A stretch of 64,000 nucleotides of DNA, taken from Agarivorans albus. Lineage in GTDB: Bacteria > Pseudomonadota > Gammaproteobacteria > Enterobacterales > Celerinatantimonadaceae. The stretch lies in assembly GCF_019670105.1 (NCBI RefSeq), contig NZ_AP023032.1, positions 2,598,972 to 2,662,971 of the forward strand. Reading direction: 5' to 3'. The notes beneath the pieces are model-generated. The model was not told the origin of the DNA. It worked only from the letters and a program-made list of their open reading frames with translations, and made no database searches. The position numbers were made by a program, and so were the translations under genes. This document shows, in pieces, positions 1 to 64,000 of this stretch. The number at the start of each line of letters is the position of its first letter. Within the stretch, counting starts at the first letter, position 1.

Positions 1-541
1 GATCTTGCTGCATCTCTGCCAACAACATGCCATCGGTCATCAGTTTGATTAGGCTGTCATTCTTAATTTGATCGTTAAAGCGGATTTTGTAACCCACTAA
101 TTCACCAACCGGAGTGTTGAGTTCTTCAGCAATTCTCGCTGCCACACTACGCGCAGCCAATCGACGAGGCTGGGTATGGCCAATGAAACCGCGGCTACCT
201 AAACCTAGTTCTAAACATATTTTAGGTATTTGGGTGGTTTTACCCGAGCCAGTTTCGCCTGCAATGATAACCACTTGGTTATCGCGAACAGCTTCGTAAA
301 TTGTTTGCTTTTGTTCGGCTACCGGTAGGTGTTGAGGATATTCGATACTTGGAATTGAGGCTCGTCTGCGGCCGCTAAGCTCACTTGAGCGCTCAAGTGC
401 TTGAGTGAACTTGAGTAACTGTGAGCTGTTGTTTTTTACATCATCTGCATTTAGCTTGCTAAGCTGGCGCTGAAGCCTAAAGCGGTCTTTAGCCAATGCC
501 TGTGATATTTGTTGTTTGTAATTTGAGAGAGCCGACTGCAA
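1..541 (-). CDS. hrpA: ATP-dependent RNA helicase HrpA, N-terminal part (cut by window edge)
   Basis: The reverse strand encodes the start of a DEAH-box helicase. It shows Walker A GETGSGKTTQIPK, then GHTQPRRLAAR (motif Ia) and KLMTDGMLLAE, all characteristic of HrpA, which acts on RNA and rescues stalled ribosomes in E. coli. The rest of the protein lies beyond base 1. The start is uncertain. The frame is open back to a stop near 605, but the only plausible start codons are non-ATG. A TTG at 541 sits directly behind a Rho-independent terminator and has no clear ribosome binding site, so another TTG about 20 codons further in is possible. HrpA identity is secure; the start is not. Confidence 0.93.
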   Translation of the reverse strand, partial: MQSALSNYKQQISQALAKDRFRLQRQLSKLNADDVKNNSSQLLKFTQALERSSELSGRRRASIPSIEYPQHLPVAEQKQTIYEAVRDNQVVIIAGETGSGKTTQIPKICLELGLGSRGFIGHTQPRRLAARSVAARIAEELNTPVGELVGYKIRFNDQIKNDSLIKLMTDGMLLAEMQQD

Positions 542-542
542 G

Positions 543-571
543 AAAAAAGCCTCGTAGGTTGCGTACGAGGC
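543..571 (-). terminator. Rho-independent terminator after the CBS-pair gene
   Basis: Read on the minus strand, an 8-bp stem GCCTCGTA/TACGAGGC with a 7-base loop is followed by TTTTTT. It ends transcription of the CBS gene and lies immediately before the hrpA reading frame. Confidence 0.85.
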
Positions 572-605
572 GCAAATGCTATCAACAATCCTTAAGAAAA
601 CAAGT

Positions 606-1025
606 CTAACTCACCTGCTTATAGCAACTATGTAGATGTTTATCGATGCCAGCTAGGACCTCTTCACGAGTAATTAGGCCCAGTAGCTTGCCCTGCTCAA
701 TGACCGGATACATTTTAGGTTTTTGCATTAACATGCTTTGGGCAAGTTCTAAAATACTGGTTTCGGGGCCAACGCTTAGCACATCACTGCGCATTAAATC
801 TTCCACTAACGAGACCGTTTCACAATGATATGTAGCTTCAAGCAAACTCTTTAAGCAGTCTTGCTCGGAGATCCAACCGATAACGTGCTTTTGTTCATTA
901 ATCACCGGAGCACCTAGTTGTTTATGCTCTAGCAAGCTATGTACAACTTCTGCGATGGGTTGTTTTGCGGTAAAGCAAACCGGGCGCATTAACATGTAAT
1001 CGCGCACTTTGAGGTTCTCGGGCAT
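606..1025 (-). CDS. CBS domain-pair protein
   Basis: A 139-residue protein made almost only of two CBS motifs: residues ~8-62 (VRDYMLMRPVCF to VIGWISEQD) and ~73-130 (VEDLMRSDVLSV to LLGLITREEVL). CBS pairs bind adenine nucleotides such as AMP or ATP and usually regulate a partner. With no attached catalytic domain this is probably a stand-alone energy sensor in the cytoplasm. The gene is monocistronic: it has its own terminator and the next upstream region holds sRNAs on the other strand. The partner is unknown. Confidence 0.85.
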   Translation of the reverse strand: MPENLKVRDYMLMRPVCFTAKQPIAEVVHSLLEHKQLGAPVINEQKHVIGWISEQDCLKSLLEATYHCETVSLVEDLMRSDVLSVGPETSILELAQSMLMQKPKMYPVIEQGKLLGLITREEVLAGIDKHLHSCYKQVS

Positions 1026-1130
1026 AACCTTTACTCCTGCTAGTTGCCTTACTGTTAGCTTAGTTGGCGTAGTCGAATTACTCCAGCTAGCACATACAAG
1101 CTGGCATTTAAGCTATCAATGGCAAATTTC

Positions 1131-1142
1131 ACCCATTTGGGT
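1131..1142 (+). promoter_or_regulatory. Palindromic operator of sRNA copy 1
   Basis: ACCCA-TT-TGGGT, a perfect inverted repeat within the shared context TTCACCCATTTGGGTAATGG. It begins exactly 50 nt before the first base of the sRNA hairpin. Its centre is near -44, the position of a class II activator site. The regulator is unknown. Confidence 0.6.
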
Positions 1143-1180
1143 AATGGTGAGAATAATGGCCGAGGAGTAGTATTTATATC

Positions 1181-1286
1181 GACTGAGCTGCTAACTCAGT
1201 CATCGCGTTTAGTTACCTATTGCTGTGTACATCTTTACACAAATTTATGCAGGCCCTTTGTTATCCAATGCAAAGGGTCTTTTTTT
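1181..1286 (+). ncRNA. Tandem small RNA, copy 1
   Basis: About 106 nt, no coding potential. A 7-bp hairpin GACTGAG/CTCAGTC (1181-1201) is followed by an unpaired core containing TTTAGTTACCTATTGCT. A short hairpin GTGTA/TACAC comes next, then a terminator stem GCCCTTTG/CAAAGGGT (1253-1279) with seven Ts. A TATTTA -10 box starts 10 nt before the hairpin. The same architecture is repeated twice downstream. The 5' end is inferred from conservation, not mapped. I do not recognise the family. Confidence 0.75.
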
Positions 1287-1328
1287 GTCTTCAATTTCAT
1301 AAGCTTGGGTGAAATAAGTAGCTAATTC

Positions 1329-1340
1329 ACCCATTTGGGG
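1329..1340 (+). promoter_or_regulatory. Palindromic operator of sRNA copy 2
   Basis: ACCCA-TT-TGGGG, the second copy of the palindrome with one mismatch in the right arm. It also begins exactly 50 nt before the sRNA 5' hairpin. Confidence 0.55.
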
Positions 1341-1378
1341 AATGGAGAGAGAGCGAGTTCAAAGATAGTATTTAACAC

Positions 1379-1483
1379 GACTGAGTTGCTAACTTAGTCA
1401 CGCGTTTAGTTACCTATTGCTGTGTACAACCTTTACACAAATTTTACGCAAGCCCTTTTACTTATGTAAAAGGGCTTTTTTTT
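1379..1483 (+). ncRNA. Tandem small RNA, copy 2
   Basis: About 105 nt. The 5' hairpin GACTGAG/CTTAGTC has a G-U pair where copy 1 has G-C, a stem-preserving change that supports a real RNA fold. The core CGCGTTTAGTTACCTATTGC is identical to copy 3. The second hairpin GTGTA/TACAC and a 10-bp terminator stem AGCCCTTTTA/TAAAAGGGCT with eight Ts (1451-1483) follow. TATTTA lies 10 nt before the hairpin, as in the other copies. Confidence 0.75.
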
Positions 1484-1552
1484 GCTTTGTTAAACAGTGA
1501 GGAGTATGCAAGGCATTAAAATATATGGGAAATTTATTAACTTTTAAATTTC

Positions 1553-1564
1553 ACCCATTTGGGT
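1553..1564 (+). promoter_or_regulatory. Palindromic operator of sRNA copy 3
   Basis: ACCCA-TT-TGGGT, identical to copy 1 in the palindrome and in the preceding AAATTTC. It begins exactly 50 nt before the sRNA hairpin. Confidence 0.6.
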
Positions 1565-1602
1565 AATAGCCTGATTGGTCCAGCGTGGTTATTATTTATC
1601 TC

Positions 1603-1703
1603 GACTGAGTCGCTAACTTAGTCACGCGTTTAGTTACCTATTGCTGTGTAAACATTACACGATTATGCAAGCCCTTTGCTCTAGAGCAAAGGGCTCTTTT
1701 TTT
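1603..1703 (+). ncRNA. Tandem small RNA, copy 3
   Basis: About 101 nt. Hairpin GACTGAG/CTTAGTC, the conserved unpaired core, hairpin GTGTAA/TTACAC, and a perfect 12-bp terminator stem AGCCCTTTGCTC/GAGCAAAGGGCT followed by C and seven Ts (1670-1703). It ends three bases from the stop codon of convergent pyrC. Flanking sequence between copies diverges while hairpins, core and terminator are kept, as expected for functional paralogous sRNAs. Confidence 0.75.
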
Positions 1704-1705
1704 GC

Positions 1706-2740
1706 CTATTTAACTTGCCAGTTTAAAGTTTCGTTAGCAAAGAATGGCACTAAGTTTTCACCATCAACTTTTACCGAACCAGGCACCTGCCAAGCTTCTT
1801 TGGTCAAAGTAATCGTATCAGTGTTTCTTGGTAGGCCATAAAAATCTGGGCCATTAAAGCTAGCAAAGGCTTCAAGTTTATCCAATATACCTAGTTGCTC
1901 AAAAATTTCGGCATACAATTCAATGGCGGCAGGTGCGCTGTAACAACCCGCACATCCACAGGCACTTTCTTTAGCCCCTTGAACATGAGGAGCCGAATCC
2001 GTTCCTAAAAATATCTTTTTGGTACCGCTAGCCACTGCTTGCTGTAAAGCTTTTTGGTGAGTTTGACGCTTAAGCACCGGCAGACAGTAGTTATGAGGAC
2101 GTAAACCACCTGCTAGCAGATGATTACGGTTATACATCAAATGCTGTGGCGTAATGGTTGCAGCTACATTGTCTGGTGCATTCATTACAAATTCAGCCGC
2201 TTCGGCGGTAGTGATGTGTTCAAAGACAATTTTGAGGTTAGGCAGTGACTCCACCAAACCACGCATGTGAGCGTCGATAAATGCTGCTTCTCTATCAAAG
2301 ATATCGATATCAGCGTGAGTCACCTCGCCGTGAACTAACAGTAACAAACCATGTTTTGCCATTGCTTCAAATACCGGGCGAAGAGCGGCAACGTCGGTTA
2401 CGCCATGGGCAGAGTTAGTTGTGGCATTGGCCGGATACAATTTACATGCTTTAACAATTCCACTTGCCGCTGCGTCTGCGATTATCTCAGGGGTAGTGGC
2501 ATCGGTTAAATAAAGCGTCATTAATGGTTCAAACTGGCTTTGCTCGGGAAGAGCCTGTTTAATGCGCTGATAATAAGCTTGAGCATCAGCAACTTGAGTA
2601 ACTGGTGGGGTTAGGTTAGGCATGATGATGGCACGAGAAAAGTGCTTAGCGGTAGCATTTGCTGCTACCTCTAACATAGCGCCATCGCGCAAGTGAAGGT
2701 GCCAATCATCCGGTCTGGTAATGGTAAGTGTTTGAGTCAC
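1706..2740 (-). CDS. pyrC: Dihydroorotase
   Basis: A 344-residue class II dihydroorotase that cyclises carbamoyl-aspartate to dihydroorotate in pyrimidine synthesis. The metal-binding HLHLRDG lies near residue 14, the carbamylated lysine in [13 protein letters not shown] near 100, the HGEVT and FEHITTAEA histidines follow, and the GTDSAPH aspartate lies near residue 250. Length matches E. coli PyrC (348). The gene stands alone, convergent with the sRNA array and 79 bp downstream of the kinase gene on the same strand. Confidence 0.97.
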
Positions 2741-2818
2741 AACTATCCCCTAGGTATAAATAATTGGCGCAAAGTCTACCCGAACTTGGCTAGCAAGTCT
2801 TGCCACCCCAGGAAATTA

Positions 2819-5800
2819 CTAGGCTTTTTTAGTCACTTGTTGCTGCATCTCTTGCACAATTTCTCCAGCGGCTTCGTAATCGTATTCCTCAATAAGCATT
2901 TGTAGTTTTTTCGCCTGTGCCGGGAAGGTTTGCAAAATACAGTCGTGGCTATCGAGATAATCGTTACTCTCACCATCAAAGTCATCAAGTAGTTGCGCCA
3001 ACTGCTGCAAGTAACTCAATAACTCTTCTTCACTTACACTTTGTAAAGCGCCCTCTTCTGCTATTTCAGTTGTTTCAACTTGGGAGACAAACTCTTGCAA
3101 GCTTTGTTGAAGTGGTATTAGTTGCTTACCTAGCGCTTCAATACTGCTTGGCTGAACTGTATTTTCTTCGGCTTGTTGCTCTACAACCGCAGCTAAATCG
3201 GACACCGCTTGCCCACCCAGCGTAGCCGTAACACCTTTTATGGTATGAGCAATTCGCTGCAATTCATCAATACGCTCTTCAGTATAAGCAGTATTTAGAT
3301 CGTCCATCGGAGTGTTTTCTTCGTTTGCAAATTTGCCGATCAACTTCAAATATAAAGCTTTATTGTCAGCAGCATTCGCCAAGCCTGCTTCGGTATCTAA
3401 GCCATCAATCTCTGGCAACTTTAGGTCTTGATCATTAGCTACCTTAGCTGATTGTCCACTTTGATTAACCGTAGTTGGTGAAGCGGGCGTAATCCATTTA
3501 GCCATCGTGCTAAACAAGCTATTCACATTAATTGGCTTAGGAATGTGATCATTCATTCCTGCTTCAATCGCTTTCTCCCTATCCCCCGCCAAGGCATTTG
3601 CAGTAAGCGCAATAACTGGCAGCTCTTTTAGGCCTAGCTGATAACGAATTACTTTGGTTGCAGTATACCCGTCCATCACCGGCATTTGGCAGTCCATCAG
3701 TACCCCATCAACCTTGTTTTCTTTTAGGTATTCAACTGCCTGTGAGCCATCGTCACACACTGTGCAATTTAATCCATTGGAACCGAGTAACTCAGTAATT
3801 AGTTCTTGGTTAACATCGTTATCTTCAGCGACCAAAATATTTGCTCCCTGTAACTGAGCAATATCTAAGTTGGCCCCCTGCTGCTGCGCTTCTCTACGAG
3901 TTTGTTCTAGCACCTCGATCTTACGTACTTGCACAATTGTATCGAACAAATGAGACGGCGTGACAGGCTTAGTTAACACCGCATCAATGTTAACTGCTTC
4001 AGCTTCTTTAGTGAGTTCGTCACGACCAAACGCAGTCACCATTATTACGTCTAGGTCAAAGCCCTGATCCTGAATATGCTGGACAGTTTGTACGCCATCC
4101 ATATCTGGCATTTTCCAATCCATGAATACCATATCAAAGGCCGACGTTTCTGCATGTTCCTTAATCAGCGCTATGGCTTCGCTACCGCTTGAGGCAGATT
4201 CAACTTCTAAGCCAAAGCTCTCTAGCACTTGTTGATTAATATCTCGAGCATTAGCATTGTCATCCACAACCAAAGCTTTGAGGCTACTAAGTTGTGCTGA
4301 ATTAGTATCGCGAAGTGTTTGCGCGTTTTCCTGAATCTGCATTGGTAATTCAAAGTAGAAGCAACTACCTTGTCCTAACTCGCTGCTTAAGGCTATTTTC
4401 CCGCCCATTAATTCAGTCAGTTTTAAACAAATCGCTAAGCCTAAACCGGTACCACCGTGTTTACGCGTGGTTGAACTATCTGCTTGTGAAAAAGGTTTAA
4501 ACAACTTAGCTTGCTGCTCTGGTGTCATACCAATACCGGTATCGCTAACCGAGAAGTACAACTGAACTTGTTTGTTGTCTTGTTGTTTTGCCTCTATTTT
4601 TACTACCACTACGCCTTGTTCAGTAAACTTAACCGCGTTATTACACAAGTTAACCAGTATCTGAGTTAGACGTAAGGGGTCACCAATTAATGCTGTTGGG
4701 ATGCTAGGGTCAATATCAAACAGCAACTCCAAACTTTTTTGCTCTGCACGTAACCCCACTAAATTAGCTAGGTTGTCGAGAATATCCTCTAAACGAAAAT
4801 CGATCTTTTCTATGTCCAGCTTACCCGCTTCAATCTTAGAAAAATCGAGAATGTCATTGATAATGCCCAGCAAGGCTTCTGCTGAACGATGGACTTTATC
4901 TATGTAGTTACGTTGCTTATTGTCTAACTCTGTTTCTAGAGCCAAATAAGACATACCAATAATGGCGTTCATTGGAGTGCGGATCTCATGCGACATATTC
5001 GCTAAGAAATCACTTTTAGCTTGGTTGGCACTATCGGCTAAGGCTCGCGCTTCGTTAAGGGCTGCCTCTAACTTCTTGGTTTCTTCAATATCAACATGGA
5101 TACCGTTAATCCGCAGTGGCTTACCGTGCTCGTCCAACTCAGACACTCGACCAATGGTTAAAATCCAACGATACTGGCCGTTTTTACAACGCAGACGAAT
5201 TTCATTTCGCAACACATCATTCTCACCCGCCAAGTGCTGCTCAAGTTTCTCATTGTTAGTAATAACATCGCTAGGATGAATCAACTTCATCCAAGTTGCG
5301 GTATCACCTTTTAGACGAGCCCAAAGGCCATCGCCGTCTCGCAACTCACCTTTCGCGTAACCTAACATGCTTTCGTAAATGGCATTAACTTCAATGCGAT
5401 CTTCTTGTGGGTAGTAATCCCACATGCCTAAACCGGCACCAGATGCCGCAGAATCTAGTCGTTCCTCACTTTCCCTTAGCTGCGCTTCAACCTGCTTTAT
5501 TTCACTGATGTCAAAAATTGCACCATCTGAATAAGCAGGTCGCCCTTCCTCATCCATTGATACAAAGGCTTTTTGCAGCATGTGTTTAACTTTTCCAGAT
5601 GCATCAATAATGCGGAACTCTTGGGAAATAGCCCCACCCTTTTGATTGAGCTCTCGAGAGCGAGCGAGGCTCTCTTCTGCGTCATCAGGATGCACTAGCT
5701 CCTTGTAACGACGAACTGGATTTAAACCAACAAAATCGCTAATCGGGTAGCCCGTTTGCTCTTCAATTTGCTCGCTAATGTACAACCATTCTGGATACTC

Positions 5801-7897
5801 ACCTTCTTTAAGGCGAATACGGTAAACGACACACTGCAAGTTGTTGGTTAGGGTCCTAAATTGACGTTCACTATCGGCAAGTTTTTGTTGAGCTTTTCTT
5901 CGTGCGGTAATATCTCGCACAACCCCGGTAAAGTGGCGTTGCCCTTTTAAGAATACTTCTTTAACAGCCAGCTCCATGGGGAACTGCTCACCATTTTTAC
6001 GTAGACCAAATACCTCTCGCTCATTACCAATGACCGAAGATTCTTTCTTGGGTTTATAGTCAGCCAGTATCCGGTCATGCTGATCACCAATGTCGCTTGG
6101 CATTAACATTTTTACGTTTTTGCCAATGACTTCTGCTTCGCTGTAGCCAAAAATTTGCTCTGCTGCGGGACTAAAACTGCGAACAATGCCTGATTGTTCA
6201 ATCAAAATAATGCCATCGGCGATAGTATCTACAATGGTGCGGATCCGCTCTTCGTTATCAGCCAAGGCTAAGCGCGCTTGATAACGTTCGGTCATGTCGA
6301 TTAAAGAAACTTTAACCACATGAATATGCCCTTCTTCATCAAGACTAGGCACGATGTTTATACTCACCGTTTTTTTCTGGCCACTGGACGTAAAAATACT
6401 AAGCACTTCATCGTTAAAGCTGTGGCCAACAAAGGCGGCTGCTAGTAGCTCTTTAGATTTCTGACGTTGCTCTTGGTTCTCTGCAAAGTCATGGAAAGAC
6501 AGTGCTTCAAAGCCATCACGCTCTACTTCAATGAGTTCAGAAAAACTTAAATTGTGTTGCAGAAAACGCCCCTCTTTATCCACCGAGGCGTAAGCAATTG
6601 GGGCAAACTCATAAAGATCCCAAAGGGTTTTTTCACGCTCTTGCAGCTCGTAGGTGCGTTGCTCAACTTGCCGCTCTAACTCCTGTTTAGATTCACTAAG
6701 TCGCAAGTTGATTTTGCGCACTAAGGCAAATACCAACACAAACAAAATAATGCAGAAAGCTAGCGCTGACCCCAAAACCAACAACACCACATCACGAAAC
6801 TGCAAATAACCTTGCATCACTTCTTCATGATCGATCTCAGATACCAAACCAACTTCCAGATCCTTATCCCAGTGCCACGCTCCTACTACCGATACACCTC
6901 GATAATCTAGATATCCTTGAAAGTTTGAGCCGCTAGATTTGGCAATAATCGCGTAACCACTTTCTGTCCAATCGGGTCGCTCACGGGTATAACTTGGTAC
7001 TTGCAATCGAATATTTAACACCGATGATTGCTCGGGCTCTAGCAAGCCCAAACGAACTAAATCGTCTTCAAACTTACTCGGTGAAATCATGTAACCCGAG
7101 CGGCTCACAAGGTAGGTTTCACCCGTCTTACCAATTCGAGCTCCCTTGAGTAATTGAGCAAATTCGCGTTCTGGATCCATACGCAAAGTAAGAATGGCAA
7201 CAACTAGTCCATCCCCATTTTTTATTGGAGCAGCAATAAACATGGTTGAATGAGCACTTTTAACGCTGTTTTGCAGCATGCCATCTAAGACAATTTCTGG
7301 GCGAATTGGCGGAATAACCACCGTTTCGCCTTCAAATACCCGGTTAAGTAAATGTGGATAGTGGCGTGTAATTACATTGATTTCGCCTAGGTTTTCGTCG
7401 CGCATAGAGGCAATATTAATGCGATCGCGTGAGATGATAAAAAAGCCCAGATCATCAAACACAGTGCGATAGTTATCTACCGATTGACGCAAACTCTCTA
7501 AAGCAGGGTTAGCAAGAAGCCCTTCTTTACTATGCTCAGATTCAATAAGCACATAAGAAAAATGCTGGAATGCTGGGTCTAAGGCAATAGCATCAACTTT
7601 TGATTGCCAGCCTTGTTTCCATTCATCAAGCCCGGCATCTGCAGTATCAAGCACTGAGCCAATAACTTCTTCTAATTGATTGAACTGATGATGCTTAAGT
7701 TGCTTTAAACCAATGCTAGTGATTGCTGCAACAACGGCAACCGCAGCGCTACAGATGGCTAATATGACAAGAATGCTTTTCCTAGAACTGAGCAGTAAAC
7801 TCACGCTCTCGAGATTGGTTTTGCGGAGTCGATTTAACAGCAGCAAAATTAAGCCTAATAAGGCAAATAGTACCCACAATAACTGCTCAACCGACAT
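2819..7897 (-). CDS. Giant hybrid sensor histidine kinase (Cache, four PAS, HisKA, HATPase, two REC, Hpt)
   Basis: A 1,692-residue membrane kinase. Membrane segments lie near residues 4-22, 42-64 and 369-392. Residues ~65-368 form a periplasmic sensor of the double-Cache type. Four PAS segments follow (~415-545, 550-670, 675-800, 805-940). The HisKA phosphohistidine is H970 in SHEIRTPMN, followed by an HATPase with DTGIGM and GTGLGLAI. Two receivers carry D1260 (FMDWKMPDMDG) and D1402 (LMDCQMPVMDG). A C-terminal Hpt domain has H1551 (AHTIKG). The full internal phosphorelay resembles BarA/TorS-type kinases. No response regulator gene is adjacent, so the output and the ligand are unknown. Confidence 0.93.
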   Translation of the reverse strand: MSVEQLLWVLFALLGLILLLLNRLRKTNLESVSLLLSSRKSILVILAICSAAVAVVAAITSIGLKQLKHHQFNQLEEVIGSVLDTADAGLDEWKQGWQSKVDAIALDPAFQHFSYVLIESEHSKEGLLANPALESLRQSVDNYRTVFDDLGFFIISRDRINIASMRDENLGEINVITRHYPHLLNRVFEGETVVIPPIRPEIVLDGMLQNSVKSAHSTMFIAAPIKNGDGLVVAILTLRMDPEREFAQLLKGARIGKTGETYLVSRSGYMISPSKFEDDLVRLGLLEPEQSSVLNIRLQVPSYTRERPDWTESGYAIIAKSSGSNFQGYLDYRGVSVVGAWHWDKDLEVGLVSEIDHEEVMQGYLQFRDVVLLVLGSALAFCIILFVLVFALVRKINLRLSESKQELERQVEQRTYELQEREKTLWDLYEFAPIAYASVDKEGRFLQHNLSFSELIEVERDGFEALSFHDFAENQEQRQKSKELLAAAFVGHSFNDEVLSIFTSSGQKKTVSINIVPSLDEEGHIHVVKVSLIDMTERYQARLALADNEERIRTIVDTIADGIILIEQSGIVRSFSPAAEQIFGYSEAEVIGKNVKMLMPSDIGDQHDRILADYKPKKESSVIGNEREVFGLRKNGEQFPMELAVKEVFLKGQRHFTGVVRDITARRKAQQKLADSERQFRTLTNNLQCVVYRIRLKEGEYPEWLYISEQIEEQTGYPISDFVGLNPVRRYKELVHPDDAEESLARSRELNQKGGAISQEFRIIDASGKVKHMLQKAFVSMDEEGRPAYSDGAIFDISEIKQVEAQLRESEERLDSAASGAGLGMWDYYPQEDRIEVNAIYESMLGYAKGELRDGDGLWARLKGDTATWMKLIHPSDVITNNEKLEQHLAGENDVLRNEIRLRCKNGQYRWILTIGRVSELDEHGKPLRINGIHVDIEETKKLEAALNEARALADSANQAKSDFLANMSHEIRTPMNAIIGMSYLALETELDNKQRNYIDKVHRSAEALLGIINDILDFSKIEAGKLDIEKIDFRLEDILDNLANLVGLRAEQKSLELLFDIDPSIPTALIGDPLRLTQILVNLCNNAVKFTEQGVVVVKIEAKQQDNKQVQLYFSVSDTGIGMTPEQQAKLFKPFSQADSSTTRKHGGTGLGLAICLKLTELMGGKIALSSELGQGSCFYFELPMQIQENAQTLRDTNSAQLSSLKALVVDDNANARDINQQVLESFGLEVESASSGSEAIALIKEHAETSAFDMVFMDWKMPDMDGVQTVQHIQDQGFDLDVIMVTAFGRDELTKEAEAVNIDAVLTKPVTPSHLFDTIVQVRKIEVLEQTRREAQQQGANLDIAQLQGANILVAEDNDVNQELITELLGSNGLNCTVCDDGSQAVEYLKENKVDGVLMDCQMPVMDGYTATKVIRYQLGLKELPVIALTANALAGDREKAIEAGMNDHIPKPINVNSLFSTMAKWITPASPTTVNQSGQSAKVANDQDLKLPEIDGLDTEAGLANAADNKALYLKLIGKFANEENTPMDDLNTAYTEERIDELQRIAHTIKGVTATLGGQAVSDLAAVVEQQAEENTVQPSSIEALGKQLIPLQQSLQEFVSQVETTEIAEEGALQSVSEEELLSYLQQLAQLLDDFDGESNDYLDSHDCILQTFPAQAKKLQMLIEEYDYEAAGEIVQEMQQQVTKKA

Positions 7898-8035
7898 AAT
7901 CCATCCTTGATAAGCCCATTAGCATGAAGCTCTTTAACTGAATAAATTAACTATAATGCTCAATGCAAACTAAATACAGAACTTCACTGTAAAAGCCAAA
8001 ATTCGATTAGATTCAACCCAATAACAAATATTCTC

Positions 8036-8068
8036 AAAACAAAAACGTCTCCACTAATGTGAAGACGT
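8036..8068 (-). terminator. Terminator of the dienelactone hydrolase gene
   Basis: On the minus strand a stem ACGTCTtCAC/GTGgAGACGT is followed by TTTTTGTTTT. It lies about 65 bp beyond the stop codon. Confidence 0.75.
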
Positions 8069-8131
8069 ATTTAGATTAATGCTAGTCGTTTTGTTTAAGA
8101 AAGCAGATTTGCCTTACTCAAATAGCGAGTG

Positions 8132-8902
8132 TTAATTAAATGTCTCGCTAAAAAAGCTATCCATTGCTACAAAAGAACGGGCCGCCACTTTAGGGTGGTA
8201 CTCTGCTTGTCCGGCTCTTTTTGCTGCTGGATTAGTAAACGAATGTACCGCACCGCCGTAAGCAATCAGTTGCCAATCAACATTTGCGGCGTTCATTTCT
8301 TTTTCAAAATTACTTACTTGCTCGGCTGGAACAAAGGGGTCAACGGCGCCATGCAATACTAAGATGGGTGCTTGGATATTTTTAGCATCCTCAGCATTGG
8401 GGGTATCTAAATTGCCATGAAATGACACTACTCCACCAAGCTCTTCACCAGCTCGCGCCAGCTCTAACACTGCACCACCGCCAAAACAAAATCCAATGGC
8501 CGCTACCTTTGAAGCATCTGCCGATTTAGGCAGGCTACTTTTCATTGCTTCTAAAGCAGCTTTGGTTCTCTCACGCAGCAATTGGCGATCACTACGTAGA
8601 GCTGTGGCAGCTACCTTTGCTTCCTCGCCATTGGTTGGCCTAACATCGCTTCCATACACATCAGCCATCATTACCGCATAGCCCATCTCGGCAATTTTTT
8701 TCGCTTTAGTCAATGAACCTTCGGTAGGACCCATCCAGTTAGGGACCATTAATACTGCTGGTAGTCCTTGCTTGGCATCATCAAAGACCAAGGTGGACTC
8801 AAAGCTTTTGTCACCAATCGTATGAGTAACAGTTTGGCTTACCATTGCCGCATGAATATTAAAAGAAAGCGCCAGGCCAGCCAGTAAAGTAAAAGTTTTC
8901 AT
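8132..8902 (-). CDS. Exported dienelactone hydrolase family protein
   Basis: A 256-residue alpha/beta hydrolase with an N-terminal signal peptide (MKTFTLLAGLALSFNIHA). The family triad is visible: cysteine in GFCFGGG, aspartate in HGAVDPFVP and histidine in GGAVHSFTN. Dienelactone hydrolases use this Cys-Asp-His set to open lactones or esters; the substrate cannot be read from sequence. The gene stands alone, with its own terminator downstream and a divergent sbcB upstream. A second family member lies at 35609-36523. Confidence 0.88.
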   Translation of the reverse strand: MKTFTLLAGLALSFNIHAAMVSQTVTHTIGDKSFESTLVFDDAKQGLPAVLMVPNWMGPTEGSLTKAKKIAEMGYAVMMADVYGSDVRPTNGEEAKVAATALRSDRQLLRERTKAALEAMKSSLPKSADASKVAAIGFCFGGGAVLELARAGEELGGVVSFHGNLDTPNAEDAKNIQAPILVLHGAVDPFVPAEQVSNFEKEMNAANVDWQLIAYGGAVHSFTNPAAKRAGQAEYHPKVAARSFVAMDSFFSETFN

Positions 8903-9158
8903 TGTATGTCCTTATAGTCGTGATTACCTCAAGCATTACGCTCAGTGTAGTAGAAAAGTTTTCGAACACTGAAAATATGTATCTATAGAGAAGCGCTGCT
9001 AAATTACTTGCTGCTTCAAAATTAAACTAGCAACTTACTCTGGTAATAACAACTGGCTGTAAACTAAACAGTTAAGCCTTCAACTACCAAGAAGCTCACG
9101 CATTATGTGGTATGGTTATACGGGATAACGAACAAGCAAAAAAAGACTAACTATTGCG

Positions 9159-10571
9159 ATGAGTGACAACACTTTTTTATTTCACGACTACGAAACTTTT
9201 GGCGTACACCCTGGGCGAGACCGCCCTTGTCAGTTTGCTGCAATACGTACCGATTGGGACTTAAACCCAATAGGAAAGCCCATTGAGCTGTTTTGTCAGC
9301 CGCCTAATGATTACGTGCCGCACCCACAAGCTTGTTTGGTTACAGGTATTACCCCGCAATTAGCCATGAAAAAAGGCCTGATTGAAAGTGACTTCATAGA
9401 ACGAATTAATAATGAGTTTAGTCAACCCGGTACCTGTGGTGTCGGCTATAACAGCATACGTTTTGATGATGAAGTTACCCGCTATACCCTATTCCGTAAC
9501 TTTCTCGATCCTTATGAACGTGAATGGAAGAATGGTAATTCTCGTTGGGATTTAATCGACATGGTTCGCGCGTGTTATGCGCTTAGACCAGAAGGTATTG
9601 AATGGCCAACTAGTGACGATGGCTTAGTCAGCTTTAGGCTTGAATTGCTCACTGCAGCCAACGGTTTAAGCCATGCTAATGCCCACGATGCAGTATCAGA
9701 TGTATACGCCACCATCGCCATGGCTAAGTTGATTAAAGATAAGCAGCCTAAGCTATTCAACTATTTGCTTAATCTTCGGAACAAAAAGTCCGTCGCTCAA
9801 CAATTTGATCTACTCAACAACAAACCTTTGGTGCACATATCGGGAATGTTTGGAGCGGCTCAAGGCTGTGCCTCTTGGGTGTTGCCTATTGCTTGGCATC
9901 CAATCAACAAAAACGCCATGATAGTGATCGACTTAAACAAAGACGCCAGCGTTTTACTGTCACTAAGTGCAGAGGAAATCCACCAACGGCTGTATACCGC
10001 ACGTAGTGAGCTGGCTGCCGATGAACTGCCGATTCCGGTAAAACTTATTCACACCAATAAATGCCCAGTACTCGCCCCAGCTAGCACCTTAACGCCGGAA
10101 CGAGCGGAAGAGTTAGGCTTAAACCGAGCACAATGTCGTCAAAGCTTAGATTTAATAGCAAAAAACAAAGCTGAGGTTGAACAGAAGCTGTCGCAAGTAT
10201 TTGCTATAGAGCGTGAGTTTGACCAAGACAGTAACCCCGATACTGCCTTATACAACGGATTTATTGGCAATGCCGATAAAAACCTCATGCAAGTTTTACG
10301 CTCTAGCGATCCTAACTTGATTAGCAAACAGCAGTTTCAATTTGCTGATCCAAGGCTTAACCAATTAATCCTGCGTTACAAGGCACGCAATTACCCCGAG
10401 TGTTTAAATGAAAGCGAATTGCAGCAATGGCAAGCGCATCGACAAGCCTCAATTACCGAGCAAGTTGCGCTGGTGTTTCCAGAGTTAGAAATGCTGATGA
10501 GTGAGTATCAAAATGATACTAATAAAATAAATATACTAAAAAGCCTATATAACTACATAGAAAACCTTTAA
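9159..10571 (+). CDS. sbcB: Exodeoxyribonuclease I
   Basis: A 470-residue ExoI, close to the 475 residues of E. coli SbcB. It degrades single-stranded DNA 3' to 5' in recombination and mismatch repair. The DEDD exonuclease motif I is FLFHDYETFG (residues 6-15). GYNSIRFDDEVTRY and the NAHDAVSDV motif near residue 180 follow, with the SH3-like and C-terminal helical domains typical of the family after that. The start ATG is the one that gives the usual N-terminus. Confidence 0.97.
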   Translation: MSDNTFLFHDYETFGVHPGRDRPCQFAAIRTDWDLNPIGKPIELFCQPPNDYVPHPQACLVTGITPQLAMKKGLIESDFIERINNEFSQPGTCGVGYNSIRFDDEVTRYTLFRNFLDPYEREWKNGNSRWDLIDMVRACYALRPEGIEWPTSDDGLVSFRLELLTAANGLSHANAHDAVSDVYATIAMAKLIKDKQPKLFNYLLNLRNKKSVAQQFDLLNNKPLVHISGMFGAAQGCASWVLPIAWHPINKNAMIVIDLNKDASVLLSLSAEEIHQRLYTARSELAADELPIPVKLIHTNKCPVLAPASTLTPERAEELGLNRAQCRQSLDLIAKNKAEVEQKLSQVFAIEREFDQDSNPDTALYNGFIGNADKNLMQVLRSSDPNLISKQQFQFADPRLNQLILRYKARNYPECLNESELQQWQAHRQASITEQVALVFPELEMLMSEYQNDTNKINILKSLYNYIENL

Positions 10572-10647
10572 AACGTGAGCAAAAGACTATTTTATTTGGC
10601 TGCCTAAGTTATAATCAACACTGTTCAGGGAAGGTAAAGTAATACAA

Positions 10648-11190
10648 ATGAAAATGCGTCAACACATCAAATGGTCGATAGCTACTACAGCAAGTCTTGC
10701 TGTTGCTGCGACCTTGTGTTTTTCGCCAAAGTGTTACGCCACCTATGAGTTGCAAAACCTCCGCCCTTCTTCGCTGCTGCGACTTAGTGCCGAGCAATTC
10801 GCCGTGTTAGGCGAAATCTTCGAAAAAACCTATCAAGATACCGACTTCTCGCCCACCCTAACAAATAGTTACTTTTCCGATTCTGAGCTTTACGACATGG
10901 TAGCTGTGCCAGTGGTGCAAACACCATTTAACAGCTTTAGACTAGAGTTGTTTAGCCACATCTATGATCCAAAATACTCGGTGTACAACCAGTTACATGA
11001 AGACTCTGTCTACCATAACCTTGGTCAACGTCAAATGTCCTACTTGGTTGATAAAACTGATATTGCAGTTGGCTTAGGGTTTGTGGCACCACTAAACGAA
11101 CAAATGTCGATGCGAACTATTATTTCTAGCCACGATATCCCTGGCTATGGCGACAGTAATTTTTCAGTGGGTTTAGAATTTAAATACTAA
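10648..11190 (+). CDS. Small exported protein, possible outer-membrane or periplasmic beta protein
   Basis: A 180-residue protein of unknown function with a signal peptide (residues 1-31, cleavage expected after KCYA). The mature part ends in alternating hydrophobic strands and a terminal aromatic residue (SVGLEFKY), which resembles outer-membrane beta-strand endings, although the protein is short for a barrel. AAGG lies ahead of the ATG. It follows sbcB by 76 bp and is convergent with the alpha-galactosidase gene 14 bp away. No family recognised. Confidence 0.65.
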   Translation: MKMRQHIKWSIATTASLAVAATLCFSPKCYATYELQNLRPSSLLRLSAEQFAVLGEIFEKTYQDTDFSPTLTNSYFSDSELYDMVAVPVVQTPFNSFRLELFSHIYDPKYSVYNQLHEDSVYHNLGQRQMSYLVDKTDIAVGLGFVAPLNEQMSMRTIISSHDIPGYGDSNFSVGLEFKY

Positions 11191-11204
11191 ACCCACCACT
11201 TCAT

Positions 11205-12935
11205 TTACCCTTTTTTTTCGAATACCACCGCGCTATTTGGTGCTAAGCAAATGGTTAAACCCTTATCAGTTTGTTTACTAACAAAGCGTTTGTCAGCCCA
11301 TAAAACCTGCCACTGCTGATCTAAACTTAGCTCTATATTCAAACTATTGTGCTCGTCCCAGTTAAACCAATATTGGCGAACTAGCTGCTGGTTTTGATAT
11401 TGCTTAGCATGCTGCAAGCTAAAGTCAGCAAAACGGGCCGCGTCTGCTTGGTTTTTCTCTAGCACACTTAATACGCTAGCCTGCGCATCGTCTAGCTCTG
11501 TTAGGCGATCGCCAGAGAACACTATACCGCTGCTCGCCAATAAACTCACCCGGTGCCAGTTGTAAGCGTCTTCATCTGTCTGTTGGTTAGGGATATTATT
11601 TAAGGTCACACAGTCGGGGTCGTTATGCCATAAGCGCATATCTTGCCAATTGCGGAAGAAAGTCTCTTTAGCTATTTGCTTAAATCGCCCAATATTTCGC
11701 TCAACATCATCGGCAATACGCATCCCATGCACTAAACCTAATGAAGGCCACATTGGGGCATTACAGCCAAGAATGTAGGCCTGCCCATCACAGGCTTTAT
11801 TGATGGTTTCCATACCCATTCGGTAAGCTTCAATCCGAGTTTTATTGGGATCAGCACGATAGCCTTTAGCCAATGTTCCCCAATAAATAGCGTCTAACTT
11901 AAAGTACTTCACTCCCCAGTGGTGGTACATATGGCTAAACACCTGGTGCAGATACTGGTTTACTTGCACTTGGGTAGTATCTAATACATACCAAGGCGTA
12001 CAGCGCCACCCGCCATAAGTTACTTCTTCTGCTGCTAAAGGCTGACCGTCTTGACCTTTCACAAACCACTCAGGATGTTGCTTAAACAACCGAGACTCTG
12101 CTTGCGCAATAAAAGGCGCAACCCAAATCGCGGGCTCTTTCCCCTGCTCTCTAATTCGTTTGCATAAACCTTCTACGCCACCACTAAAACGATCAGACGG
12201 ATACAGCCAATCCCCCATAAACTCTTGGTAGCCATCATCAATCAACAAGTAATCTAAGTGGTCATGTGGGCTAATAAGCTGTTGAAGATTTTCCTCAATA
12301 TCCTCTGCGGATACATCAGCATAATAGTGATACCACGAGCACCAACCATTAGGCTTACTCGGCCAGCTAAGCCGAGGGTGATGCTGCTGTATTGCATTGG
12401 CAAATTGCTCTAACACGGCTTCGCGGCTCTCTCCGCTAGCCACAAATAAGCTTTCACTATTGATGTAATGGTGGGCGGGGATCGCAAGGGTATCGCTATC
12501 AATACCAATGACTAAACGGCCACTAGGGTATACCTTAAAATAACCACTAAAGCGGTGGCATGAACTAAAACCCAGTAAGATGTAACATCCGTTACTTTCA
12601 ATAAGTAGCTGATTATATGCAGTAAAATGATCAGCATCTTCACTAAGCCGATACTCTCCTGCATCGGGGCAGCGACCAATCGCAGTGATGTTATTCGCAG
12701 TACCGTAGTTCTGCGCTAACATTTGAAAACCCTCACCATGAAACTTGGCATTGTCGGGTAATTGGCCGTCGAACAAATCAATCTGCCCTAAGCTCATGCT
12801 ATGAGCAGACAAATTATCTACTCTTATCACACATTCCGCCCCACTCCATTGTGGCGTGTATAAACCTTGCTCATGTGGCGAGCTTAACTGCCACTGACGA
12901 ACCAACCGAAGAACAGAATCAAGCTTTGAAAACAC
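11205..12935 (-). CDS. Alpha-galactosidase-like glycoside hydrolase (GH36 type)
   Basis: A 576-residue cytoplasmic enzyme without signal peptide. The TIM-barrel motifs of clan GH-D are clear: WCSWYHYY, LLIDDGYQ, KYFKLDAIYWG with the likely nucleophile D348, and RIADDVERN carrying the likely acid/base aspartate. Family enzymes hydrolyse alpha-1,6-linked galactose from melibiose or raffinose-type sugars, and some act on algal galactosides. There is no adjacent transporter or regulator, and the gene is divergent from cdd. The GH36 versus GH31/GH27-like assignment rests on motifs only. Confidence 0.87.
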   Translation of the reverse strand: MFSKLDSVLRLVRQWQLSSPHEQGLYTPQWSGAECVIRVDNLSAHSMSLGQIDLFDGQLPDNAKFHGEGFQMLAQNYGTANNITAIGRCPDAGEYRLSEDADHFTAYNQLLIESNGCYILLGFSSCHRFSGYFKVYPSGRLVIGIDSDTLAIPAHHYINSESLFVASGESREAVLEQFANAIQQHHPRLSWPSKPNGWCSWYHYYADVSAEDIEENLQQLISPHDHLDYLLIDDGYQEFMGDWLYPSDRFSGGVEGLCKRIREQGKEPAIWVAPFIAQAESRLFKQHPEWFVKGQDGQPLAAEEVTYGGWRCTPWYVLDTTQVQVNQYLHQVFSHMYHHWGVKYFKLDAIYWGTLAKGYRADPNKTRIEAYRMGMETINKACDGQAYILGCNAPMWPSLGLVHGMRIADDVERNIGRFKQIAKETFFRNWQDMRLWHNDPDCVTLNNIPNQQTDEDAYNWHRVSLLASSGIVFSGDRLTELDDAQASVLSVLEKNQADAARFADFSLQHAKQYQNQQLVRQYWFNWDEHNSLNIELSLDQQWQVLWADKRFVSKQTDKGLTICLAPNSAVVFEKKG

Positions 12936-13094
12936 TTATCAACACCTTTAGTTACAATAAATTACGCGCTACACAGAAACAGCTAAAACAAAGATATATT
13001 TTAACTAAACACGAATTAGGCGGATTATAATCGAAGTCTTAGCAAAGTAATCAACATTTGTTGCTAGGTTCGACAAATTAAAGGGAACGATGAA

Positions 13095-13940
13095 ATGTCA
13101 GAAAATACCCAAGCAGACCTATCGCTAACTAACGCCCTCCAAACCGTTTTGGCCAGCAAGCAACTGCCAAATATGCTCAATAGCCAACAAACCAAAACAC
13201 TATGCAACATCCTAAGCTGTAACGTTATTGAGCTTGCAGAACGCATGCTACCTTTAGCAGCCAGTTTTTCATTTGCTCCCAAGTCTAACTTCCATGTAGG
13301 GGCGATTGCGGTCGATAAGCAACAACAGCTATTTTTAGGCGCTAACTATGAGTTGGAATATGGGCCACTAACCGGCAGTTTGCATGCGGAACAGAGTGCC
13401 ATATTTAATGCACTTAGCCACCAAGCAGACGAACTCACCGATTTAGTGATTAATGCAGCGCCATGTGGCTATTGTCGTCAATTTATCAACGAGTTAGCTA
13501 ACGCTGCGCAGTTAAAGGTGCGCTTTAATCAACAAAGTTATGGCTTCCCTCAATTGCTTCCTCAATCTTTTGGACCAAACGATCTAGGCGTGCAAGCTCC
13601 ACTGGCTAAGCTTAAGCTTGATAAGGCCAGCCAAGCTCCCGATTTTGCTAAGGCTAGCTATGCCCCTTATACCCAAGTACAAAGTGCCATGTTTGCTTAT
13701 CAGGGCGACAAAGTAATCGCTTGGAGCTGTTATCTAGAAAACGTAGCGTTTAATCCTTCTCTCTCGCCGCTTCTCACTTTATTATCTCAATTAACCCTTA
13801 ATCACCTGAGCTTAAACAATGTTGAACGCTTCGAATTATGGGAACATAAAGACAATCGATTCAGCTTTAAGCAAGAATTACAAAATTTCGCGGAACATTC
13901 TCAAAAACCAATGGTCCATCATTACTATCCTTCAACTTAG
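13095..13940 (+). CDS. cdd: Cytidine deaminase
   Basis: A 281-residue two-domain cytidine deaminase of the E. coli dimeric type (294 residues). It deaminates cytidine and deoxycytidine in pyrimidine salvage. The zinc site is seen as HAEQSA near residue 98 and PCGYCRQ near residue 124. The C-terminal half is the non-catalytic duplicated domain. It is followed after 10 bp by purT, so the two are probably cotranscribed. Confidence 0.96.
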   Translation: MSENTQADLSLTNALQTVLASKQLPNMLNSQQTKTLCNILSCNVIELAERMLPLAASFSFAPKSNFHVGAIAVDKQQQLFLGANYELEYGPLTGSLHAEQSAIFNALSHQADELTDLVINAAPCGYCRQFINELANAAQLKVRFNQQSYGFPQLLPQSFGPNDLGVQAPLAKLKLDKASQAPDFAKASYAPYTQVQSAMFAYQGDKVIAWSCYLENVAFNPSLSPLLTLLSQLTLNHLSLNNVERFELWEHKDNRFSFKQELQNFAEHSQKPMVHHYYPST

Positions 13941-13950
13941 GAGTATTTAA

Positions 13951-15126
13951 ATGTTAGGAACTGCGCTAAGCGTTTCTGGAACTAAAGTGTTATTGCTCGG
14001 AGCAGGCGAACTTGGCAAAGAGGTTGCCATTGAATTACAACGTTATGGCGTTGAAATTATTGCGGTAGACCGTTACCCCAACGCTCCAGCGATGCACGTT
14101 GCGCATCGCAGTTATGTTATAGATATGCTAGATGGAGAGGCGCTAAAAGCCCTAATTCTTAAAGAACAACCACAGCATATTGTTCCCGAGATAGAAGCCA
14201 TTGCCACCGACGCTTTGGTTGAATTAGAGCAACAAGGGTATGCGGTAACGCCAACTGCGCGTGCTACCCAACTCACCATGAATCGCGAAGGCATTCGTCG
14301 CTTAGCCGCCGAAACACTAGGTTTGCCTACTTCTGCATATCAATTTGCCGATAGCTTAGAAGAGTGCCAACAAGCCGTAGCAAATGTAGGTTTACCATGT
14401 GTACTCAAACCAGTGATGAGTTCTTCTGGTAAAGGGCAATCAACCTTACGTAATAGCAACCAAGTTACCGCGGCGTGGGATTACTCGCAAGAAGGTGGCC
14501 GGGCTGGTGCGGGTCGCATTATTGTAGAAGGCTTTGTGGATTTTGATTACGAGATAACCTTGCTTACAGTAAGTGCCGTTGACGGTATTCATTTTTGTGC
14601 GCCAATTGGTCACCGCCAACAAGATGGCGATTACCGCGAATCATGGCAGCCACAAGCGATGTCAGAGCTTGCATTAGCGAAATCACAAGAGGTAGCTCGT
14701 AAGATTGTTAGCGAACTGGGTGGTTATGGTTTGTTCGGCGTCGAGCTATTTATTAAAGGCGACGAGGTGTTCTTTAGCGAAGTGTCGCCACGCCCGCATG
14801 ATACCGGCATGGTAACCCTAATTTCACAAGACTTATCTGAGTTCGCTTTACATGCTAAAGCCATTCTTGGTTTGCCTATCAAACAAATCCACCAATTTGG
14901 TGCTAGCGCTTCGGCAGTGATCATGGGCGATGGCAAATCTCAAGACATTCGTTTTAGTGGCTTGGCCGAAGCTTTAGATACTAGCGATAGCCAGCTGCGT
15001 TTGTTCTCTAAACCAGACATTAATGGTCAGCGCCGTTTAGGGGTAGCCTTAAATCGTAGCGACAGCATTGAGCAAGCCGTAGATAACGCCAAGCAAGTTG
15101 CGGCAAATGTTAAGGTGACTTACTAG
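13951..15126 (+). CDS. purT: Formate-dependent phosphoribosylglycinamide formyltransferase
   Basis: A 391-residue ATP-grasp enzyme matching E. coli PurT (392). It makes formyl-GAR from GAR, formate and ATP in purine synthesis. The N-terminal nucleotide fold carries [12 protein letters not shown]. The ATP-grasp core includes [12 protein letters not shown] and [14 protein letters not shown], near residues 150 and 270. It lies ten bases after cdd and only two bases before the next reading frame, suggesting one operon of nucleotide metabolism genes with an unrelated signalling-like gene. Confidence 0.97.
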
Positions 15127-15128
15127 TA

Positions 15129-16481
15129 ATGACGGCAGGGTCATTTGCTTTAAATGACGAAGAATTGGCGCTTCTATTAGCGCCAAGCTCAGCCCCTGCC
15201 TCTTCAAAATTACTTCGAGTATTGTGGTTTCAACAAACGCCTATTTGTAACACCTCCCCCATTGAACACATTTCTGTCCAACAAGTTGATGAATTACAGC
15301 TGCAGCTTCAGCAATCCAATGAGTTTGACGCGATTGTTTTAAACTGTGCCAAATTAAACAGTGAGCAGCTAGCTTTACTTGCTGATTTACTTGAAGAGCA
15401 ATCGCAGATCTCGGTATTTTTGATAGGTGAAATGCCCGCAATGTCATTTGACTTACCCGATTTTATCTACTGCTATAGCCAGCAAGAGTTAGATGAACAG
15501 TTTGCTCATTGGGGCGACAGCATTAACCAACAGTACCAACAATGGGCTAACAATAAGTTCGTTTACTTATATAACCCTCGACCTACCGAACCATTGCGGC
15601 AACAAGTGCAAGAGTTAGGTTTTAGCTTTTGTGAATATTGGCAGCCGCAGCAGCAAGGTATTGCTCAGCAACTCCAACAGGCTAACTTAGTGATGCTGGC
15701 AGTATACGATGATGATCCACATATCATTGATACCATAGAGCGTCTTGCGGCTATCTTGCACCGCCCTGGCTTAATACTGGTTTTTCAAGAGCAATCTAAA
15801 CTGAAAAACAGCATAATTTTGCTGGCAAAGCATTACGGTTTAAACCTATATACGTCGATCACAGTTGGGCAATTCAAAACCCAAATAGGCTACTTGAGCC
15901 GTCAATTTTTCCGCTTATATCGCCACAAGTTAAATCAGCTTAGTCATGCCACTAAACATAGCCAGTATCTGATTCATGCAACGACAGACAACAGCTTAGT
16001 TGGCTACTGGGATTGGCCAACAAGCATTGAACAAGATGAACAGTTTAATGCCCCTGTTAATGCAGTATATTGGCACCACTTTAAGCAAGAGCTGAATCAC
16101 CGTAATTTGACGCTAACGCAAATAGCCGATCATTACTCAGAAATGATGTTGGTGTTTAGCCCTGAGCTGCCCATGGAAAATCTAACTAGCTTAGTGCGTA
16201 TTAAACAACAAAACGTACAACTAGCTTGGCAACCCAACTTAGTGGCTCAACTAATAAACAATCCCACAGTGTTGGACTTAATTGATGTGCTAGTGATTTC
16301 TTTGGATATGTGGATTTTGCTCAACGTAAATAATGACAATCGTGGATATTGGCAAACCATAAAGCAGCGCTGTTTAGAGAAACAGGTGTCGTTAGCGATA
16401 TTAGGCGTGCAGCCTGAGCTTATTCAATATTGGCGGGATAAAGGATTTGATTTGTTAATTCACCGCGATGAAGCGGATTAA
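15129..16481 (+). CDS. Degenerate receiver/EAL-like protein of unknown function
   Basis: A 450-residue glutamine-rich protein whose ATG lies two bases after the purT stop. I see three blocks. Residues ~25-105 and ~137-260 both look like receiver folds without a full acidic pocket; the second has VYDDDP at the phosphorylation-site position and ends YTSITV. Residues ~300-450 resemble a worn EAL phosphodiesterase C-terminus (DVLVISLDMW, then LAILGVQPELIQYWRDKGFD where intact domains have a GVE...G motif). The EAL metal ligands are not visible, so catalysis is unlikely. The domain reading is inference from pattern. Confidence 0.55.
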   Translation: MTAGSFALNDEELALLLAPSSAPASSKLLRVLWFQQTPICNTSPIEHISVQQVDELQLQLQQSNEFDAIVLNCAKLNSEQLALLADLLEEQSQISVFLIGEMPAMSFDLPDFIYCYSQQELDEQFAHWGDSINQQYQQWANNKFVYLYNPRPTEPLRQQVQELGFSFCEYWQPQQQGIAQQLQQANLVMLAVYDDDPHIIDTIERLAAILHRPGLILVFQEQSKLKNSIILLAKHYGLNLYTSITVGQFKTQIGYLSRQFFRLYRHKLNQLSHATKHSQYLIHATTDNSLVGYWDWPTSIEQDEQFNAPVNAVYWHHFKQELNHRNLTLTQIADHYSEMMLVFSPELPMENLTSLVRIKQQNVQLAWQPNLVAQLINNPTVLDLIDVLVISLDMWILLNVNNDNRGYWQTIKQRCLEKQVSLAILGVQPELIQYWRDKGFDLLIHRDEAD

Positions 16482-16501
16482 GTAGCCTAAGCAAATGCTT
16501 A

Positions 16502-16693
16502 CTAGGCTACTTCGTAGTACTTAGGTGTAATAGATAATTCTTTATCAATGATGGTTTTTGCCATTCTGGCACATTTTCCACACTCAGAAGCAACGCCATT
16601 CTTTTTGCGTACATCAGCTAAGTTTTCACAGCCCTGTTGTACTGCTTCTTTAATTTGCTTATCAGTAATGCCGTGGCATAAACATACAAACAT
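16502..16693 (-). CDS. bfd: Bacterioferritin-associated ferredoxin
   Basis: A 63-residue [2Fe-2S] protein with the BFD/Fer2 cysteine set C4, C6, C38 and C41 (CLCHG and ECGKC). In gamma-proteobacteria Bfd delivers electrons to bacterioferritin so that stored iron is released under iron limitation. No bfr gene is adjacent here. A Fur-type box lies 35 bp upstream of the ATG. It follows the Nif3-family gene on the same strand but clearly has its own promoter region. Confidence 0.93.
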   Translation of the reverse strand: MFVCLCHGITDKQIKEAVQQGCENLADVRKKNGVASECGKCARMAKTIIDKELSITPKYYEVA

Positions 16694-16728
16694 TGCTTCA
16701 CCTCATCAATCACAATAAAGCAATTATA

Positions 16729-16751
16729 TTGCGAACTATTATCATTCGCAA
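16729..16751 (-). promoter_or_regulatory. Fur box upstream of bfd
   Basis: Inverted repeat TTGCGAA-N9-TTCGCAA with the core AATGATAATAG on the minus strand, close to the Fur consensus (GATAATGATAATCATTATC). Its position 35 bp before bfd fits iron repression of this gene. Confidence 0.75.
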
Positions 16752-16764
16752 TATCTTTTTAGGC

Positions 16765-17517
16765 TTATACCGGATTATCTACATCAATAAAGGTAACATC
16801 TAGGTCATGAGTTTCTGCCAGCCACTCCCCTAGTGCCTGCGCGCCGTAACGTTCGGTAGCGTGGTGGCCAGCGGCAAAGTAATCAATGCCCATCTCACGC
16901 GCAGTATGTACGGTGTTTTCAGAGATTTCGCCGCTAATAAATGCATCTAAGCCCTGCTCAGCAGCCAAACCAAGATAGGATTGACCACCACCAGTGCAAA
17001 TACCTACTTTTTGAATACTATGGCCATTAGCAATGTGCAAAGGTTTACGTTGCAGCACCTGCTCGATACGTTTGGCAAACTCTTCACCGGAAAGTGGCTC
17101 TTCTAACTTACCTACCATGGCTACGCTACGCGGATCCCACGCTTCCAAGCCGCGCTTCAAAGTAATGCCAAGGCGCTTAGCGAGCTGTGCGTTATTACCA
17201 AGCTCAGGATGTACATCTAAGGGTAAGTGGTAGCCATAAAGGTTAATATCGTGGTTTAACAGCGCTTGCAGGCGACGACGCTTCATACCGGTAACCACTG
17301 CAGCTTCGTTTTTCCAAAAGAAGCCGTGATGAACCAAGATAGCGTCGGCTTTATGCTCAATGGCTTGGTCAATTAAAGCTTGGCAAGCTGTAACACCAGT
17401 AACAACTCGCTTAACCTCTGCACGACCTTCTACTTGTAAGCCATTGGGACAGTAGTCTTTAAACTTAAAGCTTTCTAAGTGCTGGTTTAATATGTTTTCT
17501 AATCGGGTATTTTTCAT
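16765..17517 (-). CDS. ybgI: Nif3-like dinuclear metal centre protein (YbgI family)
   Basis: A 250-residue protein with the NIF3/DUF34 signature. It carries KDYCPNGLQVEG near residue 22, ILVHHGFFW with metal-binding histidines near residue 64, SGEISENTVHTAREMGI and FAAGHHATERYG near the C-terminus. It is often annotated as GTP cyclohydrolase 1 type 2 homolog; the true substrate is unresolved. Length matches E. coli YbgI (247). It lies upstream of bfd on the same strand and 67 bp downstream of ybfA. Confidence 0.93.
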   Translation of the reverse strand: MKNTRLENILNQHLESFKFKDYCPNGLQVEGRAEVKRVVTGVTACQALIDQAIEHKADAILVHHGFFWKNEAAVVTGMKRRRLQALLNHDINLYGYHLPLDVHPELGNNAQLAKRLGITLKRGLEAWDPRSVAMVGKLEEPLSGEEFAKRIEQVLQRKPLHIANGHSIQKVGICTGGGQSYLGLAAEQGLDAFISGEISENTVHTAREMGIDYFAAGHHATERYGAQALGEWLAETHDLDVTFIDVDNPV

Positions 17518-17583
17518 TACATTAACTCACAATGGTTTGGCACATTGTAAGTAGCAGACCCAGCTTTAAACAAGCCTTATAGA

Positions 17584-17787
17584 TTAGAACAAAACAAACT
17601 GGTTAATTTTGTCAGCTTGCTGCATCCAACTTGGACGATCATTGCGCTTAATCCACTGGCGGTGTAATGCGCTATAGAAAGGCGCTCTTAGGCCAGCAAG
17701 GGCAACAAAAGGGAAAGAAACCAAACCCACTAAAAATAGTGCGATACGACGAACGATGATAATGCTGGTAGAAAATTGCTTACTCAT
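17584..17787 (-). CDS. ybfA: YbfA family small membrane protein (DUF2517)
   Basis: A 67-residue protein starting MSKQFSTS. One hydrophobic segment (IALFLVGLVSFPFVALAG) is followed by the family motif FYSALHRQW and DRPSWMQQADK, closely matching E. coli YbfA. An in-frame GTG three codons earlier is possible, but the GAGGTG sequence overlapping it is a good ribosome binding site six bases before this ATG, so I prefer the ATG at 17787. Function unknown, probably inner-membrane associated. Confidence 0.85.
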   Translation of the reverse strand: MSKQFSTSIIIVRRIALFLVGLVSFPFVALAGLRAPFYSALHRQWIKRNDRPSWMQQADKINQFVLF

Positions 17788-17923
17788 TTCGAACACCTCA
17801 ACTGGTTAGACCACCAAATGGTAGCTAACATTTGGTAATAAAACTACAAAAACCGGTAAAACAGTCGAAATAAAAAGCAAAATATTTAAATAAGTGTAAA
17901 TTAATAACAAAAGGGCAACATTT

Positions 17924-18733
17924 GTGAATAAAAAAGCATGGGAAAATGATCTGCACTGGTGTTTAAACGCGCCGGCTTTGCTGCCTCATGCCCTGCCTTT
18001 TATGGTTGACTCTACCTGGCAGCAACAGTGGCAATGGACGCTTAAGGAGCATTTACCCCATATAGCTGAGCCACAGGCTAACTCTCGCTTAGGTTTATAT
18101 TTTGAGCAATTGTGGCGGAGCTTAATTGAAGCACACCCAGAATGGCAGCTACTCGCCGATAATGTCGCTGTGCAACAACATGGGCGAACCCAAGGCGCTA
18201 TCGATTTTTTGCTGGTAAACCATCAGCAGCAACAAATAGAGCACTGGGAGCTAGCGGTGAAGTTTTACCTAGCACGTAATGCTTCACCTTGCGCTTCTGA
18301 TTACTTGGGGCCCAATCAACAAGACAGACTAAGCAATAAACTCAGCAAATTACTGCTCAAGCAAATCCCTTTAGGTAAACACCCACAGATCCAAGCATTA
18401 GCCAAAAACTATGCTAACTACTCTTTTAAACAGCGCATTGTGTTGCCCGGGTATTTGTTTAGATTAGGCAATGATAGCCACCCCACTCCACAAAATTTGC
18501 ATTGGTATAGCCTAACTCAATGGCAGGCAATGCAAGCTCAAGGGTGGTATATATTAGCTAAGCAGCAATGGCTTAGCCCTAACACTTATCCACTAAGCAA
18601 AGCAGGTAATGTAGTAGATGTTTCACGAGGCCCTGTACAACTCTACTTACCAGAGCAAGCAAAGCAGCAGGAAAAGCGTATCTTTGTTTGCCCTGATGAT
18701 TGGCTCACCAGGGCAAACAATATTAAGAGCTAG
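17924..18733 (+). CDS. DUF1853 family protein
   Basis: A 269-residue cytoplasmic protein that starts at GTG. It matches the DUF1853 family: LGLYFEQLWRSLIE near residue 60, then QGAIDFLLV and HWELAVKFYL around 85-110. The D...E.K arrangement is suggestive of a PD-(D/E)XK nuclease-like fold. This is an inference, because no activity is established for the family. It stands alone, divergent from ybfA, and its stop is two bases from the convergent fbp stop. Confidence 0.8.
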   Translation: MNKKAWENDLHWCLNAPALLPHALPFMVDSTWQQQWQWTLKEHLPHIAEPQANSRLGLYFEQLWRSLIEAHPEWQLLADNVAVQQHGRTQGAIDFLLVNHQQQQIEHWELAVKFYLARNASPCASDYLGPNQQDRLSNKLSKLLLKQIPLGKHPQIQALAKNYANYSFKQRIVLPGYLFRLGNDSHPTPQNLHWYSLTQWQAMQAQGWYILAKQQWLSPNTYPLSKAGNVVDVSRGPVQLYLPEQAKQQEKRIFVCPDDWLTRANNIKS

Positions 18734-18735
18734 TT

Positions 18736-19746
18736 TTACTGTTCTTCAGATGAATACTCTCGCATCATCTCTTCAACGGTTTCAACCATATGTTTACTGC
18801 CACAGAAGAAGGGAACCCGCTGATGCAGCTCTTCTGGTTCAATATCCATAATACGAGTAAAGCCATCACTGGCCTTGCCCCCTGCTTGCTCAATCAAAAA
18901 GGCCATCGGATTACATTCATACAATAAACGTAACTTCCCTTTAGGTGCAGAAGCCGTTGAGGGGTAGATGTAAATTCCGCCTTTTAGCAAGTTGCGGTGA
19001 AAGTCAGACACCAAAGATCCAATGTAACGCGAGGTATAAGGTCGATTGGTTTCTGGTTCAATTTCTTGGCAGTACTTTAAGTACTTCTTAACCCCAGTTG
19101 GAAACTTAAGGTAATTACCTTCATTGATTGAGTAAATTACCCCGTCATCAGGAATGGTCATATTCTCATGAGAAAGGTAAAACACGCCTAACGATGGATC
19201 ACAGGTAAAACCATGTACCCCATGACCTGTGGTATATACCAGCATCGTCGATGAACCATATACCACATATCCTGCAGCAACTTGGCGATGACCCGGTTGC
19301 AAAAAGTCCTCTAATACTGCTGGCGCACCACAAGGGCTGATACGCTTATAAATTGAGAAAATGGTCCCAACCGACACATTTACGTCAATATTTGAGGAAC
19401 CATCTAAAGGATCCATTAGCACAACGTATTTACTGTCGATAGAACGAGCACTGTCAAAACTAACAAACTCATCTTCTTCTTCAGAGGCTACGCCACAGAC
19501 CTCACCACGCGCTTCAAGCGCCGCTTTAAATTTCTCGTTCGCATATAAATCTAATTTTTGTTGCACTTCTCCTTGCACATTTTCTACGCCAGTAGCGCCG
19601 ATAATATCAACTAACCCTGCTTTGTTGATCTCACGGTTAACTACTTTAGCGGCTAAACGAATAGCCCCTAATAGCTGAGTAAGCTCCCCTGTGGCATCGG
19701 GAAACTGGTGTTGTTTTTCTATTATGTATTCACCAAGAGTTATCAT
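18736..19746 (-). CDS. fbp: Fructose-1,6-bisphosphatase class I
   Basis: A 336-residue class I FBPase (E. coli 332). It dephosphorylates fructose-1,6-bisphosphate in gluconeogenesis, needed for growth on acids or on alginate breakdown products entering at pyruvate/triose level. Metal-binding residues are seen in ASEEEDEFV and [22 protein letters not shown], and the C-terminal substrate site in [20 protein letters not shown]. It has its own promoter region, shared with the divergent LexA-controlled imuA. Confidence 0.97.
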
Positions 19747-19899
19747 TTTAATCCCTATTTATTAGCACGCTTCCTATGAAAACCTTTTCAGCCTTCAATG
19801 TTATTTTGCAAGTATTTACGAAAAATTACTAGCACATCAGTTTAATTGTCATACATATAAAGCAAAAAAAACATTTGCAAAATCTCCAAACAAAGAATA

Positions 19900-19930
19900 C
19901 TGTATATTCATACACTGTATAAAAAAACAG
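19900..19930 (+). promoter_or_regulatory. Two overlapping LexA (SOS) boxes upstream of imuA
   Basis: A perfect CTGT-N8-ACAG box (19915-19930) overlaps by one base a near-consensus CTGT-N8-ACAC box (19900-19915). They lie 38-68 bp before the imuA ATG. This is the gamma-proteobacterial LexA motif, so the mutagenesis cassette should be SOS-induced. Confidence 0.88.
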
Positions 19931-19967
19931 TTAAACTTCGACATTGACTTAGAGCATGGAGCGAACA

Positions 19968-20594
19968 ATGGCACAACAAATTGAACAACTGCTACAAAGC
20001 AACAAGGTATGGCAAGGCAGCCAATGGCAACACAGTCATCTTGACGTTCATTCAAGTGGCTTTGCACAACTCGACCAACAACTACCTAACCATGGTTGGC
20101 CACAGGGCGGCATCACCGAGGTGCTGTACGAAAAACATGGCATTGGCGAGTTACAATTATTGCTTCCTGCTCTAGCTAAGCTTAGTCAACAATCACGCTG
20201 GATTATTTGGGTTGCACCACCATTTATGCCTAATGCCCCTGCACTACAACAACACGGCGTAGATATTAGTAAAGTCATTGTTATTCGACCTGAGCAGTGT
20301 AGCGATGCCCTGTGGACCATTGAGCAAGCATTAAAAAGTGGCTCTTGTAGCGCAGTATTAGGCTGGTTAGACGGCTTAGATTTAAAAGCCAGCCGCCGCT
20401 TGCAGTTAGCAGCAGAACAAGGAGATTGCTTAAGTTATTTATTTAGACCGCTACAGCAACAACAGCAAAGCTCTAGCGCCAGCGTAAGAATGGCCTTGCA
20501 CCCTAGCAAGTCACCAGAACACATTAACTACCATCTGCTAAAACGTCGTGGTGGCGCCCCGCTCTATGAGCAACACATTCCACGACTTAATTAA
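19968..20594 (+). CDS. imuA: ImuA, SOS mutagenesis cassette RecA/SulA-like protein
   Basis: A 208-residue protein of the ImuA/SulA-like RecA fold. Recognisable parts are GFAQLDQQLPNHGWPQGGITEVL (the family start motif, split by a degenerate P-loop region), WIIWVAPPF, and the C-terminal SPEHINYHLLKRRGG. It is the accessory factor for DnaE2-dependent translesion synthesis. An upstream in-frame ATG at 19956 exists, but GGAG six bases before the ATG at 19968 favours this start. It is the first gene of imuA-imuB-dnaE2. Confidence 0.9.
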   Translation: MAQQIEQLLQSNKVWQGSQWQHSHLDVHSSGFAQLDQQLPNHGWPQGGITEVLYEKHGIGELQLLLPALAKLSQQSRWIIWVAPPFMPNAPALQQHGVDISKVIVIRPEQCSDALWTIEQALKSGSCSAVLGWLDGLDLKASRRLQLAAEQGDCLSYLFRPLQQQQQSSSASVRMALHPSKSPEHINYHLLKRRGGAPLYEQHIPRLN

Positions 20595-20621
20595 TGCCGA
20601 TGCCTTTTATGCAAGTGCAAC

Positions 20622-22004
20622 ATGTATTGGATTTACCTTGATTTTCCCCAGCTCGCGTTGGACCTACTACAACGCGAGCACCCTAGCCAGCAGGCCTTGG
20701 CAATACACCACAACAAACAAATTATTCAGTTAAACCAAGTTGCACATAATTTGGGGGTGTATTTAGGCTGCTCACTCAATACGGCTTATCAGCTGGCACC
20801 TCAGCTCTGCTTATACCAACAAAGCGATTTATCTTGCGATGCTTACTTTATGGGTTTAGCTCAACAGGCTTTGCACTATTGCGCTCAAGTCGCCACTCAC
20901 CCCGATAATGGCTTATATATAAGTGGTGCCGGTATGCATACCATTTACCCTAAACCAGAGCAGCATGTGTCTAAGTTGGTACAACACTACCAGCAACAAC
21001 AGCTTAACTTTCGTATTGCCCATGCCCATAGCGCGATAGCTGCCCGCTGGTTAGCTCGATCACAAGATATTAAGCAAGCAGGATCGGGAATTACTCAGCT
21101 AGCAGATTTACCACTGAACTTTAGCGACTTACCCTCTCACCAAATCACGGCTTTACAAGCGATGGGCTTATATACCATTAAACAGCTTAATGGTTTACCT
21201 CGGCCAGAGCTGCGTAAACGTTTAGGCGAAGATAGCCTAGCGTTACTCGATCAAGCTAATGGGCGATTAACGACTCCACTACGCTTCATCACAGCACAAG
21301 CCCATTACCAGCAACGTTTTCCTTTATTAGCCGAAACCCACACAATTCAAGGTTTAATGTTTTCACTGAAACAGGCTTGCCAGCATTTTCAGCAGTGGTT
21401 AAGACAACACCAGCTTTGCAGCAATATATTGGTCCTGCACTTAAATTTTAGAGATAAACCCAGCGAACAAATTATCTTAAAAAGTGCTCGTTTATTACAA
21501 ACCAGCCAAGATTGGCTAGCACTATTTCGCTTAAAGTTAGAATCTACTCGCCTAGCAGCTGCGGTGATTGAGTTTAGCCTAGATTGCCAAGCTCTTTATC
21601 CCCTTGGTCACCAAATCACCGGTTTGTTTGAACAACAGCAACCCATTGGTGATAGCTTGCTGTTTGACCAATTAAGTGTGCGTTTGGGCGAGCAAGCAAT
21701 TAGCCGCTTAAGCTGCCAAGCAGATTTTCGCCCCGAATTCGCCAGCCAATACCAGCCTTTGTCTCGGCATGAGACACTTAATTACCCTAAACAGTTTGCT
21801 CGCCCTTGCTGGTTACTGCCGCAGCTAAAACCCATCAATATTGAACATTACACCCTACTCTCTGAGCCCGAACGCATCGCTAGCGGGTGGTGGGATGAAC
21901 AAAGCATTAACCGAGATTACTACATGGCGCAAAGTCCCAATCAAGGTCTGGCTTGGGTATGCCAAGAAAAAAAACAGTGGTACCTGCACGGCTGGTTTGC
22001 CTAA
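20622..22004 (+). CDS. imuB: ImuB, inactive Y-family polymerase-like protein
   Basis: A 460-residue Y-family homolog starting YWIYLDFPQLALDLL, the ImuB form of the polymerase motif. A HhH-type segment (HQITALQAMGLYTIKQLNGLPRP in two parts around residue 170-195) precedes the little-finger region. In known cassettes ImuB lacks polymerase activity and links ImuA, DnaE2 and the sliding clamp. It begins 27 bp after imuA and its stop TAA overlaps the dnaE2 ATG in TAATG. Confidence 0.92.
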   Translation: MYWIYLDFPQLALDLLQREHPSQQALAIHHNKQIIQLNQVAHNLGVYLGCSLNTAYQLAPQLCLYQQSDLSCDAYFMGLAQQALHYCAQVATHPDNGLYISGAGMHTIYPKPEQHVSKLVQHYQQQQLNFRIAHAHSAIAARWLARSQDIKQAGSGITQLADLPLNFSDLPSHQITALQAMGLYTIKQLNGLPRPELRKRLGEDSLALLDQANGRLTTPLRFITAQAHYQQRFPLLAETHTIQGLMFSLKQACQHFQQWLRQHQLCSNILVLHLNFRDKPSEQIILKSARLLQTSQDWLALFRLKLESTRLAAAVIEFSLDCQALYPLGHQITGLFEQQQPIGDSLLFDQLSVRLGEQAISRLSCQADFRPEFASQYQPLSRHETLNYPKQFARPCWLLPQLKPINIEHYTLLSEPERIASGWWDEQSINRDYYMAQSPNQGLAWVCQEKKQWYLHGWFA

Positions 22005-25000
22005 TGAATAACACACTTTTCGCCGAGCTTAATGCCCAGAGTAATTTTAGTTTTTTATACGGCGCTTCACACCCAGAAGAAATGGTAGAGCAAGCCCATC
22101 GTTACGGCTATCAAGCCATTGCCATTACTGATGAATGCTCATTAAGTGGAGTTGTTCGAGCTCATCAAGCCGCCGAACCATTGGCCATTAAGCTTATTGT
22201 AGGTAGCCAGTTCACCACCGATGAACAATGCCAATTGGTGGTTCTGGCTAAAAATATTAAAGGTTATCAGCAACTTTGTCGCTTTATTACTCAAGCAAGA
22301 AAGCACAGTAAAAAAGGCAGTTATCAAGTCACACTACAACAATTTGATCAACGACTTAACCAATGCTTACTCTTGGTTAAAGCCACTCCTGCGCTACAAG
22401 CAATACACCTTAAACAGCTGCAGCAATTATCTCAAAACCTCTATTTACTGTTACATAACGACTTATCTCAACCCACTAAAGTGCTAAATAGCTATCGGCA
22501 ATTAGCCAAGCAACACGCAATACCCTGCCTTGCATCCATTAACCCACGCATGCACTTGGCTAATAGAAAGCGCTTAGCCGACATTCTTGACGCTATTCGC
22601 CAACACAGCACAGTGCAGCAAGCCGGTTTTTTATTAAGCAGTAATGCCGAACGTCGCCTATTACAGTGGCCTCATTTGCAACAGCGCTACTCTAGTGACG
22701 AATTAGCCCTTAGCACTCAACTTGCTGCGCAATGTTGTTTTAGTCTTAATGAGATCCGCTACCAATATCCTAAAGACAATGTACCGGCGGGTTACAGCGC
22801 CCAGCAATATCTGCGAGAACTTGTTGAAACAGGCATACAACAGCGTTTTGGTGAGCAGCTTTCTGCTGAACTACGAGCACAAATCGAACATGAGTTGAGC
22901 TTAATTAGCGAGCTAAATTACGAACACTACTTTCTCACTATTTACGATATTGTGGCCTACGCACGACAGCAAAACATTCTCTGCCAAGGGCGAGGCTCTG
23001 CCGCCAACTCAGTGGTGTGTTATTGCTTGCATATTACCGAAGTTAACCCCAGCCAAGTAGGTTTACTGTTTGAGCGCTTTATTTCTAAAGAACGTAATGA
23101 ACCACCAGATATCGATGTCGATTTTGAACACCAGCGCCGCGAAGAAGTCATTCAATACATTTATCAAAAATACGGCCGTGACCGCGCTGCTTTAGCTGCC
23201 AGTATTGTCACCTACCGCACCCGCAGTGCAATTAACGAAATAGGCAAAGCCTTAGCTATTCCTGCGCATATACTACATGGCCTTAACCACAATATTGATT
23301 GGCGTGATGGCAGTAACTCAACCAGCCAAAAAATTGTTCAAGCTGGCCTATTGCCAGAAGCCAATGCACGCAATTTTGCTGAACTAGTGGAACAACTACG
23401 CGGCTTTCCTCGTCACTTGTCACAACATGTGGGCGGTTTTGTTATTGCCCAAGACAAGCTGTGTGACTTAGTCCCCATAGAAAATGCCGCCATGGCCGAT
23501 CGCACTATCATCCAGTGGGATAAAGATGACTTAGAAGCACTACATTTAATGAAAGTAGATGTACTGGCTTTGGGAATGTTAAGCGCCATTCGCCGCTGCC
23601 TTGCCAGCTTAAGCCAACGAGAACAACGCACCATTAGCCTTAGCGATATTCCACAAGATGATAGCGCCACTTACGACATGTTATGCAAAGGCGACAGTGT
23701 GGGCATTTTCCAGGTTGAATCTCGCGCACAAATGAGCATGTTGCCACGGCTAAAACCACGCAACTATTATGATCTAGTGATAGAAGTGGCGATTGTTCGC
23801 CCCGGCCCAATTCAAGGCGACATGGTGCACCCTTACTTGCGCCGACGTAATGGCGAAGAGCCGGTAGATTACCCTAGCCCAGAAGTAGAAGCCGTATTAG
23901 CGCGCACCCTTGGCGTGCCAATTTTTCAAGAACAAGTAATTAAGTTAGCCATGGTAGCAGCAGGATTTAGTGGCGGCGAAGCAGACCAACTGCGTCGCGC
24001 TATGGCCACTTGGAAGCGCAACGGCAAGCTAGCCTACTTTCGCGATAAACTCATCAACGGCATGCAACAGCGCGGCTACCCTGTCGCATTTGCTGAGCGT
24101 TTATTTTCGCAAATTCAAGGTTTTGGTGAATACGGCTTTCCCGAGTCTCATTCAGCCAGTTTCGCCTTATTGGTTTACATTTCATCTTGGCTTAAATGCC
24201 ATGAGCCAGCGGCATTTTGCTGCGCACTGCTTAATAGCCAACCCATGGGCTTTTATAGCCCTAGTCAATTAATTCAAGATATACAACGCCACGGGGTGAG
24301 TATTCTGCCCATCGACATTAACCAAAGCGATTGGGAACATAGCCTCGACTACAGCCAAGATCCTAAGGGCGCAATTAGATTAGGATTAAAACAAGTAAAA
24401 GGACTAAACAAACAAAAGTTTGCTCGCTTATTAGCAAATCGACCAAGCCAAGGTTTTAACCAACTCAGTGAATTAACCCAGCAACTCGACAAAACCAGCT
24501 TAGAGTCTTTAGCCACTGCCGACGCTTTTGCCTGTTTAGCTGGGCATCGCCACCAAACCCGCTGGCAAATGAGCGGTACCGAGGCCCCCTTACCGCTATT
24601 TGCTATGCCCAAAGAAGCACCGGTAAACTTAACTGCACCTAGTGAAATAGAAGATATTCGCCAAGACTACCACGCAACTGGGGTTAGTTTGCGCCGACAT
24701 CCACTGCATTTATTACGTGAACACCAAGCATTAAAAAATTGTTACTCACAAGCGCAATTGCATCACTGTAAACACGGTCAGTTAGTTAAGGTGGCAGGTT
24801 TAGTAGTGGGTCGACAACGGCCAGGTTCTTCAGCCGATGTCACCTTCGTCACCTTAGAAGATGAAACGGGCAACAGCAATGTGATAGTCTGGTCAGCAAC
24901 GGCTAAAGCGCAGCGCCAAGCTCTTATTTCTTCTCGTCTTCTAAAAGTACACGGACGATTAGAACGCTGCGATGAAGTGATACATATTATTGCAGGGAAG

Positions 25001-25060
25001 CTTGAAGACTGTTCGTGGTTACTCGCCGATTTATCGGTACGCTCGCGAGACTTTCGCTAA
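22004..25060 (+). CDS. dnaE2: Error-prone DNA polymerase DnaE2
   Basis: A 1,018-residue C-family polymerase. The PHP start (AQSNFSFLYGASHPEEMVEQA, split by the family into two motifs) and ITDECSLSGVVRAH are typical of DnaE2. Catalytic aspartates lie in PPDIDVDFEHQRRE, a third acidic motif in LMKVDVLALGML, and an OB-type segment near 890-1000 (VAGLVVGRQRPGSSADVTF in part). It carries out SOS-induced translesion synthesis. A start at 22004, one base overlapping imuB, is chosen because a longer frame from 21953 would overlap imuB by 52 bases. Confidence 0.95.
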   Translation: MNNTLFAELNAQSNFSFLYGASHPEEMVEQAHRYGYQAIAITDECSLSGVVRAHQAAEPLAIKLIVGSQFTTDEQCQLVVLAKNIKGYQQLCRFITQARKHSKKGSYQVTLQQFDQRLNQCLLLVKATPALQAIHLKQLQQLSQNLYLLLHNDLSQPTKVLNSYRQLAKQHAIPCLASINPRMHLANRKRLADILDAIRQHSTVQQAGFLLSSNAERRLLQWPHLQQRYSSDELALSTQLAAQCCFSLNEIRYQYPKDNVPAGYSAQQYLRELVETGIQQRFGEQLSAELRAQIEHELSLISELNYEHYFLTIYDIVAYARQQNILCQGRGSAANSVVCYCLHITEVNPSQVGLLFERFISKERNEPPDIDVDFEHQRREEVIQYIYQKYGRDRAALAASIVTYRTRSAINEIGKALAIPAHILHGLNHNIDWRDGSNSTSQKIVQAGLLPEANARNFAELVEQLRGFPRHLSQHVGGFVIAQDKLCDLVPIENAAMADRTIIQWDKDDLEALHLMKVDVLALGMLSAIRRCLASLSQREQRTISLSDIPQDDSATYDMLCKGDSVGIFQVESRAQMSMLPRLKPRNYYDLVIEVAIVRPGPIQGDMVHPYLRRRNGEEPVDYPSPEVEAVLARTLGVPIFQEQVIKLAMVAAGFSGGEADQLRRAMATWKRNGKLAYFRDKLINGMQQRGYPVAFAERLFSQIQGFGEYGFPESHSASFALLVYISSWLKCHEPAAFCCALLNSQPMGFYSPSQLIQDIQRHGVSILPIDINQSDWEHSLDYSQDPKGAIRLGLKQVKGLNKQKFARLLANRPSQGFNQLSELTQQLDKTSLESLATADAFACLAGHRHQTRWQMSGTEAPLPLFAMPKEAPVNLTAPSEIEDIRQDYHATGVSLRRHPLHLLREHQALKNCYSQAQLHHCKHGQLVKVAGLVVGRQRPGSSADVTFVTLEDETGNSNVIVWSATAKAQRQALISSRLLKVHGRLERCDEVIHIIAGKLEDCSWLLADLSVRSRDFR

Positions 25061-25096
25061 GCATGCGATAGATAAACAACAGCAAATAGGACAACA

Positions 25097-25732
25097 ATGT
25101 TAGACCGTTACGCCATAAAAATTATAAAAGCACCATTAGATTACAGCGCGAAACAACTCGATAATGCCGGTTTAAGCGCCAATCAAATTACCCTTATTGG
25201 TTTTTTTATTGGTTTAAGCGCCATCCCTTTTCTCGCTTTTCAGCAATACCATGTTGCCTTGGCGCTTATTTTACTCAACCGGACTTTTGATGGCTTAGAT
25301 GGCGCATTAGCGCGCCGACAAGGTTGCAGTGATTTTGGCGGCTACCTCGACATTGTTTGCGACTTTATTTTTTACTCCGGCATTGTGTTAGGTTTTGCGC
25401 TAGCAGCTCCCGAGCAAAATGCCGTTGCGGCCAATGTACTTATTTGGACCTTTATGGGCACCGGTTCAAGCTTCTTAACCTTTGCAATTATGGCCGCTAA
25501 ACGCAACATTAATAACACCGTGTATCCGCATAAGTCTTTGTATTATTTAGGTGGCTTGACGGAAGGTACAGAAACTATCGCCACCTTTGTACTATTTTGT
25601 TTGTTCCCGCAGTACTTTGCTAAGTTGGCATTTATATTTGCTGCTTTATGCAGCATTACCACGGTAACTCGAATACTGGCAGCTAAAGCCACATTTACCG
25701 ACAATGGCGGCACTAACAACACCGCTGCGTAA
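25097..25732 (+). CDS. CDP-alcohol phosphatidyltransferase family protein
   Basis: A 211-residue membrane protein with the family catalytic motif D-x2-DG-x2-AR-x8-G-x3-D-x3-D, seen from DGLDGALARRQG to YLDIVCD near residues 73-97. About six membrane segments. Such enzymes transfer a phosphoalcohol from CDP-diacylglycerol or similar; the acceptor is not evident. It follows dnaE2 by 36 bp on the same strand and might be read from the SOS promoter, although it has no known link to mutagenesis. Confidence 0.87.
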   Translation: MLDRYAIKIIKAPLDYSAKQLDNAGLSANQITLIGFFIGLSAIPFLAFQQYHVALALILLNRTFDGLDGALARRQGCSDFGGYLDIVCDFIFYSGIVLGFALAAPEQNAVAANVLIWTFMGTGSSFLTFAIMAAKRNINNTVYPHKSLYYLGGLTEGTETIATFVLFCLFPQYFAKLAFIFAALCSITTVTRILAAKATFTDNGGTNNTAA

Positions 25733-25734
25733 AC

Positions 25735-25765
25735 AAAAAAACCGGTAATACTCTGTATTACCGGT
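25735..25765 (-). terminator. Terminator of the SDR gene
   Basis: Perfect 11-bp stem ACCGGTAATAC/GTATTACCGGT with a three-base loop, followed on the minus strand by TTTTTT. It also lies 8 bp after the plus-strand phosphatidyltransferase gene but has no T tract in that direction. Confidence 0.85.
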
Positions 25766-25882
25766 GGCAACTTGCCAAACTAAGCGTCAAAACAATAACA
25801 GGCAGAAATTATCGTTCACCAAACACTTAGCGGTTTATGTAACTTAACAACGCGAATCACTGCGCTAAGCCTTAGCGCAACA

Positions 25883-26653
25883 CTACTCTGCAGCTAGGCT
25901 GTTATAGGCATTAATACTCATACCTGCGGTAAAGCCACCATCTACCCCTATCGTTTGTCCGTTAACAAAGGCACAGTCGGGAGCGGCTAAAAAGTGAATG
26001 ATGGCTGCAACCTCTTCCGGCTCGGCAATACGACCCAACGGCACTGCTTTATGCTCCATGCGTAGTTGAGGCTCACCACCTTCAGCTCGCGCCATTGGTG
26101 TATCCACCGACGTTGGGCAAATGGCATTCACCCGAATATTTTGCTCACCTAATTCCAAGGCTGCGGTTTTAGTAATCCCCAATACTGCCCACTTAGAACT
26201 TACATAAGGGGCTAAGTAAGGCACGCCTTGCACACCCGCGGCAGAGGCAACATTTACAATGCTGCCGCCCTGGCTCATGTACTGAGTGGCGTGTTTGATG
26301 CCATATACCACACCCATGGTGTTCACATTAAAATTGAAATCAAAGTCTTCTTTTTCAGACTCAAGCAAAGTGTTGTAGCCGCGATTAACCCCAGCGCAAT
26401 TAACAACGATGTCGATTTTCCCGCATAAATCATTGGCGACAGCCATTAAGTTGCGAACGGAGTTCTCATCAGATACATCAGTTTTTACAAAAATACCGCC
26501 AATACGTTCCGCAAATTCGATAGCATTTTTTCGCCCGGCAATCACTACTGTTGCACCCGCTTTTGCCATACGCTCGGCTGCTGCTGCACCAATACCAGAA
26601 GTGCCACCGGTAATTACCGCTACTTTACCGTCTAAATTAAATAGTTGATTCAT
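25883..26653 (-). CDS. Short-chain dehydrogenase/reductase, candidate alginate-monomer (DEH) reductase
   Basis: A 256-residue classical SDR. Cofactor motif TGGTSGIG at residues 15-22, NCAGVN near 87, catalytic YVSSK near residue 150, and the C-terminal INGQ-type VNGQTIGVDGG. It lies next to a FadR-type regulator and an SSS symporter. Reduction of the alginate-derived keto-sugar DEH to KDG, or a KduD-type reaction, is therefore a reasonable inference; sequence alone cannot fix the substrate. Its promoter shares an element with the LDH2-family gene at 42009, which is an alternative link to that cluster. Confidence 0.85.
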   Translation of the reverse strand: MNQLFNLDGKVAVITGGTSGIGAAAAERMAKAGATVVIAGRKNAIEFAERIGGIFVKTDVSDENSVRNLMAVANDLCGKIDIVVNCAGVNRGYNTLLESEKEDFDFNFNVNTMGVVYGIKHATQYMSQGGSIVNVASAAGVQGVPYLAPYVSSKWAVLGITKTAALELGEQNIRVNAICPTSVDTPMARAEGGEPQLRMEHKAVPLGRIAEPEEVAAIIHFLAAPDCAFVNGQTIGVDGGFTAGMSINAYNSLAAE

Positions 26654-26730
26654 CTTCTCACCTCTTATCGTTTGTGCAGCTCTATGCCGCCTTGAATAAC
26701 GACAAGTTACCGAAGTTGACCGCTTTAACA

Positions 26731-26744
26731 GAGTTACACACTGG
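26731..26744 (-). promoter_or_regulatory. Shared promoter element GAGTTACACACTGG (SDR gene)
   Basis: This 14-mer lies 78 bp upstream of the SDR start codon. A copy differing in one base lies 79 bp upstream of the LDH2-family gene (43245-43258), and a looser copy precedes the ureohydrolase. The regulator is unknown. Confidence 0.5.
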
Positions 26745-26747
26745 AAC

Positions 26748-26766
26748 CTTAGGTAAGTTACCTAAG
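26748..26766. promoter_or_regulatory. Perfect 19-bp palindrome, probable operator
   Basis: CTTAGGTAA-G-TTACCTAAG, nine-base arms around one central base, 95 bp upstream of the SDR gene and directly beside the shared element. The size and symmetry suit a dimeric repressor or activator. Confidence 0.55.
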
Positions 26767-27063
26767 CAAAAAGGCTTGAATACAAACACCGGTAAAAGTA
26801 CTACAAAAACCCACAAAGCAAAGTGGATCAAACTTACCAAACCGAATAAATAACCAACTTATTCAGTAGTTTATATAAGATCTCAAATTTAAATGGAAAG
26901 TTGTAAATAAATGGTCAGCAAAAACTGCGAAATATAGGCGCTAAAAAATAGCTAAATAGATAAGATGAATTAAGCCAAAAACAAGTGGATGATTAGGCAT
27001 TCAACTCTAACTCCACCTAAAAAACCTTTTCTTTTGTAATACATGAAATTTATCGATAGGCAC

Positions 27064-27093
27064 AAAAAAGCCTCGCACTGCGAGGCTTTTTTT
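27064..27093 (-). terminator. Terminator of the GntR regulator gene
   Basis: Stem GCCTCGC/GCGAGGC with a 3-base loop flanked by six As and seven Ts, so it can work in both directions. It lies 14 bp beyond the regulator stop codon. Confidence 0.85.
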
Positions 27094-27106
27094 ATATTTT
27101 TTGACC

Positions 27107-27826
27107 TTAAGCTACATTTTCTTCTGGCAATCGGTGGTTGCTATTATTAAGCAATGCCAAGTTTGCTTCGCGGGCCTTTTCCGGGTCGCCAGCCATAATT
27201 GCTTGGTAAATAGCAGTATGCTCTGACATACAAGTTCCGCCTTCTTTAGAAGAATGCTGGAAAAACCCAATGAACATCACCTGCAATACATTAGCAAAAG
27301 GAATATAAAAGCTGTTGCCAGTGGCTAAGTATACTGTACGGTGAAACTGCAGATCTGTTTCTACCCATTCACTTTGGTCTTCACTCTTGGCGATTTCAAC
27401 CATACGCTGATAATACTCAGACAATTTCATCCGCTGTTCAGCACTGGCATTAATAGCAGCTAACGCTGCAGCTTCTGGCTCAATAGCACGACGCAAGGCT
27501 AAAAACTCGGTGAGTGTATCGCTTGTTTCGCCCACACCAGACATCCAACTTAACAGTTGAGAATCTAACATATTCCAATGTTCACGACTTTTAACTCGTG
27601 TACCAATTTTAGGGCGAGATTCCAGCAAGCCTTTTGAGCTTAAGTGCTTAATTGCTTCACGCAAAGCAGTTCTGCTTACGCCGAATTGTTCACACAATTC
27701 CATCTCCGATGGAATAATACTGTCTTGAGGAAGCGCGCCAGACAAAATACTTTTGGCAATCTCCCTTGCTACTTGTAAGTGTAAACTGCGCGAAGCGCCT
27801 TCAATCATTGCAAATTCGTTAGCCAT
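27107..27826 (-). CDS. FadR-subfamily GntR transcriptional regulator
   Basis: A 239-residue regulator. A winged helix-turn-helix occupies residues ~14-80 (IIPSEMELCEQFGVSRTALREAI), followed by an FCD effector domain with the metal-binding pattern of the family (residues ~95-225, including FHRTVYLATGN and EHTAIYQAIMAGD). FCD regulators sense small acids. It lies between an SDR gene and a divergently transcribed SSS symporter. Candidate operators of the FadR type are found upstream of the symporter and of the alginate lyase, so I infer it controls alginate use, like GntR-type regulators of alginate loci in Vibrio. Confidence 0.9.
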   Translation of the reverse strand: MANEFAMIEGASRSLHLQVAREIAKSILSGALPQDSIIPSEMELCEQFGVSRTALREAIKHLSSKGLLESRPKIGTRVKSREHWNMLDSQLLSWMSGVGETSDTLTEFLALRRAIEPEAAALAAINASAEQRMKLSEYYQRMVEIAKSEDQSEWVETDLQFHRTVYLATGNSFYIPFANVLQVMFIGFFQHSSKEGGTCMSEHTAIYQAIMAGDPEKAREANLALLNNSNHRLPEENVA

Positions 27827-28053
27827 AGGTGTCCTTTTTACTATCCTATGAATTCATCCATTCATATTAATTTAGTGCAGCAATTTCGATGCTGCCCGAC
27901 TAATGTATGCCTACGTTAACAGATTTAAAAATTTACACTACCCGAATAACGATAGTGTTTTGATATTACTGTACTTTTTTCAATACACCCTAGGCTAAAA
28001 ACAGCCAAAAACTGTCGCCAATTACCGACACTTGACTATTTATCGAACAATAA

Positions 28054-28064
28054 ATGTATTACAA
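28054..28064 (+). promoter_or_regulatory. Candidate FadR-type operator 1 of the symporter gene
   Basis: ATGTATTACAA fits the FadR-subfamily operator TNGTNNNACNA except at the first base. It has the same half-site pattern as the site at 28235. Confidence 0.45.
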
Positions 28065-28234
28065 ATTGTGAGATGGATTGCAGCCACCAAATTGGTATTT
28101 TGTTACATTTCGATTATTCGAAATCCCCTCCCCTAATATTCGAACTATCATTTGAGAGTAATTTGATGGGATCCAGATAACGTTTTCAACTGGATTACAT
28201 ATAAAAGTGAGATCGGAATCGCAGTTAGACCTAT

Positions 28235-28245
28235 ATGTCATACAA
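28235..28245 (+). promoter_or_regulatory. Candidate FadR-type operator 2 of the symporter gene
   Basis: ATGTCATACAA, 58 bp before the symporter ATG, again fits NNGTNNNACNA and continues as AATAA exactly as in the alginate lyase operator. Confidence 0.5.
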
Positions 28246-28302
28246 TAATGCCATATTGCTTGTTAAGGTAAGCGCATCTACTATGGAAGAGGAATAACAG
28301 AA

Positions 28303-30078
28303 ATGGATTTAAACGTCCTGATTGTACTCATTTACTTTTGCTTTTTGATCGCCATTGGCTGGATGTTCAGAACATTTACCAATAATACCAGCGACTACTT
28401 TCGTGGGGGCGGTAAAATGCTCTGGTGGATGGTAGGTGCAACCGCCTTTATGACCCAATTTAGCGCTTGGACTTTTACCGGCGCAGCAGGTAAAGCCTAT
28501 AACGACGGTCTTGCCGTTGCCATTATCTTCGTAGCCAACGCCTTTGGTTACTTCATGAACTACGCCTACTTCGCTCCTAAGTTCCGCCAACTGCGCGTAG
28601 TAACGGTTATCCAAGCAATTCGCATGCGTTTTGGTAAGTATAACGAGCAAGTATTTACTTGGTCGGGTATGCCTAACAGTGTGGTATCTGCGGGTATCTG
28701 GTTAAACGGCTTAGCCATTATCGCTTCTGGTATCTTTGGTTTTGATATGACTTGGACCATTGTATTAACCGGTCTTGTCGTTCTAATCATGTCTGTTACC
28801 GGTGGCTCTTGGGCTGTTATCGCATCCGACTTTATGCAAATGGTTGTGATTATGGCAGTAACCGTAACCTGTTGTATTGTCGCCATTATTCACTCCGGTG
28901 GTGTTGGTAATATTCTAGATGAGTTCCCTCGTGACTTTGTTATCGGTGACAACCTTAACTACGTAAGCATCTTAACTATTTGGGCATTCTTCATCTTTGT
29001 TAAGCAGTTTAGCATTACCAATAACATGCTTAACTCTTACCGCTACCTTGCGGCTAAAGATTCAAAGAACGCTAAAAAAGCTGCTTTACTAGCTTGTTGT
29101 TTAATGACCTTAGGTCCTGTTATCTGGTTTATTCCACCATGGTTCTTAGCAGGTCAAGGCGTTGACTTAGCCGCTATGCACCCAGAAATGGGCAGTAAAG
29201 CCGCTGATGCCGCTTACCTAGCCTTTGTTGAACTATACATGCCAGCCGGTATGGTGGGTCTGCTTATTGCCGCAATGTTTGCTGCCACCATGAGCTCTAT
29301 GGACTCTGGCCTAAACCGTAACTCTGGTATCTTTGTTAAAAACTTCTACGAACCAGTACTACGCCCACATGCTTCAGAAAAAGAACTAGTAGCAGTATCT
29401 AAAATCACCTCTACGGTATTTGGTATTCTTATTATTCTCTTCGCCCTATTCATTAACTCATTAAAAGGTTTGAGTTTATTTGATGCGATGATGTTTGCTG
29501 GTGCAATGCTAGGTTTCCCAATGACGATTCCTGCTTTCCTAGGCTTCTTTATCAAGAAAACGCCTGATTGGGCTGGCTGGGGTACCTTACTTGTTGGTGC
29601 TGGTGTGTCTTACATCGTAGGTTTTGTAATCGGACCGCAGCATATTCAAGACCTGTTTGGCTTAGAACAAGAGCTTACTAACCGCGAATGGAAAGATCTT
29701 AAAGTAGCAATTGCCCTAATCGGTCACATTACTTTAACTGGCGGCTTCTTTGTAATGTCTCAACTGTTCTACAAAGGTTTGAGTGAAGAGCGTTCAAAAG
29801 ACGTAGATAAATTCTTCAACAACTTGCACACGCCATTAGTTAACGAATCTGCCGAACAAGAAGTGTTAGATAACAAACAACGTAGCATGTTAGGCAAATT
29901 AATCGCAGCAGCGGGTGCCTTTGTAATGTTGTTAGTTGTTCTTCCAAACAGCCTTGGTGACCGTTTAGTGTTCATCCTTTGTGGTGCCATTATTCTTGCG
30001 GTGGGTGTACTGCTTATTAAAGCAAACACCAGCAATAAGAAGCCACCTCTTAGCCAAGCTGTAGAAACCGAGTCTTAG
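28303..30078 (+). CDS. Sodium/solute symporter (SSS family), candidate alginate-monomer transporter
   Basis: A 591-residue inner-membrane SSS/SLC5 transporter with about 14 membrane segments. It starts MDLNVLIVLIYFCFLIAIGW and carries FRGGGKMLWWMVGATAFMTQ, the family start of the core fold. GAGGA precedes the ATG by 10 bases. In Vibrio splendidus, members of this family import the alginate monomer DEH. The neighbouring FadR-type regulator and SDR, and the PL7 lyase 7 kb away, support the same role here, as an inference. A strong terminator follows. Confidence 0.88.
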   Translation: MDLNVLIVLIYFCFLIAIGWMFRTFTNNTSDYFRGGGKMLWWMVGATAFMTQFSAWTFTGAAGKAYNDGLAVAIIFVANAFGYFMNYAYFAPKFRQLRVVTVIQAIRMRFGKYNEQVFTWSGMPNSVVSAGIWLNGLAIIASGIFGFDMTWTIVLTGLVVLIMSVTGGSWAVIASDFMQMVVIMAVTVTCCIVAIIHSGGVGNILDEFPRDFVIGDNLNYVSILTIWAFFIFVKQFSITNNMLNSYRYLAAKDSKNAKKAALLACCLMTLGPVIWFIPPWFLAGQGVDLAAMHPEMGSKAADAAYLAFVELYMPAGMVGLLIAAMFAATMSSMDSGLNRNSGIFVKNFYEPVLRPHASEKELVAVSKITSTVFGILIILFALFINSLKGLSLFDAMMFAGAMLGFPMTIPAFLGFFIKKTPDWAGWGTLLVGAGVSYIVGFVIGPQHIQDLFGLEQELTNREWKDLKVAIALIGHITLTGGFFVMSQLFYKGLSEERSKDVDKFFNNLHTPLVNESAEQEVLDNKQRSMLGKLIAAAGAFVMLLVVLPNSLGDRLVFILCGAIILAVGVLLIKANTSNKKPPLSQAVETES

Positions 30079-30118
30079 TAAGACCTGTAGCAACAAGGAA
30101 CTGACCATTCCTTCTTTT

Positions 30119-30155
30119 GCAGTGTTTAGGGTGTTGGCCTAAACACTGCCTTTTT
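30119..30155 (+). terminator. Terminator of the symporter gene
   Basis: 12-bp stem GCAGTGTTTAGG/CCTAAACACTGC with a 7-base loop followed by CTTTTT, 40 bp after the stop codon. Confidence 0.9.
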
Positions 30156-30213
30156 GCTTTTAGCCTCCAACAAAAAAACCGGCTTTAAGCCCTCTTCTTT
30201 TAGGTAGATAAAC

Positions 30214-30245
30214 AAAAAAGCTAAGCACAAAGTGCTTAGCTTTTT
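30214..30245. terminator. Second, bidirectional terminator-like hairpin
   Basis: 9-bp stem GCTAAGCAC/GTGCTTAGC with loop AAA, flanked by six As and five Ts. It may back up the first terminator or stop minus-strand transcription. No minus-strand gene ends here. Confidence 0.7.
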
Positions 30246-30601
30246 ATTTGTAACAATTACCTTTACTCGAAGCTAAATTGCCTGCTGCACACCAACAAAA
30301 AGGGATACAAAACCTAGTAATGGCGTGATTTAAAGCAGCTCTACAAGCCATTTTCTGCTGGCAATAGTCAGGCATTTAGAGTTATTTGAAGAGTTCATTT
30401 CCACAACGATCCCATCCACTGAGTCAACAAATTTACATACAAGCGTTAACAGTACTTCTAAACACTTACCGGTTTCACTTTCAGTATCATGCTACAGCGT
30501 TATTCGCATTTCGTCGCGCCACCAGCGACCAAAGAATCAGTATCATTTTCAAAACGTTTACTATAATAAATTTTGATTTCAATCATTTGTAGAGGAAAGC
30601 T
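30246..30601. other. Gene-free stretch upstream of the lectin-like gene
   Basis: About 355 bases with no coding signal that I can support. It contains two copies of TCAGTATCAT (around 30480 and 30535), spaced about 55 bp, of unknown meaning, and the ribosome binding site GAGGAAAG before the next gene. Confidence 0.4.
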
Positions 30602-31150
30602 ATGAAAGCAAGCTTGTTAACCATAAGCGCGGCTTTACTAACGGTTACTCCATTTTTAGCTCAATCTTCTGCTGATGAGAATGTCGCTGAAATTATGTTG
30701 GTGTCAAACTTAGAAGAGGCTCGCGGCTATTGCTTAGACATTGCTGGTGGTAAAGGGGCAAATGCGCCCTTAGACAAAGGGTTACAAGCACATACTTGTT
30801 ATAACTACACGGGCGAGATTTCAGAAGACCAAGGCTTTGATATATCGCTCATTTCGAAAGGCGTGTTTCGAATTCCTTACTATGATGTTTGTATGTCGGC
30901 TTCCTCACTTGAGCTGAATGCATCGATTGAATTGCAGGAATGTAACTCTTCTGAAAACCAAAAATTTTCACTGAATGATGATGGTCAGATCGTTCTCAAC
31001 ACAGACTCTCGCTTATGTGTAACAGTTGATGGAGATAACATTAAAGAAGGGCGTGGAGGTTCTCCTGTGCATATTATGCGACCACTCTCTCTCGAGCTGT
31101 GTGATGAAAGCAAAAATGAATATCAAGTTTGGACAATTAAGCCTTTATAA
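30602..31150 (+). CDS. Secreted ricin-type beta-trefoil lectin-like protein
   Basis: A 182-residue protein with signal peptide (residues 1-24, cleavage after QSSA). The mature part looks like a single ricin-B trefoil: CLDIAGGKGANAPL, LQAHTCYNY, then IELQECNSSENQKFSL (the QxF/W position), a third repeat RLCVTVDGDN and YQVWTIKP at the end. Six cysteines could form disulfides. It carries no enzyme domain. Probable carbohydrate binding in the periplasm or outside the cell. It stands alone; a GAGGAAAG site precedes the ATG. Confidence 0.72.
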   Translation: MKASLLTISAALLTVTPFLAQSSADENVAEIMLVSNLEEARGYCLDIAGGKGANAPLDKGLQAHTCYNYTGEISEDQGFDISLISKGVFRIPYYDVCMSASSLELNASIELQECNSSENQKFSLNDDGQIVLNTDSRLCVTVDGDNIKEGRGGSPVHIMRPLSLELCDESKNEYQVWTIKPL

Positions 31151-31368
31151 TCGATTTAAAACAACAACATATTCAACAGTAATTCCCATCACCTAGCGAT
31201 CTTAGTTTAGCCTGAGCTTTTTAAAGTCAAAAGCTTAGCCTGAGTGGTGGCCTTGCTCACCACTTAACGCGGAGTTACCACAAGAATTATCAAGCCTTAG
31301 CTTTGTAATGCCGATGAGATGACCAATGGGACATCCATTAACGCTCAAACTGTATTCCGGCAACTAAC

Positions 31369-32070
31369 TTAGTTCTTAACTAAAGCACTTATCACTTGTG
31401 GGGTTTGCGCATAAACACGTTTGCTTTGAGCAAGTAATAATTCAGCGGTGGCTACTGCATCTGCCAGTGCATTATGCCCAGGGTATTCTGGCAGCCCATA
31501 GCGTTTACGTACTGCTGCTAAACGATAATCTCCCGTTTTTTGACGATTTACATTCGCTAGCAAAGACTTTTCGATGCTTAAGGTATCAATCCATAACACT
31601 GGGAAGTGGCTATCTTGATAACGCTGCTGCAAATACGCTTCTATAAATTGTTGCTCCACGCAGCGACCGTGAACCAATAAAACTTTGTTGTGCATAGCTT
31701 TGAATAGCTTATCCATTGCCGCATCTAGGCTAATGCCCTGCTCTAACATCTCTGGCACTATTTGATTAATAACGGCGGTTTCGGCTTTTACCTGGGTGCC
31801 GCTATTTACGAAATAATGCTCTGCATCCTGCACGTTGATCCGCAGTTTTTTCATTGGCACAAAACCAATGCTTAAGATTTGATCTGTGCTGGGGTCTAAA
31901 CCAGTGGTTTCTATATCAAAGGCTAAAAACTCTAGGTCTTTTATTAGCTCATTTTCTTTAGGTAGTTCAGACTTTAGAAGCTCAATGAGCTGCTTTGGTA
32001 ACTGTGTAGAAGCTAAAGCCTTACTGCGCTGTTTAGTCAGTTTTGCTATGGGTTTAAAACGCTTAAACAT
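31369..32070 (-). CDS. DnaQ-like 3'-5' exonuclease
   Basis: A 233-residue DEDDh exonuclease: motif I FLAFDIETTGLDP near residue 46, ILSIGFVPM, a middle motif VLLVHGRCVEQQFIEAYL and the final HNALADAVATAELL. It resembles the epsilon-like exonucleases found beside DUF294 proteins in marine gamma-proteobacteria rather than replicative DnaQ. It lies eight bases downstream of the cNMP/CBS/DUF294 gene, so the two form an operon. Its substrate is unknown. Confidence 0.88.
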   Translation of the reverse strand: MFKRFKPIAKLTKQRSKALASTQLPKQLIELLKSELPKENELIKDLEFLAFDIETTGLDPSTDQILSIGFVPMKKLRINVQDAEHYFVNSGTQVKAETAVINQIVPEMLEQGISLDAAMDKLFKAMHNKVLLVHGRCVEQQFIEAYLQQRYQDSHFPVLWIDTLSIEKSLLANVNRQKTGDYRLAAVRKRYGLPEYPGHNALADAVATAELLLAQSKRVYAQTPQVISALVKN

Positions 32071-32078
32071 AGCTAAAA

Positions 32079-33944
32079 TTACTTCTCACTAAAACGCAGC
32101 TTGGCTGCATCTTGCAGATTACCAATAATTCTAAAGGCATCTTTTAAGTGTTCACGCTCAAAGTTACCAAAACTTTTAGGTGCGATGTAGTTGTCGGGCT
32201 GTTGCCCTTCTTTTAAGGCTTTTAGTTGATGGCGAAAACGTAACTGGGTAATAAAGCGGTAAGCACCTAACACATCTTTAAGGGCATCATCACTTAAAAT
32301 ATGCTGCTTGGCCGCTTGGTTAAAGCGTTGCTCGGTGCCAGTATCATCACAGTTTACCGCCAAGCCATAAATTCGGCCTAAATCGACAATCAGTAACAAA
32401 GCGTACTTTTTAATATCGAGCATTTCGCTGTGTTCTCCGCCTTTTTCTAGCACCAAATTATTAAAGATACCCAGCGGTGGGTTTACCGAAACCGAGTCTG
32501 TCACTAAGGAGTTTAAAAAGGTTTTATTGTTATTTAGCAAACTGTACAAATACTGCTGCAATTGCTCAGACAAGCTGCCGTCACCATGAATACAACGCAC
32601 TTCCATAAATACCGTAGCGTTAAGTAGCATGCTGTATTCTGGGTTAGAAACCCACTTACGGTAATACTCTTTCCACACATTAATTGGCTGACACCACTTA
32701 GGCGTAGCTGCCATAAACTTGCCACTACACAACGGGTATCCGCAGCTATCCATCGCATTGCACACGTACATGGCTAAGTGAGTAAAGTAGATTTTGTCTG
32801 ATTTACTCACGCTTTCTGGCAAAATAATTGCGCTGTCTTGATCAGAGAGCATGTGCACTTCGTTTCGGGCATGCGAGCCAGCCACCACCCAGGTATACGC
32901 ACAAGGCGGTTTGCCAAGCTTTTGCTCAGCCATTTGAATAAGCCGGCGATTGTAAGCATCCATAATCATCGCCATTACGCGGCCGATTACTTCCACCCTT
33001 ACTTTGCCTTCCACTAAAGCTTCAAAAATAGCTTGTCGCTCGGGAGTGAGCTTAGCTAGACCTTCTATGCTTTCGGTGTATTTGATCTTTTCAATAAGGA
33101 AAATTGCTTGTACCCGATGCTTTTGCACTAGGTGCGAGGTAGTAAGCAAGCCAAGTACCTGATTGTTTTCAACTACCGGTAAACTGCGAATATTGTGCTC
33201 CATCATTAACGAAGCAGCAGTAAGAATAAGGTCGTTAGGTTTGGTGGTAATGGCGGGTGTCGTCATCACCTCGCTGATGGGGCAGCTTATGTCGTAGCCC
33301 TCTGCAATTACTCGCTTGGTCATATCTCGGTCGGTAATTAAGCCACTAATCACCCCATTTTGTTTGATTACAGCGGTTGATGAACGGCATTGCTCGCGCA
33401 TTTCTTTAGCCACCGCTTGAATAGACATGTCACCAGTAACAACTGCCACCGTACCGCTAGCAACTTCTGAGACTTTTTTGAAAAACAAACCTTTTTCATT
33501 GTCTGACCACACCACATTAAGCGCCGACTGCAAACGCACTCGCGCTTTAGAGGCAAAGCTATCTGCATATTCTGGATGTTCTTCTAGTAACTGAGTGAGT
33601 TGGCTGTGTGGCACCATGTATAACAAGGTGTTTTCTATCGCCGTAGCACTGTAACCGTCTAATGCATCTTTAAGTGGCGCTAAAAAAGTAAAACCAAATA
33701 AATCTTCCTCACCTAACTTTGAGCGTAAAACACCATTGGGTTTACGCTGCTCCATTGCGCCAGTGCGAATAATGTACAAAAAACACTCTTGCTTCTCGCT
33801 GCCAAAGTTGATTTTTTCGCCACGCGCCAAATAGGTAATTTGCACCGACTCCCCTATTTGACGCTGCAATTTAGGTGGCAACAAATTAAAGGGATAAATT
33901 TGCGAGAGGAACTCAATAATATTTGGCAGTAGGGTTTGCGGCAT
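32079..33944 (-). CDS. cNMP-binding, CBS and DUF294 nucleotidyltransferase-like protein
   Basis: A 621-residue soluble protein. Residues ~10-140 form a cyclic-nucleotide-binding domain. Residues ~170-290 hold two CBS motifs (ISGLITDRD and VLGLLTTSHLV). Residues ~310-450 form a DUF294 nucleotidyltransferase with GSHARNEVHMLSDQDSAIIL in the GS...DxD position. A substrate-binding helical domain follows (~480-615). The layout suggests signal-controlled nucleotidyl transfer to an unknown target. In many gamma-proteobacteria this pair with a DnaQ-like exonuclease lies near acetate metabolism genes, but none is seen here. Confidence 0.9.
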   Translation of the reverse strand: MPQTLLPNIIEFLSQIYPFNLLPPKLQRQIGESVQITYLARGEKINFGSEKQECFLYIIRTGAMEQRKPNGVLRSKLGEEDLFGFTFLAPLKDALDGYSATAIENTLLYMVPHSQLTQLLEEHPEYADSFASKARVRLQSALNVVWSDNEKGLFFKKVSEVASGTVAVVTGDMSIQAVAKEMREQCRSSTAVIKQNGVISGLITDRDMTKRVIAEGYDISCPISEVMTTPAITTKPNDLILTAASLMMEHNIRSLPVVENNQVLGLLTTSHLVQKHRVQAIFLIEKIKYTESIEGLAKLTPERQAIFEALVEGKVRVEVIGRVMAMIMDAYNRRLIQMAEQKLGKPPCAYTWVVAGSHARNEVHMLSDQDSAIILPESVSKSDKIYFTHLAMYVCNAMDSCGYPLCSGKFMAATPKWCQPINVWKEYYRKWVSNPEYSMLLNATVFMEVRCIHGDGSLSEQLQQYLYSLLNNNKTFLNSLVTDSVSVNPPLGIFNNLVLEKGGEHSEMLDIKKYALLLIVDLGRIYGLAVNCDDTGTEQRFNQAAKQHILSDDALKDVLGAYRFITQLRFRHQLKALKEGQQPDNYIAPKSFGNFEREHLKDAFRIIGNLQDAAKLRFSEK

Positions 33945-34058
33945 GGTGATAACCTATAATCAGCAATAGTAGTATTATATTGCTATTTTGCGGAAATACT
34001 ATGAGCTAACTTCAATATGTCGAGATATTAACCGCTTATAACTCGCGGCCTAGAGCAA

Positions 34059-34418
34059 CTATAGCTGAGATATTGTCAGCTTCACCAAGTCCTTTATCTT
34101 TTCTAGATCTTGCGAATCACTAAATGCTAGCTCTATCCATGCAGATCCTGCGCTGCGTTTGGGGTGGACAAGCGAGCGAACCGGCCGCTCCAAACCCAAC
34201 TTAGCAATGGTGTTTTTGCCTAGCTTTAGATCAAGTTCATCAGATTGATGAAAATGAGCAAACTCACATTCTTTATAGCGAAAGCCATAAAAGCCGCCTT
34301 TATCATTTGGCCAAAACACGCTACTCACGCCTTGTTGAGCTTCTAACCAATGGTGCAACTGTTGTTTTAAGCTTGATTGCTGCGTGATAAAGCGCCTTCC
34401 TTCTACCAGTAAAACCAA
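34059..34418 (-). CDS. Small luciferase-domain-like (DUF5519-type) protein
   Basis: A 119-residue protein. The C-terminal half (FAHFHQSDELDLKL to AWIELAFSDSQDLEKIKDL) resembles DUF5519 domains, which share HxH...D, a later H and a conserved Trp. The start is TTG, six bases beyond the ada stop, with no ATG available in frame before a stop. Its position right after ada suggests cotranscription, but no repair role is known. Family call is tentative. Confidence 0.55.
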   Translation of the reverse strand: MVLLVEGRRFITQQSSLKQQLHHWLEAQQGVSSVFWPNDKGGFYGFRYKECEFAHFHQSDELDLKLGKNTIAKLGLERPVRSLVHPKRSAGSAWIELAFSDSQDLEKIKDLVKLTISQL

Positions 34419-34423
34419 AAGAT

Positions 34424-35464
34424 TTAGCGATTTGCCTGCTCATGTTTTAACAGCCAATCTTTGCGATGAATCCCCCCACCATAACCGGTTAATTGACCAT
34501 TAGCGCCAACTACCCGATGACAGGGAATAATGATACTAATGCGATTTTGCCCATTTGCCGATGCCACAGCTCGCACGGCATTAGGAATTTGAAGATATTC
34601 GGCTTGTTGGCCGTAACTGCGCGTTTCGGCGTAAGGAATATCCATTAAGCCTTGCCAAACTTTTTGTCTAAACTCGGTGCTTGGGGTGTCTAGCGCCACG
34701 TCAAACTGTTTGCGGCTTCCCGCAAAATACTCTGCAATTTCCTGTTGAACTTGGTCTAAGTGCGGATTATCTCCTGGCAAAATCACCGCTTTTAATCGCT
34801 TGGTAAGATCGGCAAACTCGGTTTCTAGCATGCGTCTATCGGTAAACTCCAATAAACAAAGCCCTTTATCAGTGGCGCAGGCATACATTGGCCCAATGGG
34901 CGTGGTGAAACGAACAATGTTGATAACCGCTTTGTTTTGTTCACTAGGCGCTCCGCCAAATACTTTTTTATAGCTATCGTTAAAGCCACTCAAAGACTCA
35001 TAACCGCTATCAAAGGCGCTATTGCTTACACTATCGCCTTGCTGAATTTGGCTAAAAGCTGAGTTAATCCGCAACATCCGCTGGTACGCGTGAAAGGTAA
35101 TCCCATGATGTTTCTTAAACCAACGGCGCACCTGCGCGGGATCTAAGCCTCGCTCACGTAAGTCACCATCTTGAATTCGAGTGAAGTTGTCTTGTTGAAG
35201 GTCGTCCAATAACTGCTTAATACCCAAAGGTGCAGCATCCAGTGGCTGCATCGGTTTACACACCTTGCATGCGCGATAACCGTGCTGCAATGCTTCTTGC
35301 ACGGTGTCGTAGAAAACCACATTTTCAATTTTAGGTTTACGCGCCCTACAGCTAGGCCGACAGAAAATGCCGGTGGTTTTAACCGCGGTATAAAAGGCCC
35401 CTTCATACTGAGCATCTTTGCGACTCATAGCTTGATACTTTTGCTGAAAACTTAGTGCTTTCAT
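34424..35464 (-). CDS. ada: Ada: methylphosphotriester-DNA methyltransferase, activator and O6-methylguanine-DNA methyltransferase
   Basis: A 346-residue bifunctional Ada (E. coli 354). The N-terminal zinc domain holds FCRPSCRARKP and ACKVCKP, whose first cysteine accepts methyl groups from phosphotriesters. An AraC helix-turn-helix lies at ~90-180 and the alkyltransferase ends with IIPCHRVVG, acceptor C315. It repairs alkylated DNA and activates the adaptive response. I could not find a clear Ada box upstream. A small DUF5519-type gene follows. Confidence 0.96.
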   Translation of the reverse strand: MKALSFQQKYQAMSRKDAQYEGAFYTAVKTTGIFCRPSCRARKPKIENVVFYDTVQEALQHGYRACKVCKPMQPLDAAPLGIKQLLDDLQQDNFTRIQDGDLRERGLDPAQVRRWFKKHHGITFHAYQRMLRINSAFSQIQQGDSVSNSAFDSGYESLSGFNDSYKKVFGGAPSEQNKAVINIVRFTTPIGPMYACATDKGLCLLEFTDRRMLETEFADLTKRLKAVILPGDNPHLDQVQQEIAEYFAGSRKQFDVALDTPSTEFRQKVWQGLMDIPYAETRSYGQQAEYLQIPNAVRAVASANGQNRISIIIPCHRVVGANGQLTGYGGGIHRKDWLLKHEQANR

Positions 35465-35608
35465 AAACTTTTCACTACATAGAACAGACTTGGAACTACA
35501 TTAGCAAGTTTGCTGAGCAGCGCTACCGAAAACTGAACAAGTATTTTTAGCTAACGAGTAGGGCTAGCTTCACGTGGTGAAAACTAACCCTAAACAACAG
35601 AGAGATAG

Positions 35609-36523
35609 CTAGGCTAAATGCTGTTCAAAAAATGCAATAGTTCTGTTCCACGCCAGTTCTGCATTCTCTTCATCATAGCGGCCAGTAGAGTCATTATGGA
35701 ATCCATGGTTAGCTTTTGCGTACATGTGCATTTCAAAATCAACCTTATTGGCCAATAAGTCTTGCTCATACTCGGGCCACGTTGCGTTAACCCGCTTATC
35801 AAGTTCTGCTAATTGAATTTGTAATGGTGCTTTGATGTTGGCTCTAAGCTCTTTGGCCGCCGGCGTCCCATAAAATGGCACGCCAGCGTCAAGCTCGCTA
35901 CCCATTCGCGCTGCGAGCATATTTACTACATAACCTCCAAAGCAAAAACCCACCGCGCCAAGTTTACCGCTGCTTGCATCATGTTTTTTTAGAAACTGAG
36001 CAGCAGCTAAAAAGTCCTGTTCAATTTTGCTGCGGTCTAATGACTTCTGCATGCTGCGCCCTTCATCATCATTCCCAGGGTATCCGCCTAAGCTGTATAA
36101 CGCGTCCGGGGCAAAGGCAATAAAGCCTTGTTTAGCTAAACGCCTTGCCACGTCTTTCACATAAGGATTAAGCCCTCGGTTTTCGTGAATAACCAATACT
36201 ACGGGTGCTTTGCCCTCTAAATTTGCGGGCATAACAAGATACCCTCTACCCTCACCGTAACCCTGGGGGGAAGCAAAAGTTGCGAAGCTTGCTTTAATAT
36301 CAGGATCGTTAAACGACACTTGCTCAGCCAGAGCGTAATTAGGAAGTAAAGCCGACGATAACACCGCCATTGAAAAGCCAACTGCCGCCAATTTAGACAA
36401 ACGAGCTAAAAACGTTCGGCGGTCAATAAGTCCGTGTGCATATTCGTCATACCAATCAAATGCTTCTTGAGGAATAGAATAGGTTTGTTGAGTTGGTAGC
36501 GCGTCCGTTTTCGATGAGTCCAT
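35609..36523 (-). CDS. Tat-exported dienelactone hydrolase family protein (YghX-like)
   Basis: A 304-residue protein with an unusual N-terminus: about 35 residues, then DRRTFLARL and a hydrophobic stretch ending ALA near residue 67, which fits a twin-arginine signal. The hydrolase domain shows GFCFGGYV with the cysteine nucleophile, AELDKRVNATWPEYEQ with aspartate and ANHGFHND with histidine. It resembles YghX. Substrate unknown. It is divergent from the alginate lyase across a 549-bp gap. A long imperfect hairpin lies 15 bp after the stop but has no T run. Confidence 0.85.
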   Translation of the reverse strand: MDSSKTDALPTQQTYSIPQEAFDWYDEYAHGLIDRRTFLARLSKLAAVGFSMAVLSSALLPNYALAEQVSFNDPDIKASFATFASPQGYGEGRGYLVMPANLEGKAPVVLVIHENRGLNPYVKDVARRLAKQGFIAFAPDALYSLGGYPGNDDEGRSMQKSLDRSKIEQDFLAAAQFLKKHDASSGKLGAVGFCFGGYVVNMLAARMGSELDAGVPFYGTPAAKELRANIKAPLQIQLAELDKRVNATWPEYEQDLLANKVDFEMHMYAKANHGFHNDSTGRYDEENAELAWNRTIAFFEQHLA

Positions 36524-37072
36524 ATCTAGCTCCTTACCTTTACCTTAATGAATGACTTTAGACCAAATAAATTGTCTTGAACTCACTTGGCTGAGTTTTT
36601 CAGCCCTTAACTAAACTGACTAAGCATAACAAACAGATTAGCTACATGAGCATCATCAGTAAACTTCATGGTCTAAACCCATGACAATACTGAAAATGTC
36701 TTAGTTGCTATATATTTAGTAACCCACCTAGCCACTCCACACAAGTAATATTCCTAACTTGCATAGCTCTCTTAGTTCACCTCTGTTCGTTCACACTTGG
36801 CTCTCTCATTGCGGTGTACAACAGCGAACTTCAAGGGGACTTACAGGCTCAGCTTATAAAAACGGCATAGTGCCAATTTAAGATCAGCGCTATTTTTATC
36901 GCCTCTCAACAAGCTAATTACTTTGTAGCCGCCCACATTTAAGAGCTTAAAATCGGGCCTAATCCAGTTTGATGTCTCAAATAATTAACGCGCTAATTGA
37001 CCTTCTGTTTTTGAGAAGCATCATAAGATTATTGTAGTACAATAACTCAAAAAGCAAGCTATAGGTAAGCGA
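36524..37072. other. Long divergent intergenic region before the alginate lyase
   Basis: 549 non-coding bases. The only strong element is the 17-bp palindrome at 37029-37045 near the alginate lyase start. The rest shows no ORF, repeat or terminator I can support; it is long enough to hold distal regulator sites or a small RNA. Confidence 0.5.
37029..37045 (+). promoter_or_regulatory. Perfect palindromic FadR-type operator of the alginate lyase gene
   Basis: TTATTGTA-G-TACAATAA, whose core TTGTAGTACAA matches the FadR-subfamily operator TNGTNNNACNA completely. It ends 27 bp before the ATG, where a repressor would block transcription or its start. Confidence 0.68.
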
Positions 37073-38002
37073 ATGAAAATAAAAACTCTTGTTGTTATGA
37101 TGCTTGGCGCGCTAAGCACCAGCCTATCTGCGGCCACGACTACGCCAGCAGAAGTATTAGATCTATCTTGTTGGAAAGTAACCTTACCAGTGTCTTTGGA
37201 CAATGGTGACCGCCCTACAGAGTTTAGCGAGAAAGAGATTGCTAAAGGCGCAATGCATGAAGATTACTTCTACGTAAACGAAGCCAAAGATGGTGTGGTT
37301 TTTCGCTCACCGATTCAAGGCATTAAAACCTCTAAAAATACCAAGTATGTTCGCTCGGAGCTTCGTGAAATGATGCGCTGTGGTGATACTAGCCATAAAA
37401 CAAAAGGCGTTAATGGCAACAACTGGGTATTTAGTCATAACGAGTCGGCTGACTCATTGAAAAATGCGGCGGGTGTAGACGGTAACTTAAAAGCGACCTT
37501 ATCTGTCGATCACGTCACCTCTACCGGTGAAATTTGGCAACAAGGTCGAGTAATTATTGGCCAAATTCATGCCCCAGATGATGAGCCAGTTAAAATCTAC
37601 TACCGCAAACTGCCTAACCATGAAACGGGTTCGGTATGGATTAGTCATGAGCCAAATGGTGGAGACGACATAATTTTTCCAATGATTGGTCCAACTAAGC
37701 CAAATTACTGGAAGCAAAAAGATAAAGATATTCCAAAGTCATACAATGATGGTATCGCCTTAGGTGAAAAATTCTCCTACGAGATTGATATTAATGGCTC
37801 TGACATGACTGTAACGATTAGCCGCGAAGGTAAGGCTGACGTTGTACAAAAGGTTGATATGCAGAACTCAGGCTACGGCTTGAAAGATCAGTGGATGTAT
37901 TTTAAAGCTGGTGTTTATAACCAAAACCGTTCTGGCAACCCAGAGGACTATGTTCAAGCAACCTTCTACAGCTTAGATGTAAACCACGGCTCTGCTAAGT
38001 AG
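37073..38002 (+). CDS. Secreted alginate lyase, PL7 family
   Basis: A 309-residue enzyme with signal peptide (residues 1-21, cleavage after LSAA). The PL7 motifs are all present: YVRSELREM near residue 90, VIIGQIHA near residue 155, and MYFKAGVYNQN near residue 280. In PL7 enzymes QIH rather than QVH is associated with acting on guluronate-containing blocks. It cleaves alginate by beta-elimination outside the cytoplasm. The ribosome binding site ATAGGTAA is unusual in being complementary to the core of the three sRNAs. A strong terminator follows, so the gene is monocistronic. Confidence 0.95.
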   Translation: MKIKTLVVMMLGALSTSLSAATTTPAEVLDLSCWKVTLPVSLDNGDRPTEFSEKEIAKGAMHEDYFYVNEAKDGVVFRSPIQGIKTSKNTKYVRSELREMMRCGDTSHKTKGVNGNNWVFSHNESADSLKNAAGVDGNLKATLSVDHVTSTGEIWQQGRVIIGQIHAPDDEPVKIYYRKLPNHETGSVWISHEPNGGDDIIFPMIGPTKPNYWKQKDKDIPKSYNDGIALGEKFSYEIDINGSDMTVTISREGKADVVQKVDMQNSGYGLKDQWMYFKAGVYNQNRSGNPEDYVQATFYSLDVNHGSAK

Positions 38003-38024
38003 TGACGAACTAACCAAAACTAAA

Positions 38025-38057
38025 AACGCGTTGAAACAAGCTTCAACGCGTTTTTTT
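38025..38057 (+). terminator. Terminator of the alginate lyase gene
   Basis: 11-bp stem AACGCGTTGAA/TTCAACGCGTT with a 6-base loop, then seven Ts. Confidence 0.9.
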
Positions 38058-38086
38058 GTACCACCTAAACAGCCCACCTTTTGTCA

Positions 38087-39109
38087 CTAAAAGCGTTTAC
38101 CAACGCTAAAGCGGAATAGATCAGCATCATCTTGGTGACCCTTTCGATCAATCACTCGGCTAATGCTTACACCTAAGTAGCCATCTTCAAAAAATGACCA
38201 GCTAGGATAATAGTTAGCCCCAAAGCTAATAATTCCTTTTAAGTCGTAGGCACTAGTATGCTCAACTTTATCAAGCACAAAATAACCTCCACCACCCATT
38301 CGTCCTTCGAAACGCTTGCCTAAAGGAATCACCTTCCATAGCTGCGTTGAAATACCGCTGCGGTCGGTGGCGCCGTTGTAGCCCCCTTCGTCGATGTAGC
38401 CCAGCGATAAAGCCAAATTATTATGAAAGCGTTTTGCCAAATCAAAGCTGTATCCAACCTTTGTTTCTGGCCCACCATGATTAATTTTAGTATTAATAAT
38501 CGACACCCAAGCATCATCAAACCATTGGTAACGTGTTTCCTTACGCTGATAATCGGAGTTATCAATATCCCAGCCCACTCCAATCAACAGCGAGTTGCCA
38601 TTAGGTCGTGCAGCCATAAGGTAGCTATTTAATTGCAAACGTAAGTGAGCGCTTTCACTAAAGCGTTTTAAAGGATAGATAAACGCTAGAGTACTCATCG
38701 CCCCTAGGCGTTTTTCGTTTAACTCCAATCCCGTTTCATCAATAGTGGTGTCAAATGACATGTACGGCCCAGCGCCAAGCTCTAAACGAAACCAGTCCGT
38801 TGGAACGTATACATAAGTGGCATGTGCGGAAAAACCATCTCGATGATGATTATAAGGATGCCCTTCGTTGGCATGAATTAAGTCTACCCGCCAATTTTTA
38901 TGAAAGTGCTGAGCGAAACGAATATCAAAGGAGCGAAACTGTTGCTTCTTTTGCTCATCGCTTGCGCCATCATCTAAGTGCGTAATACCACTACCTCCGG
39001 TAATTGAGAAGTAGCTGTCAGCCTCTGGTTTAAGCAAAGTTTTTGCGTGCAGTGTTGGAGAGACAAACACCGCAAGAGCGAATAGAACAGCAATAGAGAA
39101 TTTAAACAT
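38087..39109 (-). CDS. Probable outer-membrane beta-barrel protein, unknown function
   Basis: A 340-residue protein when started at the ATG that gives a clean signal peptide (MFKFSIAVLFALAVFVSPTLHA). A longer frame from 39196 exists but puts 29 residues before the signal. The mature part is made of many alternating amphipathic strands and ends in SVGKRF with C-terminal phenylalanine, as in outer-membrane barrels. No enzymatic motif seen. It is convergent with the alginate lyase (30 bp past its terminator), which hints at, but does not show, a role in polysaccharide or envelope function. Confidence 0.68.
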   Translation of the reverse strand: MFKFSIAVLFALAVFVSPTLHAKTLLKPEADSYFSITGGSGITHLDDGASDEQKKQQFRSFDIRFAQHFHKNWRVDLIHANEGHPYNHHRDGFSAHATYVYVPTDWFRLELGAGPYMSFDTTIDETGLELNEKRLGAMSTLAFIYPLKRFSESAHLRLQLNSYLMAARPNGNSLLIGVGWDIDNSDYQRKETRYQWFDDAWVSIINTKINHGGPETKVGYSFDLAKRFHNNLALSLGYIDEGGYNGATDRSGISTQLWKVIPLGKRFEGRMGGGGYFVLDKVEHTSAYDLKGIISFGANYYPSWSFFEDGYLGVSISRVIDRKGHQDDADLFRFSVGKRF

Positions 39110-39255
39110 GAGGGCGACCAATAGCAGCAAAAGATATAAAATACAGCATCTTAGCCTACACCAAAGCTCAGTATTATTGTCGCTAGAATACTGCATATAT
39201 TAAACTTTGAAGCTTTTTACTGAATTCGGGTGGTATAAGGGCAAACCGCCAGATC

Positions 39256-39819
39256 TTAGGCTAAATCAAGATGGAAATTGTAATGATATATTTGTGTATT
39301 GGCATCGCTAGTTGCCTGCAAGCTAAACCCCAATTTAAGCAATAAGCGCTTTGAAGCTTGATTGTCGCCATCCAAACCTGCGACTAAGCAGTGGTAAGAT
39401 GTATGCTGTTTTGCCCAATCGATAAATCCACTTAACAATTCACTGGCAATGCCTTGTCGCCAGTAAGCCTCTCCCAATAAATAGCCAATGTGAACGGTGC
39501 TTTTGCTTTGTTCATGTACAAACAAAAAGCCTATAAGTAGCGCTTGGTCTTTAAACGAAACGGCAAACAGCTGGCTTTCTGAACACACCGTGTTTAACCA
39601 GCGCAAGGCGTCCTTTTCATTGTTTATCTGTTGAAAATATGGCGGCAACGCCTCTACAACTGCTGGCCTTAGCAGTTCAACAATACGAGGTAACAAGCAA
39701 GTTTCTTGTTTGATAGCATGCTTATGGTAAAGCTTGCTTACCTTCAATCGTTCAGTAGTAAAGATCGATTCAGAATACACTTTCACCGCCCTCAATTTCC
39801 TACCTATAAATGGTGCCAA
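39256..39819 (-). CDS. GNAT family N-acetyltransferase (RimJ-like)
   Basis: A 187-residue acetyltransferase. The acetyl-CoA motif A reads GYLLGEAYWRQGIASELL near residues 115-132, followed by NQASKRLLLKLGFS. The pattern is that of RimJ/RimL-type enzymes that acetylate protein N-termini or small molecules. Substrate unknown. The N-terminal 25 residues are not typical and an internal start may be used. Confidence 0.8.
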   Translation of the reverse strand: MAPFIGRKLRAVKVYSESIFTTERLKVSKLYHKHAIKQETCLLPRIVELLRPAVVEALPPYFQQINNEKDALRWLNTVCSESQLFAVSFKDQALLIGFLFVHEQSKSTVHIGYLLGEAYWRQGIASELLSGFIDWAKQHTSYHCLVAGLDGDNQASKRLLLKLGFSLQATSDANTQIYHYNFHLDLA

Positions 39820-39930
39820 GCGTTTGTTAGGCGAAACGCATTCAGCAGCATACTGCGATTAAATGTAACTGAAACCACTGGCAAAGGCGACTACACTAGC
39901 AATTGGACGCTATAGGGAGAGCCGAAAGGA

Positions 39931-40770
39931 ATGAAGAGTTTATCTGCCACACTGGTGTTACTAGCTTCTTGCTGCACGGCACAAGCCCAATACAACCCGT
40001 GGGAACAGGCCACCAGCACCTACCAAGCCCCAGCTGCTGCAATTGGTAGCTACGCCAATGGCTGCCTTGCCGGAGCAAAAGCGCTTCCCTTAGCTGGCGA
40101 AGGCTATCAAGTTATTCGCGCCCAACGTCATCGCTTTTATGGCCACCCAAGCCTTATCGCATTCATTAGTGATTACGCCAAACAACTGCGCAGCCAAGGC
40201 ATTAACAATATTTTGATAGCAGATATGTCGATGCCAAGAGGAGGCCAATTCAACTATGGGCATAGTAGCCACCAAATTGGCTTAGACGTGGACATTTGGT
40301 TACGACTAGAAGACGACTTACTGGTAACCAAACAACTAGCCAGCCCTTATGCGGTAAGTGTGGTAGACAAGAAAAATTTGATCATCAATAAAAACACTTG
40401 GAAAGACGAGCATAAAACCATGCTAAAAGTCGCTGCTCAAGACGAGCGAGTTGCGCGTATTTTTATTAACCCAATCATTAAACAACAACTGTGTGATGCA
40501 CGCGAAACTGGTGATGACTGGCTGCAAAAAATACGTCCTTGGTGGGGGCATAGCTCTCATATGCACGTGCGTCTAGTTTGCCCAACGGGCGATACACAAT
40601 GTAACAATCAAAAGCCAATAGCAAAGGGCCACGGTTGCGATGAACTAAGCTGGTGGAAAGAGCAGCTCGCCAAAACACCTACTTTTAGTAAACCTCAGAA
40701 ACCTAAACCTTTAAAAACAAAACCACTTCCTTGCGAGCCCTTAATTAAGAGCTTGCAAGCAAAGCAATAA
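39931..40770 (+). CDS. mepA: Penicillin-insensitive murein endopeptidase MepA
   Basis: A 279-residue periplasmic peptidase with signal peptide (residues 1-19, ending AQA). MepA motifs: SMPRGGQFNYGHSSHQIGLDVDIW near residue 110 (zinc ligands H and D; motif split in two parts by the family) and WWGHSSHMHVRLVCP near residue 205. It cleaves D-Ala-mDAP cross-links in peptidoglycan. The C-terminal tail is lysine- and proline-rich (KPQKPKPLKTKPL), longer than needed for the fold. Six cysteines suggest disulfides. Confidence 0.94.
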   Translation: MKSLSATLVLLASCCTAQAQYNPWEQATSTYQAPAAAIGSYANGCLAGAKALPLAGEGYQVIRAQRHRFYGHPSLIAFISDYAKQLRSQGINNILIADMSMPRGGQFNYGHSSHQIGLDVDIWLRLEDDLLVTKQLASPYAVSVVDKKNLIINKNTWKDEHKTMLKVAAQDERVARIFINPIIKQQLCDARETGDDWLQKIRPWWGHSSHMHVRLVCPTGDTQCNNQKPIAKGHGCDELSWWKEQLAKTPTFSKPQKPKPLKTKPLPCEPLIKSLQAKQ

Positions 40771-40817
40771 AACTAGCAAGCCTACTATTTGGCTTGCTGT
40801 CTTAACTTAAATGTCGT

Positions 40818-41615
40818 TTACAAACCAGGCAGCATTCCGCCACCTACTGGCATCGCAACACCAGTCACATAGCTGGCTGCTGGGCTGGCAAGATAACAAA
40901 CGGTATCGGCAATTTCACTGGGCTCGGCTGGGCGCCCCATGGCAATAGTCGAATTTTCTAACTTTGCAGCTTCTTCGATGCTAATGCCTTCCGCTTCAGC
41001 AATTCCTTGATAAGCTTGCTGCAACATATCGGTTGCAATAGCGCCCGGGCACACCACGTTAACTCGCACACCTTTGTTGGCATATTCTAAAGCCAACTCT
41101 TTAGTTACCCCGACCAAGGCAAACTTAGTGGCGGTATAAGGATAAGGCATGCCCTGCAAGGCGCCTAGGCCCGCTAAAGAAGCAATGTTTACAACGGCAC
41201 CCGAGCCTTGACGCTCCATTTGCGGTAATACCGCTGCGCACATAGCCATAGTGCCTTTTACGTTTACCGCGTAGTTGGCATCCCAATCGCGGTTACTATT
41301 TTCTAGAAATACTGGCGAGCCAGCACCTATGCCGGCATTATTGACTAATATGTCTATGCTGCCGTAATGGTCAATGACCCGCTGTACTGCAGTATTAACT
41401 TCGGCTTGGTTGGCTACGTCTACTATTACCCCCATAGCCTCTGCGCCTTGCGCCTTAAGGTCGTCCACTACCTGCTGCAAACCTTCTGCTGAACTTGTTC
41501 GTCCAGTTAAGGCAATTTTAGCGCCTTGTTTAGCTAGTTTAAGTGCAATAGCACGGCCTAAACCTTTCATCTTTGTCGCGCCAGTAATAATGGCGACTTT
41601 ACCCTTAAGTGTCAT
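40818..41615 (-). CDS. Short-chain dehydrogenase/reductase
   Basis: A 265-residue SDR. The cofactor motif GATKMKGLG carries two extra residues in the glycine loop, NNAGIG lies near 92, catalytic YTATK near residue 160, and the C-terminal VTGVAMPVGGG. The substrate is unknown. It lies 393 bp downstream of the LDH2-family gene on the same strand, but a MITE-like insertion separates them, with its right end far from and its left end 42 bp from this start. The promoter may therefore lie within or be altered by that element. Confidence 0.85.
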   Translation of the reverse strand: MTLKGKVAIITGATKMKGLGRAIALKLAKQGAKIALTGRTSSAEGLQQVVDDLKAQGAEAMGVIVDVANQAEVNTAVQRVIDHYGSIDILVNNAGIGAGSPVFLENSNRDWDANYAVNVKGTMAMCAAVLPQMERQGSGAVVNIASLAGLGALQGMPYPYTATKFALVGVTKELALEYANKGVRVNVVCPGAIATDMLQQAYQGIAEAEGISIEEAAKLENSTIAMGRPAEPSEIADTVCYLASPAASYVTGVAMPVGGGMLPGL

Positions 41616-41657
41616 AGTAATCCTCTGATATCAATGTTGGTTTTGAGATAATCAATA

Positions 41658-41925
41658 TTAGGGTCTGTTGATCTTTGCTGATGGTTTTTGCAGCAACTTA
41701 TTAGCCATTTAGGCAAGGCAGTGAGTGTGCAGTTAAGTGGGCTTAATAATCACTCGCTAACGCGGAATAAATGGCTAAGAAATGCTGCCCGAAGGGTTCG
41801 GATAAGCGAACTTTACTCTTTGTTAAGCACTTCTTGCTTAGCCCACTAGGCTTCTAAGTGCTCGCCGCGATTAAAGCCCGCTTATCTCGAACAAAAAATC
41901 AACACCAAAGATCAACAGCCCCTAA
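41658..41925. mobile_element. MITE-like palindromic element with TA flanks
   Basis: Imperfect ~33-bp terminal inverted repeats: TTAGGGTCTGTTGATCTTTG at 41658-41677 pairs with the complement of CAAAGATCAACAGCCCCTAA at 41906-41925, and the match continues inwards. The interior also holds matching inverted segments such as GTGGGCT and AGCCCAC. Both ends abut TA, as for IS630/Tc1-type target duplications. It has no ORF. It is the only copy in the window, so mobility is inferred from structure. Confidence 0.62.
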
Positions 41926-42008
41926 GGACTTAAAACGAAGCGCTCCCTGCGCTCCTCAATCTATCCCTCGACTGTGCTTAAGTACTCGTACGAGATTTTG
42001 TGATTTGC

Positions 42009-43166
42009 TTATGCCATAACTTCTTGCTGAGTTAACAGCGCATACTCTTCACGTAATTTCGCTTCATTTAGCCCATATTTAGCCGCGGTTTTCTCGAAGA
42101 ATGGAGCCCAGTGACTGGCCAAAACTTCCACTTCTTCTGTTTGAGCCTTTAAGCTGTAATAACCTTTTTGCCCAGGCATACGTGGTGCACCTTTGCCTGG
42201 CAATGGCTTAGCCTGTTGTACTGCCTGAGTAAAGCGGTCTGCTTTAGCTAATACCTCGCCTATTGGCCCGAAATGGCTAGGGTCGATAGCAATGTAGTAA
42301 GAGCCACCTACCGATGGTTTATCGGCATCACCGCTTAGGTAATCGGTTAGCGTTGGCATCTCTGGCGCTATAACCCCCAGCGGATTAATAATGGCGCTAA
42401 GAGCTTCGTTCCAAAGGTTTAAAGAATACAAACGCGGGTCTGTAAGATTCTGGTAACAAGATTGATCAAACACTCGGCCATAGCCTTCTACAGGGCGCGC
42501 AAATGGCGCAAGGTCATTGCCTAATTCACCCGTTTGCGGGTCAATCACTGAGTCTTTTTTAACCTTGGTGCCCTGCAATACTGATTGTGCAGTGTCTGCG
42601 TCATACCACTCACATAGCTTCACACTGGTCCAAACCGGCGCTTCGTTACCAGATGGCGCAATAGCATCAAAAGGCGGTACAGATAATACGTTAGCCATGC
42701 CACCATATGGCGAAGCCATTGGTACCGAGTTATTTGAGGTTTGAGCAAACATATTTTGCTCGTGCGCCATCCAAGCATAAGAGCCGTAGCTACCTGCATC
42801 GTTATGGTTACCGCCAAATACGATAGCGATACCGTGTTTTTTAGCCTTAGCGATAGCAAGCTCGGCCATTTTAGTCACTGTCCAATAACCGCTAGAGCGC
42901 TTACCATCGACCACCGCCCAAGCATCCCCCTCACCAACCACTTCTGGCTCAGCCTTAATGTCTAACTCACCAGCTTGAAAGGTAAGGTCGATGGCCTCAT
43001 AAACACCTAAACCTTGGTTTAGTTTGCCTTGGCGAATGCCGGTCATTAGTGCGCGAGATACTGCGTTTGCATGTTCTTCGCTGGCGCCGGTGGCTTGCCA
43101 AACTCGCTTCAAAGAAAACTCAATGAAGCCTGCATCTACTTTTTTGGTTTGAACTTGTGTGCTCAT
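42009..43166 (-). CDS. LDH2/malate dehydrogenase-family oxidoreductase
   Basis: A 385-residue NAD(P)-dependent oxidoreductase of the family that includes ureidoglycolate dehydrogenase (AllD), delta-1-piperideine-2-carboxylate reductase and malate/L-lactate dehydrogenases. The family core is visible: AVVDGKRSSGYW, KHGIAIVFGGNHNDAGSYGSYA (given here in two overlapping motifs), and NNSVPMASPYGG. The family uses an unusual NAD fold. Position near a ureohydrolase and an MFS transporter suggests an amino-acid or ureido acid substrate. Its promoter contains the element shared with the SDR at 25883. Confidence 0.85.
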   Translation of the reverse strand: MSTQVQTKKVDAGFIEFSLKRVWQATGASEEHANAVSRALMTGIRQGKLNQGLGVYEAIDLTFQAGELDIKAEPEVVGEGDAWAVVDGKRSSGYWTVTKMAELAIAKAKKHGIAIVFGGNHNDAGSYGSYAWMAHEQNMFAQTSNNSVPMASPYGGMANVLSVPPFDAIAPSGNEAPVWTSVKLCEWYDADTAQSVLQGTKVKKDSVIDPQTGELGNDLAPFARPVEGYGRVFDQSCYQNLTDPRLYSLNLWNEALSAIINPLGVIAPEMPTLTDYLSGDADKPSVGGSYYIAIDPSHFGPIGEVLAKADRFTQAVQQAKPLPGKGAPRMPGQKGYYSLKAQTEEVEVLASHWAPFFEKTAAKYGLNEAKLREEYALLTQQEVMA

Positions 43167-43467
43167 AATCTGTCTCTCTTATTGGCAATTAACAATGTGT
43201 ATCTAGTTGACGAGAGCCAGTTTACTTAAAGCCCAAAAATCTCGAAGTTACACACTGGATCGTCGGCAAAAAAGAAAAATACCCAAATAAAAACAGAAAC
43301 TTATAAACGATTAGCAATGACAGTAAATGAGTAACAATAGGTAACAAGCCGCAATATGTTAAGCAGAAACAACTAAACTACTGTTAGTGAAAGACTTTGC
43401 CAAATTAGGCGCTACTTTTGAGGCAGCATTAATGGCAGAATAAACCCAGCGTAAATAGAAATAGGTA
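43167..43467. other. Divergent promoter region between LDH2 gene and TPR regulator
   Basis: 301 non-coding bases. Holds the shared element (43245-43258), two GTAAC boxes ten bases apart (43331 and 43341), and an 11-nt match (43335-43345) complementary to the core of the sRNAs. Confidence 0.6.
43245..43258 (-). promoter_or_regulatory. Shared promoter element AAGTTACACACTGG (LDH2 gene)
   Basis: Differs from the element of the SDR gene at 26731 in the first base only, and lies at nearly the same distance from the start codon (79 versus 78 bp). Confidence 0.5.
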
Positions 43468-45087
43468 ATGAAAGTGGCCAACGGTAAAAACTTAGACCTA
43501 GATAATCAGCAGCACCAAATACTGATCCGCGAACAACTGGAGCGCATAGTCGAGAGCAGTGTTTTCGAACAAAGCCCAAAAATGAAAGAACTGCTGAGCT
43601 ACTTGGTTGACCAAACCTTGCAAGGCAACGGCGACCGCTTAAAGCAGTTCACTATTGCGATTGAGATTTTTGACCGTGACGCAGACTTTGACCACCAATC
43701 CGATCCCATTGTACGCATTCAAGCAGGCCGAGTGCGTCGCTCTCTCGACACCTATTATTTTACCGAAGGTGCCAACGACGCGCTTTATATCTCGGTGCCT
43801 AAAGGGCGTTATGTTCCTAGTTTTAAGTTACGCAGTGAACAAGATCTTAATCCTCAAGCTATTGCTCCTGTTACAGAACCCGCAGAGATTGAAAGCCTAA
43901 GCCCAAGCATTACCGTTCTGCCATTTTTATCTTTAGCCGACGACAACCAACAGCAATTTTTTGCCGATGGTTTTGGCGAAGAGCTTGCCACCGAATTATC
44001 ACGCTTTGATACGCTTAATGTGGTGTCGATGTATGCCATGGGTGATACCAGTTTTGATATAAACACTGCCGCCGACATCAACCAAATAGGCAAGCAGCTC
44101 AAGGTTTCCTTTATCACTAGCGGCACCATGCGTGCTTTAAACAATCAAATGCGTATTCATGCTCGCCTATATCGCGCCGATACAGGACAACAAGTGTGGG
44201 CCGAGAAATACACCTGTGATATGTCTACCGATGACTTATTCGAAGCGCAAGATCAGATCATTGCCGAGATAGTGGCAGAATTGGCGTCAAGTTTTGGTAT
44301 TATTCACCGCGAAATTTACCAAAGCTGCAACCATAAAAAAGTTGAGCAATTATCCACCTACGAAGCCACCCTACGCTACCGCCACTATTTAATGACCTTA
44401 GGCAAAGAGCAATACCAACCGGCTTTGCAAGCACTGCAAAAAGCAACCCAACAAGAGCCAGAATATGCACTTGCTTGGGCAATGTTAGCCATTCTTTATT
44501 TTGATGCCGATAAGCTAGCCATGGCAGACATTGCTAATGCCAGTGAGCTAGGCTTTGAATGTGCCCGTAAAGCAGTAGAGCTAGATACCAATAATCAAGA
44601 ATGCCAAATGGCCTTGGCCATGGGCTACTTAAGCCGCGGCGATCAAGCAGGCCTTATTGAAGCAGTAAATAAAGTTATTGCCCTTAACCCTAATGCCGCC
44701 TACCAAGTGGGCTTAGCCGGTTGGGCACTGTGTTTAGCTGGTGAGTTTAAACAAGGTAGAGAGTTGTTAGCTAATTCTAAGGCGTTAAATCCCTTTCGCC
44801 CACCTTGGTTTGCTTTGGCAGATATTCTTTACTTTTATGCAGAGCAAGACTTTGATCAGGCCTTTAAAGCCTTAGATCAATTCTCATTAAGTACCCTCTA
44901 TTGGCAACCTCTACTGCGCTGTGTATTACACCTAGAAAAAGGTGAATTTGCCCAGGCTAAAGCCGCCTACCTAAAAGTACTTGAACTTTGCCCAGATTTT
45001 AAACAACGACGCGAGCATTACTTAAGTGCTTATTTAGTTTGTCCAAATTTAAAGCAACAAGTTATTTCAGCATTAGATAAACTTTAA
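43468..45087 (+). CDS. TolB-like/TPR regulatory protein
   Basis: A 539-residue soluble protein. Residues ~12-110 form a basic domain common in adenylate-cyclase-like and TPR regulators (FEQSPKMKELLSYLVDQTL, QAGRVRRSLDTYY, YISVPKGRYVPSF). Residues ~145-280 match the TolB N-terminal/FlgO-type fold (ITVLPFLSL, FADGFGEELATEL). Residues ~300-530 are TPR-like helices. Such proteins often act as transcription regulators of a neighbouring operon. It is divergent from the LDH2 gene. No membrane segment, no cyclase domain. DNA binding is inferred. Confidence 0.72.
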   Translation: MKVANGKNLDLDNQQHQILIREQLERIVESSVFEQSPKMKELLSYLVDQTLQGNGDRLKQFTIAIEIFDRDADFDHQSDPIVRIQAGRVRRSLDTYYFTEGANDALYISVPKGRYVPSFKLRSEQDLNPQAIAPVTEPAEIESLSPSITVLPFLSLADDNQQQFFADGFGEELATELSRFDTLNVVSMYAMGDTSFDINTAADINQIGKQLKVSFITSGTMRALNNQMRIHARLYRADTGQQVWAEKYTCDMSTDDLFEAQDQIIAEIVAELASSFGIIHREIYQSCNHKKVEQLSTYEATLRYRHYLMTLGKEQYQPALQALQKATQQEPEYALAWAMLAILYFDADKLAMADIANASELGFECARKAVELDTNNQECQMALAMGYLSRGDQAGLIEAVNKVIALNPNAAYQVGLAGWALCLAGEFKQGRELLANSKALNPFRPPWFALADILYFYAEQDFDQAFKALDQFSLSTLYWQPLLRCVLHLEKGEFAQAKAAYLKVLELCPDFKQRREHYLSAYLVCPNLKQQVISALDKL

Positions 45088-45148
45088 GAATACTCGAGCG
45101 GGGATTTCGTTATACTCCGCTCAATTTCTCCCAACACTGTAAGCGTCA

Positions 45149-45841
45149 ATGCGACTAGACAAGTTTATTTGCAAAAGCACTACGCTTGAACTTGTTCAGG
45201 CAAGATTGGCAATTAGCCAACATCAGGTACAAGTTAATCAGCAAACTGCAACAGATGCAGCAATGCAAGTACACGAGAACAACCACATAGAACTATTGGG
45301 TGAGCGCTTATTTGCTCGCCCCTCTCAGTATTTTGTGATCCACAAACCTGCTGGGTGTATTTGCTCCAATAAAGACGAAGCTTATCCGTCGGTATTCAAA
45401 GCTGTAGGGCTAAACCAAAATGAGCAACTGCATATTGCCGGACGTTTAGATGCCGATACTACCGGTTTGGTATTAGCTACTGACGATGGTAGGTGGTCAT
45501 TCTCTATCACTCGGCCGGAGCAACGTTGCCCTAAGGTTTATAAAGTTACGTTAGCTAAGCCCATTACTCACAATGCCATTGAGCAGCTCGAACGAGGCTT
45601 AGTTCTTCAAGGAGAAGCTAAAGCCACCCTACCCGCTATGGTTAATACCTTAAGCGCCACTGAAGTTGAATTAAGTATTTATGAAGGCAAATTTCATCAA
45701 GTAAAGCGAATGTTTGCGGCAACGGGCAACCGCGTCAAAGCCCTACATCGACAACAAATTGCCGATATTGTATTGGACATTGCACCGGGAGAATGGAGAG
45801 CACTAAGCCAGTTAGAAATAGATTGTTTTTCTTCAACTTAA
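45149..45841 (+). CDS. rsuA: 16S rRNA pseudouridine synthase (RsuA family)
   Basis: A 230-residue enzyme. An N-terminal S4 RNA-binding domain (MRLDKFICKSTTL) is followed by the synthase core with HIAGRLDADTTGLVLATDDG, whose aspartate is catalytic, YKVTLAKPI, and FHQVKRMFAATGN. RsuA makes pseudouridine 516 in 16S rRNA; length matches E. coli RsuA (231). It follows the TPR regulator by 61 bp; an inverted repeat GAGCGG/CCGCTC lies between them and the gene probably has its own promoter. Confidence 0.92.
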   Translation: MRLDKFICKSTTLELVQARLAISQHQVQVNQQTATDAAMQVHENNHIELLGERLFARPSQYFVIHKPAGCICSNKDEAYPSVFKAVGLNQNEQLHIAGRLDADTTGLVLATDDGRWSFSITRPEQRCPKVYKVTLAKPITHNAIEQLERGLVLQGEAKATLPAMVNTLSATEVELSIYEGKFHQVKRMFAATGNRVKALHRQQIADIVLDIAPGEWRALSQLEIDCFSST

Positions 45842-45887
45842 CCAAACTAGTTTCAGATATTCAAATTAGCATGGTAATTTTGCCAAT

Positions 45888-45915
45888 AAAAAAGGCACTT
45901 AAGCTAATAAGTGCC
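45888..45915 (-). terminator. Terminator of the MFS transporter gene
   Basis: 8-bp stem GGCACTTA/TAAGTGCC with a 6-base loop, followed on the minus strand by TTTTTT. In the plus direction it has only three Ts and may weakly terminate rsuA. Confidence 0.8.
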
Positions 45916-45944
45916 TTTGGAGAATTAAGATGAAGCGCTAAATC

Positions 45945-47192
45945 TTAAAGCTTGCTGGTTGACTCGGAGTCATTAAAAGTAGCCCGTTGAATGGCCACTC
46001 TGGGTTTGCTTACTAAGCAAGTTAAACCAACCACTAAGGCAATAGCACTAACCACTGCCACTAAGCTAGCTAAAGAGCTCCAACCAAAACTGTCGGCACT
46101 AATGCCACTGAGTACATTACCACCAGCATAAGCACCGGCAATGGCAAACATTAACAGGCCTTGAGTCATCCCTGCACCGGCTCGAGAAGCCTTGGCTGCA
46201 ATGGCTGGCTGCACCATATCTACCGTTGTCACTCCTTGTAAATAAACTAGATACAAACCTAAAGGTAAATATGCTGCAAGTTGCCCAGCATATAAGGCAA
46301 GCCCAGCAAGACCTAGCATCACCACGACTTTAGCCACTACCGCCAGCAACCATACTTTTTCGCCACCTACTTTAGCCATGGCTTTACCCACTAAAGATAA
46401 CAGCACCAAGCTAACTACCGCCGATACCGACAAGGCCATAGATGAAAGCGCGGCGTCAACCTTAAATACCTCAGCCATATAGTTAGGAAACTGCCCGGTG
46501 ATAACACCTTGGCCAATCGATACAAAAAAGATAGCCAGCAAAATCAAACCAAAGCGAGAAAGCACCACCTGCATGATTCCACCGGCTTCGCCTCCCTCAT
46601 TGACTTGTTCTACTTTAATCTGCGCAGCGGCTTGTTTGTTGGTCGCGGCGGTTACTAGCAGCGCCAACAATGGGATGAAGAACATTACTGCAAAGCGTAG
46701 CTCAAACGACACGCCAGCTTCGGTTAATGCCGCTAAACCAATGCCGGCAAGCAACGAACCCACAATAGCAACCTGATTAAGCAAAGTAAGCTTGGAGGCT
46801 TCCTCTTCTGCTTCATAACCCCCGGAGACGATAAACGCCGGGTTAATCATCAGAAGGGAAGCGGAACCCAAACCTAAAAACACAGCCGCCAACAAATGCA
46901 GCATGAAATTCGCACCTGACAGTGCAAAAACTAAGGCTGAAATAGCAATCGCCGCTAAACCAATTAACTGTGCAGCTCGGTGCGCGCGATATTTATCGGC
47001 AAGTCCACCCAGTACAGGTGCCAGCAAACCCGACAAGCCCAAAATACCCATGGCAATACCCACTTGAGTTGGGCTGCCGGTTTTATCAAGAATAAAAGTG
47101 GGAATTAGAATAGGGATAAATACCAACTGGATAATGCCGTAGCATAAGTGCGCGGTATACCAAGCCTCTAAACCCCAACGTGGCTTATTCAT
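45945..47192 (-). CDS. MFS transporter
   Basis: A 415-residue major facilitator with about 12 membrane segments and the loop 2-3 motif GGLADKYRAHR (residues ~61-71). It starts MNKPRWGLEAWYTAHLCYG. It lies 53 bp downstream of the ureohydrolase gene on the same strand, with a hairpin terminator between, so the two may be an attenuated operon. The substrate could be the ureohydrolase substrate or product; unknown. Confidence 0.85.
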   Translation of the reverse strand: MNKPRWGLEAWYTAHLCYGIIQLVFIPILIPTFILDKTGSPTQVGIAMGILGLSGLLAPVLGGLADKYRAHRAAQLIGLAAIAISALVFALSGANFMLHLLAAVFLGLGSASLLMINPAFIVSGGYEAEEEASKLTLLNQVAIVGSLLAGIGLAALTEAGVSFELRFAVMFFIPLLALLVTAATNKQAAAQIKVEQVNEGGEAGGIMQVVLSRFGLILLAIFFVSIGQGVITGQFPNYMAEVFKVDAALSSMALSVSAVVSLVLLSLVGKAMAKVGGEKVWLLAVVAKVVVMLGLAGLALYAGQLAAYLPLGLYLVYLQGVTTVDMVQPAIAAKASRAGAGMTQGLLMFAIAGAYAGGNVLSGISADSFGWSSLASLVAVVSAIALVVGLTCLVSKPRVAIQRATFNDSESTSKL

Positions 47193-47212
47193 AACATACT
47201 CCTAAAACACAA

Positions 47213-47238
47213 AAGCAAAAGGCGACATTGCTGTCGCC
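47213..47238 (-). terminator. Terminator between ureohydrolase and MFS genes
   Basis: 7-bp stem GGCGACA/TGTCGCC with a 4-base loop; on the minus strand TTTTGCTTTTG follows. It lies 8 bp after the ureohydrolase stop and would reduce MFS expression relative to the enzyme. Confidence 0.75.
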
Positions 47239-47245
47239 CCATTTA

Positions 47246-48406
47246 TTACAGGCTGGCTTTGCCAAAAGCTTGTGGCCATTGTGTTTTACGTTTTTCACCA
47301 TTACGTTTAGCGGTGCAATCTGCTAACCAACAAAGCAGTTTCCAGCTAATGCCTGCAGCAATGTAACCATCACGTTTTGACATATCGTGTTGCGGCGTGT
47401 ATTCCACCACATCGGCACCGACTAAGTTAATGTTGCCGTGTTTACGCAAGTAACGAATGATATCCCACACTTGGCGCGACTTAAGACCAAAAGGCTCAAT
47501 GGCAGAGTTAGACGCATTGTCGGTTGCATCTAGTGCATCCAAATCAAAGCTAAAGTAACAAGGGCCATTGCCTACTCGCTTCAAAATACGCTCGGCTATC
47601 TCGGTAGTGCCTAAATCAAACACATCGTCAGAGCTGTAAGTTTCTACGCCAAAGTTTTTAGCATGCCCCCCCACCAAGGCAGTCATTCGGCCGCGAATAC
47701 CCATGGTAATCATGCGCTCAGGATCTAAGTTCCCTTCGGCAAAGTTACGTGTGAACTGGTTGCCCGAGTGATAGGGGTACTCAAAATCTGCGAAGGTAAC
47801 TAAGTCATAATGCGCATCAAAGTGAATCAAACTTAATGGGCCAAACTTTTTGCCCAGGGCCGCGATAGGTGCATAGCTAGTGGTATGGTCGCCACCCCAT
47901 GTAAAAGTAACGCAATCGTCTTCTAGTACAATTTTCTCGTACTCATCAACAATTTTTTGCACTTCGTCTTTCATATCGAACTGGCCGTAGGTATCAATAT
48001 TGCCATAATCGATAATACGCGCATTATCGAAAGGAATATCCCAGCCGCCGGTTGGGCTTGGTTCAATAGTACCCATGGCATTTTTAGACAACTCTCGCAG
48101 TGCCTTTGGCCCATATTTATGCGAGCTATTCATTGGAGCGGCTTTTTCTAAAGGTTGCCCAACCACTGCAATATCGGCATTTTTGGTGTCTCTAGAGAAC
48201 GGGGCCATAAATGCGCCCAAATATTCTTTGTTTAGGTTACCTACCACCTCAAGACCTACACCGCCCATTTCACTAATGCGCACCAAGTGCTCCATTACTT
48301 CTTGATCAATGCCATCAATGCTTTGCGAGTTAAGCCACAAGTCTTGGTACTTTGCTAAACGCTCTGCAGGAATTGGCGGATGTTTTTTAAAAGTAGATGT
48401 AGTCAT
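47246..48406 (-). CDS. Ureohydrolase (arginase/agmatinase superfamily)
   Basis: A 386-residue enzyme, longer than usual (~300-320) because of an N-terminal extension of about 75 residues. The binuclear manganese ligands are all present: TWGGDHTTS, IHFDAHYDL and YFSFDLDALD. It hydrolyses a guanidino compound to urea and an amine; arginine, agmatine, guanidinobutyrate and related acids are possible. After SFDLDALD the usual proline is replaced (DATDNASNSA), so the specificity loop is unusual. It lies upstream of the MFS gene and close to the LDH2-family enzyme. Confidence 0.88.
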   Translation of the reverse strand: MTTSTFKKHPPIPAERLAKYQDLWLNSQSIDGIDQEVMEHLVRISEMGGVGLEVVGNLNKEYLGAFMAPFSRDTKNADIAVVGQPLEKAAPMNSSHKYGPKALRELSKNAMGTIEPSPTGGWDIPFDNARIIDYGNIDTYGQFDMKDEVQKIVDEYEKIVLEDDCVTFTWGGDHTTSYAPIAALGKKFGPLSLIHFDAHYDLVTFADFEYPYHSGNQFTRNFAEGNLDPERMITMGIRGRMTALVGGHAKNFGVETYSSDDVFDLGTTEIAERILKRVGNGPCYFSFDLDALDATDNASNSAIEPFGLKSRQVWDIIRYLRKHGNINLVGADVVEYTPQHDMSKRDGYIAAGISWKLLCWLADCTAKRNGEKRKTQWPQAFGKASL

Positions 48407-48693
48407 TGTTTTAGTCTCCGGTTTTAATCAACGGCTAAGCCTTTAGCTAAGCGCTGTTTGTTTTGACGGAGCCATTGTGGATTTTTGAACAAACACAAAG
48501 AAGTAAGTTACTGGAGTAACACAGTGACAGGAGGTAACACGTAGAATAAAGACTGAAAGTCAGCGACTTGTAGAAACTAATATGAATCTATTTAGTCTTA
48601 AGTGTCCTCTGTTCGATTGAACACCAACTAGGGAGACGAAACCCAAGTAGGAATCATTATGTCTGGAACGCAGAAATCAATAGTGTCACCAAC

Positions 48694-50268
48694 TTAAGAG
48701 CATTCCAACAATATACTATAACCGTGAGGTGGAATTCTTATTCCAGACATGAGCTGATTGACATGTGCGCCCTTTAAGTTTTTTAAACATTGGCCAAACA
48801 CTACATGTTTTACCAGCTGCGAACTATCTGCATAGTTGATAGCTATCACTAATCGCTGCTTTTTATATTGCCGTTCAAATAAAAACACTTTCCCATTATC
48901 TATTGACAATGGAGAAAACGAGCCACTGTGCATAGCCGGAAGTTTATTCCTTAGATGAATCAAATCTCGATAGTGGTGGTAAATCGAATTTGGGTCCTTA
49001 GATAATCTATCTAAGTTATCTACCTGGGAATTTCGGGCTAGCTCTCTAAAGGGAATGCCACTTGAGAAGCCTGCATTAATCGGATCTGCAGTCCAACTCA
49101 TAGGAGCACGTAGCCTATGGTCTGCATCAGGGTCAGATTTATCAATTCGATGTCCCATCGCAACTTCGTCACCATAGTAAACAAAAGGCGTTCCAGGAAG
49201 CGTGAGCAAAGTGGTCACAGCAGCTTTGTACTTGCCTATATTGCCTGCAAACTGTTCATTAAGCCTGCCTCCTGTAAAGGAGTCGTGATTGGATAAAATT
49301 GTCGCCATTTCATCCATGTTAGCATCTAGAATATCCTTAACTAGCTTAGGCCTTTTATGCTTAAACTTTGCACTCCCCATCATTCTGGCATGCATACCAA
49401 AATAAAAAGCACTATCACAAATTGCAGACGCATCTTTTGAATGAAATGGTACTTCACAAATCGCAAAACGATTTTCATATTCACGAACAACAGGCAATAT
49501 AGCTTCGCTCATAAAAGCAAAATTCTTTCGCTTATCAAACGCCCCTGTCTCTGGGTGTTCAAACAAAGTATTAACAGCATCAAATCTAAACCCGTCTACT
49601 CCCATATTTAACCAATAACGCATACTGTTCTGGTGATAAGCTACCACCTCCGGGTTATCCAAATTAAAGTCTGGCATCTGGTCCCAAAACAAACCGTAAT
49701 AAAACGCCCCATTACTCTCGTGCCAAGTAGGATCGCGGGTCCAATTAGTCCAACGTAGCTTGTAATCACTCCAGTGGTACCAGTCGCGATATGTAGGGTT
49801 ACCTTTTGCTGATTCAATAAACAGCGGGCTCTCTGCTCCACTGTGGTTTAAGGTATAGTCAATAATTACCCCTATTCCACGTTTATGAGCTTCAGCGAGC
49901 AGACGTTTAAAGTCTTCCTCAGTGCCGTAATCAGGTTCAACTTTTCTATAATCAACCGCCGCGTAACCGTGATCTCTGTCTTGGCTTTTCATTATTGGCA
50001 ATAACCAAATACCTTTAATGCCTAAGTCTTGCAGATAATCTAGTTTGCTGGTTAAACCGTTAAAATCACCAATACCATCTCCGTTACTGTCTTTATAAGC
50101 ACGAACATAAATTTCCATGAATGTTGCTGTTGAATACCATTTTGCTGGTAGTGAAGAAGCAGAACCTTCACTTGCTACTACACCAATATCTAACTCAAAA
50201 GCTTTTATTTTAGCTGCAGAACCGAGCATCAATACCAAGAAAAATAAGCGAAAACACTTAATCGTCAT
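48694..50268 (-). CDS. Secreted GH13 alpha-amylase family enzyme
   Basis: A 524-residue glycoside hydrolase with signal peptide (residues 1-23). Catalytic residues are nucleophile D230 (GFRFDAVN), acid/base E272 (AICEVPF) and D329 (LSNHDSF). NGDGIGDFNGL near residue 60 and GYAAVDYRKVEPDYGT resemble alpha-glucosidase and trehalose-synthase-like GH13 members rather than classical endo-amylases. It should act on alpha-glucans or malto-oligosaccharides outside the cytoplasm. The ATG overlaps the stop of the giant protein gene in ATGA, so translation is coupled. Confidence 0.92.
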   Translation of the reverse strand: MTIKCFRLFFLVLMLGSAAKIKAFELDIGVVASEGSASSLPAKWYSTATFMEIYVRAYKDSNGDGIGDFNGLTSKLDYLQDLGIKGIWLLPIMKSQDRDHGYAAVDYRKVEPDYGTEEDFKRLLAEAHKRGIGVIIDYTLNHSGAESPLFIESAKGNPTYRDWYHWSDYKLRWTNWTRDPTWHESNGAFYYGLFWDQMPDFNLDNPEVVAYHQNSMRYWLNMGVDGFRFDAVNTLFEHPETGAFDKRKNFAFMSEAILPVVREYENRFAICEVPFHSKDASAICDSAFYFGMHARMMGSAKFKHKRPKLVKDILDANMDEMATILSNHDSFTGGRLNEQFAGNIGKYKAAVTTLLTLPGTPFVYYGDEVAMGHRIDKSDPDADHRLRAPMSWTADPINAGFSSGIPFRELARNSQVDNLDRLSKDPNSIYHHYRDLIHLRNKLPAMHSGSFSPLSIDNGKVFLFERQYKKQRLVIAINYADSSQLVKHVVFGQCLKNLKGAHVNQLMSGIRIPPHGYSILLECS

Positions 50269-53200
50269 TGTGGATTTTCCCCAATAACATTTAGCTCTCC
50301 AATCACTCGGTTGGTCAAGTTACCAGTGGAGTCTAAAGCAATAGCTCTTATATCGTATGAACCTAAAGCGGCGTTGGAATTAATTGGTAAGCGTAGTGTA
50401 ATATCTTCGCTCTCAGATAAGTCAAACTGGGTCCAGGTGCCTAGGGAGTCACAATCTTCAACTTGTTCAATACAATCTTCCTGATCTTTTAAAGCAGATA
50501 TTTCACTTAACAACCTTATCTCTCCACTCAGCTCAATAAACAGCCCCAAATACAGTAAATTTCTACCTTTATCATGAACACTAACATTGAGAATGTTGGT
50601 AGTTTTCTCCTTCGTAAGGCTTATTACACCGACATCAGAAATTTGTGGTGCAGGATCACTGTTAACAACTAACGGTAACTCGTATTCAAATGGCTCTTCA
50701 CAAGCCGTATATCCATTAAACTTGAGAGAACCGTCCACAAGTAATTCTCTTAATTCCGAAGCACTACCGTTAAAACTATAACGGTCAGCAGCTTTCCTAG
50801 TTAACTCTACTTGCCTGCTCCCCCCTTCAATTGTTAACTGCATAAAACGGCTGGTTTCAAAATAAAGCTGACTATTTTGAGTCCTCAAACCAGATTCTTT
50901 GCCTTTTTGTAAACTAGGCATTATCTTGTAAGATAGGAAGTTACTTCGATAACGATAAGAAGCTAAAGCTTCCTCAACTAGCTCCGAATTATAGTTAATT
51001 CCCCAATCATTAATTAACAATTGCTCGAAGTTCTGCGGCAAATTAATGCTAACAGGAGCAGAACAGGAAGGTCTAGACTCAACACTTAACCTCGGAAGAG
51101 CGAGCTCTGTTACTTGTTCACCAAAAGCTGTCTCTTCAGTGATTTGTAACGCCAGTACCTTACCATCATCTTCAGGTTTCACTGTATAAGCATTGGTATT
51201 TCCAAATGCAAAATCACACTGCGCCAGCACATCATTGTTTCTATTCAACATCCATATGCCGTCAGTTTCAATGAACTCTCTCGCGTAATCGTTAGTACTA
51301 CCAATCGAAGTTACCTGCCAACTATCTCCAAAACTATCAGAGGAGTAAATTTTATTAGCTTTCGCAACCAACAAACGTCTAGTTCCGTCAAAGGCATAAG
51401 CTCCTGCTGTAGAATTGTCATTCCAGACTACAGCATCACCTTTTTGCCAAGTTCTGCCCTTATCATAAGAGTATGCCGCATATTGCCCATTATCCAATAC
51501 AGCTAACCAACGTCCGCTATCGCTGTCGATGAGCTCAGACAACGTTCGCCCCCATGTGTTTAAATAACGTGGAAGCGAAAGCCAAGTAACTCCATTGTCA
51601 TTTGAAATTGAAGGATAACCAGAACTGCTCATAGCCAACAGATTGCCATTTCCATCACTTTCTATCTTATATTCGCGGTATTGGTTGGTTTCCGCCGTAT
51701 TTAGATGCTGTGGAAGAGCATGCCAACTAACACCATGATCTCTACTGATAAAAAACTCTGAGCTAGATTTAAAAATCCACAAGCCATCCCCTAAACTAAA
51801 TAAATCAGTGTAACTACTACTTGAGTTATCAACTAGAGGTGAATGACTCCACACTTCAAAGGCTGGATCTGATAAGTAAACATCGCCCTTATCGACAATA
51901 AGTAGTGAGCCATTGTCTGTAAGAGAAAATTTTGCGCTATTAGATAAACCTGATGCGGGAGATACTTGATTCCAAGTTAAAGCATCATCTAAGGAGAAAT
52001 AGAAGCTACCTCTATTTTTTAGGACCCACAAACCATCTTCGTAATGTTCAGCTTTAATTGCATAAGCACTAGAACCGAGTGAATAAACCACACTCCAGGA
52101 TTTACCATTATCTACTGAGCGCATAACATCTAGCCCACTTATAACCAACCAAGTACTATTATCGCCAACAGAAAAGGCAGAAATACTGGCATCAAAATCA
52201 ATCAATTCCCTATTAAAGTTAAGGGTGTTAACTACCTCCAGAGTCGTACTATTTAACTTGGACAAATACACGCCGTCTCCAACGATTGGACTAGAGCCTA
52301 GTCTACCGTTATGCACTCGATGCCACTCCTCAGCATTACACAGCTTAACGCTCTCGTCCCATGGCAATTGTTCAAGATTAGAATAAGTATTACTAGTTAG
52401 CGGATTAAACACCGGTTGATGAATACTGGTATACGCTTCTTGATTAAATGGGAAGCCATTCATAAGTAATTGCGTGGTATAACGATTGTTACTTGTGTTT
52501 GTTAACTCATATTGCAAATCTAAAGTGTCACCCTCTGCTAAGACTATGCCTTGTTCATAACCATTTGCTAAACTGATACTCGGTTTCAATGCCTCGGCTG
52601 AGCGAATCCACTTACAGATAGCTTGCGTAATATCTAGGTCATCAAAACGTACGGAAGCGCAGAGTTGGTAATTACCTTCGAGGATATCAAGATCGTTCAA
52701 TATATACCGACTGTAACCACTACTATTGTCATTACGAATATGGTTCCAATGGGACGAAATAACGTAACTATTTCCTTCAGCACAATTACTGTATAAGCAA
52801 TCTTCATCTTGCAATTGCTTTAACATTTTTCCGTTGATAGAAAAGTTATCTTGGACTGTGAACGATTCGTCTGAAACAATACCAAAATCTACTTTAATAT
52901 CTCTATCGCCTTTGTACAAAGCCTGCTGACTCGCTAACTCTAGAGTTGCAAATCTGCGTTGTTTTGCTAAACCGGAGCTCACTTGCGCATTTTTCCAACA
53001 AATACTGTTGGCATTATGATTACCTTGTTCAACCACACTTACCCCACAAGATTCCACCACTAGATTAAAGTCACCACCGTAACTTCCAGGGTTTATGCCC
53101 ATTTTTGCTTGATCCAGGCTATAACCTATTTCACTAACATAAACGGTAAACTCACCAGGCTCGAACCAAGCAACTAACTCTTGTTCACCGAGGCTCTCAG

Positions 53201-56200
53201 AGCTATAAACCAAATTCCCCTCTTCATCAAGCACGTAAATTTGTGCATAAAAATCTGCATTAGGTACTTGTAGCGTTAAAAAGCTGCCTTGTTCTACTGT
53301 AAATTGAAACGAACCAACCATAGAAGCATCTATAGAACCAGCATGACTTACTAACCATTTGTTAGTATTGGGATAATCGGCAATAGATGTTTGCTCGTTT
53401 ACTACAAGCTCTCCTAAAGGTACGAAAGACTGATTACCATTTGCGTCTATAGTTAATACCCAAGTTGGGTAGGCTCCACTCAATAAGCTTGTTTGTATTG
53501 GGACTTGTGCAGTAATTGACACACTATTTTGTTGCGCATACTTCTGCCAAATTTGGCTAATATCCCAGTCGCCTAAACAATAAGCATTGCCAGTACATTT
53601 AGCCATACGCTTTAGTTCACTAATTTCACCTAATAGTTGATAGGGAGCATCACCTGCAACTTCGACATAAACACCTAAATACAGCATGTTCTTCCCATTA
53701 TCCTGAAGGGATAACTCTACTGTTCGAGAAGAGTTGCGAGCAATGGGTAGATTCTTTGGTATAGCAGTCGTGGCAACATCTTCGCTTATCTCTAACTCAA
53801 GTGAAATAGGCACTTGTGAACCACAAGGAGTTGTACCAACAAAGCTTAGTGGCCCAGCTTTGGCCGCAGCAATTATTGCCTCTTTATACCCAGACAAATA
53901 GAAACGCCCATTGCTCGCCAGTTGCATAGGTACAATTAGCTCTTGACCGCTATCAATTAGCTTAAGACTAAGCTCTGTAAGATTATTTGACTCTACATAA
54001 AAGTCATTTTTCTCAATGATTAAGTCATTACTTTCGTCTAAATCTATAGCTGCAAGCACTTCTTCCAAATATTTACTTTGCCAAGAAAGATCGTCAAGTA
54101 TGGTCGTTGGCAAATTACCTAGTTTACGATTTAACCCCCATTGAGTTGCTAAATAACCTGATGCAAAATTAGCCGGTAACTGAATACTTGCATTGTCACA
54201 AGTAGCTGCAGGAACGACTTCTAATAAACCAAGTTCTTGCTCTTCAGTTCTTTCCCCCAACACACCGAATTCAGTGATTCGTAAAGACAACAAGGCTCCC
54301 GAAAATTCACTAGAAAACAAAACAGGAGAGTCAATACCATTTGGAGCATTACATTGGGTCCCATAAGTCTCATATTCGAACACAACCCATGAAGCTCCTT
54401 CATTTAAATAAATACTTACATTGTAGATGTAGTTATCTTCGCTAAGCTCTTGTTTATTCCAAGTTTTAGCGTTATCAGCCGAGACATAAATATCACCTCT
54501 CGAAGCAATTACCCAGTTGCCCATTTTATCAGCAACTATTGACATAAAACTCGAAGCGTTTTCATCCAAAACAAATTCACTCCAAGAAGTACCATTATCT
54601 CTAGATACAGCAATATGATCACTTCCAGAATAGGCAACCCAAACACCTGATTTACCCGCTTCAATTCCACTAATATAAGATTCTGAAAATACCTGTACGT
54701 CTGTTAACTCATTCCAAGTAGCGCCATAATCATTTGTTTTATAGTAATTACTACCTCCCGAGTAGCTCTTACCAATCCATGTCCCCCCCTCTCCTAACGT
54801 TATTTTTGAAAACCGAGGTGCGTCAATAGCTTCCCAAACAATACCTCCATCAAAAGAGATGGCTGAACCAGTAGATCCACTAGCAAACATAACCTCTTTT
54901 GTTGCTGCAACCTTCATGTTCCAGCTAGTAGGCAACACTTCTCGCACGAACCAGGTATGGCCGTTATCATGCGAAGCGAAAAATCCGCTGCTTGTCGCCA
55001 TAATCCAATTCCCATCATCATCCCCTGCTACTGAGAACAGGTTTAGACTCCATAAATCCCCAGCATAAGGCAACTTGGGTAACAGTTTAGTCCAAGTCAT
55101 ACCAGCATCGTATGAAATTGAAGCTGCATCAGAGTATGCATATGGTGCAATATTAATTATGGTATTTCCTGAGTAAGCAAGCTCCCCTATTTGTTCAGAG
55201 TTATATATAGACTCCCAGCTTGCAGTTAAATCGCAACTCTCACCTAGCTCTATTACTTGGTAGAATTTTTCCATGCTCAAAGCAGATTGATGAGCATCTG
55301 CTTTTGCTATTCGGCCTAACACATTACCATCAGCAATTAACTCCACTTTTAGTTGGTTAAATGCAGGATCAACCAGTTGGTAATCCAAGCTAAATGGCTG
55401 TCCCTCTACTACTTGGAAAATATCATCCAGCTCACGGTTAATAATTGCCTTCGGTAGAGGATCTTCTTCCATAGGTAGTTGCTTATGAATTGGCCAACTA
55501 ACTTCATTTTCTGTTTCAAAGTCAATTAGCACTACTAGCGCCGTTAACACTCCTTCAGTTTCTAGAGGAACACCTTTAGGCATGCTTAATACGTAACGCT
55601 GTGCTGCTCGACCTGTTTCTTGAAGCGCTTCACTAAGATCATTTGTGTTAGCCTGTCCATCTGCAAACACATAAGCAGAAGTCCCATTACAATTTTCCGA
55701 TGAATCTTCCACTCGATGGCAATAAAACTCGGTTTGATAGAAGTCGATCAACTGACCATCTAATGCGAAGCCTTTAAGCACATAAGGGGCGTCAGAAACA
55801 ATATCAAAGCTTATTCGTGCGTGATCAGCACCTAAATACAAGGTGTGGTCAGCTTCTCTACCTAAGAGTTGCAACCTTGGTACTGATTGGTCACCTAGAT
55901 TAGGTTCAAGTACTGTTAGGGCAACAGTTTTAAACAAACTTGGGTTTTCTAGTAGCCCAATTGTTAACTCTGCAGTCCCCGCCTGCTGTACTTGTAATAA
56001 TGCTCCTGGTTTACTCATATCAAAGCTTGCAATGGTATTGTCTGAACTACTTAGCTCTAACAAGTCATAAGCATTATCTAAACGGATACCGGCAAATACC
56101 CTTCCTTCAACATTTGCTGTTGCGGTAACAGCAAAGATGAATTGATTATCACCGTCATCTAATTGATGAGTTAACTCTATAGGGTTTACCTGAATATCAG

Positions 56201-59200
56201 TAATGTAGAATGGGTCCACCCAAACATCGGCGGCATTATTTGGGTCAGAACCGAACTCGACTTCTAAGTAGTCTGGCACTCCATCACCATCGGTATCCTT
56301 TAACAGCGGATTAGTGCCATACACATAAATCTCATCGTAATCTGATAACCCATCCCCATCAGAATCAGGATTAGTAAGACTAGTTCCATGCTCAACTTCA
56401 TCGCGGTTAGCTACTCCATCGCCATCAAGATCATCATCACCATCCAATGTGCCATTACCATTAGAATCTGGATTAGCAGGGTCGAGTCCATCGGTAGCGA
56501 ACTCTAGCTCATTAGATAATCCATCTTGGTCAAAATCCCCACCAGTTTGTAACACATGGACCGTTACTCGGTTATGAGAACTAGCCACTACAGTGTTAGC
56601 AGAGCGAGCTTGCAGAGAAATACTGAGAGCGGTGCCATCTAAATAACCTACTTTGTCACTGTGCACAGGTGCACTAAGACTTAAGCTACTTAACTCGGCG
56701 ACTTGATAAATGGGATCATCCCCTTCAACGTCTATCACTAAGCGCATCTGTAGGTCGTTTTCATTAAAGCTTGCTGCCTTCTCTACAAGCAACGTAATCT
56801 CTTGCCCTTCTAACACATATGGGTAACTCGGCAATTGCATACGCAAGGCTGGAACACACACATTTAGTCGTTGTGGTAACGGCGCGTCATTTGCGGCTGA
56901 GCCACGTAGCACCGAGTTATTACTATTAACCTCGTAGCATTCCGACAGAGTCAATGGTTCATAAGGCGTAAATACTACTTGCTGTTGATCAACAATAAAT
57001 TCACCTTCTACTAACTCATCGCTAGTTGCTGATCTTACGCTTAATATTTCACCATAAGACAACTGGGTTACCGGCTCGTTAAATGCCATTGTTAAGGGCG
57101 AAATTATACTATCATCCACTATGCTTACTTCTAGGCTCTCTATCGCAGGCAGTGACTTGAGGAAATCGAGTTCTAAAGTGCCTAAACGCTGTAAGTTAAT
57201 GCCTCCATCAAGTAACTCTTTACCAAGCACAGTGATTTTTTCTACTGAAGATGTAGTCACTTCGGCTGTAGCAATCCCTGAAGACATAGCCACCGAGAGA
57301 GAGTTGGATTGCTGATTGATTACCGCAGAACCGTTTACTTCTAACAACAAGTCGTAATTAGCTAAGTCTTGTTCAAAAGGCAATGCAGTTGTGACATGGT
57401 TATAGTATTGGTCACGCAAGGTAGCTTGCACCGTTACTACTTCCCCTGCTTCCAAGCGATGCGGGTGCCCCAGCTGCAAATTGGTTTGAGCAATAGCTTC
57501 TAAGGTAACCAACGCAGCGTTCGCACCTACAACGTCAATATCTATCTGGTCTCTAGCAACAAAGTGGTTATCGCCGTCTAGTTCATAGCTAGCAAATACC
57601 GCAGCGTTGTCTTGTAAAGCTAACGACAAGTTATACGTACCCGCAGTTTGCGCAACCGACATGGGTACAGCCGCATAACCGTCTTTTAGGCTAATAATGG
57701 CTTGCTCGCCACCATTTACTTGTGGATAAACCAGCACATTGTCGGCATAGCCAAAGTAGAAACCGGGTTGTTCGAATGCCACTAACACTTTTGTTTGGTT
57801 GTCCAACTCAACCATATTGTTACCGGCATCTCTAGCTATAAATCGAAGTTGAGTAGGCTCACCTGCCACTTGTGTAGGCAAATAATCGAGCTGAACTTCT
57901 ACCGTTTCACCGGCTAATATTCGTACCCCCATAGCAACGTCAATATTGTTGATTCCTGGGTCGGTATCTAACCAAGCGGCATTACTTAACCGCGCACTTA
58001 GTTGGTATAAGCCAGTGCTGAGCGCTGTATCTAGGCTTAACTCTACTTCACCATTTACGTTTGACGTTTGGCTACCTAACTCAATTAATTCGCCTACCGC
58101 TAAACCGTTCTCATATGGCTGTAATAGCCAATTAATAGTTTGTAAAGGTACGCGTCGTCCGGTTCTATCTAGCACCGCCACTCGATAGCTTGCAGGCTCA
58201 CCAGCAGAGAGGTAGGCCTTATTCACACTCGATTCAGCTAAAGCGTTAACAAATGCCAAGCTATTTGGGCGGAACCACAAAGGAATAGAAAATTCTTCTG
58301 ACTCTCCTTGTTGACCCAGAGCATCGGTTAAACGAATCTTAAAGCGATAAACGTTCCCTGCCACCTCTTCTGTTGGCATGGCCAGTGATAACTTCAATCT
58401 GCCCTGATTATTATCGGTAGGGTTAAAGCTTGCTCTGGTCATTGCCATAGTAGCTGGGAATGTGGGTACAATTTCTACACTCACAGGGTCATCGCCTTCG
58501 TTAGCCATATGAAATTGACTAAGAGTAAGACGAGCATGCCCACCATAAAAGCTGGCTGGATCTACTTCTACAGCCAGTAGACTCAGATCTGGAGCGTTGT
58601 CTTGAAGCAGATCAACACTGATCTGCTGCTCGGTTAGCTGGCCTAAATTATCAATAACTCGCAGAGTAAGTAATTCAGTACTATTGGCAGACAAACGTTC
58701 GGTACGCTGGTCTCGGTAATTGCCTTTATGATTTACCGCTTTTCCGCTTACCGATAACGGGTAAACAAAATCATTCCATTCCATTTCTGCAGTACGTAAC
58801 TCAACGTCATCAACAAACCTAGCATTTAGCGCAAAGCGGCCTTGTTCAAATACAGCCGCGGGTATGATTTCAACGTTACTAATAACAGGGGCTGAATCTT
58901 CAACCATGGTGAATTCTTGCTGGTAAACATTGCGGTTACCTGCATTATCAACCACTTCCATCTGATAGTTATATTGTGTTCCCGCTACTGCCCCCTTCTC
59001 ATTAATGACCAAATCACCATCAGAGAAACGTGCCGCAACCATTAAACCATTACGTTTCATAATCGCTGACGCAACACCACTTTCGTTATCACTAACTGCT
59101 ACCTTAATTTGGTAGGGGTGCTGCTCAATAATATCGCCATCATTACTTAAGGCACCAGTTAATTGGTAATCTCCAATGGTTGGCAAAATTGCATCTTCAG

Positions 59201-62200
59201 CTCGTAAAAATGATATAGGCGAAGATTCAGTAAGGTTACCAAATACATCCACCGCTCTTACTTTTAAGAATGTACCGCTTGACTCTAAACCGAAGTCTCG
59301 ATAGATAACATATTCAGGACCAAAATGCTTACCTATAACTTGATATGGGCCTTCGGCAGTAGCCGCTTCCAAATATTCAACCTGATAAACCGGCACACTA
59401 GCGTCATTTACTACTGCTCGAATCTCTAAAGGTTTAGGTACATAGGTCGCGACTCCGTTGCTTGGTTTAATCAATGACACACTGAAGGCATTACCTGGCA
59501 ATTCTTCACCTTGTAATAACGCTTTTACTGCTTGGCTTTGAAAATGTTGACCATCTTGTAATTCAACTAAAGCCTTAACATAAAAGGGTTGGCCATTGCG
59601 TAAGCTTGGTGGCACTAATGCATCTACAACAAATGGACTTACATCACTTCCTCCTACTTCAGCATCATTGATGAAGTAACGCACCGAAGCAACTTGCTCT
59701 TGATCATCTAAACGCAGCGCTAACCAATCGCCTTGTACAAAGCTTTGGCCTTGTACTGGTGACACTAAACCAGGCCTTGGTAAATGGTATTGATGATTAA
59801 GCTCGTAAACCCTAAGGCCTTGATTAGCTAAACCTATAGCCAGTATGTCTTGATCTATTGCTAAAGCAGTTATTTCGTCATTAAAGCTGGTCGGCAAATG
59901 ATCAGATACGCGCATATCGGTCACATCTATTACTGCAACGCGACTGCCTAAATCACTTTGGTAGCCTAGATAAGCAAAACCGTCGGCGTAACTCAGCGCT
60001 GTAGCTTTCTGCAAGCCAACAATGGAAACACTGCTTGTTGAATAGTCTAGTAAGGATAACTTGAGAAGAGAGTCTCCCTGCATAAAGTAAAGCGCATCAC
60101 TAGAGTGTGTTAGTAGACGGATCGATTCATCAGCGCCATCAACAATGCTTTCAATAACTGTAACAAATGGGTCAAAAGGCATATCACCTAAATGAATGCG
60201 GTACAAACGACGGTTACTGGTTGCTACAAACAAGGTTTCACCCACATGTTTCATCGCTATTGCAGCTTCGCCTACCGGCAAGCTAACCGAATCAACCAAA
60301 CTTAGGTTACCTTTGTTTGCAATCATTAATTGATTACCTTGCGCAGCAATAATCCGTGTAGACGTAGCCAGCAGAACATCCGCTACCACATTTGAAAATA
60401 CGGTCTCAGCTACAGCAGAAGATTGAGCAACATCATCAAGAGCCACTCGCTCTACTTTGGCAAACGCATGGCTAGCAAGATAAGCATACTGCTCATCTAT
60501 AGCCACTTTATCTACAGCTTGAGAATAGCCTTTTTGCGGATAGCTATTCTCTTGCCATTGTTCAGCTTGGCGTTGATATAACAAGCTGCCATAGTAGCCG
60601 GCCGCTACAGCGACTTGGCCATTTTGGAAAACTACGTCGTTCACAAGTCCTTTATTGCCTGGAGAAGCGTAAGCCAAGCTTGGTAACCTAGGAATTTCAT
60701 GTATTTCAATAATCGTTCCGTATTCGCCACCTAACCATAATTTCCCATCAAACCAAACACTGCGCGTTGGACCGGTAGTGGATGAAATAGAATACGAACC
60801 CAACATTACCAATTCACTAGGATTAACTGCATCAATCAAGGTTATTTGCCCTAACGATGCGCTAATAGCCAATAGGTAGCGACCATATACTCTAATCTGC
60901 TCTGCGGACTCAGTTAACCTTACTTGACCAATTACTTCTTGCCCTAGCAACGCAATTAACAGTTGCTGATCAGTTAATACAAACTCTACTCCATTCTTAA
61001 CAAGGCTACTGATGGGAGCTTCTATAGATATCCGCTGCTCTGTCAACTCATGCAGAACTAACAATTGACTAGCCCCCAACGTGTCTAAATCACCGTTAAA
61101 TTTAAGTACATTGTTTCCTTGTAATACTGTAAATCCAGAGGCAGTAGCATTAATCGCCTTGATCTCACCCTCACCACTATAAGGCTGCGATGAAGAATTT
61201 TGCCAACTATTCACCGCCACTTGTTCAAGAGTATTCCCCTTAACTTGGTAAGCGACTAAAGACAGCTCTTGCTCGGTAAGCAAAATATCGGCGTATATAG
61301 CCATATTGCCAATATTAGAAGAGGTACTTGTGGTACTTAACAGCTGGAAGTTTTCTAGAGGGTCAACTATTTGTATACCATGCTCGGCAACAGCCAGTAA
61401 TAAGCGATCACCTAAGCGTAAAATAGCGGTAATATCACCTGCCATCTCGGTTTGCATTTCGCCAGTATGATCAAATAACTGGCGACCTACCGCATACCAT
61501 GCTTGGCCAGCGTCACCCAACATCGCATCAAATGGTAATACTTGATCATCAACATGAACCGTTACACCACTAATAACAGCAACCCGCTGCTCACTGGTAG
61601 AACGATTACCTTCTGAATCTCGAAGTATGGCTTGAACGCTAAGCTGTTGCGTGTTAGGCACAACAAAGCTAACGTGTTTAGCTCCTGCTGCAATTAGAGA
61701 GCCATCGTTATCAAATACCTGTAATTCACCAATAAGCTCCAACGAGGCATTTGTAAGCTCATAGCTTACTTCCGCTCCCACCATGGCTGTTGCATATACG
61801 CCTTCTACGATTGGGTTTGGTAATTGATTTCTTGCTACCACTTTAAAAGATACTTCTCGCTGGCTATAGAAGTAACTGTCACCGTGATAAACCCTTACCT
61901 GAACATGGTAGGTATCACCACTCAACTGTCGCGGTAACGGAATGTCTATTTCGCCATTCGTATCAGCCGTTAACCAACGACCCAGCTGATTGCGATTAAA
62001 GTCATACAAACGGATTTCTGCAAAGCGGAAACTGTCTAATTCGTCTCCTGAAGTTTGGTACTTAACCGGAACCATTGAACCACTAGCAAAAGAACTCGCA
62101 GCGATTGGAGACAAGATGTTAACAGACAAACCATCAGGCTGATTTTCGACTATAGGATGTTGCGATTCAAGCTGGTTCTGCCCATCAACCGTTAGTTTGA

Positions 62201-64000
62201 AGCCAGCGTCATCTTGGCTGGCAATTTCCGCCCACCCAACAAACTGGGATTCATTAATTGGAGCAAGGCTTATTGGATAGCTGCCAAGCACACCATCTGC
62301 AGTTGATGCGCGAGATGGAATACTTAACGAAGTTACCACGGGCACAGTTGCACCTTGCGCTAGACTTTGTAGCTCTGGAGGAGATTGGCTTTCCACATCG
62401 CTATAACGTTCACTCACCAAATCCACAACTTGCTCTGTAAGGCCTAAATGTGACTGAGTGATTAAGGTGACTGAGTTTCCATTTAAAGCATTGCGTGGAA
62501 TGCGCCAGCGATAAGCTCCCTGAGATTGTAAATTAACCACAGCATCGGCAACGAATCGTTGGCCACTGAATACAGCAGCACTCACTTGGCCAAATGGCTT
62601 TTGCGCTAGCTCTAGTTGTAATTCAACCGTATGAGCTTGCTCGGTAATAGAAATAGCTGAATTAAGCTCGGCGTTGGCTACATGAATTTGACGAGCGAAC
62701 ACAGTAGGCAGTTCACCCACTTTTCCAAGCATATACATTTTTTGAGGAACAACCGTTAAACGTTCTGCCGATTTAGCTAAGTACCCCACAGGTTCCTGCT
62801 TGTTAACCGCCAACCAACGTGACTGGCCATCGTTGAGCTTAATCCAACGGATTTCTCCATCTAATACTACATCTTCAATCTCACCAGCGACAACTAGAGA
62901 GTCTGTTGTTATTAGGTGGCCATCGGGTAACAGTTGATAGTTATTAAGCTGGTTATTATGCCAAGTAGTAATGGCTCCTTGGTTAACGACAAAATTAGAT
63001 GCTTCATTGGCAAGGGCAATTGAATGTTCTAATGCAACAGCTGGAATAAGAGCGGTATTTACAACTAAGCGGCGTAAACCAGTAGTCGATAAAACCAACA
63101 AACTTCGACCATCTGCTTTGGCTGAAAGAATGCTTTCGCCAGAAACCGTATGAGCTGCGACCCCTACCAACGCATCACCTGCATCGATGTATGCTACAAT
63201 TGCTTTGCCTTGCTTAAACCACAATAGGTCCTCAGCTACATCCAGTAAATCGCCATCTACCGAAGCAGTAAGCGAAGGCTGGCTCACAATACCAGTCCGT
63301 TCAATTGGATATCTAGAAACACTTCGTTGAGCGTCTATACGAGACACCACGTATACGCCATGCACACCCACTTTGATCGACTCTAATATACCTACATCAG
63401 ACTCAATAACCGTGTTTGAACCATTACTTATACGATAACCTCCAGAACGGTTAGCATAACCGACCAAAAGTTCGTTATCACCATCTAGCCCTGCTAACAC
63501 AACCATATCAATCACAGACTCTGCTGTTGATTCTACAGTAGCTTTAACGGCCCACTCACCAGCCTCAAAATAAGGGATCTTCTCTACGGTTTGTGAATAG
63601 CGTTTCTCATGACCGGAACGGTCTCGCAGCACAGAACTAACGCCTACATATTCACCTATATTGGATACATCCACATATTGTGGATACCCAACTTCCAGAG
63701 TCTGCACAAGCTGGCTATCAATGGGATCTTGGACTTCTACAGCAGATAAGGGAGAGTAATCCACCATATCCACAGGCTGCTTCGCTTCAACTTTGATTTG
63801 TGTGCCGGTTAACACATGTTGCAGCGGCATAAGATCTACAGGCATATCTTCGTCAATGCCATCATCGTTAGCCACGTTAAGAAAGGTGAAGCCTTTTAGA
63901 TTAGCTTTCTGAATGCGAACTAAAACTACTACATTTTCATCAATATCTGGCATTTTTAAGGTGACAAATTGTCGTTCACCATCCGTTTCTAACCTGCTGA
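50265..64000 (-). CDS. Giant exported repeat protein with beta-propellers and Ig-like domains (5' end outside the window)
   Basis: At least 4,577 residues; the frame stays open past base 64000, so residue numbers here count from the ATG at 63953, which is probably internal. Parts in order: Ig-like segments; LVIVD-type propeller repeats (~700-1,400, with IQIVDPL, ITLIDAVNP, VAVIDVTD); more Ig-like domains; a Big_5-like domain near 2,290; calcium-type DxDxDG repeats at ~2,465-2,580; then two copies of an ~850-residue module each with six Asp-boxes (~2,910-3,205 and ~3,870-4,240). Paired cysteines in the last third suggest an extracytoplasmic protein. No C-terminal anchor or type I secretion signal is seen. 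Function unknown; an adhesin or substrate-binding scaffold is possible. Confidence 0.85.
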   Translation of the reverse strand, partial: SRLETDGERQFVTLKMPDIDENVVVLVRIQKANLKGFTFLNVANDDGIDEDMPVDLMPLQHVLTGTQIKVEAKQPVDMVDYSPLSAVEVQDPIDSQLVQTLEVGYPQYVDVSNIGEYVGVSSVLRDRSGHEKRYSQTVEKIPYFEAGEWAVKATVESTAESVIDMVVLAGLDGDNELLVGYANRSGGYRISNGSNTVIESDVGILESIKVGVHGVYVVSRIDAQRSVSRYPIERTGIVSQPSLTASVDGDLLDVAEDLLWFKQGKAIVAYIDAGDALVGVAAHTVSGESILSAKADGRSLLVLSTTGLRRLVVNTALIPAVALEHSIALANEASNFVVNQGAITTWHNNQLNNYQLLPDGHLITTDSLVVAGEIEDVVLDGEIRWIKLNDGQSRWLAVNKQEPVGYLAKSAERLTVVPQKMYMLGKVGELPTVFARQIHVANAELNSAISITEQAHTVELQLELAQKPFGQVSAAVFSGQRFVADAVVNLQSQGAYRWRIPRNALNGNSVTLITQSHLGLTEQVVDLVSERYSDVESQSPPELQSLAQGATVPVVTSLSIPSRASTADGVLGSYPISLAPINESQFVGWAEIASQDDAGFKLTVDGQNQLESQHPIVENQPDGLSVNILSPIAASSFASGSMVPVKYQTSGDELDSFRFAEIRLYDFNRNQLGRWLTADTNGEIDIPLPRQLSGDTYHVQVRVYHGDSYFYSQREVSFKVVARNQLPNPIVEGVYATAMVGAEVSYELTNASLELIGELQVFDNDGSLIAAGAKHVSFVVPNTQQLSVQAILRDSEGNRSTSEQRVAVISGVTVHVDDQVLPFDAMLGDAGQAWYAVGRQLFDHTGEMQTEMAGDITAILRLGDRLLLAVAEHGIQIVDPLENFQLLSTTSTSSNIGNMAIYADILLTEQELSLVAYQVKGNTLEQVAVNSWQNSSSQPYSGEGEIKAINATASGFTVLQGNNVLKFNGDLDTLGASQLLVLHELTEQRISIEAPISSLVKNGVEFVLTDQQLLIALLGQEVIGQVRLTESAEQIRVYGRYLLAISASLGQITLIDAVNPSELVMLGSYSISSTTGPTRSVWFDGKLWLGGEYGTIIEIHEIPRLPSLAYASPGNKGLVNDVVFQNGQVAVAAGYYGSLLYQRQAEQWQENSYPQKGYSQAVDKVAIDEQYAYLASHAFAKVERVALDDVAQSSAVAETVFSNVVADVLLATSTRIIAAQGNQLMIANKGNLSLVDSVSLPVGEAAIAMKHVGETLFVATSNRRLYRIHLGDMPFDPFVTVIESIVDGADESIRLLTHSSDALYFMQGDSLLKLSLLDYSTSSVSIVGLQKATALSYADGFAYLGYQSDLGSRVAVIDVTDMRVSDHLPTSFNDEITALAIDQDILAIGLANQGLRVYELNHQYHLPRPGLVSPVQGQSFVQGDWLALRLDDQEQVASVRYFINDAEVGGSDVSPFVVDALVPPSLRNGQPFYVKALVELQDGQHFQSQAVKALLQGEELPGNAFSVSLIKPSNGVATYVPKPLEIRAVVNDASVPVYQVEYLEAATAEGPYQVIGKHFGPEYVIYRDFGLESSGTFLKVRAVDVFGNLTESSPISFLRAEDAILPTIGDYQLTGALSNDGDIIEQHPYQIKVAVSDNESGVASAIMKRNGLMVAARFSDGDLVINEKGAVAGTQYNYQMEVVDNAGNRNVYQQEFTMVEDSAPVISNVEIIPAAVFEQGRFALNARFVDDVELRTAEMEWNDFVYPLSVSGKAVNHKGNYRDQRTERLSANSTELLTLRVIDNLGQLTEQQISVDLLQDNAPDLSLLAVEVDPASFYGGHARLTLSQFHMANEGDDPVSVEIVPTFPATMAMTRASFNPTDNNQGRLKLSLAMPTEEVAGNVYRFKIRLTDALGQQGESEEFSIPLWFRPNSLAFVNALAESSVNKAYLSAGEPASYRVAVLDRTGRRVPLQTINWLLQPYENGLAVGELIELGSQTSNVNGEVELSLDTALSTGLYQLSARLSNAAWLDTDPGINNIDVAMGVRILAGETVEVQLDYLPTQVAGEPTQLRFIARDAGNNMVELDNQTKVLVAFEQPGFYFGYADNVLVYPQVNGGEQAIISLKDGYAAVPMSVAQTAGTYNLSLALQDNAAVFASYELDGDNHFVARDQIDIDVVGANAALVTLEAIAQTNLQLGHPHRLEAGEVVTVQATLRDQYYNHVTTALPFEQDLANYDLLLEVNGSAVINQQSNSLSVAMSSGIATAEVTTSSVEKITVLGKELLDGGINLQRLGTLELDFLKSLPAIESLEVSIVDDSIISPLTMAFNEPVTQLSYGEILSVRSATSDELVEGEFIVDQQQVVFTPYEPLTLSECYEVNSNNSVLRGSAANDAPLPQRLNVCVPALRMQLPSYPYVLEGQEITLLVEKAASFNENDLQMRLVIDVEGDDPIYQVAELSSLSLSAPVHSDKVGYLDGTALSISLQARSANTVVASSHNRVTVHVLQTGGDFDQDGLSNELEFATDGLDPANPDSNGNGTLDGDDDLDGDGVANRDEVEHGTSLTNPDSDGDGLSDYDEIYVYGTNPLLKDTDGDGVPDYLEVEFGSDPNNAADVWVDPFYITDIQVNPIELTHQLDDGDNQFIFAVTATANVEGRVFAGIRLDNAYDLLELSSSDNTIASFDMSKPGALLQVQQAGTAELTIGLLENPSLFKTVALTVLEPNLGDQSVPRLQLLGREADHTLYLGADHARISFDIVSDAPYVLKGFALDGQLIDFYQTEFYCHRVEDSSENCNGTSAYVFADGQANTNDLSEALQETGRAAQRYVLSMPKGVPLETEGVLTALVVLIDFETENEVSWPIHKQLPMEEDPLPKAIINRELDDIFQVVEGQPFSLDYQLVDPAFNQLKVELIADGNVLGRIAKADAHQSALSMEKFYQVIELGESCDLTASWESIYNSEQIGELAYSGNTIINIAPYAYSDAASISYDAGMTWTKLLPKLPYAGDLWSLNLFSVAGDDDGNWIMATSSGFFASHDNGHTWFVREVLPTSWNMKVAATKEVMFASGSTGSAISFDGGIVWEAIDAPRFSKITLGEGGTWIGKSYSGGSNYYKTNDYGATWNELTDVQVFSESYISGIEAGKSGVWVAYSGSDHIAVSRDNGTSWSEFVLDENASSFMSIVADKMGNWVIASRGDIYVSADNAKTWNKQELSEDNYIYNVSIYLNEGASWVVFEYETYGTQCNAPNGIDSPVLFSSEFSGALLSLRITEFGVLGERTEEQELGLLEVVPAATCDNASIQLPANFASGYLATQWGLNRKLGNLPTTILDDLSWQSKYLEEVLAAIDLDESNDLIIEKNDFYVESNNLTELSLKLIDSGQELIVPMQLASNGRFYLSGYKEAIIAAAKAGPLSFVGTTPCGSQVPISLELEISEDVATTAIPKNLPIARNSSRTVELSLQDNGKNMLYLGVYVEVAGDAPYQLLGEISELKRMAKCTGNAYCLGDWDISQIWQKYAQQNSVSITAQVPIQTSLLSGAYPTWVLTIDANGNQSFVPLGELVVNEQTSIADYPNTNKWLVSHAGSIDASMVGSFQFTVEQGSFLTLQVPNADFYAQIYVLDEEGNLVYSSESLGEQELVAWFEPGEFTVYVSEIGYSLDQAKMGINPGSYGGDFNLVVESCGVSVVEQGNHNANSICWKNAQVSSGLAKQRRFATLELASQQALYKGDRDIKVDFGIVSDESFTVQDNFSINGKMLKQLQDEDCLYSNCAEGNSYVISSHWNHIRNDNSSGYSRYILNDLDILEGNYQLCASVRFDDLDITQAICKWIRSAEALKPSISLANGYEQGIVLAEGDTLDLQYELTNTSNNRYTTQLLMNGFPFNQEAYTSIHQPVFNPLTSNTYSNLEQLPWDESVKLCNAEEWHRVHNGRLGSSPIVGDGVYLSKLNSTTLEVVNTLNFNRELIDFDASISAFSVGDNSTWLVISGLDVMRSVDNGKSWSVVYSLGSSAYAIKAEHYEDGLWVLKNRGSFYFSLDDALTWNQVSPASGLSNSAKFSLTDNGSLLIVDKGDVYLSDPAFEVWSHSPLVDNSSSSYTDLFSLGDGLWIFKSSSEFFISRDHGVSWHALPQHLNTAETNQYREYKIESDGNGNLLAMSSSGYPSISNDNGVTWLSLPRYLNTWGRTLSELIDSDSGRWLAVLDNGQYAAYSYDKGRTWQKGDAVVWNDNSTAGAYAFDGTRRLLVAKANKIYSSDSFGDSWQVTSIGSTNDYAREFIETDGIWMLNRNNDVLAQCDFAFGNTNAYTVKPEDDGKVLALQITEETAFGEQVTELALPRLSVESRPSCSAPVSINLPQNFEQLLINDWGINYNSELVEEALASYRYRSNFLSYKIMPSLQKGKESGLRTQNSQLYFETSRFMQLTIEGGSRQVELTRKAADRYSFNGSASELRELLVDGSLKFNGYTACEEPFEYELPLVVNSDPAPQISDVGVISLTKEKTTNILNVSVHDKGRNLLYLGLFIELSGEIRLLSEISALKDQEDCIEQVEDCDSLGTWTQFDLSESEDITLRLPINSNAALGSYDIRAIALDSTGNLTNRVIGELNVIGENPQ
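50268..52990 (-). repeat. Coding repeat module B of the giant protein
   Basis: A diverged copy of module A forming the protein C-terminus: LELASQQALYKG, FGIVSDESF, the second six-Asp-box propeller, then LPQNFEQLLINDWGIN, NLLYLGLFIEL and the closing GELNVIGENPQ. Protein-level similarity is clear at anchors but low between them, so the duplication is old. Confidence 0.75.
53390..55890 (-). repeat. Coding repeat module A of the giant protein
   Basis: Encodes an ~830-residue unit. It starts with an Ig-like domain (LQLLGREADHTLYLG, FDIVSDAPY), continues with an interrupted domain holding a six-Asp-box propeller, and ends with a region containing LPANFASGYLATQWGLN, NMLYLGVYVEV and the closing GELVVNE. 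Equivalent segments occur in the same order in module B. Confidence 0.75.

Follow-up and report, generated by a model that had tools for sequence, protein, structure and literature searches.

An array of three predicted small RNA units beside pyrC

The window analyzed here is a stretch of 64,000 nt (positions 2,598,972 to 2,662,971) from the 4.79 Mb single-contig genome of Agarivorans albus. It contains three head-to-tail units flanked by a small gene encoding a CBS-domain protein and by a gene that we take to be pyrC (dihydroorotase) (Table 1). Each unit has a 5' hairpin, a near-invariant core, a second hairpin and a terminator, and extends from a predicted RNA start, the G of CGACTGAG, to the end of a T-run. 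The original prediction described three units of about 105 nt, and its boundaries are right to the base. It also assigned a separate Rho-independent terminator to each unit. Five terminator-like sites are found between 800 and 2200, where 1.2 are expected; the three longest are the three unit ends, and the remaining two overlap the terminator of unit 3. The 5' stem likewise shows the G-C to G-U change that had been described.

No regulator gene lies directly beside the array. Two genes away is a large gene for a hybrid sensor kinase (2819-7897, minus strand), whose product contains several PAS domains, HisKA, two receiver stretches and Hpt.

Table 1. Features of the array locus. Positions are those of the window. 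Activator sites, -10 boxes, RNA units and pairing regions are predictions from the sequence.
Feature	Position	Strand	Remarks
CBS-domain gene, divergent neighbor	606..1025	-	small protein, two CBS-domain stretches (Pfam); next to the array in six of the seven genus genomes
Putative activator site 1	1128..1147	+	TTCACCCATTTGGGTAATGG; palindrome ACCCA-TT-TGGGT at 1131-1142
-10 box 1	1168..1173	+	TAGTAT
sRNA unit 1 (copy a)	1181..1286	+	106 nt
Core, putative pairing region	unit 1, 1207..1227; others, 1404-1424 and 1628-1648	+	GTTTAGTTACCTATTGCTGTG
Terminator 1	1251..1286	+	
Putative activator site 2	1326..1345	+	TTCACCCATTTGGGGAATGG; outermost base of the palindrome broken
-10 box 2	1366..1371	+	TAGTAT
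sRNA unit 2 (copy b)	1379..1483	+	105 nt
Terminator 2	1450..1483	+	
Putative activator site 3	1550..1569	+	TTCACCCATTTGGGTAATAG
-10 box 3	1590..1595	+	TATTAT
sRNA unit 3 (copy c)	1603..1703	+	101 nt
Terminator 3	1670..1703	+	ends 2 nt from the pyrC stop codon, which is on the opposite strand
pyrC, convergent neighbor	1706..2740	-	Pfam match is amidohydrolase; next to the array in all seven genus genomes

Distribution of the units

A BLAST search with unit 3 of 12 genomes of the family shows the unit to be present in all seven members of the genus and in none of the other five genomes. A search of relatives with a covariance model, proposed as a check in the original prediction, was carried out with a model built from 19 units. 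It gives 3, 3, 1, 3, 2, 4 and 3 copies in genomes G000 to G006, respectively, 19 in total, so six of the seven genomes have two to four copies and G002 has one.

Among 394 genomes of the order, 16 have a match to the model at E ≤0.01, namely the seven of the genus and nine others. The nine matches from other genera (E 1.3e-4 to 8.8e-3) were rejected as homologs, being terminators or chance similarities by eye; the core with up to six substitutions and the element described below with up to three are absent from both strands of these nine loci. The core with at most two mismatches is found in seven of the 394 genomes, every one of them in the genus. In a set of 369 genomes of the class, which overlaps the order set, A. 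albus alone matches at E ≤1e-4; model searches over 40 genomes used stricter filters, with the consequence that a strongly diverged relative could be missed. An exact scan of named genomes for the core returned Agarivorans sp. Toyoura001 only, in a scan from which close records may be left out. No match was found by blastn in 72,556 plasmid and 50,697 phage records, and the exact 21-nt core was found in no viral contig. The best reading of these sequence searches is that the family is restricted to the genus Agarivorans among the genomes searched.

A single model match (E 0.42, 9 bits), located 5' of pyrC, came from three pyrC loci of two other genera of the family; two more genomes of the family gave nothing closer than distant pyrC-like matches. 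Of four loci read, L105 and L107 show the 3' side of pyrC, and L098 and L106 its other side. At L105, in one of the other genera, pyrC adjoins another gene, presumably a helicase gene from our reading of it, and at L107, in the second genus, it adjoins yet another gene; the array is present at neither.

In all seven Agarivorans genomes the final unit ends right against the pyrC stop codon, a position that would fit an array acting in cis, either by altering the ends of the pyrC mRNA or through antisense read-through from pyrC that titrates the sRNAs. The pyrC strand has no run of five or more T between 1041 and 1712 and no terminator-like site between 800 and 2200, so transcription of pyrC may continue into the array in antisense. 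An action on pyrC would, however, have no need for two to four copies with the same promoter and core, pyrC manages without the array in the two other genera (where the one match has E 0.42), and the constant position may be plain descent. We therefore consider a cis function quite improbable.

RNA structure and coding potential

Each of the three units folds better than 200 of 200 of its own shuffles (z = -5.0, -6.1 and -4.1). The 19 units comprise 17 distinct sequences, in which 99.2% of the stem cells are paired (shuffled mean 94.6). Of 29 pairs, six have both partners altered, a number reached by 18 of 500 shuffles (mean 3.9); such double changes occupy 29 cells, against 7.6 in the shuffles, none of which (0 of 500) gets that high. 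These shuffle counts are not probabilities, because the sequences are closely related. Five of the six pairs are in the terminator and one is in the 5' hairpin. The covariation sought in the original prediction is present. The number of further pair types shows no excess over the shuffles (428 of 500 as high). In the 5' stem, the relatives have an additional C-G to U-A change (5 of 17 distinct sequences). In the second hairpin, variation is confined to one side, and all six pairs of an inner hairpin predicted in the core never vary, which leaves the inner hairpin without covariation support. All 17 sequences also accommodate an alternative pairing between GCGU, near the core, and AYGC, ahead of the terminator, with one G-U/G-C column.

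The core had been described as near-identical and unpaired. The first part is borne out, as the window contains the 22-nt sequence TTTAGTTACCTATTGCTGTGTA three times without mismatch, against a mean of 0.00 in 100 dinucleotide shuffles, and 18 of the 19 units carry the 21-nt core unaltered, the other having one mismatch. The second part is not plainly so, since the mean unpaired probability over the 19 units goes from 0.00 to 0.98 along the core. UUAC in mid-core is mostly open (0.64-0.98), and the last core bases, TGTGTA, are the 5' arm of the second hairpin.

All 19 units have U-runs of 7 to 8 at the 3' end. No reading frame is common to the 19 units, so a conserved ORF through the region, which would have counted against the original prediction, is not found. 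Short frames do cross the units: a frame of 52 to 90 aa runs through copy a in five genomes (G000, G001, G003, G004 and G006), and frames started by TTG inside the core diverge in sequence after three residues. Taken together, the 19 copies in seven of seven genomes, the paired stems and the lack of a common frame support the suggestion that these are multicopy regulatory sRNAs.

A shared upstream element

The spacers between units were thought to have diverged. Each of them nevertheless carries a 20-bp palindromic element, TTCACCCATTTGGGkAATrG, which was overlooked (three sites, 0 expected). In copy-b sites, the element has GGGG instead of GGGT. Its start is exactly 52 bp before the C of CGAYTGAG, at the predicted RNA start, in all 19 copies of the seven genomes. 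Seventeen of its 20 columns are invariant over the 19 copies, and none of the next 20 columns is. Further downstream, positions T1, A2 and T6 of the -10 hexamer are invariant in 19 of 19 copies, the pattern of a sigma-70 -10 box, and no good hexamer is recognizable at the -35 position. A consensus promoter scan did not list the unit promoters; its sole plus-strand hit, at 1128-1157, is another site that overlaps element 1. The center of the palindrome is about 44 bp upstream of the predicted start, a frequent position of activators that touch RNA polymerase. A common element at a fixed distance from the predicted start, followed by a -10 box without a recognizable -35, suggests that one shared activator serves all copies.

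Close matches to the element are nearly confined to the arrays. In the A. albus genome, the 20-bp element with up to two mismatches occurs at the three array sites only, and with three mismatches at 10 further sites, compared to 4 for a reversed control. Across the seven genomes of the genus, an 18-bp pattern with up to two mismatches gives 42 sites, 19 of them in the arrays (0 or 1 mismatch). The other 23, of which 22 have two mismatches and one has a single mismatch, compare to 15 in the control, so there may be weaker sites elsewhere in the genus. The one with a single mismatch is inside a coding frame, presumably of the GGDEF type from our reading of it.

Beyond the genus, the element with at most one mismatch is present in 12 of 387 genomes of the order, and the reversed control in 6. 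Five of the 12 belong to one other genus; all five of their sites are opposite open frames of 142 to 733 aa, and three share one position in a 733-aa frame. Among the other seven sites, three are opposite frames of 326 to 598 aa and a fourth falls within a 305-aa frame of the same strand as the site; the last three (L160, L161 and L171) are in no frame or in short ones only. A text search of the literature for ACCCATTTGGG or ACCCAAATGGG, judged mostly on titles and abstract openings, brought up no evident work on such a site. One match to the element string (PMC8595263, in excerpt) was rejected, as the string there sits inside a cloned rseA gene.

A separate site in A. albus, TTAACCCAAATGGGGAATGG (L040, near 1501; G000:C1:1943028), has an array-like palindrome with 3 mismatches and is located between two frames of at least 80 aa. 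The larger of these appears, from our reading, to resemble an alginate-lyase-type enzyme.

Evolution of copy number

Copies a, b and c of G000, G001, G003 and G006 are 92-99% identical to the same copy across species and 75-82% identical to their neighbors. Phylogenetic reconstruction places copies a, b and c each in one group (support 98/98, 99/97 and 92/98), and the four copies of G005, which follow one another at even 227-bp steps, group together (93/83). The deeper forks are weak (61/87) and 9 of 16 inner branches are open. The grouping of each copy across species and of the G005 copies with one another indicates that copies were probably gained separately, or homogenized, in at least two lines. 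The single copy of G002 is beside pyrC, with no CBS gene in the 2.6 kb read. Upstream of this copy (L029) is an open frame of 669 aa, which we take to resemble a membrane quinoprotein dehydrogenase.

The even spacing and grouping of the G005 copies, and the general resemblance of the copies to tandem duplicates, would also fit an intergenic repeat with terminators that was duplicated in tandem and gives rise to no functional RNA. In such a repeat there would be little reason for the promoter element, core and stems to be preserved when the stretch between the element and the -10 box is not, and we regard this explanation as very unlikely.

Comparison with known sRNAs

The window has no match to any Rfam family at the family's gathering score, in line with the original remark that the sequence resembled no familiar sRNA. 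A low-threshold search gave 18 matches up to E 10 in 1050-1760, all of which are under their own gathering score and were rejected. By sequence, the units have three features of sibling sRNAs: at least two homologous copies in six of seven genomes, a predicted promoter and terminator for each copy, and no conserved ORF. Multicopy sibling sRNAs are a known kind, and the Agarivorans family appears to be undescribed within the literature and databases searched; no sRNA of Agarivorans and no work on the array locus were found in the literature, as far as titles and abstract openings tell.

The Qrr sRNAs of Vibrio are near-copies with a conserved 32-nt core and a shared activator, LuxO, and are encoded by four to five distal genes (PMC4211561, in excerpt). 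The Agarivorans array resembles them in having several near-copies of one sRNA, a conserved core and one activator, which is putative here. It differs in that its units are in tandem whereas the Qrr genes are distal, and Qrr is not among the 18 Rfam matches. Qrr promoters use sigma-54. The plus strand of 1081-1720 has one sigma-54-like TGGCAC-N5-TTGC with up to two mismatches, which starts at 1691 in terminator 3, and none upstream of the units.

LhrC of Listeria is present in five copies with LisR-dependent promoters and a conserved promoter element, and its copies are indicated to act additively (PMC4132741, in excerpt). The likeness to Agarivorans is in the multiple copies, the conserved promoter element and the single regulator, again putative here; Listeria is a distant organism, and the comparison of sequences was made through Rfam only, where the window matches no family at the gathering score. 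By analogy, the action of the array would be like that of Qrr or LhrC.

OmrA/OmrB and PrrF1/PrrF2 are tandem siblings (PrrF in Pseudomonas aeruginosa), and the PrrF genes were identified through a Fur site combined with a terminator (PMC4211561, in excerpt). These pairs, like the Agarivorans units, are tandem siblings of gammaproteobacteria, but they are not among the Rfam matches, and the copy number in Agarivorans is 1 to 4. The array palindrome is, we presume, different from a Fur box.

Proposed function and candidate targets

Each of the seven Agarivorans genomes has one Hfq match, and the presence of an hfq gene together with the ends of 7 to 8 T fits Hfq-dependent RNAs. We think it likely that the units are multicopy sRNAs that pair with mRNAs, probably in dependence on Hfq, and that a dedicated activator acts on their common palindrome. 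Each unit would be a separate gene for a trans-acting sRNA of 101 to 106 nt. A signal would turn on one regulator, a sequence-specific activator. Bound at the palindrome, which is centered about 44 bp upstream of the start in each copy, it would bring RNA polymerase to a promoter with a -10 and without a -35, and all copies would fire together. The RNAs would end at intrinsic terminators with 7 to 8 U, be stabilized by Hfq and pair through the core GUUUAGUUACCUAUUGCUGUG, chiefly its 5' part, with the same mRNAs. Because all would pair with the same mRNAs, extra copies are proposed to add dose.

LuxO-Qrr, GacA-RsmY/Z and VqmA-VqmR are examples of regulators that have mainly sRNAs as direct targets. 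The Agarivorans element is similar in that its close matches are essentially only before the sRNA genes; we know of no resemblance of the LuxO, GacA or VqmA sites to ACCCA-TT-TGGGT. The array could accordingly be imagined as a genus-specific switch, with an activator dedicated mainly to these sRNA genes and an output tuned by gain and loss of tandem cassettes, possibly with quenching by pyrC antisense. The cassettes (promoter plus gene) do range from 1 to 4 copies, and those of the three-copy species and of G005 would have been amplified or homogenized separately. We offer this extension only tentatively and lean against it. With 19 natural variants, a promoter element that is sharply defined and a series of 1 to 4 copies within one genus, the family allows testing of how tandem sRNA copies arise and whether dose matters. 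The promoter element can be used as DNA bait for its regulator.

Targets were sought with the complement of 15 nt of the core. Allowing two mismatches, the seven genomes have 157 sites, 19 of which are the arrays; the 138 left compare to 61 for the reversed control, an excess that could be due to base and codon composition. A. albus has 23 such sites away from the array. The one in the window, at 49797, is inside a 524-aa frame; of the 22 others, one precedes a long gene, pilM, by 46 nt and another precedes a 131-aa frame (L112) by 141 nt. Among the matches listed for G000 and the other genomes, five plus-strand loci out of 12 were read, and none of the five is just before a long gene.

That no mRNA target stood out, and that the core is almost invariant over 21 nt, could mean that the RNAs are real and under control of the element but titrate a protein or another sRNA, the core being a protein-binding or sponge site. 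CsrB/RsmY-type sponges of CsrA carry multiple GGA motifs. The Agarivorans RNAs have no GGA in any of the 19 units and hence are not a CsrA sponge; moreover, each has a single core, not many, and 3' ends of the Hfq type. Titration is therefore an unlikely function, though somewhat less so than an action on pyrC, and pairing with mRNAs is preferred.

The pilM leader keeps an 8-nt complement of AGGTAACT in all seven genomes. The best duplex is at the start codon instead in four genomes (-17.5), and values in the other three are -16.3 to -20.8. However, duplexes of -17.5 or better are also obtained with 8 of 36 gene models in the window, and runs of at least 8 occur in 6 of 36, so pilM does not rise above background and was given no weight as a target. 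About 40 nt before the pilM start, AGGTAACTGTTTAA (L127 and L191-L197) is kept in all seven Agarivorans genomes, while the bases just upstream vary.
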